Source of the DNA: Bacteroides sp.
Lineage (GTDB): Bacteria > Bacteroidota > Bacteroidia > Bacteroidales > Muribaculaceae
Assembly: GCA_014802425.1 (NCBI GenBank)
Contig: JAAVCH010000019.1
Location: forward strand, 62,001-126,000
Direction of reading: 5' to 3'
DNA: 64,000 nucleotides
Part shown: piece by piece, positions 1 through 64,000 of the stretch
Position numbering within the stretch: the first letter of the stretch is position 1
How the letters are laid out: the number at the start of each line of letters is the position of its first letter
Notes under the pieces: model-generated
Databases searched by the model: none
Told to the model about the DNA's origin: nothing
What the model saw: the letters and a program-made list of their open reading frames with translations, nothing else
Translations under genes and position numbers: made by a program

Positions 1-56
1 CGGGCATACGGAGCCATCACCGCACATATAGATGCAATCAGGAATAATCGTCTCAT
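1..56 (-). CDS. 5' end of a secreted-protein gene, cut by the window edge
   Basis: Reading leftward from an ATG at 54-56, the frame stays open to the window edge and encodes a textbook signal peptide start: Met-Arg-Arg, then a hydrophobic run (LFLIASICAVMAP), then a small-residue region (YA) suitable for signal peptidase I. Only about 18 codons are visible, so the product cannot be named. The same bases read rightward give an open stretch ending in TAA at 67-69, which could instead be the tail of an upstream gene, but the signal-peptide reading is more specific. If correct, this gene is divergent from the serine dehydratase gene and shares its 220-base upstream region. Confidence 0.45.
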   Translation of the reverse strand, partial: MRRLFLIASICAVMAPYA

Positions 57-171
57 TTCAGTCAGGTAAGGGGCACTTGCGGAGCGGAAGCCGGATCCGG
101 ACATACCCATACTATAACCAAACGTGAGGGTATACTGAAAAATTGTGAATTTCGCCGGCGCAAGGTCCGCA

Positions 172-203
172 TTTGGTAGAGTAGAAACAAAATGCTAAAT
201 TTG
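172..203 (+). promoter_or_regulatory. Bacteroidota-type promoter for the serine dehydratase gene
   Basis: TTTG at 172-175 and TAAATTTG at 196-203 are separated by 20 bases, matching the -33/-7 promoter of the Bacteroidota primary sigma factor. The predicted start of transcription is near 210, giving a leader of about 65 bases before the ATG at 278. I see no other recognisable element in the 57-277 divergent spacer. Confidence 0.6.
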
Positions 204-277
204 CGTTGCGGTAGCGAGCGTCAGCGCTGTCTCTCCCCTACCCCGCCTTTCCTACCATCAATAAAGCCACTCCCATC

Positions 278-1492
278 ATGAAATCCATACGCGAACTATT
301 CCGCATCGGCACCGGGCCGTCGTCGTCCCACACCATGGGTCCCCGCCGGGCCGCCGAACTGTTTCTATCCAAGCACCTCCACGCATCCGGCTTCGAAGTG
401 GTGCTCTACGGCTCGCTTGCCGCCACCGGCAAAGGGCATATGACCGACGCCGCCATCATCGACGTGCTCTCACGTACCGACATGCCCGTCAATATCGTGT
501 GGAAACCCGATGTGTTCCTCCCCTACCATCCCAACGCCATGACCCTCAAGTCGCTCGACTCGATAGGATTCCCTACCGACGAGACCACCTACTACTCCGT
601 CGGCGGAGGCGCCATCGAGGAGGAAGGGCATCCGCGCGGAGGCTCGCCTGAAATCTACAATCTTGAGACGCTGGCCGAAATCATGCAGTACTGCGAACGC
701 ACCGGCCATTCCTACTGGGAATACGTGGAGCAGTGCGAAGGCCCCGGCATCTGGGACTATCTCCACGATGTGTGGGAGGCCATGAAGGCGGCCGTGGAAC
801 GCGGACTCGCCGCCGAAGGACGGCTGCCCGGCCCGCTCAACCTCCAGCGCAAGGCCAATTCCTATTATGTTAAGGCCGGTGGCTACAGGGACAATCTCAA
901 GTCGCGCGGACAGGTGTTCGCCTATGCCCTCGCCGTAAGCGAGGAGAACGCCTCGGGAGGCACCATCGTGACGGCTCCCACCTGCGGCAGCTGCGGAGTC
1001 GTGCCCGGAGTGCTCTATCATCTCTGGAAGAGCCGCAACTTCCCCGAGCGCCAGATGCTCCACGCCCTGGCCACGGCCGGACTTTTCGGCAACGTCGTGA
1101 AGCACAACGCCACTATCTCCGGAGCCGAAGGGGGATGCCAGGCAGAGGTGGGTGTGGCGTGCGCCATGGCCGCCGCAGCAGCAAGCCAGCTTTTCGGAGG
1201 CTCCGTAGCCCAGATTGAATACGCGGCCGAGATGGGGCTTGAACACCACCTCGGCATGACGTGCGACCCCGTCTGCGGCCTTGTGCAGATACCCTGCATC
1301 GAGCGCAACGCCTATGCCGCCGCCCGCGCGCTCGACGCCAACATCTACGCCAGCTTCACCGACGGCAACCACCGTGTGTCGTTCGACAAACTGGTGAAGG
1401 TCATGAAGGAGACCGGCCACGATATCCCTTCCCTCTACAAGGAGACCTCCACCGGCGGCCTGGCGAAGGACTATACCCAGATGTCGCGCTGA
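278..1492 (+). CDS. sdaA: L-serine ammonia-lyase (L-serine dehydratase), single chain
   Basis: Converts L-serine to pyruvate and ammonia in the cytoplasm with an oxygen-sensitive iron-sulfur cluster. The protein is 404 residues and has both family parts in one chain: the beta-type N-terminal domain with the GPSSSHTMGP signature (residues 13-22) and the alpha-type catalytic domain with TAPTCGSCG (about 232-240). Further cysteines in TCDPVCG (from about 329) and IPC (about 340) are the expected cluster ligands. The C-terminus lacks an obvious cysteine tail. The start is a clean ATG downstream of a good promoter. It is likely monocistronic or followed by ribonuclease Z after 71 bases. Identification rests on strong signature matches. 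Confidence 0.95.
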   Translation: MKSIRELFRIGTGPSSSHTMGPRRAAELFLSKHLHASGFEVVLYGSLAATGKGHMTDAAIIDVLSRTDMPVNIVWKPDVFLPYHPNAMTLKSLDSIGFPTDETTYYSVGGGAIEEEGHPRGGSPEIYNLETLAEIMQYCERTGHSYWEYVEQCEGPGIWDYLHDVWEAMKAAVERGLAAEGRLPGPLNLQRKANSYYVKAGGYRDNLKSRGQVFAYALAVSEENASGGTIVTAPTCGSCGVVPGVLYHLWKSRNFPERQMLHALATAGLFGNVVKHNATISGAEGGCQAEVGVACAMAAAAASQLFGGSVAQIEYAAEMGLEHHLGMTCDPVCGLVQIPCIERNAYAAARALDANIYASFTDGNHRVSFDKLVKVMKETGHDIPSLYKETSTGGLAKDYTQMSR

Positions 1493-1563
1493 CAGAGTCC
1501 GGCCTCAAGCGCCTCCCGACCGCATCGTGCCGCTGGCTTTCCCCTTAACCCCGATTTTTCCGC

Positions 1564-2490
1564 ATGGCAGATTTCATGATACACACTCTCGGCTGCGGGT
1601 CGGCCAAACCGACGCCGAGGCATAATCCGAGTTCCACGGTGGTGGAGTTCCGCAACAATCTCTTTATGGTGGACTGCGGCGAGGGCGCCCAGAAGGCGTT
1701 CCAGATGCAGCGTCTCAAGATGAACCGCCTGAGCCACATTTTCCTCACCCACCTCCACGGCGACCATGTACTCGGGCTGCCGGGGCTGGTCAGCACCCTC
1801 GGACTCGGCGACATGGGGGGAGAACTGACCATCCATACATTTGCCGAAGGGGAGCGGATCCTCAAGGATATCTTCGGATTCTTCGCCCGCCATCTTCCTT
1901 ACGAAATCAAGTTCAATATCCTCGACCCCTCACGCGAGGAGGTGGCGCTCGAAACGAAGGCGCTGCGTGTGCGCACCCTTCCGCTCCGGCATGTGGTGCC
2001 CACCGTGGGCTACATATTCGAGGAGAAGGAGAAGCCGCGCCATCTCGACCGCGCCATGTGTGATTTCCACGGGGTGCCCATGTCGCAGTTCAACAACATA
2101 AAGGCCGGCATGGACTGGACTCGCCCCGACGGCACCATCGTCTCCAACTCCCGCCTCACCACCGACCCCTCCCCCGCCCTGCGCTACGCCCATCTTTCCG
2201 ATACCGCCTTCGCGCCGGAAATAGCCGGCCGCATCGGCGCGGCCGACCTGCTTTTCCACGAGACCACCTACACCGACCTCCACCGGAAGGAAGCCGCCGA
2301 ACGCGGCCACAGCACAGCCCGCCAGGCCGCGGAGATGGCCAGCCTCAGCGGATCGCGCTGGCTCATGACCGGCCACTATTCATCACGCTATCACGACGAG
2401 AACGTATTCCGCGAGGAGGCCCTCGAGGTGCATCCCAATGTACTGCTCAACCGCGAGGGGCTCCGCACCGACCTCACTGCGCTCCCCTGA
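1564..2490 (+). CDS. rnz: Ribonuclease Z (tRNA 3'-processing endonuclease)
   Basis: A metallo-beta-lactamase-fold endonuclease that trims 3' trailers from tRNA precursors. At 308 residues it is the usual length of the short bacterial form. The zinc motif THLHGDH gives His63, His65, Asp67 and His68. Later metal and catalytic positions are visible in FHETTY (about residue 230), GHSTARQAA and the C-terminal MTGHYSSRY. It matters here because the only tRNA in the window (tRNA-Leu) has no encoded CCA and so needs 3' processing. The gene begins 71 bases after the serine dehydratase stop and could be read from the same promoter. No anomalies seen. Confidence 0.95.
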   Translation: MADFMIHTLGCGSAKPTPRHNPSSTVVEFRNNLFMVDCGEGAQKAFQMQRLKMNRLSHIFLTHLHGDHVLGLPGLVSTLGLGDMGGELTIHTFAEGERILKDIFGFFARHLPYEIKFNILDPSREEVALETKALRVRTLPLRHVVPTVGYIFEEKEKPRHLDRAMCDFHGVPMSQFNNIKAGMDWTRPDGTIVSNSRLTTDPSPALRYAHLSDTAFAPEIAGRIGAADLLFHETTYTDLHRKEAAERGHSTARQAAEMASLSGSRWLMTGHYSSRYHDENVFREEALEVHPNVLLNREGLRTDLTALP

Positions 2491-2643
2491 GCGGAATCCG
2501 GACGTACGATTCCGGACCAGTGTCCGTTTGCGTACACCATCGCCGGAACCGAACACACTATCTTTCAGTCAATTGAACTTTCCGGCATATTCATTGCCGT
2601 AATATCCGGCGAAATCATACGTATCCATCCAAAACATCAACAT

Positions 2644-4776
2644 ATGAGACAGATAGTTACCCGCTCGATTCTTATGACAATGGCCCTTCCGGTAATGCAG
2701 ACGGCTGCCGCCGCCATCCCGGCTGATTCGGCCGGCGTTGCCGCCGACGATGTACGCACCACCGAACTGACTGAATTGGTAGTGCAGGGACGCACCCAGA
2801 GGATAATCAAGTACGGTGTGGAATACACTCCCGACAAACGCACCAAGAAGCTGGCCACGAATGCCGTGTCGCTCCTTAAACTTATGGCTGTCCCCCAGCT
2901 GCAGGTCACTCCGGGGTCGCTTGAAGTAAGCATGACGGGCGGACGCTCCGTAAAGATATTCATCGACTACATGCCCGCCACCGAACAGGACCTCCGGGGC
3001 ATGCGCACCGAAGACGTGATGCGCGTCGAAGTGCTTGAGTACCCCGAAGATCCGCGCTTCGAGGGCGCCCAGTATGTGGTCAACTATATAATGCACAAGT
3101 ACGAATGGGGCGGCTATACCCAGATAGGGGGCGCCGTGAGGCCGGTCAATCTGATCAACGGCTACGGCTACCTCTATTCCAAGTTCGTCACGGGCAGATG
3201 GACCTTCGACGCCAACGCAGGAGCCTCAGGCACAAGAATCTCAAAAGCGGAAAGCGACCTCACCGAAACCTTCCGCGACTTCAACATCGGATCCAGCCGC
3301 ATCGACGCCGCCGACCGCACCTCGGCCTGCGACGACGGCCTCTCCACCCACAACGGCGAATGGGCGTCGCTCCGTGCGATTTACGCCACACCCGCCGTGC
3401 AGCTCGAACACACCGTCTACTTCAACCGCTCCGCCCAGCCCCACAACGACAAGTCGTCCCGCGTGGACTATTCCGATAATCTTTTCGGCTCCTCCGAATC
3501 CCATTCGGAAGAGGCTTCCACCAATGTCTCGCCGGGGCTGTCGGCCCGTTATGTCTTCAACCTTCCGAAGCAGAACTTCATCACGGCCTACTGGGGCCTC
3601 GGCTACAGCCATACCCGGCGCAACTCGCTCTATCGTCTCGGTGAGCTCGACCCCATCATCAACGACAACAGCGAGAATGTCTACAATCCCTATCTCACCC
3701 TGAACTATTCCCACCGCTTCTCGCATCAGAACACTTTCCGCACGGCCCTGATCACATCCAACTCCATCTACGACACCCGCTACAGCGGATCCTACGACGG
3801 ACGCCAGAAACTCGTGTCGTCGGAAAACATGCTTTTCCTTGAGTACATGCAGAACTGGTCGGCAGGCCTTTCGCTCTATTCGCGCCTCGGGATGTCGTAC
3901 GTCATAGGCCGTGTCAACGGAGTCAACACCCTCAAGGAGTGGAATCCGCGTCTTGGCCTGCAGCTCCGCTACAACATCAACCGCAACCACTCCGCTTCGG
4001 TTTCCGCATGGTGGGGCAACAGCCATCCCGGCCCCGAGTCGTCAAACAGCGCCATGGTGCAGTCCAACGAGCTTCTCTGGCTTATGGGAAACCCTGACCT
4101 GCGCAATACCCTTTTCCAGCAGGTCGACATCTCCTATGATTTCATCCCGAACAATGTGTTCGGCCTCTCTTTCTATGCCAAGTACGAGGGGAATCCCCAT
4201 AAGCAGGCCTACGAATTCCTCACCATCCCGGGCTACGACGGCCTCGTGCGCCGCATGGTCAACAGCGGCACCTGCCATACATGGCAGGCCAACCTGTCAG
4301 CTTCGCTCAGGCTTCTCGACAATTCCCTCATATTCAGGGGGGCGCTTATGGCCGAACGCATCGTGCTCACAGGAGCCGACGCACAGACGGTCAATAACCT
4401 GCGTCCCTCCATCGACGCCACATACATGGCGGGACAGCACTTCTCCATCAGCGCCGACTTCAACGGAAGCCTCACTTATCTCAATGCCTGGTCCAACGGA
4501 AGCCGCACGAAGATACCTGTCACCTACGGTCTCCGGGTGGCTTACGCCGCAGGCGAGTTCAAGGCCGAAGTGAGCAGCGGCAACTGGTGGAACGACGGCC
4601 GCATCCACACCGACTTCGACTCCCCCCTCTTCTCCAGCCATGGCTGGAGCTGGAGCAACGGTTACGCCGCCAATCTGGAACTGACGCTCTCCTATACCTT
4701 CACCTACGGCAAGAGAGTCGACCGCAACAACCGTCTCGGCCAGGGAGGCTCCGGCAGCTCCGCCATCCTGAAGTAA
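2644..4776 (+). CDS. Outer-membrane beta-barrel protein, TonB-dependent-receptor-like with short plug
   Basis: A 710-residue envelope protein with an N-terminal signal peptide (about residues 1-24, ending in alanines). Residues about 40-155 resemble a compact plug domain: an ELVVQGR strand, a central VSMTGGRSVKIFID strand, and VEVLEYPEDPRFEGA before the barrel. The remaining ~550 residues alternate aromatic and polar residues as outer-membrane strands do, closing with a terminal barrel-like segment (LELTLSYTFTYGKRV). Unlike classic SusC-type receptors it is short and lacks the N-terminal carboxypeptidase-regulatory-like domain. No SusD partner is adjacent. Its 3' end faces the alpha-2-macroglobulin gene, with only 24 bases between the stops. 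The substrate is unknown. Confidence 0.75.
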   Translation: MRQIVTRSILMTMALPVMQTAAAAIPADSAGVAADDVRTTELTELVVQGRTQRIIKYGVEYTPDKRTKKLATNAVSLLKLMAVPQLQVTPGSLEVSMTGGRSVKIFIDYMPATEQDLRGMRTEDVMRVEVLEYPEDPRFEGAQYVVNYIMHKYEWGGYTQIGGAVRPVNLINGYGYLYSKFVTGRWTFDANAGASGTRISKAESDLTETFRDFNIGSSRIDAADRTSACDDGLSTHNGEWASLRAIYATPAVQLEHTVYFNRSAQPHNDKSSRVDYSDNLFGSSESHSEEASTNVSPGLSARYVFNLPKQNFITAYWGLGYSHTRRNSLYRLGELDPIINDNSENVYNPYLTLNYSHRFSHQNTFRTALITSNSIYDTRYSGSYDGRQKLVSSENMLFLEYMQNWSAGLSLYSRLGMSYVIGRVNGVNTLKEWNPRLGLQLRYNINRNHSASVSAWWGNSHPGPESSNSAMVQSNELLWLMGNPDLRNTLFQQVDISYDFIPNNVFGLSFYAKYEGNPHKQAYEFLTIPGYDGLVRRMVNSGTCHTWQANLSASLRLLDNSLIFRGALMAERIVLTGADAQTVNNLRPSIDATYMAGQHFSISADFNGSLTYLNAWSNGSRTKIPVTYGLRVAYAAGEFKAEVSSGNWWNDGRIHTDFDSPLFSSHGWSWSNGYAANLELTLSYTFTYGKRVDRNNRLGQGGSGSSAILK

Positions 4777-4800
4777 AAGGGCTTACTCTTACCGGAGGCA

Positions 4801-7800
4801 TCAGTCGGCCACTGTGACTACGGCTCCCGCCGAGTGGGCCGTTATCAGGGGATAGTACTGCGACTGGGCAGTGGCGATGCCGGTGGAGTACTCGCCGTCG
4901 CGGTCGGCGGTGACATCGTAGCTGATAACGTATTTCCCTTTCGGCAGGGAAGTGATGAAGAAGTTGGTGGCCGCACGCCGTGTCTCCCGCAACAGCCATA
5001 CCCCGTCGTTGAGCTCGTAGGAGGTCAACTGTTCGGCGGGCTGCATGAAGGCTCCCAGACGATCGGTCAGCATCACGTAGTCAAGGTCGCGGTCGGTCAC
5101 CACAGTCAGCGTAACGCGTATGCGGTCTCCCTTCCGGAAATGCGTCGCGGCCTTTCCTGCGATCTGGCGTCCACCCTGCTCGTCAATGGGGAGAAGCATC
5201 TTCTCCACCTTTAGCTGGGGCACTCCCTGCGCCTTCACTTCCGAAGGCTTCCTGACGGCCTGGCGCATCACGCCGCCCCAGGCCGGTCCGCCGGCCTGAC
5301 GGCTTACCTCAAGCACTTTACCCGAAGTCTGCCCGGGTGTGAGGTCGAGATAGAAGTTGCCCGCAAGCGATCCGGCATCCGCAGGAAGCGCCACAGGCTC
5401 GCCATCAAGCGTTATCACGGGTACCCCGGCCGACTGCCTCGACCATCCGGAAGAGACGCCTACCACGGCATCGGCCACTTCAGCCACCTGCGACTCCGAC
5501 ATATTGAGGTTCCAGTCCTCGACCTGGCGCGTCAACACAAGATACTGACATAATCGCTCCACATCCTCCGACGCGGGGTCGATTACGCCGTATGCCTCCA
5601 GCACACGCGCGTTGAGCGTATAAGGTGGCTGCGCGCAATAATCCCCGCCACGGTCAAACCACATGCCCTTCTCCCGGGTATACTGCGAGTACTGCGCTAC
5701 CGATGTCAGGACATCCTTCGCCAGCCGGGTCATTCCTTCTTTATGAAGGAGTATGGCGGCAGTGGCTTTATGATAGAGGTCAAGGCTCTTCCATTCCCCC
5801 GGCAGACGGCGGAACATGTCGCGCCGCATCTCGGCGATATATCCGGAAGGGGCCCCGGTGGTCAGCAGGCCGCGCATATACTGATAGTCGATCTCGGCTG
5901 AGAGCGGATACCGCATCTTATCCTTATAGACCGTCGTGTGGTAGAGGCGTCCCTCCTCCTTATCTGCGAACGCCAGCCCGCTGTCGGCCATACCGGCAGC
6001 GGGTTCCGGCATCAGGCCGAGACGGCGCAGCATGCCGAATTTCAGAAGCACCTGCTTGGTGATGTAGAGGGATTCACCCATCTTCGGCATCCATGCCCAT
6101 CCGCCATCGGGCTTCTGCGTCTTTGAAAGCGACTCCAGAATCGCGGCAAGGCTGCGCTCCACCTCTACGGAGTCCGTAAGGGTCGTCAGGCTATGCATAC
6201 GGCGCGTCTCGGAAGAGCCGTCGTTGACCCAGGGAGTGTTGAGCAAGTCCGTGAGCTTCAGGTCGCCGTTCTGTTCAAGTGGCGACACGAGGGTACTGTC
6301 GCTGTTGCCGACCGCCGACTTCAATGCCTCCCTGAGCACGGGATAACGCCGTAAGATATCATGTCCGACAGCATTGGCATAAAGGGCGTTGGCCTGCACG
6401 AGCGCCGATTCGGAGTCAGGAGTCAGCAGACCGCTGAGTGAAGTCAGTACGTACCACGACGGATTAGCGCAATAATTGAGCGTCACAAGGTCGTCGGGCC
6501 CGATTTCGGGAAGTGTCACCGACAGGGTGGTATCCTTGGGAGCAAGGTAGAAGGTCGTGGTCTCCATCACCGGCTGCGACGACGGGAGCACCACGAGCGG
6601 ACCCTGCTCGCCATCGGAACCCACCGACGCACTTACCGTGGAGCGCACCGTAAGCATACCGACATCGGACGGCACCGCAAGGTCAAGGGCCATCACACGT
6701 GACGCAGCGGGAGCGACCTCCGTGAAGGTTTCCTCCGCGAACGCAATGACACGTCCCGACTGAGGCTCCACAGCCTCGATCCTGGTCCGCAGGTCAAGCG
6801 GTCGATCGGTGTTGTTGAATACCGTGGCGGGTATCTGGAGTTTGTCGTAGGTCAGCGCGAAGCGCGGCATCTGCGTAGTGACCATCACCGGCTTCGCGCT
6901 CACGGTCTGGTTGCGGTAGAGGGCCGTACGCATACGGTCGTCGTAACCGAGGAGCTGGAACTGCCATGTGGTGTTGAAGTCGGGCACTTCGAATTCCACC
7001 TCCAGGCATCCTTCGGCATCGGTCGTCATCAGCGGCCGGAAGAACGCCAGCGGGCATTCCATGGCGCGGTACGAGGCCTTGTCGACCTCGGCCGCAGTCC
7101 CGTCGGGGACTGATGTGTCAGCGGAGACCTCCTCCTCCACTGCCTCATCACCCATATCGGCCATGACGTTCGCCATCATGGGGGCGGCCGACGTCATCAT
7201 GACGCTTTCATCGGCTGCCACGCCGTAAGCCATCGCAGACGTCTGCAGACCGTCAGCGTCATACGCCACTCCGGCCGCAGCGCTCCCCCTCACCGCCGCG
7301 AATTTCTCGACGCCACCTTTGTAACGGCGTAATCCATATGAGGCGAAAAGCCGCTGGTTCCATAGATTCCAGACAGGCATGGTGTGGCCGCACGGAGTCG
7401 AATCGTAACCCTTCATCACATATCCGTAGCCGAAGACCGTTCCGGTGGTGCCACCCTGCCGTACCGAGACCCTACCCAAGCATGAATAATCCTGTATCCT
7501 CTCCGGCGAGACCGACCAGTTGAAAGGCACGAGGGCGTTAAGCGAGGCGTTGGAAAGCACGGCGGTCATTCCGGTGTAAGGGAGGCCGTGCCCCTCCTCT
7601 TCGAAAGTGAACTTCCAGGTCTCGGTCGAGCCGGATGATATGCGGTCGCGGAAAGTGTCGACCTTTATTTTCGGCCGCACCGAGGCTTCGTAAGGAAGCA
7701 CACGGACTGTAGCCGTCCTTATTGCGGCATCATGCACGGCTACGAACGTCACCTGCACCGCCTCACCCTCAACGGGAGCCGCCACTTCAAGCATCCTGTT

Positions 7801-10602
7801 CCGTGCATCCACCTTAAGCCATTCGCGACGCAGGATCCGGTCGCAGTCCGACACCTCTGCGTAAATCCATGAATCCTCATACGAGGAGCCCACGGGTATC
7901 CGCACCGTATCCTCCCCCTTTTCTGCATAGATCTCACGCTTCGGCACCCATAGCGGTGTCTCCACCGGCGGCTTGTAGGCATCCATCCGCCAAACGGTGA
8001 GCTCGATGCTCACTGAGCCGTCGGCGCCGTCCTCGCGCAATGCTTCGGGGAGCCGGAAGGTGACGCGATAGGTGCCGTTTTTTGTTTCGGAAGAGCCGAG
8101 CGCAAGCGCGGGAGTGCGGCAGATTCCACTGCGTGTCTTTCCGGAAGGCTCCAGAATCGTGTACTCCAGATCGGTGTCGACGGGATTTCCGATTATATCC
8201 ACCACCCGCACGGGCACCCGGATCTCTTCTCCGGTAGCCTCCACTGAGATGTCAGAGGCCTGAATAGCGTAATGACTCCCTATGGCGAAGCACTGCGGAT
8301 CGGCACTCGCCGACTCGCCGGCAGGCACGACCGCCGTGGCCTCCACGCGGAAATATCCGCCGTCATATCCCTTGCCGTCGAGAGGCGACGTGTCGAGCAT
8401 GAGTTCGTAACGCCCGGACGCATCCGTCGTGACCTTTCGGGAGAATACGACCCCGTAGGGCATACGCATCTTCCACCATGACATGAGGAAACGTATATCC
8501 ACCGTCACCTCGGCGCCGGCTATCGGCATACCCGTATAGGTAGTGACCGTGCCCGTTACCGCAACACGCCCATCCTTCAGCTCAGGACATCCGAGTGTGG
8601 CAAGCACCGTCGGAGCCTTGTATTCAGCCACCTCCACACTGCTGTAAGCGTCGTAGACGTCGTCGGCAGCTTCGAAGACTGTCTGGAGGGAATAGCTTCC
8701 GGTGAGGCGGTCGGCCGGTATGGCGAATTCGAATGCGGCGCGCCCGAGCGAGTCGGCAGCCAGGGCCTTGCGTTCCACATCATTATAGTTGGCATCGCGG
8801 AATACAAGGCTGAACCGGGCGCCACGGGCCGGGGAGAGGAGGTTGTCCCGGTTCTCGGCCACTATGACCACTCCGCGCACCGTGTCGCCGGGGTGATACA
8901 GGGCGAGATCCGTAAGGATGTCGGCGGCATACCTCACGCGGCGACGGGCCCCGACATAGCTGTAGACGTCGCCCTGAGCCTCGCTCCCGTCATGCGTAGC
9001 CACCACGTAACCGATATCTCCGCGTATATCCGCATACCCTTCTTTATTCGATGTCAGGTCATATCGCGATGACTCCTTTCTGCCGTCGGATGTCCGGCAT
9101 CGGAGCGCCACGCCGGGTATCGGTTTCCCGTCATACGCACTGACAGTGTACACGCGTATTGAATCCGAGGGCTGCGAACCATCCCGCTTGCTCCCGGCCT
9201 GATCCTTGCGATACTGCTGTGAAGTAAAGAACATCAGGTCGGTGACATGGATTACGGCGCGGCTATACGCGCGGCCGGACAGAACCCCTGTCTTATCGGG
9301 CGTCTTCGATGGAGCCACGATATAGTAGCCCGGCTCAAGCGGCGGTATGGTTATGGTGTCATATCTGGAGGTGAGGCTCGCCGAGTCCACCGTGAAATGG
9401 CCGAGACACCTCACCTCCTTCCCTCTTTCAAAGCTGTTCTGTGCTTCGGCTGCCTCGGATGTGGGCACCTTCACGGCCACGGCATAGACCTCGGCCATGT
9501 TCTTAAGTTCGGCTATGAGCCGAAAGGGTGACTTCGAGGTGACCGTCGAGGGCACCGTTATCGCCGTATATGGCTGAAGAAGCATATCGAGCTCGTGTCT
9601 GAGGCATCCCTGTACGGAAGACTCCCTTTTCAGGGACTCTTCCAGCAAGGCGCGCCGACGGCTGGCGCCGAAGCCGTTGGCCTCGGTCATCAGTCCGTTT
9701 TCAGAAAGCATCCATACTACATCCGGAAACCACACCGAATCCTCGGGATAAAGTTCCAGCAGACGGTCGGCGTACTCCCTGCGGGCTACGTCGCCGACAG
9801 TGATGTCGAGTAGCTTGAAGCGGGCGTAGAGGGTGGCGGCCGAGTCCGGAGAGCGGGCGGCGTCGACTGCGATCAGGTGCTCCACGATGGCCGCCGCATC
9901 GGGAGAAGCGGCGGGATCCACGGCCTCTATGCCGGAGGACGCCACATCGCAGCCGAAGGGTATCACACCCTCCCCTCCTCCGCCGAACCCCCATATGCGC
10001 GATATGAGGTCGAGCATCCGGTAAGCGGCGAAGTCGTAGACCGTCATGTCGTCGCGCTCCGCCTGCGCGAGGCCGTTGATGAGGGACCCTATCTCACCGA
10101 CCGGCATGGAGTCGAGCGCCGTGGCGTCGGACTCCACTTTCCCGATAAGCTCCGCCACACGCGCCTTGATCTGGTCGCCGCTCCAAAGCAGAGGTTCGGG
10201 GTCCGGGCTGTCGACGGGAAGCGTTCTGCGGTCAAACATATATCGGTCGGAGGAGTACATGTCGGCGAGCAGCTGCGCCTCAAGCAACATCGAAAGGTCA
10301 CGCCACGGAGCGGCGAACTTCCGCTCTATTTCCCGGTAGCGGCCTACCGACACCCCGATGGAGTCAGGCGTCAGTTTCGAATCGGCGATGTTGAGCATCA
10401 TGGCCGAGCGCAGGGCCAGCACCGGATTGTCCTCCCGCATGGCGCGGAGATAATCGGCATCGGCCTGAGCCTGCACATCCTTGGGATATGCGAAGTCAGG
10501 GAAACCTGCGGTAGGCCGGGTAGCGGCCATGGCAGTCAGTACGGCCATCAAGCAACAGAAGGGAACCAACAGGATTCCCTTCTTAATGTAAAGTCTCTTC
10601 AT
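4801..10602 (-). CDS. Giant alpha-2-macroglobulin-like envelope protein, thioester-less
   Basis: A 1933-residue protein with an N-terminal signal peptide (basic start, then hydrophobic to about residue 27, ending AMAA). Middle regions resemble macroglobulin (MG2-type) beta domains, e.g. LALYHPGDTVRGVVIV. The family A2M segment is at about residues 1170-1240: CPLAFFRPLMTTDAEG, then PDFNTTWQFQLLGYD. After the NPSWYVLTSL strand, family members that trap proteases usually have a Cys-x-Glu-Gln thioester; here the equivalent stretch reads SALVQANALYAN, so no thioester can form. The alpha-helical toroid (GGWAWMP and following) and a C-terminal receptor-like beta domain remain. Bacterial relatives are thought to guard the periplasm against proteases. 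It is last in a three-gene operon, 36 bases after the Spy-like gene. Confidence 0.88.
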   Translation of the reverse strand: MKRLYIKKGILLVPFCCLMAVLTAMAATRPTAGFPDFAYPKDVQAQADADYLRAMREDNPVLALRSAMMLNIADSKLTPDSIGVSVGRYREIERKFAAPWRDLSMLLEAQLLADMYSSDRYMFDRRTLPVDSPDPEPLLWSGDQIKARVAELIGKVESDATALDSMPVGEIGSLINGLAQAERDDMTVYDFAAYRMLDLISRIWGFGGGGEGVIPFGCDVASSGIEAVDPAASPDAAAIVEHLIAVDAARSPDSAATLYARFKLLDITVGDVARREYADRLLELYPEDSVWFPDVVWMLSENGLMTEANGFGASRRRALLEESLKRESSVQGCLRHELDMLLQPYTAITVPSTVTSKSPFRLIAELKNMAEVYAVAVKVPTSEAAEAQNSFERGKEVRCLGHFTVDSASLTSRYDTITIPPLEPGYYIVAPSKTPDKTGVLSGRAYSRAVIHVTDLMFFTSQQYRKDQAGSKRDGSQPSDSIRVYTVSAYDGKPIPGVALRCRTSDGRKESSRYDLTSNKEGYADIRGDIGYVVATHDGSEAQGDVYSYVGARRRVRYAADILTDLALYHPGDTVRGVVIVAENRDNLLSPARGARFSLVFRDANYNDVERKALAADSLGRAAFEFAIPADRLTGSYSLQTVFEAADDVYDAYSSVEVAEYKAPTVLATLGCPELKDGRVAVTGTVTTYTGMPIAGAEVTVDIRFLMSWWKMRMPYGVVFSRKVTTDASGRYELMLDTSPLDGKGYDGGYFRVEATAVVPAGESASADPQCFAIGSHYAIQASDISVEATGEEIRVPVRVVDIIGNPVDTDLEYTILEPSGKTRSGICRTPALALGSSETKNGTYRVTFRLPEALREDGADGSVSIELTVWRMDAYKPPVETPLWVPKREIYAEKGEDTVRIPVGSSYEDSWIYAEVSDCDRILRREWLKVDARNRMLEVAAPVEGEAVQVTFVAVHDAAIRTATVRVLPYEASVRPKIKVDTFRDRISSGSTETWKFTFEEEGHGLPYTGMTAVLSNASLNALVPFNWSVSPERIQDYSCLGRVSVRQGGTTGTVFGYGYVMKGYDSTPCGHTMPVWNLWNQRLFASYGLRRYKGGVEKFAAVRGSAAAGVAYDADGLQTSAMAYGVAADESVMMTSAAPMMANVMADMGDEAVEEEVSADTSVPDGTAAEVDKASYRAMECPLAFFRPLMTTDAEGCLEVEFEVPDFNTTWQFQLLGYDDRMRTALYRNQTVSAKPVMVTTQMPRFALTYDKLQIPATVFNNTDRPLDLRTRIEAVEPQSGRVIAFAEETFTEVAPAASRVMALDLAVPSDVGMLTVRSTVSASVGSDGEQGPLVVLPSSQPVMETTTFYLAPKDTTLSVTLPEIGPDDLVTLNYCANPSWYVLTSLSGLLTPDSESALVQANALYANAVGHDILRRYPVLREALKSAVGNSDSTLVSPLEQNGDLKLTDLLNTPWVNDGSSETRRMHSLTTLTDSVEVERSLAAILESLSKTQKPDGGWAWMPKMGESLYITKQVLLKFGMLRRLGLMPEPAAGMADSGLAFADKEEGRLYHTTVYKDKMRYPLSAEIDYQYMRGLLTTGAPSGYIAEMRRDMFRRLPGEWKSLDLYHKATAAILLHKEGMTRLAKDVLTSVAQYSQYTREKGMWFDRGGDYCAQPPYTLNARVLEAYGVIDPASEDVERLCQYLVLTRQVEDWNLNMSESQVAEVADAVVGVSSGWSRQSAGVPVITLDGEPVALPADAGSLAGNFYLDLTPGQTSGKVLEVSRQAGGPAWGGVMRQAVRKPSEVKAQGVPQLKVEKMLLPIDEQGGRQIAGKAATHFRKGDRIRVTLTVVTDRDLDYVMLTDRLGAFMQPAEQLTSYELNDGVWLLRETRRAATNFFITSLPKGKYVISYDVTADRDGEYSTGIATAQSQYYPLITAHSAGAVVTVAD

Positions 10603-10638
10603 ATACAGTCGTTGTCTATGCTGGGATACGTAGGATTG

Positions 10639-11118
10639 TCATTTTCCTTCAGAGTGCCTCTGGCACCCTTTTTTCTTACTGCGGTGCATCTCCTCCATCT
10701 TGCGCTTGAACTTCTCGGAGGCCTCCTTCATCTTGAATATCTGTTTCTGGGTGAGGAACTCGGCGAATTTCCTGTCGTATTCCTGATCAAGGGCCGCATC
10801 ACGCACACGGGCGTCGCTTATGGCCTTGCTGACCTTGGCGTACTCCTCCTCCGAAGCGTCCTTGCCCACCTTCTTTTCAAGGGCGCGGACCGGACTCCAT
10901 ATCTTCATCCGCTCCGCCGACATCTCGGCATAGAGTTTCGCGAACCGTTCTTTCTGGTCGTTTTTCAGTTCCATCTCCTGAGCCAGGAACTTTATCTTGT
11001 ATTCCCGGATTTTATGGAACATCTCCTTGGCGCCCCCTTTTCCGTCGGGAGCCGGGTGGGCGAATGCCGCCATTGTCGTGGCGATGGCGAGCATCAACAT
11101 CAGTAATAGTTTCTTCAT
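10639..11118 (-). CDS. Small periplasmic helical protein, Spy/CpxP-like
   Basis: A 159-residue protein with a signal peptide (MKKLLLMLMLAIATTMAAFA) and a nearly all-helical, highly charged mature part. The segment FLTQKQIFKMKE carries an LTxxQ-type motif typical of Spy/CpxP-related periplasmic chaperones and zinc-resistance proteins, and the arrangement of long Lys/Glu helices fits. The tail is very basic (RSKKKGCQRHSEGK). It sits between a predicted single-pass membrane protein and the alpha-2-macroglobulin-like gene, all in one leftward unit, so an envelope-stress role is a reasonable inference. The substrate is not identifiable. Confidence 0.6.
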   Translation of the reverse strand: MKKLLLMLMLAIATTMAAFAHPAPDGKGGAKEMFHKIREYKIKFLAQEMELKNDQKERFAKLYAEMSAERMKIWSPVRALEKKVGKDASEEEYAKVSKAISDARVRDAALDQEYDRKFAEFLTQKQIFKMKEASEKFKRKMEEMHRSKKKGCQRHSEGK

Positions 11119-11165
11119 ATGGGGTATCAGCTTCGTGTCTTGTTCTGGAGCGCCTCAGCGTGGAC

Positions 11166-11627
11166 TCAGCTTCGGGTCACCTTATTGTTGTCGATTTCAA
11201 TCGATGCGTATTCCGGCTGAAGAGTGTAGCCGAAATCCTGCTCGAACTCCGTCATGTCATCATAAGAACCACTGACCTCGTATTCCAGTTCATAATCGGA
11301 GAGGCTATAGTCATAATATTCCACCGGATCGGAAGCCTCCACGGCGGCCACGAGCGACTGCGGAGGATTGTCGAGGCTCATGGTCTGCGCGTTTTCCGAC
11401 GCCATATGGAACATCTTCATCATGCACCAGATGCCGGCAAACATCGCCGCCAGATAGACATAGGGCTTGATGCGCTGCCAGCGTGACAGCAGCTGAGGAC
11501 GCGGCTTTTCGGGATATGCCGGAAGCTTCCGCTGCATCTGGAGCACGAAATCCTCGAAGTAGCCTTCGGGCACTTCCATGCCCGTCCGTCGGCCGTATCG
11601 GTTGAGGAGTTGGTCTTCCCTGCTCAT
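11166..11627 (-). CDS. Single-pass membrane protein, anti-sigma-like layout
   Basis: A 153-residue protein with a cytoplasmic N-terminal half (VPEGYFEDFVLQMQRKLP, a motif frequent in Bacteroidota proteins encoded after ECF sigma factors), one membrane segment at about residues 51-72 (VYLAAMFAGIWCMMKM) and an acidic outer tail rich in Asp, Glu and Tyr. This is the layout of anti-sigma factors or small stress sensors, but no recognised anti-sigma domain is visible and no sigma factor gene precedes it. It is the first gene of the operon with the Spy-like and alpha-2-macroglobulin-like genes (gaps of 47 and 36 bases). Function unknown. Confidence 0.5.
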   Translation of the reverse strand: MSREDQLLNRYGRRTGMEVPEGYFEDFVLQMQRKLPAYPEKPRPQLLSRWQRIKPYVYLAAMFAGIWCMMKMFHMASENAQTMSLDNPPQSLVAAVEASDPVEYYDYSLSDYELEYEVSGSYDDMTEFEQDFGYTLQPEYASIEIDNNKVTRS

Positions 11628-11870
11628 ATATGGTTAAGTATTAAAGCGTTAAAAATCATTATATCCGGCTCTGCGCGGCATCGCACCGGAAGACTGACGT
11701 CTCCCTGAGTAATCTCCGGAATCACCCTGAGCCCGGCCGGTATATCTATATGACTCTCGGCAGGGCGTCGGGTTTAATGGGCCGTGTGTGTCGGCCGCAA
11801 TATTTTTTGAAAAAAAATTCACCATCCCGCAACCTTTTCTTTTCCCCCCGTGTTATAACATCGAAAGAAA

Positions 11871-11965
11871 GATAAATCGTTTCATGATGTTAGGTTAGTT
11901 TGAAAAAGTATTATGGAAAACAATGACTGCGGCCGCCTGTGAAGGTGGCCGCAGCCACTTTGTAA
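11871..11965 (+). ncRNA. Candidate small RNA, copy 1 of a two-copy element with terminator hairpin
   Basis: A 32-base stretch here (from ATCGTTTCATGATG onward) is identical to one at 45620-45651, and similarity continues for about 58 bases (AGAT-AATCG through GTATTATG to CAATGAC). The core contains the mini-ORF ATGATGTTAGGTTAG (Met-Met-Leu-Gly-stop). It is followed by a hairpin with a 10-bp stem (TGCGGCCGCC / GGTGGCCGCA, loop TGTGAA, 11928-11953) and a short T-containing tail, looking like a transcription terminator. No rightward gene follows for over 3 kb, so the element looks free-standing rather than a leader. I cannot assign it to a known RNA family. Confidence 0.5.
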
Positions 11966-12109
11966 CGTCCCCATCCGACATATACTCCGGAAGAATGTGA
12001 CTTCGGTTAACCTGGTAGGCCTACAGGAATTCCATCTCCAACGAATAACCCCGGAGGGGTAAGCACGAGATCAAATCCTTCAGGGTATTAACGAGGTCTG
12101 ACCATTCCA

Positions 12110-12133
12110 TTACTTCCGCTTTGTCCCTTGAAT
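12110..12133 (-). pseudogene. Fossil of the lipoprotein 3' end (oldest)
   Basis: Read leftward, the last codons are IQGTKRK-stop, resembling the intact gene's FQQGKKK-stop, and the flanking CCATTCCATTAC repeats the sequence around that gene's stop codon. Too short for certainty on its own. It gains support from three better copies within 3.3 kb. Confidence 0.35.
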
Positions 12134-12159
12134 GCATTTGTAGGGTTTCCCCCATTCCA

Positions 12160-12799
12160 TTACTTCTTCTTTCCCTGCTGAAAAATCTTCAAAATCGCCG
12201 TAGAGGGCTCCGTAACAAGTGCCGGCTCTTTTTTATTTCTTCTCTTATTATCAGATCTTCCACAAGTAACTCATAAATCCGTGGTGACTTGTCAGGGTTT
12301 TCCAGAATACGGAAAAGGTAGCAATCGCCATCTTCAGTTATATACTTTCCAATTTCATCAGGTCGACTGTATTCCACCGTCTGGTCTTCTGCATGAAGGA
12401 TAAGCCGATCAATACCATAATACTCTATACTACGCAGTGGTTTAAGCATGAGTTCTCCACCTGCATCGATGATGGGATACACATCCACCATGTCAAACAT
12501 ATAAACGACTTTATCCATTCCTACATATTCAATGCGCCATGATAAAGAATATCTTCCCACTATTCCTAAAGAGTCAAAAAGGCCGTAAGCATTTCACGAT
12601 GTGTCATCATACTGTCCTTATCGACGTACATGCCGGCCTTAAACTTGTGGCTTTCCGCTGTTTTCCTCAATAACTTATCCTGCGCGACAACATTACGTAG
12701 CTTCGTATCGACATCCCCATTAAAGCGGACACGACACGCCGTAAGCATGAATATCAGGAACAACAGTAGAACTGATACTTCAATACGATTCCGTTTCGT
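12160..12799 (-). pseudogene. Inactivated paralogue of the adjacent lipoprotein gene
   Basis: A near-full copy of the gene at 12845-13483, with most of its sequence closely matching, but broken three times. The start codon is ACG (12797-12799) where the intact copy has ATG. An A-run in the plus strand is five long (GTCAAAAAGGCC) instead of six, shifting frame in the equivalent of AFFDSLG. Near the 3' end a T-run of six replaces seven (CTCTTTTTTATT), shifting frame again before the conserved tail. The matching stop TAA is at 12160-12162. Two separate open stretches therefore remain (12189-12560 and 12566-12763). The lipoprotein cysteine (LTACRVRFNGD) and domain residues are still recognisable, so decay is recent. 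Confidence 0.9.
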
Positions 12800-12844
12800 A
12801 TGGCATATCTGATTATTATTTGTGATGGTCCTCTCCCCATTCCA

Positions 12845-13483
12845 TTACTTCTTCTTTCCCTGCTGAAAAATCTTCAAAAACGCCCTAGAGGGTTCTGTAA
12901 TAAGTGCCGGCTCTTTTTTTATTTCTTCTCTCAGTGTCAGATTTCCTACAAGCAACTCATAAATCCGTGGTGACTTGTCATGGTTTTCCGGAATACGGAA
13001 AAGGTAGCAATCGTCATCTTCAGTCACATACTCTCTTATTTCATCAGGTCTACTGTATTCCACCGTCTGGTCATCTGCATGAATGATAAGCCGATCAATC
13101 CCATGCTCACAAGGATTCAGAAGCTTAAGCATGAGTTCTCCACCAGCATCGATGATGGGATACACGTCCACCATGTCATACATGTAAACGACTTTATCCA
13201 TTCCTACATATTCAATGCGCCATGGTATCGTATATCTTCCCACTATTCCTAAAGAGTCAAAAAAGGCCATATACAATTCATCATCTGTTAGTACACTGTC
13301 CTTATCGACGTACATGCCGGCCTTAAACTTGTGGCTTTCCGCTGTTTTCCTCAATAACTTATCCTGCGCGACAACATTACGTAAATCCGTATCGACATCC
13401 CCATTAAAGCGGACACGACACGACGTAAGGATGAGTATCAGGAACAACATCAGTACCGATACTCCAATACGATTCCGTTTCAT
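12845..13483 (-). CDS. Small lipoprotein of unknown family, partner of the C10 protease
   Basis: A 212-residue predicted lipoprotein: basic start (MKRNR), hydrophobic run and lipobox ILTSC (Cys about 22). The mature part is rich in Asp, Tyr and Val and includes MDKVVYMYDMVDVYPIID and HDKSPRIYELL; I do not recognise a family. The tail is strongly basic (KIFQQGKKK). Its start lies just 6 bases after the stop of the C10 protease gene, so the two are almost certainly co-transcribed. Small proteins encoded beside C10 proteases in Bacteroides include staphostatin-like inhibitors, so an inhibitor or chaperone role is possible, but sequence alone does not show it. Codon use is AT-richer than the surrounding genes. 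Confidence 0.75.
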   Translation of the reverse strand: MKRNRIGVSVLMLFLILILTSCRVRFNGDVDTDLRNVVAQDKLLRKTAESHKFKAGMYVDKDSVLTDDELYMAFFDSLGIVGRYTIPWRIEYVGMDKVVYMYDMVDVYPIIDAGGELMLKLLNPCEHGIDRLIIHADDQTVEYSRPDEIREYVTEDDDCYLFRIPENHDKSPRIYELLVGNLTLREEIKKEPALITEPSRAFLKIFQQGKKK

Positions 13484-13489
13484 ATGGCA

Positions 13490-14842
13490 TCATAGATTAT
13501 AAGGATATTCCATCGGTAAGGTTTTCAAACCACCGAACACTTTCCAATTTTGATAATATCTTAAAGGTTTACGCAGGCTATCTATAATCATATAATATCT
13601 TTGTGATTCAGGATATTTTCTTAATTGATATATCACAGAATCTATCGTTTTCTTATTCTTATCATAATTATAATAACCGTTATAGTTAGCTCCCCCTACA
13701 TACCCCCATACACAATGAAATAGAGGAGGATACTTTTTTTCAGATCCAATTATGGGCGAACCTCCATCGAATGCATATCCCACTCTTTCAACAACCCCAT
13801 CAATTATCCACATATGACCTGATTCACTATTCCTGACAGCTCCGTACGCGATAAGAGGTGCGGCTGAAAATCCATCTTTCCCTTTGCATAGAAACTTTGA
13901 AATGGAATCAATCGAGTCACTGACATCCGTATGTGCGAATTTAATATTCCTGTCAAATCCTAGACGTGAAACAACCGAATCTAAATTTTTATGGTTAAAC
14001 TCTGTACCACTCGTATCATTGCCATATATAACGTTCATCACTCGTTCCCCTCCAAGGAAGGCCAACATTTGAGCCGTATATCTAGACTTCGAGAAAATGT
14101 TACTCCATTGAAATCCGCAACTATCTACCGAACCATTTCCCTTAGCGTATATAAGACCGGAGGGGAATCTATAAAAACTCAGTAATTGACCTACACTTAG
14201 AGGGCCACATCCGACAACGCCTCGGGTACCATTTATCCTATCAAGAACTGGACAGGAATCATTATAAGGTGACAGCTGGTTCCAAGAAGAAGCAGTTGCA
14301 GTTAAATTTACACTACTTTTATATGATACCTCCACAGTGTATTCCTTCCACTCTCCTCCCGGTGCCGGGGGTAGGGTTGGGATGGTAATATTCGGATTGG
14401 CAGCCACAGCAGCCATGACTAATGCATTCAGCTTGCACTCGTCATAGAAATCCCTGAGAATAGGATTGGAATCGAAGTCCGAGTAATCCAGTGTTCCTTC
14501 CGGAGATATGGCATAGATATCATAGGAGTACTTTGGATTCGGCATGAAGGCGAATCCCTGATTGCCTTCATAGTTGATAAGGATCATAAGGGTATCGGTC
14601 TCTGCCCGGGTCTGGATATCAGGCGTGATATAGTGCACCGAACCAACGCGGCGACCATTTGAACGTGTCGCAGCTCCAATCTGATTGAAGAACTGGTCGG
14701 CAGTCCTTAAGGCTGCTTCAAGGATCGTGTTCTCCGTACCAACCTCAATTCTCTGCGGTTGAGTCGGGAGTTCATCCGTACAGCTCATAAACACACAAAA
14801 GGAGCCAATGAGGCATACAAGTATAAGTAGAAAGTAACGCAT
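13490..14842 (-). CDS. C10-family (streptopain-type) cysteine protease lipoprotein
   Basis: A 450-residue protease precursor. I chose the ATG at 14840-14842 because it gives a proper lipoprotein signal (MRYFLLILVCLIGSFC, lipobox VFMSC, Cys 21); the frame extends 26 codons further upstream without one. Residues about 25-150 resemble the inhibitory propeptide of C10 peptidases. The catalytic Cys lies in RGVVGCGPLSVGQLLSFYRF and the catalytic His in SGHMWIIDGV, both with the family's spacing and surroundings. Relatives are surface or secreted proteases of gut Bacteroidota and streptococci. It is first in an operon with the lipoprotein gene. The AT-rich composition suggests acquisition by transfer. 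Confidence 0.88.
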   Translation of the reverse strand: MRYFLLILVCLIGSFCVFMSCTDELPTQPQRIEVGTENTILEAALRTADQFFNQIGAATRSNGRRVGSVHYITPDIQTRAETDTLMILINYEGNQGFAFMPNPKYSYDIYAISPEGTLDYSDFDSNPILRDFYDECKLNALVMAAVAANPNITIPTLPPAPGGEWKEYTVEVSYKSSVNLTATASSWNQLSPYNDSCPVLDRINGTRGVVGCGPLSVGQLLSFYRFPSGLIYAKGNGSVDSCGFQWSNIFSKSRYTAQMLAFLGGERVMNVIYGNDTSGTEFNHKNLDSVVSRLGFDRNIKFAHTDVSDSIDSISKFLCKGKDGFSAAPLIAYGAVRNSESGHMWIIDGVVERVGYAFDGGSPIIGSEKKYPPLFHCVWGYVGGANYNGYYNYDKNKKTIDSVIYQLRKYPESQRYYMIIDSLRKPLRYYQNWKVFGGLKTLPMEYPYNL

Positions 14843-14889
14843 GGTGTAAAGGTTATCACATGAGTAAATAACATAGTGGCTAACAATCG

Positions 14890-14920
14890 CGAATTTAATC
14901 AGATTATTTCTTTTACACAA
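14890..14920 (-). promoter_or_regulatory. Possible promoter of the C10 protease operon
   Basis: On the minus strand TTGT (14917-14920) and TAAATTCG (14890-14897) lie 19 bases apart, one base away from the TAnnTTTG consensus in the -7 element. The position, about 45 bases before the chosen start codon, supports using the downstream ATG at 14842. Confidence 0.4.
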
Positions 14921-15255
14921 GCATTTATGCCTATTTCTTTAAAACTATGTTCTTTTACCCTGAGACCTTACTGAAGAGAATCGCTCCGGGACTAGACCTC
15001 ACTGTTCAGTCTTTAAGGTGTTTATATCCTTGCGTTAACCAGAACACACGAAGATTCATTATCCACAATCCAGGTCATAATTCGGTGTAACGCACCAAGA
15101 TGCACTATCCGGCAAATTTCACGAAGGGATAATAACGAAATAAAACCGTCCGGAGCCATACGATACTAACGTTTTGCACTGGCCCGATGAGCTTTTGCGG
15201 GTCAATATGAAGTCATACTTAAAGACATTTCATGTTGATGGTCATCCCCTTTTCA

Positions 15256-15290
15256 TTACTTATGCTTTGCCGCCTGAAAACACTTATAGG
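15256..15290 (-). pseudogene. Degenerate fossil of the lipoprotein 3' end
   Basis: Read leftward the last codons give YKCFQAAKHK-stop, aligning residue for residue with the intact gene's LKIFQQGKKK-stop, and the bases after the stop (CATTACTT and CCCC context) also match. Older and more diverged than the neighbouring fragment. Confidence 0.45.
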
Positions 15291-15314
15291 GGTTGACGGT
15301 CCTCCCCCCTTTCA

Positions 15315-15371
15315 TTACTTCTTCTTTCCCTGCTGAAAAACCTTCAAAATCGCCGTAGAGGGCTCCGTAAT
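15315..15371 (-). pseudogene. Well-preserved fragment of the lipoprotein 3' end
   Basis: Read leftward this encodes ITEPSTAILKVFQQGKKK-stop, almost identical to the end of the intact lipoprotein (ITEPSRAFLKIFQQGKKK). DNA similarity to the pseudogene copy runs through the stop codon and breaks off abruptly near 15371, with nothing recognisable upstream. It is a truncated duplicate, indicating a third gene copy once stood here or that only the 3' end was copied. Confidence 0.75.
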
Positions 15372-15549
15372 ATTGCGGGAAGCGCTACCGGCATGAAGAT
15401 TTTCATCATGAGACCTTAGAAATTAATTAGTGAGTAGTGAATTAATTAGCACCGCAGAAACAAGTGATTTTTTACTTCCCGGCAAACTCCATGACTGCAA
15501 TCCACATACCAAACCCCGGCCCTGCGGCGTTTCAGTGAAAAACAAAGCA

Positions 15550-16596
15550 ATGACCATACCGCAGCCTTTGCGTCCGGGCGACCGGATCGCCATCCTCTCT
15601 CCAGCCACCGAGATAAAGTCCGGCTATATCGACGGAGCCGTCGCCGAGCTCCGCAGCCGTGGTTACGAACCCGTGGAAATGCCCTATACGCGCGGCCACG
15701 AGCACGGCACTTTCGCCGCCACCGATGCTCAACGCCTCGCCGACCTGACAGCCGCCCTTTCGGATAGCTCCATCAAGGCCATCCTCTGCGGACGCGGCGG
15801 CTACGGATGCATCCACCTGCTTTCCTATGAACTTCAGAGACTCGTCAGCGATAATCCGAAATGGATAATCGGTTTCAGCGACATCTCGGCCCTGCACGCG
15901 GTATGGCTTAAGGCCGGAGTCCGCTCAATCCACGCTTCCATGGCGAAGCAACTGACCCTATACGGTGCCCGGACCTGCGACGGGGCGGCCGGGGCCCTGA
16001 TGAGGGAGGAGGCCCTGAGTCCCGTAGATCAGCAGAACCTCGATTTCTGCACCGACATGATGTGGCGCCTCCTGGAGCATCCCGAAGAGGAAACTCAGTA
16101 TTCATGGCCGGATCCGGAGGGGAACACCCCCGGGGAGGAGACGCAGTATTCACGCCCGACTCCGGAAGGGAATACTCCCGGTGCTGCCGAAGGCCTGATC
16201 GTCGGAGGTAACTTAGCCGTACTCAACGGCCTTGCCGCCACACCATGGGACATCCTAACCCCCGAAAGCCTTGAAGGTAAAATACTCTTTCTGGAAGATG
16301 TCGGGGAAAAGATCTATCAAGTGGAGCGTATGCTCACGCGCCTCCACCTCAGCGGAGCGCTCCACGCCGTCGCCGGACTGATCTTCGGCGACTTCACCGA
16401 CTATCGTCCCGACTGCAACTTCGACTCCATGCAGCAGATGATCCGCACCCGTCTCGACGAATGGCGCGTCAGCTCCCCCACCGCCCTGTACGCCCCCATC
16501 GGCCATACCCACTTCAACCTTCCTGTTCCCGAAGGCGCCACCGCGCGCCTTGCCGTCACAGACTGTAACGTCACCCTGACCTTCCCCGGATCCTGA
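15550..16596 (+). CDS. LD-carboxypeptidase (peptidase family S66)
   Basis: Hydrolyses the L,D bond of tetrapeptides during peptidoglycan recycling, or related amide substrates. The family landmarks are LRPGDRIAILSPAT at the N-terminus, CGRGGYG before the nucleophile region, GFSDISALHAVW, GGNLAVLNGLAATPW and FLEDVGEKIYQVERML. I start it at the ATG at 15550, which puts the conserved N-terminus at residue 1; the open frame runs upstream to 15430 without homologous sequence. Odd: a 16-residue segment (EETQYSWPDPEGNTPG) is present twice in tandem before the GGNLAVL strand, an insertion I would not expect in this family. A near-duplicate of the last ~45 coding bases lies just past the stop. Confidence 0.88.
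   Translation: MTIPQPLRPGDRIAILSPATEIKSGYIDGAVAELRSRGYEPVEMPYTRGHEHGTFAATDAQRLADLTAALSDSSIKAILCGRGGYGCIHLLSYELQRLVSDNPKWIIGFSDISALHAVWLKAGVRSIHASMAKQLTLYGARTCDGAAGALMREEALSPVDQQNLDFCTDMMWRLLEHPEEETQYSWPDPEGNTPGEETQYSRPTPEGNTPGAAEGLIVGGNLAVLNGLAATPWDILTPESLEGKILFLEDVGEKIYQVERMLTRLHLSGALHAVAGLIFGDFTDYRPDCNFDSMQQMIRTRLDEWRVSSPTALYAPIGHTHFNLPVPEGATARLAVTDCNVTLTFPGS
16087..16182 (+). repeat. Two 48-bp tandem units inside the LD-carboxypeptidase gene
   Basis: Units 16087-16134 and 16135-16182 encode EETQYSWPDPEGNTPG and EETQYSRPTPEGNTPG. The unit is a multiple of three, so the frame is kept. The two copies differ at several third positions, so the duplication is not brand new. Confidence 0.9.
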
Positions 16597-16652
16597 CCTT
16601 TCCGTCACAGACTGTAACGTCACCCTGATCTTGCCGGAAGTCTGACCTTTCC
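16555..16652 (+). repeat. 49-bp tandem duplication spanning the LD-carboxypeptidase stop
   Basis: The unit beginning GTCACAGACTGTAACGTCAC occurs at 16555-16603 and again at 16604-16652 with few changes. The first copy includes the last codons and TGA stop; the second is untranslated. Downstream, GACGGGCGTG...CACGCCCGTC (16730-16764) forms a hairpin that may end transcription on either strand but lacks a strong T-tract. Confidence 0.85.
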
Positions 16653-16869
16653 GGAATCCCGACCCCAAACTAATCCCAAAAACCCATACGACCCATAACC
16701 CCGGAGGGTATGAAGGGAGAGGATGCAAAGACGGGCGTGCCCACTGTTGTGGAACACGCCCGTCAGGTTATAGGTCGGTGGATGCAGAGAGGGGTCGCAT
16801 CCAGGGTTGTCAAGGTCGGCCGGACACCGGAGTCTACCGGGTCAGCGGCGCGTCAGCGCGTCGGCCGGA

Positions 16870-19800
16870 TCAGCGTACCACTGTCTTGAAGGTACGGCCG
16901 GCTACTTTCACTATGTAGATGGCAGGGGCGAGCGAAATCTCGCAGGGAGCGGGACGCTCGGCTGCAAGGGTGCCGTCAAGGGTATAGATGAAGGCGGTGG
17001 AGCCGTCGGGTGCGCTGACGCGGAGGCCGCCGTCGATGGCGGCTACCGCCACTCCTTCCGAAGCAGAGATGCCTTCCACTCCCTGGTCTTTATCGTTCCA
17101 GATCTCAATCTGGTCGAGGAGTACCATTGTATTGGCCATCTGAGCCTCGCAGGTGATGCAGATCTGTACACGCTGGCCGGCACACTCGGTCAGGGATACC
17201 TCGATGTTGTAGATGGAGCCTGCCTTGTTGAGCGCAAGGGTGCCGAGGTCATGGCGTTCGCCAGCCTCATCGATGTATTCCAGACCCCACTTCGCAGAAC
17301 CGGAATTGAGGCCGGCCACGAGTTTCATCTCGGGCCATTCATCACCGGTCATGTCGATCCAGCCGGTGTAGATCTCCGCCTTCGACTCTCCGGGTTCGCC
17401 GCGATAGAGCACGCAGCCTCCGTCGTTGTCGGACGACCATCCGTCGTAGAGCGAGAATGATCCGGTCTGGCCGTTCTGGAGACCCCAGTAGTTGGTGGTG
17501 GTGGCACCCGGGAAGCTTTCCGAGAAGGGGAGCTTGTAGTCGGGACCGAAGAGCAGCAGCGGAGAGATGGCAAGCGGGCTGATGCCCTCGTCGGAGATGG
17601 CCACTACGGCATAGGCCAGGTCATAGGGATGGGCTTCCATCGGGGGGGTGTCGGTATAGGTGCATCCGTCCACCATGATGGCCATGTATTCGCCGTCGTT
17701 GCGCTGGATGGAGTACTTGAGGTTATCCACATCGACGTAACCGCCGTGGATGCCTACTGCGGAAGGAGTCCATGTAAGCACTACGGTGCGTCCCTCAAGG
17801 GCAAGCTGAAGATCCTCTACGGCCGACGGGATGTCCTTGCCGATAAAGAGCTCGGTCAATACGGGATAACCCGCACCCTTGTCGCTGAACGCCTGCACCT
17901 GATAGCTGTGCATACCGGCATCCAAGCCTGTGTCCTCGAAGTCAAGGGTGGCGCCGGGAGCGGGAGCTTCCCAGGTCTTGACCACCACACCGTCGCGCTT
18001 GAGTTCGGCCTTGGCGAGGGAGGTGAGCTTTTCACCGTCAGAAGTCTCCGTCGGAGTCTTGAACGCCACCTTGGCGCTCAGGGCGCCCTTGGCGCCGGGA
18101 GTGACATTGAAGTCGGTCACAGGAGCGGGGCCTTTCTTATCGGCCACCTTCTCTACGGAAAGGCCCGTCACGTCGAGCCATCCGCTCTGGGCGCCGGTAT
18201 GGGTATAGAGGCCGATGTAGTAGGTGCCGGTCTTCTCCACCGTGAAGACGGCGCGGAGCTGGCGTGTCTCGTCGCATATGTCGGTCAGGGGCACCACCTC
18301 CACCGTCATGGCAGCCACGGTGTTGTCCTTGCCCAGCATAGCGCCGATGTTCTGGGTATAGTTCTCATTGTTGCCGATGGCAGTGAAGGTCAGCATATAC
18401 ACTTCGTTACCGTCCATGTGGATCGGGGGTGTGATGGCCCAGTCGTCGGCTTCGTGGTCGGTGCGGCCGGAATTATATTGCAGGATCGGACTCCAGGTGT
18501 CGATGCCCCAGGTGGAGCCGTCGCCGTTGGCGTCGATCACGGTATAGAGGGCCAGGGCGTTGTCGTCGTCGAAGTCTTCGGTATAGGGCACACTCACTAC
18601 GCTGCCTGCGGTCACGAAGTTGGACATGGCCTCGGCCGACTGCATGTCGGCCATATGCGCTATCACGCCATAGCTGTAGGAAGTGAGCTCGTCGCCGGGG
18701 AGCCGGTCGGTGTATGTCGTGGCGGAGATTCCCTTGGCCACAGTGACTGCGTCGGGATAGCGCACCACGTCGTAGGTCAGCAGTGAGGCGTCGAAATATT
18801 CGCCGGCCACACCCTTGGAGGGAGCGGTCCAGGTGACGGCGGCCATAAGGTCGGCGATGGAGAGCGTCACGTCGGCGGGAGCCATCGGAGTGTCATAGCC
18901 GAGGTAAACGCGCCTGTAGGCAGGCTTACCCTCTCCGGCCTCGGTGGCGAGCACCACGGAGCCGAGGTAGTCGCCCGATACGGGGACGCTCACTTCCTCG
19001 CTCACCTGATCGCCGGGAGCGGCCGTGCCTTCGGCGAGCACTTCCTCATTGGCGGTCAGAGTGTAGTTGACCACACCCTTGAGCGGATTGCCGGAGGCCG
19101 ACTCCTCAGGCACCTTGAAGGATACGGTGCCGGTCAGCGCGCCGGATGCGAAGTCGAACGCAAGGTCTTCGGGGATGCCGGGCACTTCCTGAGCCTCGGT
19201 CTGCTCCACCTTCACGAAGAGGCCGGTGAGCTGCTCGCCGTTGGGGAAGTCGGCCACGAGTGTCGTCGAGCCGTCGGAAAGGTCGATTTCGTAAAGTCCG
19301 GAGCCGTTCTCGGAAGAGGCTGTCCAGTAAGCCTTCTCGCCGGAGGGATCGCAGACGGCGCCCTGGTTGCCGGAGGGGACGATGCCTGTGGAGCCGACCT
19401 CGGTGATGACTCCCGAAGTCTTGTCGATGGCGCAGAGCATGCCGTCATTGCGCACGCCGTAGAGCTTGCCGTCGGGAGTGAACATCATGACGTCCATCCA
19501 CACGTCGCCGCCGAGGTCCACAATCTCCTCCTGTGTCTCCGCCTCATAATCGGCGGTGGCCAGGCGGTAGGACTGCATTGTAGTGAGGAAGCATCCGTAG
19601 ACTGTCCCGGTCGTGGTGTCGTAGGCCAGTGACTTAGCGCTGAAGTTCATGAAGGCGGGGAAGCCGAGGCGCTTTTCGGAAATCATCTCCCAGCTGTTGG
19701 TGTCATAGGTGCGGAGAGTCATCATCTGCAGCTGGTAGTAGCGGTCGCCGGCGCACACGGTGCCGTTGACGCCGGAGAGGTCAGAGTCCACGTGTACCGC

Positions 19801-20739
19801 AGCGAGGGAGAGGTCGGGGGCGGGAGTGAAGGAGTAGATGCCTACGGGAGTGGCGCCGTCGGTCGACGAGAGCACATTGCCGTAGATGGTCATGTCGCCG
19901 CTCACCACCGGAGGCTCGGGAGTCACGATGTCACCCTCGATGTAGAGGCCGGTGATCTGCTCGGCGTTGGGAAAGTCGGCGATAAGGGTCGTCGAGCCGT
20001 CGGAAAGGTCGATTTCGTAAAGTCCGGAACCGTTCTCGGTGGAAGCGGTCCAGTAGGCCTTGTCGCCGGTGGGGTCGCAGACGGCGCCCTGATTGCCGGA
20101 GGGGACGATGCCTGTTGAGCCGACCTCGGTGATGGCGCCCGAAGCCTTGTCGATGGTGCAGAGCATACCGTCGTTGCGCACGCCGTAGAGACTCCCTGCG
20201 GGAGTGACCATCATGACGTCCATCCACACGTCGCCGCCGAGGTCCTTGACCTCCACCTGCGACATATCGGTGAAGTCGGCGGCGGCGATACGGTAGCTCT
20301 GCGACAGGGTCAGGTAACAGCCGTAGACAGTCTCGGTAGTCGGATCATAGGTCTGTGACTTCGCACCGAACTCCATGAACGCGGGGAACATGAGCCTCTG
20401 CGTGTCGATGAGCTCCCAGCTGTTGGTGTCCCATATGTTGAGGGTCATCATGTTGAGGTTGTAGTACTTGTCGCCGGCGCGTACCGTGCCGTTGACGCCC
20501 GAGAGATTCGGGTCGAGGTGTACGGGTTCGAGGGTGAGGTCGGCGTCAGGCGTGAATGAGTATACACCCACGGACGTGGCGTTGTCCGTAGAGGACAACA
20601 CCGTGCCGTAGATAGTCACCCCTCCGTCGGCCGATTTACCTTGCGGAGCATACCAGGAAGCAGCCTGCGCTCCCGGCACCGCCATTGCCGCGCATGCAGC
20701 CACCGGCAGCACGGACTTCAGTAAACCTTTCAGTTTCAT
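16870..20739 (-). CDS. Giant secreted protein: duplicated propeller-like N-terminus, Fn3, anchor-J modules, T9SS tail
   Basis: A 1289-residue protein with a signal peptide (about 1-26, ending GAQA). Residues about 41-282 and 283-512 are a tandem duplication: each has YG-VLSSTD, YDTTTGTVYGCF, GVRNDGMLCAIDK and GNQGAVCDP segments resembling propeller blades. Then come fibronectin-III-like domains (PADVTLSIADLMAAVTW; VEDLQLALEGRTVVLTW). Two choice-of-anchor-J-like modules begin at VPYTEDFDDDNALALY and LPFSESFPGATTTNYW. The C-terminal ~70 residues (FIYTLDGTLAAE, APAIYIVKVAGRTFKTVV) look like a type IX secretion sorting domain. It is probably surface-exposed or released. The stop of its paralogue lies 24 bases upstream, so the two form an operon. 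The ligand or substrate is unknown. Confidence 0.75.
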   Translation of the reverse strand: MKLKGLLKSVLPVAACAAMAVPGAQAASWYAPQGKSADGGVTIYGTVLSSTDNATSVGVYSFTPDADLTLEPVHLDPNLSGVNGTVRAGDKYYNLNMMTLNIWDTNSWELIDTQRLMFPAFMEFGAKSQTYDPTTETVYGCYLTLSQSYRIAAADFTDMSQVEVKDLGGDVWMDVMMVTPAGSLYGVRNDGMLCTIDKASGAITEVGSTGIVPSGNQGAVCDPTGDKAYWTASTENGSGLYEIDLSDGSTTLIADFPNAEQITGLYIEGDIVTPEPPVVSGDMTIYGNVLSSTDGATPVGIYSFTPAPDLSLAAVHVDSDLSGVNGTVCAGDRYYQLQMMTLRTYDTNSWEMISEKRLGFPAFMNFSAKSLAYDTTTGTVYGCFLTTMQSYRLATADYEAETQEEIVDLGGDVWMDVMMFTPDGKLYGVRNDGMLCAIDKTSGVITEVGSTGIVPSGNQGAVCDPSGEKAYWTASSENGSGLYEIDLSDGSTTLVADFPNGEQLTGLFVKVEQTEAQEVPGIPEDLAFDFASGALTGTVSFKVPEESASGNPLKGVVNYTLTANEEVLAEGTAAPGDQVSEEVSVPVSGDYLGSVVLATEAGEGKPAYRRVYLGYDTPMAPADVTLSIADLMAAVTWTAPSKGVAGEYFDASLLTYDVVRYPDAVTVAKGISATTYTDRLPGDELTSYSYGVIAHMADMQSAEAMSNFVTAGSVVSVPYTEDFDDDNALALYTVIDANGDGSTWGIDTWSPILQYNSGRTDHEADDWAITPPIHMDGNEVYMLTFTAIGNNENYTQNIGAMLGKDNTVAAMTVEVVPLTDICDETRQLRAVFTVEKTGTYYIGLYTHTGAQSGWLDVTGLSVEKVADKKGPAPVTDFNVTPGAKGALSAKVAFKTPTETSDGEKLTSLAKAELKRDGVVVKTWEAPAPGATLDFEDTGLDAGMHSYQVQAFSDKGAGYPVLTELFIGKDIPSAVEDLQLALEGRTVVLTWTPSAVGIHGGYVDVDNLKYSIQRNDGEYMAIMVDGCTYTDTPPMEAHPYDLAYAVVAISDEGISPLAISPLLLFGPDYKLPFSESFPGATTTNYWGLQNGQTGSFSLYDGWSSDNDGGCVLYRGEPGESKAEIYTGWIDMTGDEWPEMKLVAGLNSGSAKWGLEYIDEAGERHDLGTLALNKAGSIYNIEVSLTECAGQRVQICITCEAQMANTMVLLDQIEIWNDKDQGVEGISASEGVAVAAIDGGLRVSAPDGSTAFIYTLDGTLAAERPAPCEISLAPAIYIVKVAGRTFKTVVR
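19206..20619 (-). repeat. Tandem ~726-bp intragenic duplication
   Basis: The two N-terminal modules of the giant secreted protein are offset by 242 codons. Stretches are nearly identical at the DNA level, for instance the region around GAGCCGTCGGAAAGGTCGAT in both copies (about 19267 and 19997). Such similarity could support unequal recombination that adds or removes one module. Confidence 0.8.
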
Positions 20740-20763
20740 AAGGGTTATGGTTATTTGATTGGA

Positions 20764-23700
20764 TTATTTCACGATTACCTTTACGCACCGGCCGCCTACG
20801 CTGACCATGTATACGCCGGTCTCGACAGTCACGCCTATTTCTCCAGGGAGTGAGTCGGCGGAATATACCGCACGTCCGTCGGCGGCATATATGCCTCCAT
20901 GCTGTCCGGCCGCGCCGCTTACGGTGATGACATGGCCCGACACACTGACTCCGAAGCCGGATGCGTACGCTCCGCTCACTCCGGCATTGCCGAGAAGCAG
21001 GGCCTCGGTCGGAAGCGATTCGCCCCGGTCGTAGAGGGCCGTCACATGGTAAGCCGCGCCGTCGGCTGCAAGAGTCTCGCTGAAGTCGAGGGCTGAAAGC
21101 GGACTGGCGTTGACGAGCTTATGGTCACGGTAGACGTTGTATCCGAGCAGCTTGAGGTCGGAGAAGTCCTCGGGCGAATAGGTCACGTCATCGACCATCA
21201 GCGCGAAGTGGCCTACGGAATTGTAATGGATGGCGAAATAGAGGGCGCCTTCGGGAAGGTCGGCGCTGACTTCGGTCCAGTCGTCGCCGGCGAGGCCGTC
21301 GATGATCACGGGGATGAAGTCCTCGGGGGCGGTGCCCGTAGTGGAATAAAGCACCTCATAGCTCTCCAGGCCGTTGTTGACCTCGCTCACGCCCTTGCAG
21401 AAGAAGCGTACGGTCTGCTCCTTACCGCTCAGACGGGGAGAAACCAGCCAGTCGTCGGCCACAGCCGAGGAAGCCTGGAAGGCCACGAACATCTGGTCGC
21501 CCGAGTGGGGAGTCCATTTGGTGGGGAGTCCGAACTGGTCAAGGTACTCCACACCCGATTCAGGGGCGTTGAACACGATGAACGCCTTCGGGTCGAGGGC
21601 ATGGGGGAAGGCATGGTAGGAGCCGGAGGCGTTGGCGATACCGAGGGTCTGGGCCTCGTCGCCGTCATATACCGTCCAGTCGCCGATGTTGTCGATGATG
21701 AACATACCGTACTCCTCGGCATCGTCGGTGACGCTGGCCATGCGGAATTCAGCGTCGTCAGGGGCCTGCCATGCGATGGAGGCCGTGCGGTCGGAAGAGA
21801 ATGTGCCTTCAAGGTGGCGCGGAATGGGGAAGCCGGGCTGCACCACCTTCACCTTGCGTTCGGCGGTGACATTATTGTCCTGTACGGGATCGGAGGAAGC
21901 GGCCACCTCACCCTTGAGCACTACGCCGGCTGAGTCGAAGAGGTCGGATACGATGTCGAGCGTATAGTCGCGTGATTCGAAAGGCTTGAGCTCAAGGCCG
22001 GCGGCCGTGGCGGCCACGTTGCCGTCCTTGTAAAGCTTCACTTCGTAGCTGCCCGCGGGAGCGGCTTCGTAGCCTTCGTTGTTGATGCGCACCATTACGC
22101 CGGTCGGCTCGCCCGTGGTGAGTCGCGAGGGCGCGTCCATGGCGATGCTGAGGTCCTTGGCGGCGGCATCGACGACATATATTTCATCGACCGAGCTGCC
22201 GGTCTTTCCATCGAGGCTCATCACTGCGAACGACAGGCGCACGAAGCGGTTCCCCTTAAGATCCTCAAGGCTGAAGTTGCGCTTACGCCAGCCGTCACTG
22301 CCTGTAAGTGCGGTAAAGTCCACCTCATCCATCACCACGTGTGACTCGTCAGGGAGTATGGCGGTGACGGTCACGGTCGTATTGGCTCCCGGTACAGCCT
22401 TATACCAGTAGCTGCATGCGGGATGGGTGGTGCCGCCGAGCGTGATCTTGCCGCTCTCCAGAGCGCCGTAGCCTCCTGCCGTGGAGGCCTGATAGGTGGC
22501 GCATCCCGGCTGGCCGTCGGCGCCTTCGTCGCCGCTGAGGCGGAAATAGCTCGCTCCGGCGTATGACTGGCTCCAGAAGGGATAGTTGAGGCCGCCTCCT
22601 GGGAATCCCTCCTCAAAGGGCACGGTATAGGGTGTGCCGCACACGATGGTGTTCGACATCGAGTAGCCGCTCTGTCCCTTAAGGTTGGTGGCCATGACGG
22701 CATACTGCAGGAATGACTGTGAACCGGTATAGCTGCGGACATCGTCGAAGAGATTGCCCGTAATGTCTTTCGCGGCGACGGAGTTGTCGTTGCGGATCAC
22801 GGTGTAGGTGATGGCGTCGGGATCAAGATATGCTCCGTTGACTCCCACCACCGGTGCGTCCCATGTGAGGCGCATGGTGTTGCCGTTGTCAATGAGGCGC
22901 ACGTTCATCGGAGCCAGCGGTATGTCCTCACCCACGAATGCGGAGCCCCTCACGGGCACACCCTCGCCTGATGCGTTCTCGGCGCGCACTTCATAGACGG
23001 CCTCCCCTTCGGGTGCGTTTTCATCGGTGAAGCTGATGGAGGCTCCAGGAGCGGGATTCTCGACGGTGGCCACCTTGCGGTTGCCGTAATAGAGCGACAC
23101 GCGGGCAAGGGATGAAAGCTTTGATCCGTCGATGGCCAGAACGGGAGCGTCGCAAGTGACGGTGGAAGTCAGCGTGCCTTTGGCTCCGGGTTTCACCACA
23201 AGGTTCTCTACCATGCGGGGAGCCTTGGCCGAAGGGCCTTCGGCCACCATTATCTCAGCCACCGTGAGTCCGTCGGCCTCCTGACCCCCTGTGAGTGCGC
23301 TGAGGGCGATATGCCAGTCGCCGTCGGCGCCGGTATAGATATATCCTGATTCCGGATACCCCTGGCCGTCGAACCTTACGGCAGAGAATCCCTCCTTGTC
23401 GAGGGCCTCCTTATCGAGCCCGAGGCCGGCCATGATCTTGACGGTGCCCTTCGACGCGGGTGTGCCCTCTTCGGTGGCCGCAGGAGTGAGGCGCACCTCG
23501 TAGGCACAGTCGCCGCGAAGGGTGATATAGGGGGTGACAAGCGCATTGCCGGTGGCGTCGGCTCCGGTGAAGACGAATGCCGAGCGGGAGGAGTCGTAGC
23601 TCCAGCCCTCGCCGTGGCTCACGAAGAGGTCGGCCGTCTTGGCGTCCGTCAGGGCCTGCGTGTAAGGGAGCTCGTAGGGAGAGCCGGTGGCCACGTATCC

Positions 23701-25167
23701 GGTCGTCATCGTTCCGCCCTGTTTCTTATGTGACATGGAGGTGATTTCGTAGCGGTAGGCATGATAGTCCTTGGCCGACACCTTCTGCGTGAATTCATTC
23801 TTCTTGTATCCCGAGCTTACGAGCGTGGAGCCCGGATAGCGTATGATACGGTAGGATATGTCGGATGGATCGAGGTACCCGCCGTTGACGCCCTCTGAGG
23901 GGACGTTCCATTTAAGGCTGACTGTGGTGCGGTCGGTGACATCGATACCGAGGCCCGTCACTTCGGCAGGGGCGTCATAGCCCACGTATTCCTCCACACG
24001 CGCGATCTTACCGTGCTTGCCGTCATAGATGGCCGAGGCCACTATCGGATGCAGGCCCTCTTCGAGTGAGAGGTCGGCGCTGACCTTCTCGCCGGGCTTA
24101 GCGGAGCCTGAGGCCACGGGGCGCCCGTCGGCCAGAAGGGTGTAGTCCATCGCTGAGGAGATGGACTTGCCTTCAAGAGTGGCGGAGGGCATAGTGAAGG
24201 TCACCTTGCCGGAGAGTGAAGCGTCGGGGAAGTCAACGGTCAGTCCGGAGGGAGCGTCGGCCACGGAAGGCGCCCAGGCCTCCTGGGCGATGAATGCGCC
24301 CACCATACCTTCGCGCTTCGTGAAGTTGCGGATGAGGGTGGCCTTGCCGGTCTCAAGGTTCACGTCGAAAAGGCCGGCGGCTCCGTTGGTGTCGCATCCG
24401 AGCCAGTAGACCTTTCCGGTCTGAAGGTCGCAGACGGCTGTCTGATTGTATTTGGGGCGGATGCCGAGGGAGCCTATGCGTGTGCGTTCGCCTGTGAGCT
24501 TGTCGATGCGATAGAGCATTCCGTCGCTCGCCATGGCGTAGATCTCGCCTTCGGGAGTGGCGATGACGCCGAAATAGAGCACATCGCCCACGTCGGCGAT
24601 GGCCACGCGGGTGTGGTTCTTATGGTCGATGTATCCGAAATAGAAACGTATGCCGGTCTCGTCGCAGAAGCAACCGTAGACATTCCCTGTAGTGGGGTCG
24701 TAGGCCTCGTCGAGGGCCAGAGTGCTATAGTCAGGGAGCACCGTGGAGTCCAGAAGCTTCCAGGTCTCGACATCGAAGGCGTAGGCATTGACCGTATAGC
24801 TTTCTTCAGGCTGGGATGTGCAGTAATAGACTCCGTCCTCGTAATATCCGCTGCCGTTGGCTATGAGCTGCATGTCCATGGGCACCCGCTCCATGCGGCC
24901 GGTGGCTCCGTCGATGGCATACATGCCGTAGTCCTCGGGATTTTCCGTACTGTTGTAATACACACTGGCGTATATCACCGGGCCTTTCCAGTCGGCTCCG
25001 ATGCGCTGAGGCACGCCGGAGGGATTCTGCGGAGCCTCGGACACCTGTCCGGAGAGAGCGATGAGTCGGGGTGCGGACCATTCCGGACCGGAGAGGGCCA
25101 TATGTGCCATGGCGCCACCGGCTGCGAAAAAGGCTGCGACAGATAAGATGGTAAATCTTCCTTTCAT
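20764..25167 (-). CDS. Giant secreted protein, paralogue of the downstream gene
   Basis: A 1467-residue protein with a signal peptide (MKGRFTILSVAAFFAAGG) and the same plan as its neighbour but with one N-terminal propeller-like module (YDPTTGNVYGCF, MASDGMLYRIDKLTGE). It carries several fibronectin-III-like domains (TGLGIDVTDRTTVSLKW; APMNVRLIDNGNTMRLTW) and choice-of-anchor-J-like jelly-roll modules (VPFEEGFPGGGLNYPFW; SGDQMFVAFQASS). A CARDB-like stretch (EPTGVMVRINNEGYEAAPAG) precedes the last module. The tail (GIYAADGRAVYSADSL, TGVYMVSVGGRCVKVIV) fits a type IX sorting domain. It is the first gene of the pair, transcribed from a promoter about 150 bases upstream. Binding specificity cannot be told. 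Confidence 0.75.
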   Translation of the reverse strand: MKGRFTILSVAAFFAAGGAMAHMALSGPEWSAPRLIALSGQVSEAPQNPSGVPQRIGADWKGPVIYASVYYNSTENPEDYGMYAIDGATGRMERVPMDMQLIANGSGYYEDGVYYCTSQPEESYTVNAYAFDVETWKLLDSTVLPDYSTLALDEAYDPTTGNVYGCFCDETGIRFYFGYIDHKNHTRVAIADVGDVLYFGVIATPEGEIYAMASDGMLYRIDKLTGERTRIGSLGIRPKYNQTAVCDLQTGKVYWLGCDTNGAAGLFDVNLETGKATLIRNFTKREGMVGAFIAQEAWAPSVADAPSGLTVDFPDASLSGKVTFTMPSATLEGKSISSAMDYTLLADGRPVASGSAKPGEKVSADLSLEEGLHPIVASAIYDGKHGKIARVEEYVGYDAPAEVTGLGIDVTDRTTVSLKWNVPSEGVNGGYLDPSDISYRIIRYPGSTLVSSGYKKNEFTQKVSAKDYHAYRYEITSMSHKKQGGTMTTGYVATGSPYELPYTQALTDAKTADLFVSHGEGWSYDSSRSAFVFTGADATGNALVTPYITLRGDCAYEVRLTPAATEEGTPASKGTVKIMAGLGLDKEALDKEGFSAVRFDGQGYPESGYIYTGADGDWHIALSALTGGQEADGLTVAEIMVAEGPSAKAPRMVENLVVKPGAKGTLTSTVTCDAPVLAIDGSKLSSLARVSLYYGNRKVATVENPAPGASISFTDENAPEGEAVYEVRAENASGEGVPVRGSAFVGEDIPLAPMNVRLIDNGNTMRLTWDAPVVGVNGAYLDPDAITYTVIRNDNSVAAKDITGNLFDDVRSYTGSQSFLQYAVMATNLKGQSGYSMSNTIVCGTPYTVPFEEGFPGGGLNYPFWSQSYAGASYFRLSGDEGADGQPGCATYQASTAGGYGALESGKITLGGTTHPACSYWYKAVPGANTTVTVTAILPDESHVVMDEVDFTALTGSDGWRKRNFSLEDLKGNRFVRLSFAVMSLDGKTGSSVDEIYVVDAAAKDLSIAMDAPSRLTTGEPTGVMVRINNEGYEAAPAGSYEVKLYKDGNVAATAAGLELKPFESRDYTLDIVSDLFDSAGVVLKGEVAASSDPVQDNNVTAERKVKVVQPGFPIPRHLEGTFSSDRTASIAWQAPDDAEFRMASVTDDAEEYGMFIIDNIGDWTVYDGDEAQTLGIANASGSYHAFPHALDPKAFIVFNAPESGVEYLDQFGLPTKWTPHSGDQMFVAFQASSAVADDWLVSPRLSGKEQTVRFFCKGVSEVNNGLESYEVLYSTTGTAPEDFIPVIIDGLAGDDWTEVSADLPEGALYFAIHYNSVGHFALMVDDVTYSPEDFSDLKLLGYNVYRDHKLVNASPLSALDFSETLAADGAAYHVTALYDRGESLPTEALLLGNAGVSGAYASGFGVSVSGHVITVSGAAGQHGGIYAADGRAVYSADSLPGEIGVTVETGVYMVSVGGRCVKVIVK

Positions 25168-25526
25168 ATCTATTTAAGTTAGTATTGGTCGAATATAGTG
25201 ACTTTTTTCCATCAAAGTCTATTATGTCATGGGACTACTCGGAAGGACTGATAGCATTGAGATAGACCAAATGTAATCAAAATCTTCAAAGTGGACGTAT
25301 AACGACAGTGGTTACCGCCGCAAAGATAACTATTTTTTAGAAATTATTTGAATATTTAAGTAGTTTTTTAATTATTTAAGTGCCGTTCCCGTCTTGACAG
25401 GGGCTTTTTCATCGTTCTTTACTTTAGATTCGCCCCGCTCGAAAAAATAATATTAGGAGATAAGGAATTTTCTTACTATCTTTACACGGAAAAATCCGTC
25501 CGTACATCATTTATCCCGTTCCGGTC
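25168..25526. promoter_or_regulatory. Divergent regulatory spacer between the giant-protein operon and the ECF sigma gene
   Basis: On the minus strand TATCTTTG (25321-25328) matches the Bacteroidota -7 element and would give the giant-protein operon an untranslated leader of about 140 bases. On the plus strand TATCTTTA (25477-25484) is a weaker candidate for the sigma gene. The middle is very AT-rich. No gene is supported. Confidence 0.45.
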
Positions 25527-26087
25527 ATGGCGTATTCAGCTCCTATAGACGAAAAGCAGCTCATATCCGACCTGCAGACAGAATCGAAGGCACACAAGGC
25601 TTTCGAGCTGCTGATGCGCACTTTCTCGGAGCCGCTCTACTGGCAGATCCGAAAGATGGTCTACAGCCACGACGACGCCAACGACCTCCTGCAGAACGTC
25701 TTCATCAAGGCATGGAACAACATCCATAACTTCCGGGGCGACGCCAAACTCTCTACATGGCTTTTCAAGATAGCCGTCAACGAGTCAATCAACTTCATCA
25801 ACCGGGAGAAGAACCGCCAGAACATCTCTTCCGATTCGGAAGACACCTCATTTCTGCTCGACAATCTCGAAGCCGATGAATACTTCGACGGCGACGAGCT
25901 CCACAAGGAACTGCTCGCGGCCGTGGCGAAACTGCCCGAGAAACAGAGGCTGGTGTTCAACATGAAGTACTTCGACGAGATGAAATACGAAGAGATATCA
26001 GACATCTTAGGCACCTCTGTCGGTGCGCTAAAAGCATCCTACCATCATGCCGTGAAGAAAATCATGGCCAACTTATCTACCATATGA
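25527..26087 (+). CDS. ECF-type RNA polymerase sigma factor
   Basis: A 186-residue sigma-70 family protein with only regions 2 and 4. Region 2 is at about residues 20-95 (DDANDLLQNVFIKAWNNI, then LSTWLFKIAVNESINF) and region 4 at about 130-183 (LPEKQRLVFNMKYFDEMKYE, SVGALKASYHHAVKKI), a helix-turn-helix that reads the -35 element. Its last codons overlap the start of the M6 protease gene in an ATGA, so the two are translationally coupled. Unlike most ECF loci, no anti-sigma gene is adjacent. Whether it controls the protease, itself or distant genes is unknown. Confidence 0.92.
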   Translation: MAYSAPIDEKQLISDLQTESKAHKAFELLMRTFSEPLYWQIRKMVYSHDDANDLLQNVFIKAWNNIHNFRGDAKLSTWLFKIAVNESINFINREKNRQNISSDSEDTSFLLDNLEADEYFDGDELHKELLAAVAKLPEKQRLVFNMKYFDEMKYEEISDILGTSVGALKASYHHAVKKIMANLSTI

Positions 26088-27772
26088 AGAAAATCCATCG
26101 TTTTTTCACCGCTCCCGCCGCACTCGCAATCATGCTTTCGGCGGGAGGCGTGCTCGCGGGCCATCAGGCCGCCCTGGCCGTACCTGCCAGACCGGGCACC
26201 ATCATCTACACCCAGCCTGACGGCACTACGCTCCCGATCACTGTGCAGGGTGACGAACGCGCCAACGCCGCCTACGACATGCAGGGACGCCGCCTCGTAC
26301 GCAACGAAGAGGGCTATCTACTGCCCGCCACCCCCGCGCAGCTGCGGGCGGCAGCCGAGACACGCGCCGCCGGCGAAGACACGCGCTTCCTCATGCGCGG
26401 GCCGGCCTTCCCGGTGCATGGCTCGCCGAAGGCAGTCGTGATCCTCGTCGATTTCCCCAATCAGAAATTCTCCATGGAGAATCCCCGCGAGTACTATTCC
26501 GACATGCTCAACAAGGCGGGTTACGACCTTGACGGCGCCACAGGCTCGGCACGCGACTATTTCATCGAGAACTCTTCGGGAGCCTTCACCCCGCAGTTTG
26601 ACGTCTACGGACCGGTGACCACGAAGAACCTGTACGGCTACTACGGAAGCAACGGCTTCGACGGAAGCGACAAGTACGCGTATCAGGCAGTGATCGAAGC
26701 CTGTGACGGAGTGGACGATGAAGTCGACTTCATGGATTATGACGCCAATGAAGACGGATATATCGACAATGTGTTCGTCATCTATGCCGGCTACGGCGAG
26801 AACGACTCATATATCGAGAAGACCATCTGGCCCCATTCGGCCGACATCAGCGACTTCTCCCTCGGACGCACCTACCGCTACGACTACAAGGTGCTCAACC
26901 GCTACGCCATGACGTGCGAGCTGATCTACGAACTCGACAAGCCCGACGGCGTGGGTACGTTCATCCACGAGTTCAGCCACGTGATGGGCCTGCCCGACCT
27001 CTACTCCACCGACTACGAGCCTACAGCCTACTCCCCCAACCTCTACTCGATACTCGATATGGGTCCCTACCTCAACGAGGGACGCACGCCCCCGTACTAT
27101 TCCTCGTTCGAGCGCTATTCGCTCGACTGGCTGACCCCGGAGGAGTTCCCCGCTTCGGGAGAGTACACCATCGAGGCGCTCCACAAGAGCAACAAGGCGT
27201 ATATCGTAAAGACCGAACACGAGGATGAATTCTTCCTCATCGAGAACCGCCACGACATCGACTGGGACGCCTATCTCATCAACGGCGGCATGCTCGTGTG
27301 GCATATCGACTACGTGAAGGATGTATGGGACAAGAATGTGGTCAACAACACCCCCACCCACCAGTACGTAGACCTCATCGAGGCCGATGACCTGCAGGAC
27401 CTCGCCTCGTCGGGAGGCGACCCGTTCCCCGGCTCGGCAGGAGTGACGGAGCTGTCGTTCACCACTACCCCGGCCCTCAAGGCATGGAGCGGCAAGACCA
27501 CCGGCATATCCTTCTCCGACATCCGGCGCAATCAGGACGGCACATTGTCGTTAAGCGTGAAGTATGACAAGGAGCCCGGAGCAGGCGTGGCTGAAGTGGC
27601 GGACGCCAACGGCATCAGCGTGGCAGGCCGCGTGATCGCCAACGCATCCGGCGACACCATCGATGTATTCGACCTTGCAGGACGCCGTGTGGCCGCCATA
27701 ACCGCCGGCACATCCGCCGAGCTCCCCGCCGGACTCTACATCGCATCCGGATGCAAGTACCTCCTGAAGTAA
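26084..27772 (+). CDS. Secreted M6-family metalloprotease with T9SS sorting tail
   Basis: A 562-residue zinc protease related to immune inhibitor A. A signal peptide covers about residues 1-33. The catalytic motif HEFSHVMGLPD supplies His295, Glu296, His299 and Asp305, as in M6 peptidases. The conserved entry VVILVDFPNQKFS (about 121-133) and LIENRHDIDWDAYL are also family features. The last ~75 residues (IDVFDLAGRRVAAI, LPAGLYIASGCKYLLK) look like a type IX sorting domain, so it is probably exported to the surface or medium. Its ATG sits in the stop of the sigma factor gene. A strong terminator follows. Confidence 0.9.
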   Translation: MKKIHRFFTAPAALAIMLSAGGVLAGHQAALAVPARPGTIIYTQPDGTTLPITVQGDERANAAYDMQGRRLVRNEEGYLLPATPAQLRAAAETRAAGEDTRFLMRGPAFPVHGSPKAVVILVDFPNQKFSMENPREYYSDMLNKAGYDLDGATGSARDYFIENSSGAFTPQFDVYGPVTTKNLYGYYGSNGFDGSDKYAYQAVIEACDGVDDEVDFMDYDANEDGYIDNVFVIYAGYGENDSYIEKTIWPHSADISDFSLGRTYRYDYKVLNRYAMTCELIYELDKPDGVGTFIHEFSHVMGLPDLYSTDYEPTAYSPNLYSILDMGPYLNEGRTPPYYSSFERYSLDWLTPEEFPASGEYTIEALHKSNKAYIVKTEHEDEFFLIENRHDIDWDAYLINGGMLVWHIDYVKDVWDKNVVNNTPTHQYVDLIEADDLQDLASSGGDPFPGSAGVTELSFTTTPALKAWSGKTTGISFSDIRRNQDGTLSLSVKYDKEPGAGVAEVADANGISVAGRVIANASGDTIDVFDLAGRRVAAITAGTSAELPAGLYIASGCKYLLK

Positions 27773-27794
27773 CACCGCATTCACCGGCATCATC

Positions 27795-27837
27795 AAAAAA
27801 CGCCCGGCCTTTTGAGAAAGGCCGGGCGTTTTTTGAT
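27795..27837. terminator. Bidirectional intrinsic terminator
   Basis: A perfect stem (AACGCCCGGCCTTT / AAAGGCCGGGCGTT) with A-run on one side and T-run on the other, placed between the convergent M6 protease and dnaJ genes. It serves both strands. Confidence 0.92.
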
Positions 27838-27855
27838 GTCCTGGGAGAGGGAGCT

Positions 27856-29073
27856 TCAGTCCACTCCCCTGTTTTCCTTATTGAATATGTGGCGCAGACG
27901 CGAGAAGATGCGCTTTGCGGTCGACTCGGTCGGCACTATGTTGGGCTGGTCCTTGAGGCTTTCCACAGCGCTCTTTTCGGCCTCGGTAAGGTTCTCGGGC
28001 ACATAGACCATCACATTGACCAGAAGGTCTCCCTTTACGCTGCTGTTCATCTTCGGCAGACCCTTGCCGCGCAGGCGGAGCACCTTGCCCGGCTGGGTAC
28101 CCGGAGCGATCTTGAGGCGGGCTCGCCCCTCTACAGTCGGCACATCGGCAGTGCCGCCGAGGGCTGCGGTCGGGAAGTCGAGCATAAGGTTATAGATAAG
28201 GTCCTGTCCGTCGCGGATAAGCTCGCTGTTCTTCTCTTCCTGAATCACGATGAGGAGATCGCCGTTGACGCCTCCGTGGCGCGGAGCGTTGCCCTGGCCG
28301 CGAAGGGTGAGCACCATACCGTCTTCCACTCCGGCGGGAATCTTGAATTCCACGATTTCCTCCTTCTTGTTGACGCCCGTGCCGCCGCAGTATGTGCAGG
28401 ATTCGGTGATGATCTTACCCTCGCCGTTGCACTCGGGGCAGACGTGGCGCGTCTGCTGGGGGCCGAACATCGTCTGCTGCACGCCGGACACATAGCCGGT
28501 GCCGTGGCAGCGGTCACAGGTCTTGAACGCAGTGCCGTCCTTGGCTCCGGTGCCTTTACAGTGCTCACAGGCCACCATGCGGGGAATCTTGAGTTTTTTC
28601 TCCACTCCGTTCATGATGTCCTTGAGCGTCACCTTGACTGTGACGCGCAGGTCGGTCCCTTTGTTGACATGCTTGCGGGGCTGTCCGCTTGTGGCGCCGC
28701 TGAATCCGCCGTAGCTGGAGTAATGGCCGCCACCGCCGCCGAAGATGTCGCCGAAGATATCGCCGAAATTGGCGAAGATATCCTCCATGCTCATGCCGCC
28801 GGCGCCGTAGCTGCTGTAGCCGCCACCGCCGCCACCGAATCCGGCAGGACCCATGTTGTGGCCGTAGCGGTCGTACTTGGCGCGCTTCTCGGTGTCGCTG
28901 AGCACGTCGTAGGCCTCGGCGGCCTCCTTGAATTTTTCCTCGGCCTCCTTGTCGTCAGGGTTGCGGTCGGGGTGATACTGCACGGCCTTCTTCCTGTAGG
29001 CCTTCTTTATCTCGTCGGCCGAAGCGTCTTTCGACACCCCGAGCACTTCATAGTAATCTCTTTTCTCTGCCAT
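27856..29073 (-). CDS. dnaJ: Chaperone protein DnaJ (Hsp40)
   Basis: A 405-residue co-chaperone that stimulates DnaK ATPase activity and binds unfolded chains. All type I domains are present: J domain with the HPD tripeptide (about residues 34-36), a glycine-rich linker (about 75-120), four zinc-binding CxxCxGxG-type repeats ([32 protein letters not shown], about 165-235), and the C-terminal substrate domains. It follows grpE by 44 bases on the same strand, so the pair is an operon. dnaK is not in the window. No CIRCE-type inverted repeat is visible upstream. Confidence 0.97.
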
Positions 29074-29117
29074 AGGTCAATTAATCTTTTTCGTGAGTGA
29101 TGCTTCTTTCACATGGC

Positions 29118-29714
29118 TTATTGACCTACCACGACTTTGGCATGGCGCAGCACTTTGTCGTTAATCATGTACCCCTTCTCCACGGTGTCGAGGATTTTAC
29201 CTTTCTGAGCCTCGTCGGGCACGGGCACGGCCGATATGGCCTCGTGCTTATCGGCGTCGAACTCTCGGTCTTCCGGGTCCATCTCCTTTACGCCGTTGGC
29301 GTTGAGGTATTTCACGAGCTTATTGTAGATGAGACGCATCCCCTCAAGGACGTCGGCCGTGTTCTCGGCTTTTTCAGTAGCCTTGAGGCCACGCTCGAAG
29401 TCGTCCACGATGGGGAGGAGCCCCTTGAGCACGTTCTCTCCGGCATTGCGTATGATTTCGGATTTCTCCTTGAGTGTGCGCTTGCGGAAGTTGTCGAATT
29501 CAGCCATCAGGAAGAGGTATTCCTTTTTCTCTTTCTCAAGCTGTGCCTTGAGGGCCTCTGTCTCGTCGACCTCCTCCATGGGAGTGTCGGCGGGCTCGGC
29601 GTCCTGGACACTCTCGATGGGTTCCTCTCCGGCGGGCCGCACCTCCGGATTCTCTACGCTGCCGCTGACCTGTTCGTCGTCAACGGGGTTATTCTTGAAG
29701 TTTCTGGTTTTCAT
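29118..29714 (-). CDS. grpE: Nucleotide exchange factor GrpE
   Basis: A 198-residue DnaK nucleotide-exchange factor. The N-terminal ~60 residues are acidic and unstructured. A long coiled-coil helix follows (ETEALKAQLEKEKKEYLFLM), then the family signature FDNFRKRT, and the C-terminal beta domain (DTVEKGYMINDKVLRHAKVV). It heads the grpE-dnaJ operon. Length and domain order are normal. The promoter was not identified with confidence in the 144-base spacer upstream. Confidence 0.96.
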   Translation of the reverse strand: MKTRNFKNNPVDDEQVSGSVENPEVRPAGEEPIESVQDAEPADTPMEEVDETEALKAQLEKEKKEYLFLMAEFDNFRKRTLKEKSEIIRNAGENVLKGLLPIVDDFERGLKATEKAENTADVLEGMRLIYNKLVKYLNANGVKEMDPEDREFDADKHEAISAVPVPDEAQKGKILDTVEKGYMINDKVLRHAKVVVGQ

Positions 29715-29858
29715 ATAGCGCTTGTTTTTCTTCTGATTGTGAGTTTTCCTGTATCAGGTATCTTTCAAAAATCACGCCAGAAAATGTTAAACGGGGATTC
29801 AAAGCGGTCATCTGCCGCGCTTCCCCCGCAGGCGTGGGAGGTTTGATATTTCAACAAC

Positions 29859-30791
29859 TCACAGCGCACTCAGGTTTACCGCCGGTCTAAGTTTCACTTT
29901 TTCCTCCACCGTGTCGGCCAGGGAGGCGTACGCGGCACGGGCGGCATCGGCATCGCCGTAAATGCCGTAGAGGGCGGCCCCGCTGCCGGTGAGGGATGCA
30001 TAGGCGGCCCCGGTCCCATATATGGCTTCCTTGATGGCCTCCAGTTCGGGATACAGTGGAAACAGGGAATCCTCGAATGCGTTGCGCACACGCCCGCGCC
30101 ATTCCGCAAGTGGCAGCCTCAGCAGTGAGCGCAGAGGCGTGGAGGGACGGGCCGGAGTCACACCGGAAAAGGCCTCCCGGGTGGAGATATGCAGGTCGGG
30201 CTTCACCGTCACGGCCCAACACCCCTTGAGTATCTCCCCTATCGGCTCCAGACGCTCACCTATGCCTTCGGCATATGCCGGGACATTGCGCACGAATACA
30301 GGGCAGTCGGCTCCGAGTCCGAGGGCCAGGCGCTCAAGCTCGGCATCCGACCGGCGGCGCACCCCACGGCTACAGGCATAGTCGTTGACGGCACGCAGTG
30401 TAAACGTGGCGTCGGCGCTTCCTCCTCCGAGCCCGGCGCCGTCGGGGATGTGCTTGTCGAGGATCAGGGTGTATTCTCCCACGCGGAGGCGCTCGTCATC
30501 GGAATAGTCGTTCATGATGGCATTCACGGCCTTTACAATAAGATTCTTTTCAGGCTGACAGTCCACACGCCGGCCGGTGAATATAAATCCTGCTCCGCCG
30601 GCCACGTATCCGGACTCCGGACGCAGCCCCGGCGTGAGTTCGAGCACGTCGCCGAAGGGCTCGGGATTGGCGGGTGTGCCGTTATGCACCCCTATCGGAT
30701 AGAAGGCAGTCTCCAGAAGATGATAGCCGTCGGGACGGCGTCCGACTATGTCGAGGCCAAGATTGATCTTGGCGTTTACAAAATATATCAT
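29859..30791 (-). CDS. ispE: 4-diphosphocytidyl-2-C-methyl-D-erythritol kinase
   Basis: Phosphorylates the 2-hydroxyl of CDP-methylerythritol in the non-mevalonate isoprenoid pathway. It belongs to the GHMP kinase family: N-terminal KINLGLDIVGRRPDGYH, the ATP-binding glycine loop PDGAGLGGGSADAT (about residues 115-128), and the C-terminal ASLTGSGAALYGIY motif. At 310 residues it is slightly longer than typical, with no missing motif. It lies 65 bases downstream of the MATE gene on the same strand and may be co-transcribed. Confidence 0.94.
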   Translation of the reverse strand: MIYFVNAKINLGLDIVGRRPDGYHLLETAFYPIGVHNGTPANPEPFGDVLELTPGLRPESGYVAGGAGFIFTGRRVDCQPEKNLIVKAVNAIMNDYSDDERLRVGEYTLILDKHIPDGAGLGGGSADATFTLRAVNDYACSRGVRRRSDAELERLALGLGADCPVFVRNVPAYAEGIGERLEPIGEILKGCWAVTVKPDLHISTREAFSGVTPARPSTPLRSLLRLPLAEWRGRVRNAFEDSLFPLYPELEAIKEAIYGTGAAYASLTGSGAALYGIYGDADAARAAYASLADTVEEKVKLRPAVNLSAL

Positions 30792-30856
30792 AGGCAGGGG
30801 GTGGGATTGGAATGATATGGATTATTGGAGTTACAGGAGTGAAGGGTGGGGATGAT

Positions 30857-32260
30857 TCAGCGTGGTGCGCCGGGCAGATGGGCAGGCAGACGCAACGCCA
30901 GCAGTCCTCCGCGCAGGAGCAGGGAGGTGAGGAAGGCGGCCCATAGCCGTTGATTGGAGGTGAGGAAGGGGGTGAGCTCCGGCACTGACCATACAAGGAA
31001 ATAAGCGGCCATGGCGGTAAACGTCACCCAGAGCAGGGTGCGTGTGGCCGTCATGCCGATATATACCCCGTCGAAAATGAAGGCGGCGGCCGAAATGGCG
31101 GGAATCAAGGCGACGATGACATGCAGGGCTCCGACTCCGTCGACCACCCGAGGCTCATCCGTCAGCAGGGCCGCTATGTCACGGGCACCGAAGGCGTAAG
31201 CCACCGTAAAGACGGCCGTCACTCCGAGAGTCCACATCATCAGCACCCTCAGCGTGGAGAGTATTCCACGGCGCGAACCGGCCCCCGCGAAACGTCCGCA
31301 GAGGGCCTCTCCGCTGAACGCGAACCCATCCATGAAATAAGAGAAGAACATGAACATCTGCATCACTATGGCGTTGACGGCAAGCGTAAGGTCGCCCATG
31401 CGCCCTCCGAGGGAAGTCATGGCGAAGATGATGGCCATAATGCAGGCCGAGCGCACCATAAGGTCGGAGTTGACGCGGAAGAACCGTCCGGGGTCCACTC
31501 CGCGCATCAGTCCGCGGAGTGGCGCGAAAAGCGGATCGGGCGCCGCCACACGCCACGCAATCACAAGCGCCAGCAGAAGGCCGCACCAGTTGGCTATGCA
31601 GGTGCCCCATGCCACGCCGATAAAACCTGATTCAAGCCCGAAAACGAACGAGAAGCTCAATACGATGTTTATGACATTGACGGCTATCGCCACTATCATG
31701 GGCCCGACAGTGTTCTGGCGGCCGATCATCCAGCCCACGGCGGCCATCGTGGCAAGCACGGCCGGCGCCGACATAACGCTTACCCTGAAATAGTCCATAC
31801 CGAGCCCGGCGGCATCGGAAGAGGGCTCCATCACGAGCACCATCAGCCGCCCGAGGGGATAGCCCACAAGGAAAAGCACCACGCCGATGAAGAATCCCAG
31901 AAGCAGCGACACGGTAAACAGGCGCCGCTGGCGCATGGTGTCGGAAGCGCCTACGGCCTCGGCCACAAGCCCGGTAGTGCCCATGCGCAGGAAGCCGAAA
32001 AGCCAGTAGACGGTGTTGACCATCATGGTGCCCACGGCTATGGCGGCGATGAAGACTTCCGAGCCAAGATGGCCGGAGATGAAGGTGTCGCTGAGTCCGA
32101 GCAGGGGCACGGTGATATTGCTGAGTATGGCCGGGAGCGCCAGCGCGAGCACAGCCCGGCCAAGACGCTTCGGCGCCATCTCTCCCCTATCGGCTCCGGA
32201 GGCCGGTCCGGCGGCACGCGCACCCTCCCGGGGAGCTTTATCGGTATCGTGATATTCCAT
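30857..32260 (-). CDS. MATE-family efflux transporter (DinF-like)
   Basis: A 467-residue inner-membrane protein with about twelve hydrophobic helices in two related halves. The first helix region (LALALPAILSNITVPLLGLS) and the following DTFISGHLGSEVFIAAIAVG are characteristic of DinF-type multidrug/toxin exporters driven by proton or sodium gradients. The first ~35 residues are a hydrophilic, charged extension. It is read from a promoter whose -7 element is one half of a palindrome shared with the divergent DUF3822 gene. The substrate is unknown. Confidence 0.88.
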   Translation of the reverse strand: MEYHDTDKAPREGARAAGPASGADRGEMAPKRLGRAVLALALPAILSNITVPLLGLSDTFISGHLGSEVFIAAIAVGTMMVNTVYWLFGFLRMGTTGLVAEAVGASDTMRQRRLFTVSLLLGFFIGVVLFLVGYPLGRLMVLVMEPSSDAAGLGMDYFRVSVMSAPAVLATMAAVGWMIGRQNTVGPMIVAIAVNVINIVLSFSFVFGLESGFIGVAWGTCIANWCGLLLALVIAWRVAAPDPLFAPLRGLMRGVDPGRFFRVNSDLMVRSACIMAIIFAMTSLGGRMGDLTLAVNAIVMQMFMFFSYFMDGFAFSGEALCGRFAGAGSRRGILSTLRVLMMWTLGVTAVFTVAYAFGARDIAALLTDEPRVVDGVGALHVIVALIPAISAAAFIFDGVYIGMTATRTLLWVTFTAMAAYFLVWSVPELTPFLTSNQRLWAAFLTSLLLRGGLLALRLPAHLPGAPR

Positions 32261-32288
32261 ATGAATTGCAGGAAGAGGAAAATTTGAT

Positions 32289-32304
32289 TATCTTTGCAAA
32301 GATA
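32289..32304. promoter_or_regulatory. Palindromic divergent promoter (two overlapping -7 elements)
   Basis: TATCTTTGCAAAGATA is a perfect 16-base palindrome made of one TAnnTTTG element per strand. ATTG at 32265-32268 gives a plausible -33 element for the rightward promoter; a weaker TTGG-like element exists for the leftward one. The DUF3822 start lies only 18 bases downstream on the right. Confidence 0.6.
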
Positions 32305-32321
32305 CACAACATTCCGCATAA

Positions 32322-33227
32322 ATGAGCCAACCCTCAACGCCAATCATACTCAGTCCGGCCGAATTCGCCGACACCGGGCAATGGCGCCTTATAATCTACA
32401 TATCCCATTCGGGCATGACGGCATTGCTGCGCCATGCCTCCGACCCGCAGCGTCCGATCGTCAGGATGTTTGACGCCACATGGCCCCTGCCCGACTCCCC
32501 GGCCGGCGGAGCCTCCTTGCTGAAACGCATCGAGAATACCGTCTACGACCATCCCGGAGTGCTCGACGACTATGCCACCGACATAATAATCGAGTCACCG
32601 CACGCCACATGGGTACCGACGGCGGTGATCGAGTCGGCGGCCGGCGAAGATCCGGAGCAGCAGGTGTTCCACTCCCTTTTTCCGGGTGTGGAGGGCGACA
32701 TCTGCACTGACCGCCTCGGCGACATCACGGCTCTTTATTCCCTCATTCCCGGGCTGGAGGCCTTTCTCGGACGCACTCTCCCCGGCGCCAGGATGCGCCT
32801 GCACTTAGGAGTGCTGGCCGAAGGGGTGCCCGCGATGCTCGGCGACAGGCCGGCTGTGGCCGCGGCATTCCGCGACAATGGATTCGACCTGCTGGCATTC
32901 GGCACCGACGGGCGGATGCTATCCGCCTCGGCCCGCTCAGCCGCCAACGACCCCTGCGCCGACATACTCAAGGCCATGCAGGTGCTGGGGCTGGCGGAAG
33001 GCTCCGCCGACATAATCCTTTGCGGCAACCATCCCTCCCGCGAAGGCTGCCGAATCATGCTGGAGGCACGCGGACTCGCCCCGAAGACACTCGACATTCC
33101 CGGCACGGCCGCGCCGACGTCGCTACCGACAGCCGCCGCCCTGCTGGCATTCCGGCACAGGCCGGCGGCCTCAACCGGACCCGAGCCGGCTGCCGACGCC
33201 ACAGGGAATGACCACAATCAGATTTAA
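32322..33227 (+). CDS. DUF3822 family protein
   Basis: A 301-residue soluble protein matching the Bacteroidota-specific DUF3822 family: early strand WRLIIYISHSGMTALL, then VFHSLFPGVEGDICTDRLG and a second half (FDLLAFGTDGRML, DIILCGNHPSREG) with an actin/ASKHA-like pattern. The function is unknown. It is placed 29 bases upstream of rsmD, an arrangement I recall as common in this phylum, so a link to ribosome or RNA metabolism is possible but unproven. No signal peptide or membrane segment. Confidence 0.8.
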   Translation: MSQPSTPIILSPAEFADTGQWRLIIYISHSGMTALLRHASDPQRPIVRMFDATWPLPDSPAGGASLLKRIENTVYDHPGVLDDYATDIIIESPHATWVPTAVIESAAGEDPEQQVFHSLFPGVEGDICTDRLGDITALYSLIPGLEAFLGRTLPGARMRLHLGVLAEGVPAMLGDRPAVAAAFRDNGFDLLAFGTDGRMLSASARSAANDPCADILKAMQVLGLAEGSADIILCGNHPSREGCRIMLEARGLAPKTLDIPGTAAPTSLPTAAALLAFRHRPAASTGPEPAADATGNDHNQI

Positions 33228-33256
33228 TACGCATCAACGACACAACCCATCCCGCT

Positions 33257-33832
33257 ATGAGAATCATAAGAGGAAAATACGGCCGCCGACGCTTCGAGCC
33301 GCCGAAAAACATCACTGCGCGCCCCACAACCGACTTCGCACGCGAAAACCTCTTCAATGTAATCGAAAACATCGAGGACATCGAAGGAAAGAGCGTCTGC
33401 GACCTCTTCGCCGGCACCGGGGCGATATCCTTTGAATTCCTATCGCGCGGAGCCGCACCCGTGACCGCAGTGGAGATGGCGCAGACCCAGGTGGGTTTCA
33501 TCAACTCCGTGAAGGAACACCTTCAGGACTGCGACCTTCAGGTAATAAGGGGCGATGTCTTCAAGTTCATAGCCGGAGCACGGCGCCCTTACGACATCGT
33601 ATTCGCCGACCCTCCCTACGACCATCCCAGATTCGATGAGATACCGGCCTTGATCCTCGGGTCGCGCCTCGTAGGCCCCGGTACGCTCGTGATAATCGAG
33701 CATTCCGGCAAGCGCGACTTTTCCGCGCTTCAGGGCTTCTTCCAGCGCCGCGAATACGGCAGCGTCAACTTCTCGATGTTCCGCATAACTCCGGAAGACG
33801 AATCCGCCGACCTCCCGGATGCCCCCGAATGA
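33257..33832 (+). CDS. rsmD: 16S rRNA (guanine966-N2)-methyltransferase
   Basis: Methylates G966 of 16S rRNA using S-adenosylmethionine. The 191-residue protein has the family N-terminus MRIIRGKYGRRRFEPP, the SAM-binding loop CDLFAGTGAISFE (about residues 48-60) and the catalytic DPPYDHP motif (about 117-123) typical of N6/N2 methyltransferases. It sits between DUF3822 and ribBA in a tight rightward cluster. Confidence 0.94.
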   Translation: MRIIRGKYGRRRFEPPKNITARPTTDFARENLFNVIENIEDIEGKSVCDLFAGTGAISFEFLSRGAAPVTAVEMAQTQVGFINSVKEHLQDCDLQVIRGDVFKFIAGARRPYDIVFADPPYDHPRFDEIPALILGSRLVGPGTLVIIEHSGKRDFSALQGFFQRREYGSVNFSMFRITPEDESADLPDAPE

Positions 33833-33890
33833 CCCGGCCGCATCCGGCTCCCGATTTCACCGACAAAACCAATAACCCCCATACGAAACC

Positions 33891-35111
33891 ATGGACCAAC
33901 ACCCCATCAAACTCGACTCCATCGAAGAAGCACTTGAAGATTTCCGTGCCGGAAAATTTCTGGTGGTAGTCGACGACGAAGACCGCGAGAACGAGGGCGA
34001 CCTCATCATCGCCGCCGAGAAAATCACGCCTGAAGACGTCAACTTCATGCTCAAGAATGCGCGCGGAGTGCTCTGCGTGCCCCTCACCCTCGCCGCATGC
34101 GACCGCCTCAACCTGCCGCGTCAGGTGAGCGACAACACATCAGTGCTCGGCACTCCATTCACCGTGACCGTCGATAAACTCGATGGATGCTCCACGGGAG
34201 TATCCATCCAGGACCGCGCCAACACCATCCGCCATCTCGCCGACCCCGAGGCCCGGCCCGAGGACTTCGGACGCCCCGGCCACATCAACCCCCTTTACGC
34301 CCAGGACCGCGGCGTGCTCCAGCGCGCCGGCCACACGGAGGCGGCCGTCGATCTGGCGCGTCTCGCCGGACTGCAGCCCTGCGCCGCGCTTATGGAGATA
34401 ATGAGCGACGACGGCTCCATGGCCCGCCTGCCCGAACTCCGTCGCCGCGCCGACGAATGGGGACTGAAACTGATCTCCATCCGCGACCTGATAGCCTACC
34501 GACTGCAGCACGACAACCTGCTCGAAAAAGGTGAAGAGGTCAACATGCCCACCGCCTACGGACATTTCCGCCTCATACCCTTCCGCGACAAGGTGAGCGG
34601 CCTGGAGCACGTGGCCCTCATCAAGGGGGACGTGGCCACCGGGGAGCCCACGCTGGTGCGCGTACACTCATCATGCATGACCGGCGACATCTTCGGCTCC
34701 CGCCGTTGTGAATGCGGCGAGCAGCTGCACCTTGCCATGCAGATGATAGAGAAGGAGGGGCGCGGTGCCATCATATACCTCAATCAGGAAGGACGCGGAA
34801 TAGGCCTCATGGACAAAATCGCCGCCTATAAGCTTCAGGAAGAAGGGTTAGACACAATCGACGCCAACCTCCACCTCGGCCATAAGGCCGACGAACGCGA
34901 CTACGGCGTAGGGGCCGGAATCCTCCATGCGCTCGGCATCAGCAAACTCCGCCTCATGACCAACAATCCCATGAAGCGGGTGGCCCTCCAGGGCTACGGC
35001 ATGGAAATCGTGGAGAACGTTCCCCTCGAAGTGGAGCCCAACAAATACAACGAAGCCTACATGCACACCAAGAAGACCCGTATGGGCCATGACCTGCACA
35101 AGGTGGACTGA
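33891..35111 (+). CDS. ribBA: Bifunctional DHBP synthase / GTP cyclohydrolase II
   Basis: Performs both committed steps of riboflavin synthesis. The N-terminal half (about 1-205) forms 3,4-dihydroxy-2-butanone 4-phosphate and shows [11 protein letters not shown] and [14 protein letters not shown]. The C-terminal half (about 206-406) is GTP cyclohydrolase II, with zinc ligands in [19 protein letters not shown] and the catalytic stretch [19 protein letters not shown]. The 406-residue length is normal for the fusion. No FMN riboswitch is visible in the 58-base gap upstream. A GC hairpin without T-tract (about 35127-35153) follows. Confidence 0.96.
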
Positions 35112-35191
35112 TCCGTAACGCCGACACGGGGAGGCGTCACGTCGCCTCCCCCATACCCGCTAATCATCCATATTCAACTTAACTCAGCCAC

Positions 35192-38059
35192 ATGAAACTT
35201 TTACCGGTAATCGCACTGACGGCACTGGCGGCAGGCATCGCCGCAGCCGACGCCAAGCGCCCGCTGAACCATGATGACTTCGACGCCTGGCAGGGAGTGC
35301 GCGCCAACGCCATCTCCCGCGGAGGAGAATGGAGCGCATACAGTGTCGTGCCCCAGGAGGGCGACGCAGTGCTAACCCTGCGCGACAACCGCCGCGGAAA
35401 GACCATCGAGATTCCGCGCGGATACAATCCCGCCTTCACGGCCGACGCCAAATGGGCCGTAGCCCTAATAAAGCCTTTCTACGCCGACACACGTAAGGCC
35501 AAAATCGACAAGAAAAAGGATTTCGACCTTCCGCAGGATTCGCTGGCCATAATCGACCTCTCCACAGGCCGCATCGAGAAGATAGCCCGCGTCAACGGGT
35601 TCCGTATCGGTAAGGAAGGGGGCTCGTTCGTGGCATATCAGAGCTGCGACACACTCCACATCAAGCCCTCCGACCTCAACGACACCAAGTCGGGACAGCC
35701 TCTCGTGATACGTTCGCTCACAAGCCCGGCGATGAAAATCGTAAAATGGGTCAAGGACTATGACTTCTCACGCGACGGGCGCCGCCTCGCCCTGACAATG
35801 GCCAAGCCCGCGACTGACTCGGTGGCCACCGACGGAGTGGCCATCGTCAATCTCCCCGACACATCGCTCGTGCTTATCGACCGTGACAAGCGCCACTACG
35901 GACGCCCCGTCTTCAATGACCAGGGGACAGCCCTGGCCTATACCGCCTCCAACGACTCCACCGAGTCAGGCACACGCGCCACTTCCCTCTATTACGCCGA
36001 ACTGACGGGAAGCCCACAGCCGCGTCCGCAGGAATTCAACCTATCCACCACGGAGCGCACCCCCATCAACCTGGCACTCCCCCACTCCGCCGACCCCGAG
36101 GTGCAGGCCCGCCTTGAAGAGGAACGCCGCGAGGCCATCAAGGCTTCCGCCGGAGAGACGCTGGCCCTCAACCAGTACTCACACCCGGAGTTCTCACGCT
36201 CCGGACGCTTCCTTACAATCGGAATCGCTCCCGTAATCGCCCCCGACGACACCACCATCGTGGATTTCGAGCGAGCAAGCCTCGACATCTGGCGCTGGGA
36301 CGCGCCCTACACCATACCGCAGGAAAAGACCAATCTTGAAGCGCTGCGCAAGAGATCGGTGCCGGTGATGATCGACCTGACGGCAGGAGGCTCCTACGAG
36401 ATTCCCACCACCAATATGCTTGCCTCCGTCGAGACGTCGTTCCGCGGTGACTCGGAATGGGTGCTCGTACACGACCCGTCGGCCCATATGGTGCAGCGTC
36501 AGTGGGACTATTACGCTCCTGAGATGCTGGAGATGGTGAACGTCGCCACCGGCGAACGCCGGCAAATAGGCGAAGCCGGCACGGAGAACTCCGTACTCTC
36601 GCCCGACGGCCGCTTCACCGTAATCTACGCCGACCGTGGATTCAAGGCATTCGATTCCAAGACCGGAAAGACCGCCGACATCACCTCCGGCATCCCCTAT
36701 CCGGTATGGGACACCGATGACGACCACCCCATGCCCAAACCCGCCTACGGCATTGCCGGCTGGGGAGAGGGTGACAACCGCGTGCTCATCTACGACCGCC
36801 ACGACATCTGGGCCGTAGACATGACCGGGCAGACCGAACCCGTATGCATAACGGCCGGAGAAGGACGCAAACGCAACCTCAAACTGAGCTACCGCCGGCT
36901 CGACAGCGAATCCAAGACACTGAAGCCGGGTGAACTGATGGTGCTTGACGTGTTCGACTACGCCGACAAGCGCAAGGGTCTGGCCACGATGAATTACGGA
37001 AAGAGCGCCGCGCCCGTAATCCGCGTGCTCGACAAGTACACCATCTCGCAGCTGACCAAGGCCAAGGACGCCGACGTGTTCCTCTGGCAGAAAGCCAACT
37101 TCGAGACGATGCCCGACATATGGACCTCGAATTCCACTGATTTCGCCCGGTCCACGCAGCTCACGCACTCCAATCCCCAGATGAAGGAGATCTCATGGGG
37201 CACGGCGCAGCTTGTGGAATGGTATGCCTACGACGGCAAGAAGTCGCAGGGCGTGCTCTATCTCCCCGAAGGCTTCGACCAGGCGGCTGAGGCATCGGTG
37301 CCGATGCTGTCGGTGTTCTACGAGACAGGATCCGAGGACCTCTATTACCACTACACCATGGAACCCTCCTGGAGCTGGGTCAACTATCCTTTCTACGTCA
37401 GCCGCGGCTATGCCGTGTTCGTGCCCGACATCCACTACTCGGCCGGACTCCCCGGCGAATGCGCCTATAATTACGTATGCTCCGGAGTGGAGGAGATGCT
37501 CAGACGCCATCCGGCCATCGACCCGAAGCGCGTCGGCATCGACGGTCAGTCGTGGGGCGGCTACCAGACGGCCTACCTCGTGACCCGCACCGATATGTTC
37601 GCCTGTGCCGGCAGCGGCGCGCCGGTGGCAAACATGAGCTCGGCCTACGGAGGCATACGCTGGGAATCAGGCGACTCCCGCCAGGGACAGTACGAAATGG
37701 GCCAGAGCCGCATCGGACGCAACCTCTGGGAGGCTCCGGAACTCTACATAGCCAATTCGCCGGTGTTCCACGCCGACCGCGTGACTACACCGTTGCTCAT
37801 CATGCACAATGACGCCGACGGCGCTGTGCCCTGGTATCAGGGAATCGAGATGTTCATGGCTCTGCGCCGCCTCGACAAGCCCGTGTGGATGCTGCAGTAC
37901 AACGGGGAGGCCCACAACATCCGGGCCCGTAAGAACCGCAAGGACATCACACACCGCCTGCAGCAGTTCTTCGACCATTACCTCAAAGGGGACCCGATGC
38001 CCCGCTGGATGCGCGAGGGAATCTCGCCCCTCCGCAAAGGACAGGACATGGGCATGTAA
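35192..38059 (+). CDS. Prolyl oligopeptidase-family serine peptidase (S9), exported
   Basis: A 955-residue S9-family peptidase with a signal peptide (MKLLPVIALTALAAGIAAA). An N-terminal propeller-like region of about 650 residues precedes an alpha/beta-hydrolase domain. The nucleophile elbow DGQSWGGYQT places the catalytic Ser at 787; the acid is in HNDADGAVPWYQG and the His in NGEAHNIRARKNR. It is longer than typical DPP-IV-like enzymes and the propeller is diverged, so the exact specificity is open. Periplasmic peptide degradation is likely. A strong terminator separates it from the convergent helicase gene. Confidence 0.9.
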   Translation: MKLLPVIALTALAAGIAAADAKRPLNHDDFDAWQGVRANAISRGGEWSAYSVVPQEGDAVLTLRDNRRGKTIEIPRGYNPAFTADAKWAVALIKPFYADTRKAKIDKKKDFDLPQDSLAIIDLSTGRIEKIARVNGFRIGKEGGSFVAYQSCDTLHIKPSDLNDTKSGQPLVIRSLTSPAMKIVKWVKDYDFSRDGRRLALTMAKPATDSVATDGVAIVNLPDTSLVLIDRDKRHYGRPVFNDQGTALAYTASNDSTESGTRATSLYYAELTGSPQPRPQEFNLSTTERTPINLALPHSADPEVQARLEEERREAIKASAGETLALNQYSHPEFSRSGRFLTIGIAPVIAPDDTTIVDFERASLDIWRWDAPYTIPQEKTNLEALRKRSVPVMIDLTAGGSYEIPTTNMLASVETSFRGDSEWVLVHDPSAHMVQRQWDYYAPEMLEMVNVATGERRQIGEAGTENSVLSPDGRFTVIYADRGFKAFDSKTGKTADITSGIPYPVWDTDDDHPMPKPAYGIAGWGEGDNRVLIYDRHDIWAVDMTGQTEPVCITAGEGRKRNLKLSYRRLDSESKTLKPGELMVLDVFDYADKRKGLATMNYGKSAAPVIRVLDKYTISQLTKAKDADVFLWQKANFETMPDIWTSNSTDFARSTQLTHSNPQMKEISWGTAQLVEWYAYDGKKSQGVLYLPEGFDQAAEASVPMLSVFYETGSEDLYYHYTMEPSWSWVNYPFYVSRGYAVFVPDIHYSAGLPGECAYNYVCSGVEEMLRRHPAIDPKRVGIDGQSWGGYQTAYLVTRTDMFACAGSGAPVANMSSAYGGIRWESGDSRQGQYEMGQSRIGRNLWEAPELYIANSPVFHADRVTTPLLIMHNDADGAVPWYQGIEMFMALRRLDKPVWMLQYNGEAHNIRARKNRKDITHRLQQFFDHYLKGDPMPRWMREGISPLRKGQDMGM

Positions 38060-38078
38060 CCAAGCTCCGACATAACGC

Positions 38079-38120
38079 AATACAGGCAGGAAGCCGCGGC
38101 TTCCTGCCTGTATTCTTTTT
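38079..38120 (+). terminator. Intrinsic terminator after the S9 peptidase gene
   Basis: A perfect 17-bp stem (AATACAGGCAGGAAGCC with its complement) followed by TCTTTTT. Strong on the plus strand; it may also stop leftward transcription less well. Confidence 0.9.
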
Positions 38121-38162
38121 CCGGCGGCCACGTTCAAGCCGGAGTGGCCGCACGCGCTCCGG

Positions 38163-39551
38163 TCACTCCGCCTCCAGTGTGGGATTTATGAAAAACACTT
38201 TCTGCGTGGCGCGGGTGACGGCCGTGTAGAACCAACGGTAGAAATTCTCATCCAGCCCTTCGGGGTCTATGCCCGACATATCGATATAGACATGGGCCCA
38301 CTGGCCGCCCTGCGCCTTATGGCAGGTGACGCAATAGCCGTACTTCGCCTGCAGGGCATTGTAATAGGGGTCTTCGAGGGTGGACTTTATCCGTTCGCTC
38401 ACCTCGCCGGTCTGCTCGCGCATCACGGTCTGATAAAACCGCTCCATCTCCTGACGGGGAATCGACGGGCCTTCCGTCATGAGCGAGCGGAGCATCACCT
38501 TAGCGCCTATACGCAGTTCCGACCCCGGGAAGAACAGCTCCACATCCGTAAAGAAACGGCCGTACATCTTCTCCGTGCTTCCGACCCACTGCACCTCCGC
38601 CATGTCGCCGTTTGCTATGAATGTCTTCTCCTTATTGAGCTTGCTCCAGTAATAGTCGTTTTTGGAAATCACGAGACGGTCGCCGCGCTGAAGGGGCTCC
38701 TCGGCCATCATCACCTGATTGCGTATGGCCATGTTGTAGCGGTTGGCGCGGGAGTTGGAGCGGGTGATGATGATGGTCTCGTCCTGCCCCACCTCGCTCC
38801 ACGACTCGCTCAGGCGGTCGGCCAGGTCCTGGCTTCCCAGCACCTCCACGTCATCGAAACCGCGTGCGAACAGCTTCGGGCGCATCCCTTCGACCGGAGC
38901 CAGCATCAGCTGTCGCATACGGGTGGCATTGTAAAGGATACCGCTGCGCTCACCCTGACGCATCGGGATGTCGAGCGTGAACTCCCGGGGATACAGCCCC
39001 ATGCGGCGGAGGCGCCCTGCATTCATGGCCGGAGCGTCGCTCTGCCCTACCGGGGGAAGCTGGGCCACATCACCCACCAGTATCACGGCATTCCCCTCCG
39101 AGGAATGGATATGCTTTAGCATCTGGCGGAGCAGCGACTCGCGCGAACCGGGAGTATCGGCTATTAGCGAGGCCTCGTCGATTATGAACACAGTGTCGGA
39201 ATCGGGATTGGGAGCGAGGAAATAGCGGGCGTCGGGAGCGTTGGACTCCGGCCGGAAGATACGCTTGTGGATTGTCGACGCCTTACCGCCGGAGAATCCG
39301 GCCGCCACCTTGGCCGCCCGGCCGGTGGGAGCCAGAGTGACGCTCTTCACCCTGCACTCCCTGAGCGTCCGGACGAGGGCGCCCATGATGGAGGTCTTGC
39401 CCGAGCCGGCATAGCCGTTGAGCAGGAAAATGTCGCGTTTCGTATGGCGGAGCAGATAGTCGGCAATGCTCTCTATCAGGGCCGCCTGCTGAGGCAGAGG
39501 CTCGAAAGGAAGATGGGAGATGATCTTTTCGGAAAGTTCTGACGGATTCAT
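38163..39551 (-). CDS. RecD-like superfamily 1 DNA helicase
   Basis: A 462-residue ATP-dependent helicase of the SF1B (RecD/Dda-like) group. Motifs: Walker A NGYAGSGKTS (about residues 45-54), LAPTGRAAK (motif Ia), FIIDEAS (Walker B), GDVAQLPPVGQ (motif III) and the C-terminal UvrD_C_2-type motif CVTCHKAQGGQWAHVYIDM. It is shorter than RecD2 and has no RecB or RecC neighbour, so it is a stand-alone helicase rather than part of an exonuclease complex. The exact role in DNA repair or replication is not evident. Confidence 0.88.
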   Translation of the reverse strand: MNPSELSEKIISHLPFEPLPQQAALIESIADYLLRHTKRDIFLLNGYAGSGKTSIMGALVRTLRECRVKSVTLAPTGRAAKVAAGFSGGKASTIHKRIFRPESNAPDARYFLAPNPDSDTVFIIDEASLIADTPGSRESLLRQMLKHIHSSEGNAVILVGDVAQLPPVGQSDAPAMNAGRLRRMGLYPREFTLDIPMRQGERSGILYNATRMRQLMLAPVEGMRPKLFARGFDDVEVLGSQDLADRLSESWSEVGQDETIIITRSNSRANRYNMAIRNQVMMAEEPLQRGDRLVISKNDYYWSKLNKEKTFIANGDMAEVQWVGSTEKMYGRFFTDVELFFPGSELRIGAKVMLRSLMTEGPSIPRQEMERFYQTVMREQTGEVSERIKSTLEDPYYNALQAKYGYCVTCHKAQGGQWAHVYIDMSGIDPEGLDENFYRWFYTAVTRATQKVFFINPTLEAE

Positions 39552-39639
39552 AAGGCGAAGATACTTAAAAAAAACTAATACACCGCATACGGGCCCTAAA
39601 AAGGTTAAAAGTCAGGCCGGAGGAATGAAAAAAAATTAG

Positions 39640-39647
39640 TAATTTTG
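39640..39647 (+). promoter_or_regulatory. -7 promoter element of enolase
   Basis: TAATTTTG matches TAnnTTTG and lies about 87 bases before the enolase start, implying an untranslated leader of about 75 bases. No clear TTTG at -33. Confidence 0.5.
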
Positions 39648-39730
39648 TGTTCTAAAGAAGAGGCCATAGTCCGACTTAAGGCAAAGACATAACCCAAAGA
39701 CACTTAAAAGCTTCATAAACATATATTTAG

Positions 39731-41023
<1,293 letters not shown>

Positions 41024-41046
41024 AAGAACGACATTATGAATAAAGG

Positions 41047-41082
41047 TCCGGCCTTTCCCGTAAGGGATGGGCCGGATTTTTT
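41047..41082 (+). terminator. Intrinsic terminator of enolase
   Basis: Stem TCCGGCC...GGCCGGA, extended by TCCC/GGGA around a short loop, followed by a TTTTTT run. Confidence 0.88.
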
Positions 41083-41091
41083 CATGTGGAA

Positions 41092-41123
41092 TTTGCAAAA
41101 CAGATGGATTTTGGCTATATTTG
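41092..41123 (+). promoter_or_regulatory. Promoter of the HAD-family gene
   Basis: TTTG (41092-41095) and TATATTTG (41116-41123), 20 bases apart, form a textbook Bacteroidota promoter immediately after the enolase terminator. Confidence 0.75.
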
Positions 41124-41166
41124 AGGACTCAATTTTTTTCCAAAGCCAACATATACCTTACTGACC

Positions 41167-41874
41167 ATGAGCGACCCGGATTTCAACTACCACGGAAACG
41201 TGGCAGTGTTCGACCTTGACGATACCCTTGTACGTGAGCGCGATTTCTGCCGCTCCGGTTTCCGGGCCATAACCCCGCTGCTCGTGGAGCGCTACGGCAC
41301 GCCGCTGCAGGCGGCCCGCGTCAGGATGGACTCCCACCTGCGCGGGCGCCGCAATTACTTCGGCTGGCTTGAGAGCATCATCGGGGAAGACCCTTCGGAA
41401 TACCTCCGCATCTACCGGGAACACAGGCCGGAGCATCTCAGCATGATTCCGGAAGCCAAGAGTGTAATCGACGTCCTCCACAGGGCCGGAGTGCGCATGG
41501 CGCTCATCACCGACGGACGCTCGCTGACCCAGCGCCGTAAAATAGAGGCCCTCGGACTCCATCATGTAATAGCGCCGGCGGACATCCTGATATCCGAAGA
41601 GACAGGACATGACAAGACGTCGCCCGAGAATTTCGCGGCAATAGTGCGCCGCTATCCCGAGGCCCGGAGATTCCATTACATAGCCGACAATGCCGCGAAA
41701 GACTTCCGGATGCCTAATCTTCTGGGTTGGGTCACGATGCAGGTACCCCCGGACTACGACAACGTGCATCCCGATAAAGAGGCGGCTGACATTTTGTCAA
41801 AACCCACTGTAAAATTGTCAAGCTATTCCCAAATCTTGACCGAATTGGGAGTATCTACTGACAGTCTGGCGTAA
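41167..41874 (+). CDS. HAD-superfamily phosphatase-like hydrolase
   Basis: A 235-residue soluble protein with all haloacid dehalogenase motifs: VFDLDDTLV (nucleophile Asp16, acid Asp18), LITDGRS (motif II), a lysine in HDKTSPENF (motif III) and YIADNAAKDF (motif IV). The inserted cap between motifs I and II is helical, about 75 residues, as in subfamily I phosphatases and phosphoglycolate-phosphatase relatives. The substrate is unknown. It has its own promoter. Its downstream neighbour, asparaginase, also has a separate promoter, so they need not be functionally linked. Confidence 0.85.
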   Translation: MSDPDFNYHGNVAVFDLDDTLVRERDFCRSGFRAITPLLVERYGTPLQAARVRMDSHLRGRRNYFGWLESIIGEDPSEYLRIYREHRPEHLSMIPEAKSVIDVLHRAGVRMALITDGRSLTQRRKIEALGLHHVIAPADILISEETGHDKTSPENFAAIVRRYPEARRFHYIADNAAKDFRMPNLLGWVTMQVPPDYDNVHPDKEAADILSKPTVKLSSYSQILTELGVSTDSLA

Positions 41875-41952
41875 AAGCCCTACGATTATAGCAGTCTTAT
41901 ACCTCATAAACTGGAATAATGAAATAATCCAGAGAAAAAACCTCGGAAAAAA

Positions 41953-41983
41953 TTTGGAGTGTCATAACAAATTGCTACCTTTG
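41953..41983 (+). promoter_or_regulatory. Promoter of asparaginase
   Basis: TTTG (41953-41956) and TACCTTTG (41976-41983), 19 bases apart. Because transcription would start near 41990, the upstream in-frame ATG at 41954 cannot be the start codon; this decides for the ATG at 42026. Confidence 0.75.
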
Positions 41984-42025
41984 CAAAACAAAAATTCAGA
42001 TCTCCTCAGGCAAACACCTACCATC

Positions 42026-43108
42026 ATGACGAGTTATACCTCACCCAAGACAACATTGACGAAGAGTCCCGAGCCTGACAATGGGCGCCCGAGAATCCTC
42101 ATCATATACACCGGCGGCACGATCGGCATGATCGAGAATCCCGATACCAGGGCACTCGAGCCATTCAACATGCGTCATCTGCTCGACAATGTGCCGAAGA
42201 TCAAGCTTCTTGACCTGGAGCTGGAGAGCATGGAATTCGACAATCCCATCGATTCCTCTTCCATGGAGCCCTCTCACTGGCAGGACATAGCAAGGGTCAT
42301 TGAAGCCAACTATAACGATTACGACGGTTTCGTAGTGCTCCACGGCACCGACACCATGGCCTATACAGCCTCCGCGCTCAGCTTCATGCTCGAGAACCTC
42401 GACAAGCCGGTCATCATCACCGGCTCGCAGCTCCCGATAGGCGATGTGCGCACCGACGGCGAAGAGAATCTCATCACAGCCCTCCAGGTGGCATCTGCCC
42501 GCGATTCGGAAGGCCGGCACATGGTGCGCGAGGTGGCCATCCTGTTTGAGGATTATCTTTGGCGCGGCAACCGCAGCACGAAGCACTCCTCCGATAATTT
42601 CAACGCATTCTCGTCCGACAACTATCCGGCTCTGGCCAGCTTCGGACTCGGCATACATTTCAACCGTGAAGCGCTCCTCGCACCCAAGCCTAAAGGGCCC
42701 CTGAAAGTGCATTACGACATCGACACCAATGTAATGGTGATTGACCTTTTCCCCGGAATCCAGGAAAACGTAGTGCGCCACATGATGGAAACTCCCGGCA
42801 TCAAGGGAATCGTGCTTAAGACTTTCGGAGCCGGCAACGGCCCCTCCCACCCCTGGTTCATACGTCTGCTCGAAGAGACCACCAAGCGCGGAGTGGTGAT
42901 CGTGAATGTCACCCAGTGCTCCAACGGCAGCGTGAATCCGGAACTCTACTCCGCCGGCATAGGCATCTCCCGCGCCGGCGTGCTCAGCGGCCGCGACCTG
43001 ACCTCGGAGGCATGCGTCACCAAACTGATGCATCTGCTCGGTTCAGGAGAAAAACTCGACCACATAAAGCACCTTATGTCGACATCCCTCTGCGGAGAAA
43101 TGACATAA
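42026..43108 (+). CDS. ansA: Type I (cytoplasmic) L-asparaginase
   Basis: Hydrolyses L-asparagine to aspartate and ammonia. The 360-residue protein carries the two catalytic threonine motifs: IYTGGTIGMIE near the N-terminus and FVVLHGTDTMAYTASALSFML (quoted in part; Thr-Asp pair near residue 103). Other family stretches are VIITGSQLP and KTFGAGNGPSH. No signal peptide, so the cytoplasmic low-affinity type is likely. The start is chosen from the promoter position. A hairpin with T-run (43281-43310) can end its transcript. Confidence 0.93.
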   Translation: MTSYTSPKTTLTKSPEPDNGRPRILIIYTGGTIGMIENPDTRALEPFNMRHLLDNVPKIKLLDLELESMEFDNPIDSSSMEPSHWQDIARVIEANYNDYDGFVVLHGTDTMAYTASALSFMLENLDKPVIITGSQLPIGDVRTDGEENLITALQVASARDSEGRHMVREVAILFEDYLWRGNRSTKHSSDNFNAFSSDNYPALASFGLGIHFNREALLAPKPKGPLKVHYDIDTNVMVIDLFPGIQENVVRHMMETPGIKGIVLKTFGAGNGPSHPWFIRLLEETTKRGVVIVNVTQCSNGSVNPELYSAGIGISRAGVLSGRDLTSEACVTKLMHLLGSGEKLDHIKHLMSTSLCGEMT

Positions 43109-43280
43109 CCTTTCACTTCCGCATGCCTTTCCTCACAAGGAGAAGCGCCATGCGTCCACAGGAGACACCTGCTTTTCCACCGGAGGGTGGAAAACCGGGA
43201 TTATTGTTCCCCCCAACCCAATCAATCAGTTCTTAATCAAAGAAACTCGTTACGTTTAAGTTAAATATGGTAGAATGCAA

Positions 43281-43310
43281 GTCGGGACGCAGTGATGCGT
43301 CCCGGCTTTT
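43281..43310 (+). terminator. Intrinsic terminator, probably of asparaginase
   Basis: An 11-bp stem GTCGGGACGCA / TGCGTCCCGGC with loop GTGA, followed by TTTT. Confidence 0.8.
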
Positions 43311-43414
43311 CTATCTATCATATTTTTCTCTCTACTTCATACTTATCCTCCATTCTTCACATTCATTCTTATCCTTCATTTTTATCATTGTCCTTCATAC
43401 TTATCATTAACCCT

Positions 43415-43464
43415 AAAAAAGAGAAACCGTGGCAATCAATGGGTCTGTCCATTGGTTGCCACGG
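43415..43464 (-). terminator. Intrinsic terminator of the OPT transporter gene
   Basis: A 16-bp stem (CCGTGGCAATCAATGG at 43427-43442 with 43449-43464, one G-T wobble). Read leftward it is followed by TTTCTCTTTTTT. Confidence 0.88.
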
Positions 43465-43489
43465 AAGCATATCGGGGAAGGGAGACGGA

Positions 43490-45457
43490 TTACTTCACGC
43501 GCTTTGAATCCCAGATAAGGTAGCAGATAAGGAGGGCATAGGCGGCGCAACCGAGAATCTGGGTAGTCTCCATGCCGAGGGGGTTCTGGTATTCAAATCC
43601 GGCGAAGCGTGTGACAGCGGCGAATACACCGAAGAGGGCACCACCGGCGATCAGGCCGCTGGAAAGGAGTGTTCCACGGTCACGGCGACGATCATTCACA
43701 GCCTTGTCCTTCGAGCTGTTGCTTACGAAGTAGGCCACCGCACCGCCCACAAGCATCGGGGTATTGAGCGACAGAGGGATGAACATGCCGAGGCAGAATG
43801 CCAGTGCCGGCACGCCGAGCCAGTTGAGGATGGCGGCCAGAATGGCGCCGACCATATATAGAATCCAGGGAGTGTCGCCACCCATCATGAGGGGCTCTAT
43901 GACCTTAGCCATGGCATTGGCCTGCGGAGCCACGAGGGCGTTGTCGCCGGAAAAGCCGTAGACTTGATTGAGCACCATGATCACACCGCCCACTGTGGCC
44001 GCTGACGCGAGAGTACCCACGAATTTCCATGTCTCCTGCTTCTTGGGTGTGGAGCCGAGCCAGTAGCCGATCTTGAGGTCAGTCACAAATCCGCCGGCCA
44101 TGGAGAGCGCCGTGCAGACCACGCCGCCGATCACCATGGAGGCCACGATGCCGCTCGTGCCCTTAAGGCCGATGCCAACGAAGATGGCGGAGGCGATTAT
44201 GAGGGTCATAAGCGTCATGCCCGACACGGGGTTGGATCCCACGATGGCGATAGCGTTGGCGGCTACGGTAGTGAAGAGGAATGCGATCACTGTCACCACA
44301 GCCCATGCCACGGCAGCCTGCCAGAATGTGTGGATGACTCCGAACCAGAAGAACAGCATAACGGCCACGAGGGCGAGCGCGGCGAAGAATACGATATGCT
44401 TCATAGAGATGTCCATCTGCCAGCGGACTTCCTTCGCACCTGTGGTCTTTCCCTTGAGCTCACGCCCGGCAAGACCTACGGCCTGCACGATGATGGGCCA
44501 CGACTTGATGATACCGATCACGCCGGCCATGGCGATACCGCCGATGCCGATCATGCGGGCATAATCCTTGAAGATGGCGTCGGGAGCCATAGCTGTGAGT
44601 TCAGGCGAACCGTAGGTGCCCATAAGGGGTATCACTATCCACCATACGAAAATCGAGCCGGCGAAGATGACGAAGGCATATTTGAGACCCACGATGTAGC
44701 CGAGGCCGAGCAGGGCGGCGCCTGTGTTGCAGCTAAGCACGAGCTTCGTTTTTTCGGCGATTGTGGCTCCGACGCTGGAGGCGGTGGAGGTCACGGTCTC
44801 GGCCCACCATCCGAATGTGGCCACGAGATAGTCGTAGATACCGCCGATGAGGGAGGCGATGATGAGGGTCTTGGCCTGTCCGCCCTCTCCGGACTCGGCT
44901 CCGGCCTGCGCGGAGATGAGCACCTGGGTTGTGGCAGTGGCTTCCGGGAAGGGATACTTGCCGTGCATGTCCTTCACGAAATACTTGCGGAACGGGATGA
45001 AGAAGAGGATGCCGAGGATGCCGCCGAGCAGTGAGCTCAGGAAGATCTGATAGAACTGCACTGTGATGTCGGGATACTTGGCCTGGAGGATGAAGAGGGC
45101 CGGAAGGGTGAAGATGGCACCGGCCACAATCACTCCCGAACAGGCGCCGATCGACTGGATGATGACATTCTGGCCCAGGGAGTTCTTCTTGCCAAGGGCG
45201 TTGGAAAGTCCCACGGCGATGATGGCGATGGGGATGGCCGCTTCAAATACCTGGCCTACCTTGAGGCCCAGATAGGCCGCCGCAGCGGAGAAGATGATGG
45301 CCATGACCAGACCCGTTATTACGGAATAAGGGGTCACCTCCTTCTGGTCGTGCGCCGGCGACATGACCGGGCGGTAGACCTCGTCCTGAGCGAGCTCACG
45401 GAAAGCGTTTTCCGGCAGGCCCGTCGGTGTGGTGAGATTGTCGTTGTCTTGATTCAT
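43490..45457 (-). CDS. OPT-family oligopeptide transporter
   Basis: A 655-residue inner-membrane protein with around 14-16 hydrophobic segments, typical of the OPT family (proton-coupled uptake of oligopeptides or metal-chelator complexes). The first transmembrane region (VITGLVMAIIFSAAAAYLGL) and the conserved GKYPFPEATATTQVL loop are family hallmarks, as are PALAFCLGMFIPLSLNTPML and the C-terminal VNDRRRDRGTLLSSGLIAGG. The cytoplasmic N-terminus includes the common MSPAHDQKEVTPYSVI segment. It stands alone, with a strong terminator. Whether it carries peptides or a metal chelate is not evident. Confidence 0.93.
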   Translation of the reverse strand: MNQDNDNLTTPTGLPENAFRELAQDEVYRPVMSPAHDQKEVTPYSVITGLVMAIIFSAAAAYLGLKVGQVFEAAIPIAIIAVGLSNALGKKNSLGQNVIIQSIGACSGVIVAGAIFTLPALFILQAKYPDITVQFYQIFLSSLLGGILGILFFIPFRKYFVKDMHGKYPFPEATATTQVLISAQAGAESGEGGQAKTLIIASLIGGIYDYLVATFGWWAETVTSTASSVGATIAEKTKLVLSCNTGAALLGLGYIVGLKYAFVIFAGSIFVWWIVIPLMGTYGSPELTAMAPDAIFKDYARMIGIGGIAMAGVIGIIKSWPIIVQAVGLAGRELKGKTTGAKEVRWQMDISMKHIVFFAALALVAVMLFFWFGVIHTFWQAAVAWAVVTVIAFLFTTVAANAIAIVGSNPVSGMTLMTLIIASAIFVGIGLKGTSGIVASMVIGGVVCTALSMAGGFVTDLKIGYWLGSTPKKQETWKFVGTLASAATVGGVIMVLNQVYGFSGDNALVAPQANAMAKVIEPLMMGGDTPWILYMVGAILAAILNWLGVPALAFCLGMFIPLSLNTPMLVGGAVAYFVSNSSKDKAVNDRRRDRGTLLSSGLIAGGALFGVFAAVTRFAGFEYQNPLGMETTQILGCAAYALLICYLIWDSKRVK

Positions 45458-45614
45458 AGACGTTGGTTTGAAAGTTAAAGGTGTTTTTATGGTATTTCAC
45501 TGATAAATGGTCGGATTTTCAAATATTTACATCAGAAAAAAACGGATGGACGAAAAAATTTTCCTGTCAATCGTGAACCATCCTCCACTCCACTATGTTT
45601 TATAGATGAAAAGA

Positions 45615-45715
45615 AGATAGATCGTTTCATGATGTTAGGTTAGTTTGAAAAAAGTATTATGAAAAGCACAATGACAGCGGCCACTTGCGAAAGCGGCCGC
45701 TGTCGCTTTTATTGC
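45615..45715 (+). ncRNA. Candidate small RNA, copy 2 of the two-copy element
   Basis: The core is nearly identical to the element at 11871 (32 identical bases from ATCGTTTCATGATG onward; about 58 bases aligned with only a few changes), including the Met-Met-Leu-Gly mini-ORF. The hairpin here differs in sequence but keeps its design: GACAGCGGCC / GGCCGCTGTC at 45673-45704, with inner CTT/AAG pairs and loop GCGA, followed by GCTTTT. The hairpin overlaps the end of asd, which is convergent, so it may stop both transcripts. Upstream GTTTTATAGATG aligns with GTTATAACATCG of copy 1, suggesting conserved promoter sequence. No rightward gene follows for almost 5 kb. Confidence 0.5.
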
Positions 45716-46737
45716 TTTTCCGCAGAGAACCGCGGGTCGTTGGCTATAAGCCACTGCGCGATCTGCACGGCGTTAAGCGCTGCCCCTTTCTTGATCTGGT
45801 CTCCCACGACCCAGAAGCTTAAGCCGCGGTCGTCGGATATATCCTTGCGCAGACGGCCCACATATACGGGGTCCTGGCCGGCCTTGTCATAAGGCATCGG
45901 ATACTCTTTTTCGGCGGGATTGTCGCTCACCACCAGACCGGGGGCTTTTTCGAACGCCTCACGCACTTCGGAGATTTCGAGCGGACGCTCTGTCTCCACC
46001 CACACGGCCTCGCTGTGGGCGCGCATCACGGGCACACGCACGCAGGTGGCCGAGACACGGATGTCGTCGGAGTGCATTATCTTGCGCGTCTCGTGGAACA
46101 TTTTCATTTCCTCCTTCGTGTAGTCATTGTCGACAAACACGTCGACCTGAGGAATCAGGTTATAGGCAAGCTGATAAGCGAATTTCTCCACTTTCGGCTT
46201 CTCTCCCCTCACAATCGCGGCATACTGCTCCTCCAGTTCCTTCATGGCGGCCGCCCCGGCACCCGAAGCGGCCTGATATGTGGCCACACGCACACTGGTA
46301 ATCGGCGAAAGGTCATGGATGGGCTTCAGGGCCACCACCATCTGAATTGTGGTGCAGTTGGGATTGCCAATGATGTTGCGCGGGCGGTCGAGGGCATCCT
46401 CGGGATTCACCTCGGGCACCACGAGGGGCACATCCTTGTCCATGCGGAAGGCGGAGGAATTGTCGATCATCACGGCACCGTGCTTCGTGATGACGTCAGC
46501 GTATTTTTTGGAAGTCCCCGCTCCGGCCGATGTGAAAGCGATATCCACTCCAGAGAAGTCGGAATCTTCCGAGAGGAGTTCAACTTCGTATTCCTTCCCC
46601 TTGAAGGGAATCAGGCTTCCTGCCGAACGCTCGGATCCGAAGAGACGGAGATGGTCGATCGGAAATTCCTGCTCGGCGAGTACGCGCAGGAACTCCTGTC
46701 CTACGGCGCCGGATGCACCTACTATTGCTACGTTCAT
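45709..46737 (-). CDS. asd: Aspartate-semialdehyde dehydrogenase
   Basis: Reduces aspartyl phosphate to aspartate semialdehyde with NADPH, on the route to lysine/diaminopimelate, threonine and methionine. The 342-residue protein has the dinucleotide fold [20 protein letters not shown], the catalytic cysteine in [11 protein letters not shown] (about residue 130) and a later catalytic region around [10 protein letters not shown]. Length and order are normal. The stop lies within the terminator hairpin of the convergent candidate small RNA. Confidence 0.96.
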
Positions 46738-46765
46738 TTCTATGGCTTTACTTATTAAAGAACAC

Positions 46766-46802
46766 AGGCCGGAGCCTCCCCTCGCGGAGGATGCGCCGGC
46801 CC
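46766..46802 (-). terminator. GC-rich hairpin between fabD and asd
   Basis: Read leftward, GGGCCGGC ... CCGGCCT encloses an inner CCTCC/GGAGG stem, followed by a weak T-tract (GTTCTTT). Likely the end of fabD transcripts, though read-through into asd is possible. Confidence 0.5.
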
Positions 46803-46828
46803 GTTAGTCATTATCTTAGTGCAGAGGA

Positions 46829-47707
46829 TCACTGCTTGCCGGAAGTGGCGACACCTCTGGCTATTTTCTTGACAAGGCCCTGAAGCACATTGCCGGGGCC
46901 GAGTTCGATAAATTCGTCGGCTCCGTCGGCCACCATTGCCTCCACATCCTGAGTCCAACGCACGGGAGCGGTGAGCTGCTTGATGAGGTTGGCCTTGATT
47001 TCAGCGGGGTCGGTGTGGGGCTTGCCGTCGACATTCTGATAGACGGGACATACGGGCTGATGGAAGTCGGCCGCTTCGATGGCTTCGGCCAGTTCCTCCT
47101 GTGCGGGAGCCATGAGGGGTGAATGGAAGGCTCCACCCACCTTGAGCTTGAGAGCACGCTTCGCACCGGCGGCGAGCATCTTCTCACAGGCGGCCTCGAT
47201 GCCTTCGATAGTACCGGAGATCACCACCTGGCCGGGGCAGTTGTAGTTGGCCGGAGCCACTACATGGTCGACCTCGGCGCAAAGAGCCTCCACCTTATCG
47301 TCGGGGAGAGCGAGGACAGCCGCCATCGTGGAAGGCTTGATGTCGCATGCCTTCTGCATGGCCATGGCGCGCTTCGACACGAGCCTGAGTCCCTCCTCGA
47401 AACTGAGGGCACCGGCAGCCACAAGGGCCGAGAATTCACCGAGGCTGTGGCCGGCAACCATATCGGGCTTAAATTCATCGCCGAGGGATTTGGCGAGAAT
47501 CACGCTATGCAGGAAGATGGCGGGCTGGGTGACACGGGTCTGCTTGAGGTCATCCTCCGTACCGTCAAACATCAGGTCGGTGATGCGGAAACCGAGCACT
47601 TCATTGGCTTTCTCAAACATCTCACGGGCCTCTGCATTGTTCTCATAGAGGTCCTTGCCCATGCCCACGAACTGGGCCCCCTGTCCGGGGAACACATAAG
47701 CTTTCAT
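46829..47707 (-). CDS. fabD: Malonyl-CoA:ACP transacylase
   Basis: Loads malonyl groups onto acyl carrier protein for fatty-acid synthesis. The 292-residue protein shows the N-terminal AYVFPGQGAQFVGMG motif, the nucleophile elbow VAGHSLGEFSAL (Ser about 92) and the catalytic His in GGAFHSPLM (about 200). Normal length, own promoter. Not grouped with other fatty-acid genes here. Confidence 0.97.
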   Translation of the reverse strand: MKAYVFPGQGAQFVGMGKDLYENNAEAREMFEKANEVLGFRITDLMFDGTEDDLKQTRVTQPAIFLHSVILAKSLGDEFKPDMVAGHSLGEFSALVAAGALSFEEGLRLVSKRAMAMQKACDIKPSTMAAVLALPDDKVEALCAEVDHVVAPANYNCPGQVVISGTIEGIEAACEKMLAAGAKRALKLKVGGAFHSPLMAPAQEELAEAIEAADFHQPVCPVYQNVDGKPHTDPAEIKANLIKQLTAPVRWTQDVEAMVADGADEFIELGPGNVLQGLVKKIARGVATSGKQ

Positions 47708-47733
47708 ATTCTATCTATATGTTTAATTCCACG

Positions 47734-47765
47734 CAAATTTAACATTTTGTTCCAATTCCACCAAA
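47734..47765 (-). promoter_or_regulatory. Promoter of fabD
   Basis: On the minus strand TTTG (47762-47765) and TAAATTTG (47734-47741), 20 bases apart, positioned 26 bases before the start codon. Confidence 0.75.
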
Positions 47766-47827
47766 TCCGCGCCACGTTATAGTGACCTGCCGGGGTCACT
47801 TTATCTCCGGACTGCCTTTACGGTTTT

Positions 47828-48631
47828 TCAGCCTATCGCCGCTGCCGATTCCCCGCCTTTCTCCAACGCACGCGACTCGATGCCGATACCGAAGAGGGCA
47901 TAGTCGTAGACCGCAGGGTCATCGGGGCGGAATTCACGCAGGGGCACCATGAGGTCGTCGACGGCTCGCCGGTCGTTGCTGCGCCGCGTGATGAGGCCGA
48001 GTTCACGCGCGGTATTCCCCACATGGACGTCAAGAGGCACGTAGAGACGGCTTTTCGGTATGCTCTTCCAGAGTCCCATGTCGACGATGCCGTCGTCACG
48101 CACAAGCCAGCGCAAGGCCATGTTGACCCGCTTAAGGGCCGTGGTCTTCAGGTGCAAGGGCAATGTCCGGGCATCGCCTCTGCCACCGTTGGCCTCGGCC
48201 ATCTCGGCGTTCATGGCTTCGACGAGCCGCCATGCAGGAGCCTCCGTCTCCCCCACCCTCAACGAGGCCGCGAAGGAATCGAGTGAGTCATGGCGGGAAT
48301 ATATGCGCCGCATTCCACGTAGGAAATGCTGAAAATCACGCGCGAAGAACGTGCGGTGGATGTTCATATCCGGATCAAGGCTCTCGTAGGCCTCATCCAT
48401 GACGTAACGGTAAGGGTCATCACCCATTATACGCAGCATTTTCTCTGCGTCGCGGCATATCATCTTACGATTGCCCCAGGCGATGATGGCGCTCAGGAAG
48501 GCTACGGTCTCCACATCGCGCAGATCCGAGAACCGACGTGGGAACTGTACGGGGTCTTCATTGATGAATGCCGGGGAATTGATGCGGGTGGCCTCGGTAT
48601 CGAGGAGTTCCTTAAGATCTGACTTCTGCAT
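47828..48631 (-). CDS. TIGR02757 family protein, function unknown
   Basis: A 267-residue soluble helical protein matching the TIGR02757 family widespread in Bacteroidota: VETVAFLSAIIAWGNRKMI near the N-terminus, RTFFARDFQHFLRGMRRIY centrally, and MALRWLVRDDGIVDMGLW followed by LYVPLDVHVGNTARELGL. The helical layout with VHVGNTARELG recalls HhH-GPD DNA glycosylase-like folds, but I cannot claim activity. It begins 34 bases after the stop of the DigH-like gene, so the two are co-transcribed. Confidence 0.85.
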   Translation of the reverse strand: MQKSDLKELLDTEATRINSPAFINEDPVQFPRRFSDLRDVETVAFLSAIIAWGNRKMICRDAEKMLRIMGDDPYRYVMDEAYESLDPDMNIHRTFFARDFQHFLRGMRRIYSRHDSLDSFAASLRVGETEAPAWRLVEAMNAEMAEANGGRGDARTLPLHLKTTALKRVNMALRWLVRDDGIVDMGLWKSIPKSRLYVPLDVHVGNTARELGLITRRSNDRRAVDDLMVPLREFRPDDPAVYDYALFGIGIESRALEKGGESAAAIG

Positions 48632-48665
48632 GGCAGGATAAATAAACGGAAGGATTCAGGGATGG

Positions 48666-50213
48666 TCAGAATTTTATCTTCATAGGGAGCGACTCGCGGT
48701 TAAGACGGTCGAGGGCAGTGACGGCGAAGGTCATTCCCTCCACCGAGGCCGGGTCTTCGTCATCGGATATGAGTACACGCGTGAAGGGGGTGACCGCTAT
48801 TATCGTCTGCGGATCCGAAAGGTCGTCGGTACGTTCGCCAGGGAAGAAACTGTAGACGACGTACATCACCTGGTCGGTCTCCTTCCGGTAGCTTCCGGTA
48901 TCGGGGCGGTCCCATTCAAGAAAGGTCTTGCCGTCATAGCGCTGCACCTGCAGCCCGCTGATTTTGGCAGGCTTCACCTTCTGGTCGCCCCATGCCGGAG
49001 GCAGGGCGATGGTGCTCTGGTACTTCAGCGACAGGGAGTCGGCGACACCCTTGTAGTTGTCGGTGACCCAATAGCCGTGCCACCATACGTTGCCGTCCAC
49101 ATGCGGGAGCTTACGCGAGAGGCGGACTTTGGTGTCAAGTTCATTCTTGTCGTGGTTTTTTGGGTCGGCGGAGTCCATGGTGCGCTTGGTGTCCTGTCCG
49201 ATGTAAAGCTGCGCTTTGCCGCCGATGGCTTTGTCCCACCATTCGGCGAGATGCCGGCTCGGGGCCACCTGCAGGTCAAGGCTCCAGTAAAGCTGGGGCA
49301 CAACGTAGTCTACCCATCCCTTGTCGACCCAATGGAGCACGTCGGCGTAAAGGTCGTCATAGTTCTGGAGGCCGTTGGAGTTTGAGCCTCTGGGGTCGTT
49401 CTTCTTGTTGCGCCATATGCCGAAGGGACTTACTCCGAAGCGCACCCAGGGCTTGGTGTCCTTGATCGTGCCGTAAAGCTGCTCGATGAGAAGGTCGACG
49501 TTCTTGCGCCGCCAGGCGTTACGCTCCATTCCATTGCCGAACTTGGCGTAGGATGCGCCGTCGGCGTTGAATTTGGCCTGCCCGTTGGGATAGGGATAGA
49601 AGTAATCGTCGATATGTATGGCGTCGACATCGTAGCGGCTTACGATATCCTCCACCACCCGGCAGATGAAGTCGCGGTTTTCCTGATAGGCGGGATCGAA
49701 GAATGTCTGGCCGTTGAATTTCACATAGCGTTCGGGATGGCGGTTGGCGTCATGATTGGCAGGGAGTACATCCTTGGCATTGGAGGTGACACGGTAAGGG
49801 TTGAGCCAGGCGTGAAACTCCATGCCACGGTTATGGGCCTCCTGCAGGGTGAACTCCATCGGATCCCATTCTGGCTGAGGCGCGCGCCCGCGTTTGCCCG
49901 TTAGCCAGTAGCTCCACGGCTCAAGGTCCGAACGGTAGAGGGCGTCGGCCGTGGGACGCACCTGGAATATGACGGCATTGCATCCGGCGGCCTGGAGCTT
50001 GTCAAGTTGGTTCTGTATGTAGGCCTTGCATCGCGCCGGAGGCATATCCATATACTGGCTCTGGCCTATGACGTGAAGCCAAGCTCCGCGAAACTCCCGT
50101 TTGGGATTGGGATCGGTCCATGCGGGAGACGCATATGCCCCCCCACCCATGTATACAGCCAGGACCAACGGGGCCATCCACCGGAGTACCCGGCTCCATT
50201 TCGTATGATTCAT
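48666..50213 (-). CDS. GHL10/DUF187 glycosyl hydrolase (DigH-like), exported
   Basis: A 515-residue exported protein with a signal peptide (about residues 1-28) and a TIM-barrel glycosyl hydrolase-like domain: REFRGAWLHVIGQSQY, NAVIFQVRPTADALYRS, EFHAWLNPYRV, DVDAIHIDDYFYPYP and FGVSPFGIWRN. These match the GHL10 group that includes E. coli DigH, which cleaves denuded peptidoglycan glycans. The acidic candidate is in HIDDYF. The C-terminal ~100 residues (ISGLQVQRYDGKTFLEWD) form a fibronectin-III-like domain. A role in cell-wall remodelling is inferred from family membership. Confidence 0.88.
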   Translation of the reverse strand: MNHTKWSRVLRWMAPLVLAVYMGGGAYASPAWTDPNPKREFRGAWLHVIGQSQYMDMPPARCKAYIQNQLDKLQAAGCNAVIFQVRPTADALYRSDLEPWSYWLTGKRGRAPQPEWDPMEFTLQEAHNRGMEFHAWLNPYRVTSNAKDVLPANHDANRHPERYVKFNGQTFFDPAYQENRDFICRVVEDIVSRYDVDAIHIDDYFYPYPNGQAKFNADGASYAKFGNGMERNAWRRKNVDLLIEQLYGTIKDTKPWVRFGVSPFGIWRNKKNDPRGSNSNGLQNYDDLYADVLHWVDKGWVDYVVPQLYWSLDLQVAPSRHLAEWWDKAIGGKAQLYIGQDTKRTMDSADPKNHDKNELDTKVRLSRKLPHVDGNVWWHGYWVTDNYKGVADSLSLKYQSTIALPPAWGDQKVKPAKISGLQVQRYDGKTFLEWDRPDTGSYRKETDQVMYVVYSFFPGERTDDLSDPQTIIAVTPFTRVLISDDEDPASVEGMTFAVTALDRLNRESLPMKIKF

Positions 50214-50516
50214 ATTGATTTATCCTTATTATCCTTATTTATATAATATTCGCCTGATACCTTGGAACCTGCGCCGCGATGGACTTCCACAGCCGCGCAA
50301 AGTCGAAAGAGTGGGTAAAATTACAAAAATTTCACGATATATTTTCTTAAAATATTAGATACTTATGGCGGAATATGATTAATTTTGACGGTTGGTCAAA
50401 GTGCCTGCGGCACCGCGCACCGGACTTTGGCCGATACGCGCTCTTTGCCAACACGCGAAATTTAATTAATTTTGCAATCTATTATATCCCAATAAGCTAA
50501 TTATATTCCAAGAGGT
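50214..50516 (+). promoter_or_regulatory. Upstream region of valS: promoter and large inverted repeat
   Basis: A promoter for valS is clear: TTTG (50444-50447) and TAATTTTG (50467-50474), 19 bases apart, about 43 bases before the start. Just upstream, GGTCAAAGT (50394-50402) and ACTTTGGCC (50424-50432) form an inverted repeat around an inner GTGC/GCAC stem. No T-box features are seen. The rest is AT-rich and featureless. Confidence 0.65.
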
Positions 50517-53159
50517 ATGAACGAACTCGCATCCAAGTACGACCCTTCAGAGGTTGAATCCAAATGGTATGCCTACTGGATGGAGCACGGCCTTTTCCGC
50601 TCCACCCCCGATGAACGTGAGCCTTACTGCATCGTGATTCCGCCGCCGAACGTGACCGGTGTGCTCCATATGGGCCATATGCTCAACAATACTATCCAGG
50701 ACATTCTGGTGCGCCGCGCCAGAATGCTCGGCAAGAACGCCCTGTGGGTGCCCGGCACCGACCATGCAGCCATCGCGACTGAGACAAAGGTGATTGCGAA
50801 GCTCGCCGAGGAGGGTATCAAGAAAACCGACCTCACCCGGGAGCAGTTTCTGGAGCACGCCTGGGACTGGACACGCAATCACGGAGGCATCATCCTCTCG
50901 CAGCTCCGCAAGCTCGGCGCATCGTGCGACTGGGAGCGAACCGCGTTCACTCTCGACGAGATGCGCTCGAAGAGCGTGATAAAGGTATTCTGTGACCTTT
51001 ACGACAAGGGGCTCATCTACCGCGGACTCCGCATGGTGAACTGGGATCCGCAGAACCGCACCGCCATCTCCGACGACGAGGTGAACTATGTGCAGGAAAA
51101 CTCGAAGCTCTATTACCTTAAATATTATGTGGCCGGCGATCCGGAGGGACGCTACGCAGTAGTGGCCACCACACGCCCCGAGACCATCATGGGCGACACC
51201 GCGATGTGCATCAATCCCAAGGACCCCAAGAACGAATGGCTCAAGGGAAAGAAGGTGATTGTGCCGCTGGTGGGCCGCGAGATTCCGGTGATTGAAGACC
51301 GATATGTAGACATAGAGTTCGGCACCGGATGCCTTAAGGTGACACCGGCCCACGATAAGAACGACTACATGCTCGGGAAGACACATAATCTCGATACCAT
51401 CGACATCTTCAATGAAGACGGTACCCTCAACGACAACGGCGGCAAATACGCCGGAATGGACCGCTTCGATGTGCGGAAGGCCATCGCCATCGACCTCAAG
51501 GAGGCCGGACTCATGGAGAAAGAGGAGTCCTACACCAACAATGTCGGTTACAGCGAGCGCACAAAGGTGGCCATCGAGCCGCGCCTGTCGCTGCAGTGGT
51601 TCATCAAGATGAAGCATTTCGCCGATATCGCTCTTGCTCCCGTGATGGACGACGACATCCGCTTCGTGCCCGAGAAGTACAAGACAACCTACCGCATCTG
51701 GCTTGAAAACATTCAGGACTGGTGCATCAGCCGCCAGCTCTGGTGGGGCCACCGCATACCGGCATATTATTATGAAGGCGCCGACGGCGAGACACGCATC
51801 GTAGTGGCAGAAACCCCGGAGAAGGCTCTTGAAAAAGCCATCGCCGAATCAGGCCTTCCCCTCACTCCCGACTCCTTGTGTCAGGACGAGGACGCTCTCG
51901 ACACATGGTTCTCATCCTGGCTATGGCCCATCACCCTCTTCAACGGCATTCTTGACCCGGGCAACAAGGAAATCTCCTACTACTATCCCACCTCGACACT
52001 TGTGACCGGTCCGGACATCATCTTCTTCTGGGTGGCCCGCATGATCATGGCCGGCTATGAATACGTGGGCGACAAGCCTTTCAGCAACGTATACTTCACG
52101 GGCATCGTGCGCGACAAGATCGGCCGGAAGATGTCGAAATCGCTCGGCAACTCCCCCGACCCTCTGGAGCTCATCGAAAAATTCGGAGCCGACGGAGTGC
52201 GCATGGGCCTCATGCTCGCAGCCCCGGCGGGCAACGACATAATGTACGACGACTCCCTCTGCGAACAGGGCCGCAATTTCTGCAATAAGATCTGGAATGC
52301 CTTCCGCCTCGTCAAGGGATGGCAGACAGATGCCGGAATCCCTCAGCCCGAAGCCTCGCGTTTGGGTCTGGAATGGTTCGGGGAACAGCTGAAGGCAGGA
52401 CTGGCCGAGATGCAGGACCTCATGGAGAAATTCCGTATCTCGGAGGCGCTGATGGTGGTCTACAAACTTTTCTGGGATGAATTCTCCTCGTGGCTTCTTG
52501 AGGTGGTGAAGCCCGCCTACGGGCAGCCCATCGACGCCAAGACATACGAGGGCGTGCTTTCCGCATTCGACACTCTGCTGAAGATGCTTCATCCTTTCAT
52601 GCCGTTCATCACCGAGGAGCTGTGGCAGCACCTGTATGAGCGCAAGCCGGGCGAGAGCATCATGTACGCCCGTCTGCCCGAAACGGCTCAGGCCGACGCC
52701 TCAGTGCTCGCCCGCTTTGAGGCCCTTAAGGAAATCGTGGCCGGCATCCGCACCATCCGGAAGCAGAAGCAGATACCTCAGCGCGATACGCTGAAACTTG
52801 AGGTGAAGGGGCACCACGACCCGACGCTCGATGCCATCCTTGTCAAGATGGGCAATCTTGGCAGTGTGGCCGTAGTGGAGGAGAAAGGCGCCATGTCGCA
52901 GGCATTTATGGTCGGCGCTACGGAATATGCCGTGCCTCTGGCGAGCAACATCAATGTCGACGAGGAGCGCGCCAAACTTACGGCCGACCTGGAATACCAG
53001 CGGAAATTCCTCGCAGGAGTCGAGAAGAAACTGGCCAACGAGAAGTTCGTGGCTTCCGCACCTGAGAAAGTAGTGGCCCTCGAACGTAAGAAACAGAGCG
53101 ACGCCCTGGAGAAAATAGCAGCCATCGAAGCCTCCCTCAAGGCTTTGGAAGCGCTCTAA
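50517..53159 (+). CDS. valS: Valyl-tRNA synthetase
   Basis: Charges tRNA-Val in the cytoplasm. The 880-residue class I synthetase has the HIGH-type motif HMGH (residues 51-54), the KMSKS motif at 538-542 ([14 protein letters not shown]), a CP1 editing domain between them ([13 protein letters not shown]), and an anticodon-binding domain plus C-terminal coiled coil ([20 protein letters not shown] and after) that distinguishes ValRS from IleRS and LeuRS. Strong codon bias is consistent with high expression. Followed by a perfect terminator. Confidence 0.98.
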
Positions 53160-53225
53160 GTCCCGGAGAGAGCAGTCAGTCTCCCCCACCGGACTGACAA
53201 TTTGCAAAAACATGTTGCACAATAT

Positions 53226-53260
53226 AAAAAAAGATTGGAGTAATCTCCAATCTTTTTTTT
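53226..53260. terminator. Terminator after valS
   Basis: Stem AGATTGGAG / CTCCAATCT with loop TAAT, flanked by an A7 run and a T8 run, so it works in both directions. Confidence 0.93.
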
Positions 53261-53310
53261 AACTTCGGGGCATAAACCTAACAACTCAACCTTAAAACCA
53301 TATTCATACC

Positions 53311-54417
53311 ATGATCATCGGAATTCCCAAAGAGATCAAGAACAACGAGAACCGTGTGGGGGCGACTCCCGCGGGAGTCAAAGAACTCGTAGGACACGGC
53401 CACACAGTGTACGTACAGCACACTGCAGGCGAAGGCTCCGGCTTCGCCGATGCAGAGTACGAGGCTGCCGGCGCGAAGATTCTTCCCACCATCGAAGACG
53501 TATACGGCATCGCCGAAATGATCATAAAGGTCAAGGAGCCCATCGAGCCCGAATATGCCCTTGTGCGCAAAGGACAGGTGCTTTTCACATATTTCCACTT
53601 CGCTTCCGACCTGCCCCTGACAGAGGCCATGATGAAGTCAGAGGCCATCTGCATCGCCTACGAGACCGTGCGTGACCGTAACGGAAGTCTGCCGCTGCTT
53701 ATCCCTATGAGTGAAGTGGCAGGCCGCATGTCGGTACAGGAAGGCGCACGCTTCCTTGAGAAACCTCAGGGGGGACGCGGCGTACTGCTCGGCGGCGTAC
53801 CGGGAGTAACACCCGCAAAGGTACTCGTACTCGGAGCCGGCGTAGTGGGCCGCAACGCAGCACTCATGGCTGCCGGCCTCGGCGCCGACGTCACCATCTG
53901 CGATATCTCCCTTCCCACTCTGCGCCACTGCGCCGAGATGATGCCCAAGAACGTGAAGACCCTCTACAGCTCGCGCCACAACATCGAGGAGCAGCTCCCG
54001 ACCACCGACCTCGTGATCGGTTCCGTGCTTATCCCCGGCGCCAAGGCTCCGCACCTCGTCACCAAGGAGATGGTCGGCCTGATGCGTCCAGGTTCCGTAA
54101 TGGTCGATGTCGCCATCGACCAGGGTGGCTGCTTCGAGACTTCCCATCCCACTACCCACTCAGAGCCCACATTTGTGGTTGACGGCGTGATCCAGTATGC
54201 CGTTGCCAACATACCCGGCGCTGTGCCCTACACTTCCACTCTTGCGCTCACCAACGCCACGCTGCCCTATGCCCTGCGTCTTGCCGACATGGGTTGGCGC
54301 GAGGCCTGCAAGAAGGATTCCGGCCTTGCCGACGGAGTCAACATGGTCGACGGCCACATCACCTTCAAGGCAGTAGCCGAAGCCTTCGACCTCCCCTATA
54401 CTCCGCTTGAACTCTAA
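53311..54417 (+). CDS. ald: Alanine dehydrogenase
   Basis: Catalyses the NAD-dependent reversible oxidative deamination of L-alanine to pyruvate and ammonia. The 368-residue protein has the family start [17 protein letters not shown], catalytic Lys in [14 protein letters not shown] and the nearby His, and the Rossmann motif [17 protein letters not shown] (about residues 168-184). It ends with the conserved [13 protein letters not shown]. The gene stands between two strong terminators, so it is monocistronic. Its promoter is not obvious because the upstream terminator occupies the space. Codon use is that of a well-expressed gene. Confidence 0.96.
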
Positions 54418-54442
54418 TCGGCCTATCCAGCCGTCAAACAAG

Positions 54443-54480
54443 CATCCCCGCGATTTCAATCGCGGGGATGTTCGTTTTTA
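54443..54480 (+). terminator. Intrinsic terminator of ald
   Basis: A perfect 12-bp stem CATCCCCGCGAT / ATCGCGGGGATG, loop TTCA, followed by TTCGTTTTTA. Confidence 0.9.
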
Positions 54481-54557
54481 TATTATAACGATTCTTTGCC
54501 GACTCCGTGCAAAAGATACGGCACAGGTCAAAGTAGTTTTTACGGTTAAAGGTTTAG

Positions 54558-55562
54558 TCAGGACTTCAGCATGGCCTTTACCGCATCGACAGAGATTTCG
54601 GCTATGGCCGCGATGATCTGGACATCCAGGCCCTTTTCCGCCATCGACTTCACCATTCGCTCCTTCATTATCTTCTCTCCCTTTTCCATGCCCTGGGCCA
54701 TGCCCTGGGCCATACCCTTTTCCATACCCTTTTCCATGCCCTTTTCCATGCCCTGGGCCATGCCCTGGGCCATGCCCTGGGCCATGCCCTGGGCCATGCC
54801 CTGGGCCATGCCCTTTTCAAGACCCCTCTTCCAGCCTTGGTCGAGGGCGAACTCAAGCTGACCCATCATGTCACGGTATGCCTTCAGGTCAGCGTCATAT
54901 GTACTCTTGTCGGAACCCTTGAGTGTGGCGTAGCTTACACGCTCCTCAAGCTGCTTGAAGAGCTTGTTGTTGTTCGTGAATGCAAGTCTTTCCATAGTCG
55001 GCATGTTTATTAGATTGTATGTCCATTGCTCAAGCCGGGTATGGCACTCGGCTTCCTTGTCTTTCTTATCGAAATTAGGCAGCTGCAGCATTATGCACCT
55101 GATTTTATCCGATACACGCTCCCTTGTCTCCAGGTCGCACAATCCCGCATCGATACGGAAGCGCCCTGCAAATTCTGGCAGCTCAAAGTTCATCAACGCT
55201 ATGCAGTATACCGGATCGTACTGGTAACGCCAGTCCCTGCCCGGCTTTCCCTGATCAGCCACGGTGCGTGCGGCATAGTAGATGACACGGTCAAGGAAAT
55301 TGGTCTGTGAGGCATTCTGCATTTCCACCGTAAAATAGCGCCCATCGGCAGTACGGCAGTGGATGTCATAGATTACATTACGTTCCTCCTCGCTTCTTCT
55401 GCCCGATTCCTTGTCCCTGTATGTCAAATCAACAATCCGGGAATATCCCGGTTCACTTTCCAGTAGGGAATTCAGGAAATCGATTAGGTATGGTTTTGAG
55501 TCCTCACGCCCGAATATGTACTTGAAGGCGAAGTCTACGAAAGGATTAAGAAGCTTGGACAT
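54558..55562 (-). CDS. Rpn-family PD-(D/E)XK nuclease (putative transposase relative)
   Basis: A 334-residue protein of the Rpn/PDDEXK_2 family, DNA endonucleases implicated in RecA-independent recombination and phage defence. The start LLNPFVDFAFKYIFG and the nuclease core VIYDIHCRTADGRYFTVEMQ (Asp, then Glu-x-Gln) are intact, followed by FLDRVIYYAARTVADQ. Residues about 251-295 are eleven tandem tetrapeptides (MAQG or MEKG), common in form in this family but varying in number. A short basic and hydrophobic tail (LDVQIIAAIAEISVDAVKAM) follows. No terminal inverted repeats flank the gene, so it is not obviously mobile. Confidence 0.87.
   Translation of the reverse strand: MSKLLNPFVDFAFKYIFGREDSKPYLIDFLNSLLESEPGYSRIVDLTYRDKESGRRSEEERNVIYDIHCRTADGRYFTVEMQNASQTNFLDRVIYYAARTVADQGKPGRDWRYQYDPVYCIALMNFELPEFAGRFRIDAGLCDLETRERVSDKIRCIMLQLPNFDKKDKEAECHTRLEQWTYNLINMPTMERLAFTNNNKLFKQLEERVSYATLKGSDKSTYDADLKAYRDMMGQLEFALDQGWKRGLEKGMAQGMAQGMAQGMAQGMAQGMEKGMEKGMEKGMAQGMAQGMEKGEKIMKERMVKSMAEKGLDVQIIAAIAEISVDAVKAMLKS
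54678..54809 (-). repeat. Eleven 12-bp tandem units in the Rpn-family gene
   Basis: 132 bases made of two alternating unit types, CCATGCCCTGGG-like (MAQG) and CCATGCCCTTTT-like (MEKG), in the order five MAQG, three MEKG, two MAQG, one MEKG when read along the protein. Unit length is a multiple of three, so gain or loss changes protein length without a frameshift. Confidence 0.92.
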
Positions 55563-55707
55563 AAGTGTCTCTTAAAATTAGGTATTTACATCGCAAATAT
55601 AATCAATTATTCCTATGTCTGCAAGTTCACTCAATGCCACCGCCAGGAGGGCCGTACATTTATCTCCATTGACAATGTCCAGATTTTCAGATACGGAGAA
55701 TAATGGC

Positions 55708-55715
55708 TATTTTTG
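55708..55715 (+). promoter_or_regulatory. -7 element of the threonine aldolase gene
   Basis: TATTTTTG fits TAnnTTTG. Transcription would start near 55722, which argues against the upstream in-frame ATG at 55703 and for the ATG at 55757. The -33 element is weak. Confidence 0.45.
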
Positions 55716-55756
55716 TATTCCAGATGGAATTTAAACAACCATACGAACAATACACG

Positions 55757-56788
55757 ATGATTTATTTTGATTGCGACTACATGGCCGGAGGACATCCGGA
55801 GGTAATGAACCGGCTGAACGAAACGAACCTTCTCCATACCTCGGGGTACGGTACGGATGAATTTACACACGATGCGGAGAAGTTGATACTCGATGAGTGC
55901 GGCATTCCCGAAGGAAAAGTGTATTTCATGGTCGGCGGAACTCAGACCAACGCTGTGGTCATCGACCGTCTGCTTTCACGCAATGACGGGGTCATCGCCA
56001 CTGAGACGGCGCATATCAGCGTACATGAGGCAGGAGCGATAGAGCTCTCCGGACATAAGATACTCACTCTCCCTGAGTCAGACGGTAAGCTCACCGCCGT
56101 TGCCGTCGACGCCTATATGACATCCTTCTTCGCCGATGAGACCAATGCCCACATGGTACGGCCCGCAATGGTGTATATCTCGTTTCCCACGGAGCTGGGT
56201 ACCGTCTATAGCCGCGAAGAGCTGCAATCCCTGTATGATGTATGTGGAAAGTGGGGAATGCCGCTGTATATCGACGGTGCAAGACTGGCCTACGGATTGG
56301 CCGTAAAGGATAACGGACTTACAATAAAGGACATAGCGCACCTGTGCGACGTATTCTATATCGGAGGCACAAAGTGCGGCGCACTTTTCGGAGAGGCGGT
56401 AGTGACACGCCGTCCGGAACTTCTTCCGCGCTTTTTCTCATTGATGAAGATGCATGGCGCGGTATTGGCAAAAGGAAGGTTGCTCGGAGTGCAGTTCCAG
56501 ACGCTGTTCAAAAACGGACTGTACTCTGAAATAGGAAGAAAGGCCGTAGAGCTGGCGCTAAGACTCAAGCGCGGGTTCATGGAGAAAGGGCTTACACCAT
56601 ATATCGACTCCCCCACCAACCAGCAGTTCTTCATACTGCCAAACGACACAATCGAGCTATTGCGGCGTAACGCCTCCTTCGAGCTATGGGGACCTCCCGG
56701 TGAGACCGAATCCATAGTACGTTTTGTCACCGACTGGACTACCACCGAGGCCGATTGCGACGCAATCATCGGCCTTCTCCCCGACTGA
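55757..56788 (+). CDS. ltaE: Low-specificity threonine aldolase-type PLP enzyme
   Basis: A 343-residue fold-type I PLP enzyme that splits threonine (and often beta-hydroxy amino acids) into glycine and an aldehyde. The start MIYFDCDYMAGGHPEVM aligns with family N-termini; the frame extends upstream but past the promoter. The PLP lysine is in YIGGTKCGALFGEAV, the aspartate binding the ring nitrogen in YIDGARLAYGL, and the stacking His in TAHISVHEAGAIEL. The C-terminal domain (NQQFFILPN) is intact. It stands alone between a nuclease gene and the leftward operon. Confidence 0.88.
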   Translation: MIYFDCDYMAGGHPEVMNRLNETNLLHTSGYGTDEFTHDAEKLILDECGIPEGKVYFMVGGTQTNAVVIDRLLSRNDGVIATETAHISVHEAGAIELSGHKILTLPESDGKLTAVAVDAYMTSFFADETNAHMVRPAMVYISFPTELGTVYSREELQSLYDVCGKWGMPLYIDGARLAYGLAVKDNGLTIKDIAHLCDVFYIGGTKCGALFGEAVVTRRPELLPRFFSLMKMHGAVLAKGRLLGVQFQTLFKNGLYSEIGRKAVELALRLKRGFMEKGLTPYIDSPTNQQFFILPNDTIELLRRNASFELWGPPGETESIVRFVTDWTTTEADCDAIIGLLPD

Positions 56789-56809
56789 TATTCCGTAGTT
56801 CTGTCGGGA

Positions 56810-57325
56810 TCAGTGGCGGCGCCAGCTCCAGCGGCGGGGTGCGATTTCATTCTGGTAGGCCTCGAGGGCCTCTACACGTTCGCGGAGGCGGTCAAGGCGG
56901 ATGCCGAGGAGGGGTCCGAGTTCGTTGGTCTCGATGTATAGGGCCGCTTCATTGAGATATTTGCGGAGGCTGGCGCGGTAGGACACGCGCCGATAGCGCG
57001 TTTCGAGCCAATCGGCCATCTGTTCGGTGACGAATATGAGGAGTTCACCCACACGCTCCGCTTCGAAGCATATGGTCATGAAGTCCTTTATGTATTTGTT
57101 GATGACGGGCAACGAGGGACTGCGGCGGCTGATGCCCTGCGGAGTCACGAACTGACGGCTGACCAGCCTCTCGATGCGCTCAAGCTCCTTTGCCGGATCG
57201 GGATCAATCCAGTACTCGAGATACTCCTTTGCCTCCTTGCGGGCATCGTACAGTTCGGTGACCATCGTGATTAGCTCCTCTTTGTCAAGTGCGGCGAGGG
57301 CCTTCTTCAATTTAGCTTTCGACAT
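56810..57325 (-). CDS. DUF6155-like helical protein, function unknown
   Basis: A 171-residue soluble, highly charged, nearly all-helical protein. The N-terminal KLKKALAALDKEELITMVTE and the following KEAKEYLEYWIDPDP resemble the DUF6155 family of Bacteroidota; the rest, including SRRSPSLPVINKYIKDFMTI, has no motif I recognise. It is last in the leftward operon, 66 bases after the SpmA/SpmB-fusion gene, and may be independent of metal transport. Family assignment is moderate. Confidence 0.55.
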   Translation of the reverse strand: MSKAKLKKALAALDKEELITMVTELYDARKEAKEYLEYWIDPDPAKELERIERLVSRQFVTPQGISRRSPSLPVINKYIKDFMTICFEAERVGELLIFVTEQMADWLETRYRRVSYRASLRKYLNEAALYIETNELGPLLGIRLDRLRERVEALEAYQNEIAPRRWSWRRH

Positions 57326-57391
57326 GATGCGAGTGTTTTACATTTCATAACGTAAGCTTACCCTCCGATAGTATAGGTGCCAGACGGAGGC

Positions 57392-58618
57392 TCAGAAGAA
57401 GAGGTAGGCCACAAACACCGCCGCCACGGCTCCGGTGATGTCGGCGAGGAGGGCGTAGCCGGCGGCATAGCGTGTGCGGCTCACGCCGACAGCGCCGAAA
57501 TAGACGGCGAGGATATAGAAGGTGGTGTCGGTGCTTCCGCGCACGGCGGCCGCCAGTTTGCTCACGAAGGCATCCGGGCCGTTGGCCTTCATTACGTCGA
57601 GCATCATGGCGCAGGAACCGGAGCCGCTCAACGGCTTCATAAGCATTGTCGGCAATGCGCCCACCCAGCGGGTATCCCAGCCGCACCAGGCCACCACCCG
57701 CTCCACCGCTCCGGTGAATATATCCAGCGCTCCGCTGGCCCGGAACATTCCTATGGCCACAAGTATGGCCACAAGATATGGAATGATGGTCACGGCCGTC
57801 TTGAATCCCTCTTTGGCGCCTTCGATGAAGACATCGTAGACACGCAACTTCTTATATACTCCCGCGCCGATAAAACCGAGTATCACCGCAAAGAGGATGA
57901 AGTTGGCTCCGAATGTGCTCCACTTCTGAACATCCTCAGCCTCCATACTGCTGAACAGCCAGGCCACCCCCCCCACAAAAAAGGCTATTCCCGCAAGCCA
58001 GGCACACAGTACCCCGTCAAGGCGGATGCGCTGCTTTACGCAGAGTGCCAGCAGGCCGACGAGCGTGGCTATGCCAGTGGCCACAAGAATAGGTATGAAC
58101 ACATCGCTCGGATTGGCCGCGCCACCCTGCGCGCGGTACATCATGATGCTCACCGGAATCAGACACAGCCCGGAGGAGTTGAGCACGAGAAACATTATCA
58201 TGGCGTCAGTAGCCGTATCCTTTCTGGGGTTGAGCGTCTGCATTTCCTGCATGGCACGCAGTCCCATCGGCGTGGCGGCATTGTCGAGGCCCAGCATATT
58301 GGCCGATACGTTCATGAATATCGCGCCCATGGCGGGATGGCCTTTCGGAATGCCGGGGAAGAGACGCGAGAAAAACGGAGCCACAAGGCGCGCCATTCCC
58401 TCAGTGGCTCCGGCGCGCTCCCCTATTTTCATTATCCCCATCCACAGGGACAGCACTCCCGTCAGGCCGAGGCTCACTTCGAATGCGAAGGCAGCCTGCG
58501 AGAAGGATGAGTTCATTATGTCGGTCCATACCTGGAGATCGCCCTCGAATATCGTGCGTCCGAGGGCCATGAGGAAGGCGATGGCGAAGAAAAGGATCCA
58601 GATCCAGTTGAGTATCAT
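57392..58618 (-). CDS. SpmA/SpmB-type nucleoside-recognition ('Gate') membrane protein, fused
   Basis: A 408-residue inner-membrane protein that joins relatives of the spore maturation proteins SpmA and SpmB in one chain. The first half has the SpmA hallmark ANMLGLDNAATPMGLRAM and NSSGLCLIPVSIMMYRAQ; the second half has the SpmB/Gate pattern EGFKTAVTIIPYLVAILVAIGMFRAS, quoted by its key parts, and PLSGSGSCAMMLDVM. I start at the ATG at 58616-58618, 7 bases after the ATPase gene stop; an upstream ATG would overlap that gene by 47 bases. The organism need not sporulate. It sits where a metal ABC permease gene would be expected. Confidence 0.85.
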   Translation of the reverse strand: MILNWIWILFFAIAFLMALGRTIFEGDLQVWTDIMNSSFSQAAFAFEVSLGLTGVLSLWMGIMKIGERAGATEGMARLVAPFFSRLFPGIPKGHPAMGAIFMNVSANMLGLDNAATPMGLRAMQEMQTLNPRKDTATDAMIMFLVLNSSGLCLIPVSIMMYRAQGGAANPSDVFIPILVATGIATLVGLLALCVKQRIRLDGVLCAWLAGIAFFVGGVAWLFSSMEAEDVQKWSTFGANFILFAVILGFIGAGVYKKLRVYDVFIEGAKEGFKTAVTIIPYLVAILVAIGMFRASGALDIFTGAVERVVAWCGWDTRWVGALPTMLMKPLSGSGSCAMMLDVMKANGPDAFVSKLAAAVRGSTDTTFYILAVYFGAVGVSRTRYAAGYALLADITGAVAAVFVAYLFF

Positions 58619-58625
58619 GAAGGTG

Positions 58626-59378
58626 CTATTTATCAGGGTCGTCGCAGCCGGGTATGTAGTGGTGAAGGGCATGGCATTCGGTTATCCCGTGGTCGACGAT
58701 AAGATGACGGTTGGCCATGCCGGAAATCACCGACATCTCGTGGCTGACGAGTATTATGGTGGTGCGCCGCGAGAGCTGCTCCATGATGGAGTAGATGCGG
58801 TGCTCAAACTGTTTGTCGACGTATGAGAGGGGCTCGTCGAGCACAAGCACTTCCGGGTCGGAGATGACAGCCCGTGCAAGAAGGGTACGCTGAAGCTGCC
58901 CCCCCGACAGTTCGCCGACACCTTTATGCAGGTATTCACCGATGCCGCACAGCTCGACGGCCGCATCGAATTTCTCTCCGGCATCCCCGGGGAGACGCCC
59001 GAAGAATCCCCGCGCAAGACCCGACATGACGGTCTCCCGCACGGAGATGGGGAACTTAGTGTCGATCATGCTTTTCTGGGGCAGGTAACCGATCGGCAGC
59101 CGGTTCACTTCGCGGGAGTCACTGTAATATACCACACGTCCCGACGTAGGCTTAAGCAGGCGCAGCATGACGCGCAGAAGAGTCGTCTTGCCACCGCCGT
59201 TCGGACCGGTGATGGCCATGAAGTCGCCCTTATGCACACTGAGTCCGATATGGTCGAGCACCGTCTTGCGGTCGTAGGCCACACTCACGTCCTCCAGGCT
59301 TATGATCGTCGCACCTTCTGCGGAAGCCATGCCGCCGCCAGGATATGTCAAAGGCAATGTCAGGGAGGGGTTATTCAT
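58626..59378 (-). CDS. Metal-type ABC transporter ATPase (ZnuC/MntB-like)
   Basis: A 250-residue ABC ATPase with Walker A GPNGGGKTTLLR, signature LSGGQLQRTLLARA, Walker B VLVLDEPLSYVD and switch VSHEMSVI. The form GPNGGGKTT and the downstream TSGRVVYYSDSR match the zinc/manganese ABC group. Its start overlaps the ZnuA-like gene by 8 bases, so they are translationally coupled. No gene for an ABC-3 type permease (ZnuB) lies next to it; the following gene is the SpmA/SpmB fusion. Confidence 0.9.
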   Translation of the reverse strand: MNNPSLTLPLTYPGGGMASAEGATIISLEDVSVAYDRKTVLDHIGLSVHKGDFMAITGPNGGGKTTLLRVMLRLLKPTSGRVVYYSDSREVNRLPIGYLPQKSMIDTKFPISVRETVMSGLARGFFGRLPGDAGEKFDAAVELCGIGEYLHKGVGELSGGQLQRTLLARAVISDPEVLVLDEPLSYVDKQFEHRIYSIMEQLSRRTTIILVSHEMSVISGMANRHLIVDHGITECHALHHYIPGCDDPDK

Positions 59379-60306
59379 CAGTTGAAGAAGCGGATGATGA
59401 GGTGAAACTGCGTGTCACGGCGTCAAGACGGTCGAGGAAATCCTCTCCGGTAAGGGTGATGCCCACAGCATCCACACCCAGCGACCGGGCCACTTCCCGG
59501 GCCTGCCCTTCGGAGTGCCCCTGCTCATAAAAGAGCACCCTCGGATGGCTCGATATGGCCTCGGCCATGCGTTCAGCCCACTGGGCAGGAGAGGGTTCCT
59601 TACCGTCGCGCTCAAGCGCCACCTGCCTCAGGCCGAAGTCGGCGGCATAATAGCTCAACGACGGATGCATCACTACAAATGCTCCGCCTACGACACCGGC
59701 CGAGTCTATCATTGACTTTGCCGCTGCCTGACGCCGACCAATGTCGGCAAGCAGGGAGGCGAGATTCCGCATATAGGGGGATTCCGCGTCATCCGTAGCC
59801 GAAAGGCGTCTTACAGAGTCAAGTGCGAGGGCCATGTTGCGGCCCACGGTCATGGCGTTGACGTAACTGCCCAGTATATGGGGGTCGGCCACCCCGGCGT
59901 CTTCATGGGCGTGGCCCGATGCCACGGCATGGGTACCGCCGATGAAATCGACACCCGTCGACACATCCACTATCCGGAGGTCGGGATTGGTCTGGCGCAG
60001 GCGGCGCGTCATGGCGTCTTCGAAACCTATTGTGGAGGTAGTGAGATAAAGGTCGGCCTCCTGCAGACGCGACATGGTGCGCATGTCGGGATCGAATGTC
60101 TCGGAGTCGGCTCCCGGCGGAAGGAGCACCACCACCTCGAAGTCGTCGCCGGCAATCTGCTCTACAAGCCATTTATGAGCCGGATAGCTCACGGCCACCA
60201 CTTTCTTGCCTGCCCCGCCCCCCTTCCCGGAACATGACGCGAGCGCCCATCCCGCGAAGAGGATGAGCGCCAGCGTCATTATGATTTCTTTTCGGAATGC
60301 CTTCAT
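59371..60306 (-). CDS. Metal ABC transporter substrate-binding lipoprotein (ZnuA-like)
   Basis: A 311-residue binding protein with a lipobox (GWALASC, Cys about 26). Family A-1/ZnuA landmarks: VVAVSYPAHKWLVEQIAGDD at the mature N-terminus, LLPPGADSETFDPD, a His-rich loop (GTHAVASGHAHEDAG) typical of zinc-specific members, and DPHILGSYVNAM. These predict binding of zinc, possibly manganese. The gene starts 4 bases after trpS ends, which is unusual company. Standard length. Zinc-dependent control (Zur) is plausible but no operator is visible because it is read from inside an operon. Confidence 0.9.
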   Translation of the reverse strand: MKAFRKEIIMTLALILFAGWALASCSGKGGGAGKKVVAVSYPAHKWLVEQIAGDDFEVVVLLPPGADSETFDPDMRTMSRLQEADLYLTTSTIGFEDAMTRRLRQTNPDLRIVDVSTGVDFIGGTHAVASGHAHEDAGVADPHILGSYVNAMTVGRNMALALDSVRRLSATDDAESPYMRNLASLLADIGRRQAAAKSMIDSAGVVGGAFVVMHPSLSYYAADFGLRQVALERDGKEPSPAQWAERMAEAISSHPRVLFYEQGHSEGQAREVARSLGVDAVGITLTGEDFLDRLDAVTRSFTSSSASSTDE

Positions 60307-60309
60307 ACA

Positions 60310-61416
60310 TCAGATCTTGCGGATACCCATTATTTCACGCACGTCGCGCAGAGTGTCGGCCGCATAGGCGCGGGCACGCTCGGCGCCCTGACGCACGACC
60401 TTGCTCAGGTATTCGTCGTTGCTCCGGATGTCGAGGATGCGCTCGCGGATGGGGAGGGTGACCTTGAGGATATCCTCGGCAAGCTGTTTCTTCATGTCGC
60501 CGTAGCGGATCGACATGTCGGCATATGCGTCACGGTAATGCTTCACCACCTCCGGCTCACTGACGAGTTCCATGAGGGTGAAGAGGTTCTCCACGGGCTG
60601 GGAGGGTTTCTGGCCCGGTTCTTTGGGGCCTTCGTCGGTGACGGCGCGCATCACCTTCTTGCGCAGTGTCTTTTCATCGTCGATGAGATAGATGCAGTTG
60701 CCCTCGCTCTTGCCCATCTTGCCCGAGCCGTCGAGTCCGGGCACCTTGAGGGCCTCGCCGCCGAAGTTGAAGTTGACGGGCTCGCCGAAGTAATCCACTC
60801 CATAGAAGGAGTTGAAGCGGCGGGCGAAGCGGCGGGTGAGTTCGAGGTGCTGCTCCTGGTCCTTACCCACGGGCACTAAGTCGGCCTTATGTATGAGGAT
60901 GTCCACGGCCATAAGGGTAGGATAAGTGAGGAGTCCGGCGTTGACGCGGGCGTTGTTGCCCTGGTTGCCTATGATTTCCTTTTCGATTTCCTCGCCGTCG
61001 CCGGTGAGGCCGAGGGCCTTGCGGGCCTTGTCCTTGAAGGAGGCGGTGCGCATCAGCTCGCCGATGCCTACGTGCATGTTGAGCAAAAGGTACATCTCCG
61101 GAATCTCGGGCACGTCGCTCTGCACGTAGAGCGTACTCTTGTCGGGGTCAAGACCGGCGGCCAGGTATTCGGCCAGTATGTTCTTTACGCTTTCGTGGAG
61201 CTGCTTCGGGTCGGGATTGGTGGTGAGGGCGTGGAGGTCGGCGATGAAGAAACGGCAGTCATAGTCGTCCTGCATGCGCAGGAACTTGCTGAGGGCGCCG
61301 TAGTAGTTGCCGAGGTGGAGGTTGCCTGTGGAGCGGATGCCGCTCACCACTATTTTCTTATCGGCCGCTGTGCCTGTCAAGGGAGCGGCTGCTGTATTCT
61401 GGGTTGTTTCTGACAT
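60310..61416 (-). CDS. trpS: Tryptophanyl-tRNA synthetase
   Basis: Charges tRNA-Trp. The 368-residue class I synthetase has the HIGH-type motif GNLHLGNYYGAL near residues 32-43 and a KMSKS-type motif GKMGKSEGN. GNQGNNARVNAGLLTYPTLM and DQEQHLELTRRFARRFN are further family matches. It is first in the leftward cluster with the ZnuA-like, ZnuC-like and SpmAB genes. Confidence 0.96.
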   Translation of the reverse strand: MSETTQNTAAAPLTGTAADKKIVVSGIRSTGNLHLGNYYGALSKFLRMQDDYDCRFFIADLHALTTNPDPKQLHESVKNILAEYLAAGLDPDKSTLYVQSDVPEIPEMYLLLNMHVGIGELMRTASFKDKARKALGLTGDGEEIEKEIIGNQGNNARVNAGLLTYPTLMAVDILIHKADLVPVGKDQEQHLELTRRFARRFNSFYGVDYFGEPVNFNFGGEALKVPGLDGSGKMGKSEGNCIYLIDDEKTLRKKVMRAVTDEGPKEPGQKPSQPVENLFTLMELVSEPEVVKHYRDAYADMSIRYGDMKKQLAEDILKVTLPIRERILDIRSNDEYLSKVVRQGAERARAYAADTLRDVREIMGIRKI

Positions 61417-61508
61417 ATCCGGAAGTATATTGGATTATATATGTTGATTTTTCGGAATCTTTTTTACAGGTCGGTACGATACAATTACCCTGAGACTTGT
61501 TATACCTG

Positions 61509-61516
61509 CAAAGATA
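61509..61516 (-). promoter_or_regulatory. -7 element of the trpS operon
   Basis: TATCTTTG on the minus strand, about 93 bases before the trpS start. The -33 element is not clear. Together they imply a leader of roughly 80 bases. Confidence 0.5.
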
Positions 61517-61608
61517 ATCTATTTTATCGGAATAACCGGTGGTCATTGCGCTAAAATACCACAATGGTCCCCGTAATCCCTACTATTTATTATATCGTTT
61601 CAGAACCT

Positions 61609-62313
61609 ATGAAAGTTTTAAGGCTACTCCCTCTGATGATTGCCGGCGTGCTTTGCACGGGTGTCCCTCTGACGGCATCGGCCGAAGAGCACGGCGCCCC
61701 CCATGAATCAATACGTGAGGGTCGTCCCGTAGCGGACAATATCCTGTTTATCGGCGACTCCATGACCGGGTGGCTGTCGGAGGCATTGAACGCCTACGGC
61801 GTCTCCAACGGATTCACGGTGGAGACCGTGATATGGGACGGCTCCACCATCAAGGAATGGGGCGAGGCGGCTCCGCGCCTGACCGAGCTAATCCGGCAGT
61901 ACAGTCCCGAGGCCATCTTCGTAAGCCTCGGACTCAACAATATGGCCGAACGCAATCCGGAACACCAGCTCGGCGCGTCGCTGAATGCGATCATGGAAGC
62001 GGCCGGCGACACGCCGGTGATATGGGTCGGACCGCCGTCATGGCCCGGCAAGGATTACGGCGAGCCCTACAACTCCTGGATGGCATCTAAGTTAGGCGCA
62101 TCGCATTATAAAAACAATATGGACCTGACGCTTCCGCGCCAGAGCTCCACCAATCCCCACCCCACTAAAGAGGGATGCGTCAAGATGGTCGACAGTCTGG
62201 TGGAATGGCTTCAGTCCGACGGAGCGGTGGCCCTTCCAGGATACACGAAGCCTGCGACAAAATCGGTGCGTCCCAAGGTATGGGTCTATAAAAAGATGCG
62301 CGAACAGCTGTAA
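61609..62313 (+). CDS. Exported SGNH/GDSL-type hydrolase
   Basis: A 234-residue protein with a signal peptide (MKVLRLLPLMIAGVLCTG, ending TASA). Block I is IGDSMTGW (nucleophile Ser), block III is SLGLNNMAE and block V is PHPTKEG with the His. The acid normally three residues before that His is not Asp (the motif reads TNPH), which is odd for an active esterase. Relatives act as esterases or peptidoglycan/glycan O-acyl hydrolases; the specific target is unknown. Start taken at the ATG giving a signal peptide; the frame extends upstream without one. Confidence 0.75.
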   Translation: MKVLRLLPLMIAGVLCTGVPLTASAEEHGAPHESIREGRPVADNILFIGDSMTGWLSEALNAYGVSNGFTVETVIWDGSTIKEWGEAAPRLTELIRQYSPEAIFVSLGLNNMAERNPEHQLGASLNAIMEAAGDTPVIWVGPPSWPGKDYGEPYNSWMASKLGASHYKNNMDLTLPRQSSTNPHPTKEGCVKMVDSLVEWLQSDGAVALPGYTKPATKSVRPKVWVYKKMREQL

Positions 62314-62388
62314 GCCGATAGGCTGACCGAAAACCGGTCATTTCACCGCCCGCGGCAGAAGCCACAGGAACGCTTGCCATCAATACCA

Positions 62389-62428
62389 GTCAGGGGGGTG
62401 TATCGTGTTGACGATACACCCCCCTGAC
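62389..62428. repeat. Perfect 18-bp inverted repeat between SGNH and tRNA-Leu genes
   Basis: GTCAGGGGGGTGTATCGT and its exact complement around a four-base loop (GTTG). It lies between the ends of two convergent genes and could fold into a very stable hairpin, but neither side has a T-tract, so it is not a standard intrinsic terminator. Confidence 0.85.
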
Positions 62429-62434
62429 TGACGG

Positions 62435-62516
62435 TGCGCACGAAGGGACTCGAACCCCCACGTCGTTAGACACCAGATCCTAAGTCTGGCGCGGCTACCA
62501 ATTACGCCACGTGCGC
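62435..62516 (-). tRNA. tRNA-Leu (anticodon UAG)
   Basis: An 82-base tRNA on the minus strand. The acceptor arms GCGCACG / CGTGCGC pair fully with discriminator A. The anticodon arm reads CCAGA-CTTAGGA-TCTGG with UAG, and a long variable arm follows as expected for class II leucine tRNAs. The T arm contains GGGGGTTCGAGTCCC. CCA is not encoded. It would decode CUA and related codons. Confidence 0.95.
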
Positions 62517-62584
62517 CAATACAGTCAATGCCGCGTTTTCAGACGCTGGCCGACGGAAGCAGGCCAACGGGCCGTATTCCTTTG

Positions 62585-62592
62585 CAAAGGTA
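62585..62592 (-). promoter_or_regulatory. -7 element of tRNA-Leu
   Basis: TACCTTTG on the minus strand, about 70 bases before the mature 5' end; it forms part of the palindrome CCTTTGCAAAGG. The -33 element is weak. Confidence 0.45.
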
Positions 62593-62632
62593 ATAAAAAT
62601 TTCCCGACCGCGGCATTAAAGCACAATGTTTT

Positions 62633-62664
62633 TTTGCAATGGCACCGATTTTTTTGTATTTTTG
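62633..62664 (+). promoter_or_regulatory. Promoter of parC
   Basis: TTTG (62633-62636) and TATTTTTG (62657-62664), 20 bases apart, leaving a leader of about 80 bases before the ATG at 62751. Confidence 0.65.
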
Positions 62665-62750
62665 CAGATATTGCCATCAGGAGAATCTCTCCCCCGGAGA
62701 TGACCGTCTCCCCTATGAGGCTCACTTTTCAAGCTACCAATTTACAGTCC

Positions 62751-64000
62751 ATGTCCGACATAATCAATACCGATCAAGAACTCCCCGAAGTGGCCGGCTC
62801 CCCCTCTTCGGCCGAAGAGGCCACCGAGGCGATACCCGGATCCGACCCTCTGCTCGACACCGAGATAGAAGAGGCCGTGGAGGACCTCCGCGAAAACGAG
62901 GAGAGCGAAGAGGAAGCTCTCGCCAAGACCGACCCCGTGAAGGAATACAACGTGCCCGGCATGGGCGACAAGCGGACGGTGCTCTCAGGAATGTTCCAGC
63001 AATGGTTTCTGGAATACGCCTCCTACGTAATTCTGGAGCGCGCGGTGCCCTACATAGAGGACGGCCTCAAGCCCGTGCAGCGACGCATACTGCATTCGAT
63101 GCAGACCCTCGACGACGGACGCTTCAACAAAGTGGCCAATATCGTCGGCAACACCATGCAGTACCATCCCCACGGCGACGCCTCCATCGGCGACGCCCTC
63201 GTGCAGCTCGGCCAAAAAGACCTGCTCGTGGACACTCAGGGAAACTGGGGCAACATACTCACCGGCGACGGAGCGGCAGCCCCGCGTTACATAGAGGCCC
63301 GACTCTCCGAATTCGCCCTTGAGACGGTGTTCTCCCCCGCCATCACCGAATGGACCCAGAGCTACGACGGACGCAAGCGGGAGCCGGTGGCGCTCCCCGT
63401 GAAGTTTCCCCTCCTGCTCGCCCAGGGCGCCGAAGGCATCGCCGTAGGCCTCTCGTCGAAGATCCTGCCACATAACTTCAATGAAATCCTTGACGCGGCC
63501 GTGGCCTATCTCGAAGGCCGCGACTTCCGTCTGCTCCCCGACTTCCAGACCGGCGGACTGATGGATGCCTCGCGCTACAACGACGGCGGACGAGGCGGAC
63601 AGATACGAGTGCGCGCCAAAATCGAGAAGCTAAACAACAAGACCCTCGCCATAACGGAAATACCATTCGGCAAGACCACCACATCGCTCATATCCTCTAT
63701 CCTCTCGGCCATGGAGAAGGGGAAGATAAAGGTGCGCAAGGTGGACGACAACACCTCCAGTCAGGCTGAGATCCTGGTGCACCTCGCCCCGGGCACATCG
63801 TCGGACAAGGCCATCGACGCGCTTTACGCCTTCACCGACTGCGAGGTGAGCATCTCCCCCATCTGCTGCGTGATAGTGGACCGTAAGCCCCACTTCCTTA
63901 CAGTCAGCGACCTGCTCCGGTTCAGCGTCGACCATACCCGCCATCTGCTGCTCGAGGAGCTGCGCATAAAGCTTGACGAGAACCGCGAGGCAATGCTGTT
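62751..64000 (+). CDS. parC: DNA topoisomerase IV subunit A (type IIA A-subunit), 3' end outside window
   Basis: The frame is open from the ATG at 62751 to the window edge (over 416 codons). After an acidic extension of about 70 residues, the winged-helix start FLEYASYVILERAVPYIEDG and the core GDGAAAPRYIEARLSEFA (catalytic tyrosine in APRYIE) are typical of type IIA topoisomerase A-subunits, as is YHPHGDASIGDALVQL. Sequence here fits ParC-type rather than GyrA-type proteins of Bacteroidota, but the two are alike and the C-terminal domain lies outside. Together with a B subunit it unlinks replicated chromosomes. Confidence 0.88.
   Translation, partial: MSDIINTDQELPEVAGSPSSAEEATEAIPGSDPLLDTEIEEAVEDLRENEESEEEALAKTDPVKEYNVPGMGDKRTVLSGMFQQWFLEYASYVILERAVPYIEDGLKPVQRRILHSMQTLDDGRFNKVANIVGNTMQYHPHGDASIGDALVQLGQKDLLVDTQGNWGNILTGDGAAAPRYIEARLSEFALETVFSPAITEWTQSYDGRKREPVALPVKFPLLLAQGAEGIAVGLSSKILPHNFNEILDAAVAYLEGRDFRLLPDFQTGGLMDASRYNDGGRGGQIRVRAKIEKLNNKTLAITEIPFGKTTTSLISSILSAMEKGKIKVRKVDDNTSSQAEILVHLAPGTSSDKAIDALYAFTDCEVSISPICCVIVDRKPHFLTVSDLLRFSVDHTRHLLLEELRIKLDENREAML

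Follow-up and report, generated by a model that had tools for sequence, protein, structure and literature searches.

A multicopy family of putative small RNAs in a Muribaculaceae genus with a FopS-like build and a PM2-like promoter motif

The closest described systems are two small RNAs (sRNAs) of Bacteroides, FopS and GibS. According to PMC11697453, FopS is multicopy and combines a seed in a single-stranded 5′ region with a terminator hairpin; it binds susC start regions and blocks translation by pairing, and the protein RbpB binds FopS and antagonises its action. GibS is described as about 145 nt long with two seeds (R1 and R2) and middle hairpins. Its transcription in B. thetaiotaomicron is driven by PM2, a second, near-palindromic promoter motif with −10 and −30 parts that is enriched at oxidative-stress genes and distinct from the EcfO motif (PMC7366714), and a later paper describes a TGTT element near −10 that matches PM2 (PMC12596196).

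Two intergenic loci in the stretch of DNA analysed here (64 kb, hereafter the window) resemble these systems in design. Both are probably copies of a multicopy sRNA family of a Muribaculaceae genus, with a FopS-like build, a PM2-like stress promoter and an antisense seed that would block translation of SusC-type and other glycan-use mRNAs; the literature searched, which comprised one library, held no description of this family. An earlier note on this DNA had pointed to 32 consecutive identical bases 33.7 kb apart, and these are ATCGTTTCATGATGTTAGGTTAGTTTGAAAAA at 11876-11907 and 45621-45652. When the 3-kb surroundings of the two sites are compared by BLAST, they share a single 102-bp alignment (84%) and no other at E 1e-3. 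The parts of the two copies, in window coordinates, are as follows.

11830..11862, + strand: promoter-like motif of copy 1 (CAAC, 18-nt spacing, GTTATAACATC), of the AAC-N17/18-GTT class, PM2-like
11863..11962, + strand: copy 1, putative small RNA gene; model R2 gives 101 bits at 11874-11959
11880..11900, + strand: copy 1 core of the 5′ seed, 21 nt, TTTCATGATGTTAGGTTAGTT, antisense to start-codon strings
11908..11921, + strand: copy 1 conserved GTATTATGGAAAAC segment; its ATTATGGAA and the core's TTTCATGAT could form a 9-bp helix
11927..11954, + strand: copy 1 GC-rich hairpin of 12 pairs including one G-U, with a GTGA (GNRA) loop, then CCACTTT; putative intrinsic terminator
45575..45608, + strand: promoter-like motif of copy 2 (GAAC, 18-nt spacing, GTTTTATAG), of the AAC-N17/18-GTT class
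45609..45711, + strand: copy 2, putative small RNA gene; model R2 gives 89.7 bits at 45619-45707
45625..45645, + strand: copy 2 core, 21 nt
45673..45704, + strand: copy 2 hairpin of 13 pairs and one mismatch, with a GCGA loop, then TTTT

Copy 1 would start a few bases past the −10-like box and end at the short T run. The hairpins at 11927-11954 and 45673-45704 differ in sequence and keep one design, as the earlier note had described, and its remark that both copies lie on the strand opposite to their flanking genes also agrees with what is seen at both loci. In the window, two of the neighbouring genes encode an OPT transporter and a semialdehyde dehydrogenase, and the products of the other three have no Pfam match. 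Two further observations concern the window itself. A weak R2 match at 43244-43312 (+ strand; 26.4 bits, E 0.0011), mostly hairpin, has a GTGA-loop hairpin after a degenerate 5′ part and is either a diverged relative or an ordinary terminator. A partial tandem duplication lies at 12160-13483, where the ORFs at 12189-12560 and 12845-13483 (− strand) are, by eye, closely similar over much of their length.

The element recurs throughout the genus. The genome of origin (2.79 Mb, 48 contigs) holds five full copies, so the earlier description of a two-copy element was too narrow: three more full copies lie on other contigs, beside two weaker relatives and the weak third match in the window. The weaker relatives (G000:C6:10419-10497 and G000:C26:9669-9747) match model R2 at 36.6 bits each; the first carries AAATCGTTTATGTTAGGTTTG, a seed without CATG, and no PM2-like motif was seen upstream of it by eye. 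All 61 genomes sampled from the genus, the genome of origin included, contain the element, with 1 to 14 matches per genome. Since an exact 32-mer repeat is unexpected in 64 kb and the element is in 61/61 genus genomes, chance is not a realistic explanation. The exact 21-nt core occurs in at least 118 stretches of GTDB genomes, and the 80 core matches listed come from records labelled Muribaculaceae, Muribaculum, Porphyromonadaceae, Bacteroidales, Bacteroides sp. or unnamed bacterium, nearly all of them metagenome-assembled genomes. Across an order-wide sample of 198 genomes, three of them from the same family, model R2 under strict filters matched the genome of origin only (1/198).

The copies lie at unrelated intergenic loci, and this bears on two alternatives to an sRNA gene. 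Among 89 distinct copies, taken from 80 of the at least 118 GTDB stretches, 88 have no overlap with any ORF of at least 120 aa. One alternative is that the element serves an adjacent gene as a cis-acting leader, an attenuator or a plain terminator. On the opposite strand, the semialdehyde dehydrogenase gene has its stop codon directly against the hairpin of copy 2, which could also terminate that gene. However, the family has no fixed neighbour: where a downstream ORF is present (76 copies) it is on the opposite strand in 50/76 and on the same strand in 26/76, and the neighbours of the copies in the genome of origin look unrelated. By reading, two of the other loci there have neighbours that include DEAD-box helicase-like and transporter-like ORFs, and at the locus on contig C20 no neighbour was recognised. 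We therefore consider a cis-acting role highly improbable.

A small mobile or repetitive DNA element with a hairpin, of REP or MITE-like type, could account for a copy number of 1 to 14 per genome, for tandem arrays of three cores in two stretches (L183 and L142, with spacings of about 135 nt and 149 nt) and for the 20-nt core found on one viral contig of the IMG/VR set (L093-L113). Against this, BLAST among the five copies of the genome of origin returned only alignments of 54 to 107 bp, covering element and promoter, plus one inverted 34-bp match, so that their flanks share nothing past the element; the hairpins differ and covary rather than being copied, and the promoter motif is held at fixed spacing. 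No transposase was recognised among the neighbours looked at, most of them judged without a family search, the element had no match in phage and plasmid collections at E 0.01, and a 24-nt exact pattern was absent from viral contigs. We regard mobility as a very unlikely explanation. Comparison of the copies shows that intergenic loci which are otherwise unrelated have three parts in common: a promoter-like motif, a conserved 5′ segment and a hairpin that covaries and mostly has a GNRA cap. Each of these supports the earlier proposal of a free-standing sRNA gene family.

A promoter-like motif precedes nearly every copy. AAC-N17/18-GTT is found upstream of 146/158 copies (shuffled mean 7.0), usually followed by ATAA and mostly 19-29 nt before the core, a spacing that would place the core near the 5′ end of the RNA. 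The TAnnTTTG box of canonical sigma-ABfr promoters is present in 1/158 upstreams (last 45 nt before the core). We infer that AAC-N17/18-GTT, which is near-palindromic, belongs to the PM2 class, to which it is likened by published description. The motif of copy 1 (G000:C19:73830-73862, window 11830-11862) has two mismatches to the extended promoter pattern. In the genome of origin the extended motif, at three mismatches or fewer, has 31 matches, two of which are sRNA copies, versus 8 for the reversed pattern. Seven matches precede genes with products that match GrpE, RbfA, rubrerythrin, CrcB, Fe/Mn-SOD, a glyoxalase and Clp_N and that lie 16 to 130 nt downstream, and those beyond the sRNA copies and these seven genes are unassigned or may be chance. 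One exact match to the extended motif (L242, G000:C18:9351-9383, − strand) is followed, over about 270 nt, by no ORF that reaches 60 aa and may mark another, unrelated sRNA gene.

The 5′ core and the hairpin are both conserved, in different ways. The 21-nt core, TTTCATGATGTTAGGTTAGTT, is invariant in 31 aligned copies (alignment A2), partly by selection, since A2 was assembled from BLAST matches that passed a core pattern tolerating up to 6 errors; 4 of 35 distinct sequences were left out of it as incomplete or containing N. The larger sets of 89, 158 and 159 copies were picked by the exact 20- or 21-nt core, and core invariance there is by construction. The hairpin varies in sequence and keeps its pairing. 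The earlier note had predicted covarying hairpins for intergenic relatives, and in 50 sequences (alignment A3) there are changes on both sides at 12/12 pairs, so that all 12 covary; 88% of the cells are paired. Taken over the whole structure, covariation scores 0.399, compared with 0.158 for shuffles and no more than 0.120 when the structure is slid. A3 holds 50 of 110 references, themselves thinned from 159, and keeps about nine rows in which MAFFT shifted the loop. A GNRA tetraloop caps the hairpin in 138/159 copies. The T residues that follow it average 4.3 in 10 nt, in a count in which the stem finder missed some copies; the T run is short in many copies, and copy 1 has only CCACTTTG. The hairpin is a putative terminator.

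A conserved segment downstream of the core might gate the seed. ATTATGGAA and TTTCATGAT of the core could form a helix with 98% of cells paired, and as there is hardly any variation, and none on both sides, this helix has no covariation support. The core pairs with ATTATGGAA in the minimum-free-energy structure of 4/6 sequences, a set in which the 3′ hairpin is truncated in some stretches, and copies that lack the ATTATGGAA segment exist in the alignment. Pairing of this kind might mask or gate the seed. RNAalifold included a seed helix in model R1; as the pairs of this helix hardly ever vary, it counts here as a prediction. A small peptide was also considered and rejected on reading the alignment: the 4 codons of ATGATGTTAGGTTAG owe their constancy to the core alone, and past ATTATGGAA the frame is not the same from copy to copy.

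The window copies are related to FopS in build and distinct from it in sequence. An Rfam search, which the earlier note had suggested, returned only a tRNA over the 64-kb window; in the surroundings of copy 1, with E up to 10, it gave two matches far below their thresholds. For the two window copies neither RF04319 (FopS) nor RF04182 (GibS) gave a match at E up to 10. RF04319, whose gathering threshold is 56 bits, has three matches in the genome of origin, and among these are two true FopS genes (L281 and L282), both with a TAnnTTTG box.

G000:C9:14069-14140, − strand: true FopS, 77.8 bits to RF04319
G000:C4:80753-80819, + strand: true FopS, 67.6 bits to RF04319

The same model matches seven given loci from Bacteroides, Parabacteroides, Phocaeicola, Prevotella and a phage at 68.7-82.3 bits. 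The FopS seed in matched loci is TTTTTCATGGTATTAGATTTAAGG or close to it, and the window core is TTTCATGATGTTAGGTTAGTT; the two align as TTTCATG[G/A]T[A/G]TTAG[A/G]TT over the first 17 nt, with three purine exchanges relative to FopS, and then diverge. The layout and this alignment invite the simpler reading that the window copies are plain FopS (or GibS) genes of this species. Model R2 also weakly matches 8/12 FopS-type or sister loci (20.4 to 10.9 bits, E 0.005 to 0.46), and in sister genera (L074 and L091) the FopS seed stands behind the window-type promoter motif, at 50.3 and 47.3 bits to RF04319, below 56. Yet the true FopS genes of the same genome are matched where the window copies are not, and the promoter class differs, which makes this reading unlikely. 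Two observations concern FopS on viral DNA: the FopS-type core is on 19 stretches of the viral contigs, not all with a hairpin after it, and the copy in Bacteroides phage BX-TP2 (L117) passes the Rfam FopS threshold.

Related loci in sister genera carry other seeds. Model R1 matches 37/149 genomes of the family, in 15/30 genera with the genus of origin included. Outside the genus, 15 of 21 inspected loci (8 genera) have a seed that we call type B, AATGTGATAATGATTGG, two have the FopS seed, and four (L077, L082, L085, L086) have none of the three seeds as spelled. All 17 seed-bearing sister loci have AAC-N17/18-GTT upstream; as model R1 includes promoter and hairpin, the sister loci share these parts partly by selection. 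Independent support for a common chassis is thus confined to the conservation of the type B seed and to second copies in four loci (L075, L080, L088 and L090). Tentatively, and with somewhat less than even confidence, we propose that genera of this bacterial family share an exchangeable chassis, in which a PM2-like stress promoter and a GNRA-capped terminator are kept and the 5′ antisense seed is rewritten, each genus tuning the stress shutdown of SusC-type transporters in parallel to FopS. The type B seed is also present on one viral contig.

The core is antisense to translation starts. It is complementary to start-codon strings (CTAACATCATGAAACGAT) and contains the reverse complement of CTAACATCATGAAA. 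Paired with 34 SusC start regions, the seed reaches a mean of −14.98 kcal/mol (single regions −8.7 to −21.8), and 60 dinucleotide-shuffled seeds on the same regions average −9.3 (sd 0.85; 0/60 as low). The set of 34 comprises 28 loci (L330-L357) and 6 of the 15 loci of the genome of origin; L050, whose start region is the same as that of L049, and the partial matches L055-L062 were omitted, and L343 and L357 were kept though their starts look wrong. The seed also prefers SusC over 300 background genes (AUC 0.671 versus 0.453, sd 0.066, for controls, 0/60 as high), in a comparison whose background held one antisense sRNA artefact (−42.6). The background was sampled from 450 genes with starts picked by rule, some of which will be wrong. 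With the artefact removed, the AUC is 0.717 for ATGAA starts only (25 versus 206 genes; controls 0.484, 0/60 as high), and when only the 5′ leader is considered, SusC is less strongly preferred (AUC 0.605, 1/60 controls as high).

Much of this pairing signal is common to start regions and to the seed class, and pairing with SusC is moderate and scattered. Background start regions also pair better with the seed than with shuffles (0/60 as low), in part because ATGAAA starts are common. On the same SusC leaders the FopS-type seed reaches −13.22 (0/60 shuffles as low; AUC 0.637, 3/60 as high) and the type B seed −13.07 (0/60 shuffles as low; AUC 0.648, 1/60 as high), so the extra specificity of the window seed is modest.

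Single sites near the full complement point to glycan-use genes as candidate targets. In the genome of origin, the only non-family site for the 18-nt seed complement at one mismatch or fewer is a start codon, at G000:C47:35900; it starts an ORF of at least 504 residues that is not SusC and of which the 300 residues submitted had no Pfam match. The genus yielded 24 near-complementary sites for inspection. An ORF longer than 100 aa begins at 13 of them, and these ORFs include SusC, GH97 (two genomes), a GH31-like protein, a CarbopepD_reg/plug-like protein and rhamnose mutarotase (three genomes); 9/24 start no ORF of more than 50 aa and 2/24 are inside an apparent longer gene. For a 17-nt variant of the seed complement, the matches listed in the genus are mostly sRNA copies themselves, and the excess of seed complements over the reversed pattern was for this reason set aside as evidence.

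A different use of the core would be as the site of an RNA-binding protein, the RNA titrating that protein rather than pairing with mRNA. A long conserved core and many copies would suit such a sponge, and Bacteroides FopS is bound by RbpB (PMC11697453). Complementarity to start codons above controls argues against it. So does a search for RRM_1, the RbpB domain and the one domain covered, which had no match in the genome of origin or in the other two genomes of the same family in the order sample and is present in 142/198 genomes of that sample. RbpB, the usual RRM partner, thus seems to be absent from the genome of origin, as judged from its sequence. By a hand count, 28 of 43 genomes with RF04319 matches are among the RRM_1 genomes and 15 are not, so it is not unusual for FopS to occur where RRM proteins do not. 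Overall we regard a sponge as improbable. As the whole 21-nt core is conserved beyond the need of a short seed, it may bind a protein as well.

The most likely reading of these loci is a new multicopy family of sRNAs, of the same kind as FopS and GibS, that represses SusC-type and other glycan-use mRNAs in a stress-linked way. From their pattern we infer transcription, stress induction, a translation block and the identity of the targets. A stress-type (PM2-like) promoter would drive transcription of an RNA of about 95-105 nt that starts 5′ of AAATCGTTTCATG. As an antisense seed, its 5′ segment would pair with the surroundings of start codons (ATG AAA CGA-type and SusC leaders) and so keep translation from initiating, chiefly on mRNAs for SusC-type outer-membrane transporters and also on those of other glycan-use genes. 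The several copies would sum to a dose, and the RNA would work alongside the genome's true FopS genes with a different promoter, a different seed and no RRM-type RbpB partner.

Muribaculaceae are abundant in mice. In the papers examined, post-transcriptional control of glycan uptake depends on a few Bacteroides sRNAs. If our reading is right, Muribaculaceae would be another gut lineage with such control, there exerted by an RNA that has a different seed and a stress-type promoter and lacks an RRM partner. The family would then offer a natural experiment in the joint change of sRNA seeds and their targets.

Three known systems frame this proposal. Like FopS, the window family is multicopy and short, with a 5′ seed followed by a terminator-type hairpin and a seed antisense to start-codon regions; SusC-type targets are known for FopS and predicted here. 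Unlike FopS, it has a PM2-like instead of a TAnnTTTG promoter, a longer hairpin and no RRM_1 protein found in its genome. With GibS, which has a PM2 promoter, it shares a motif that resembles PM2 by description, and the 5′ seed of GibS likewise binds translation starts; the window units, in contrast, measure about 95-105 nt and have a single conserved 5′ segment. The sigma-E dependent RybB and MicA of enterobacteria are stress-promoter sRNAs that lower outer-membrane protein synthesis and depend on Hfq. They are unrelated in sequence and belong to another phylum, but their stress-promoter role is comparable to the one proposed for the family described here.
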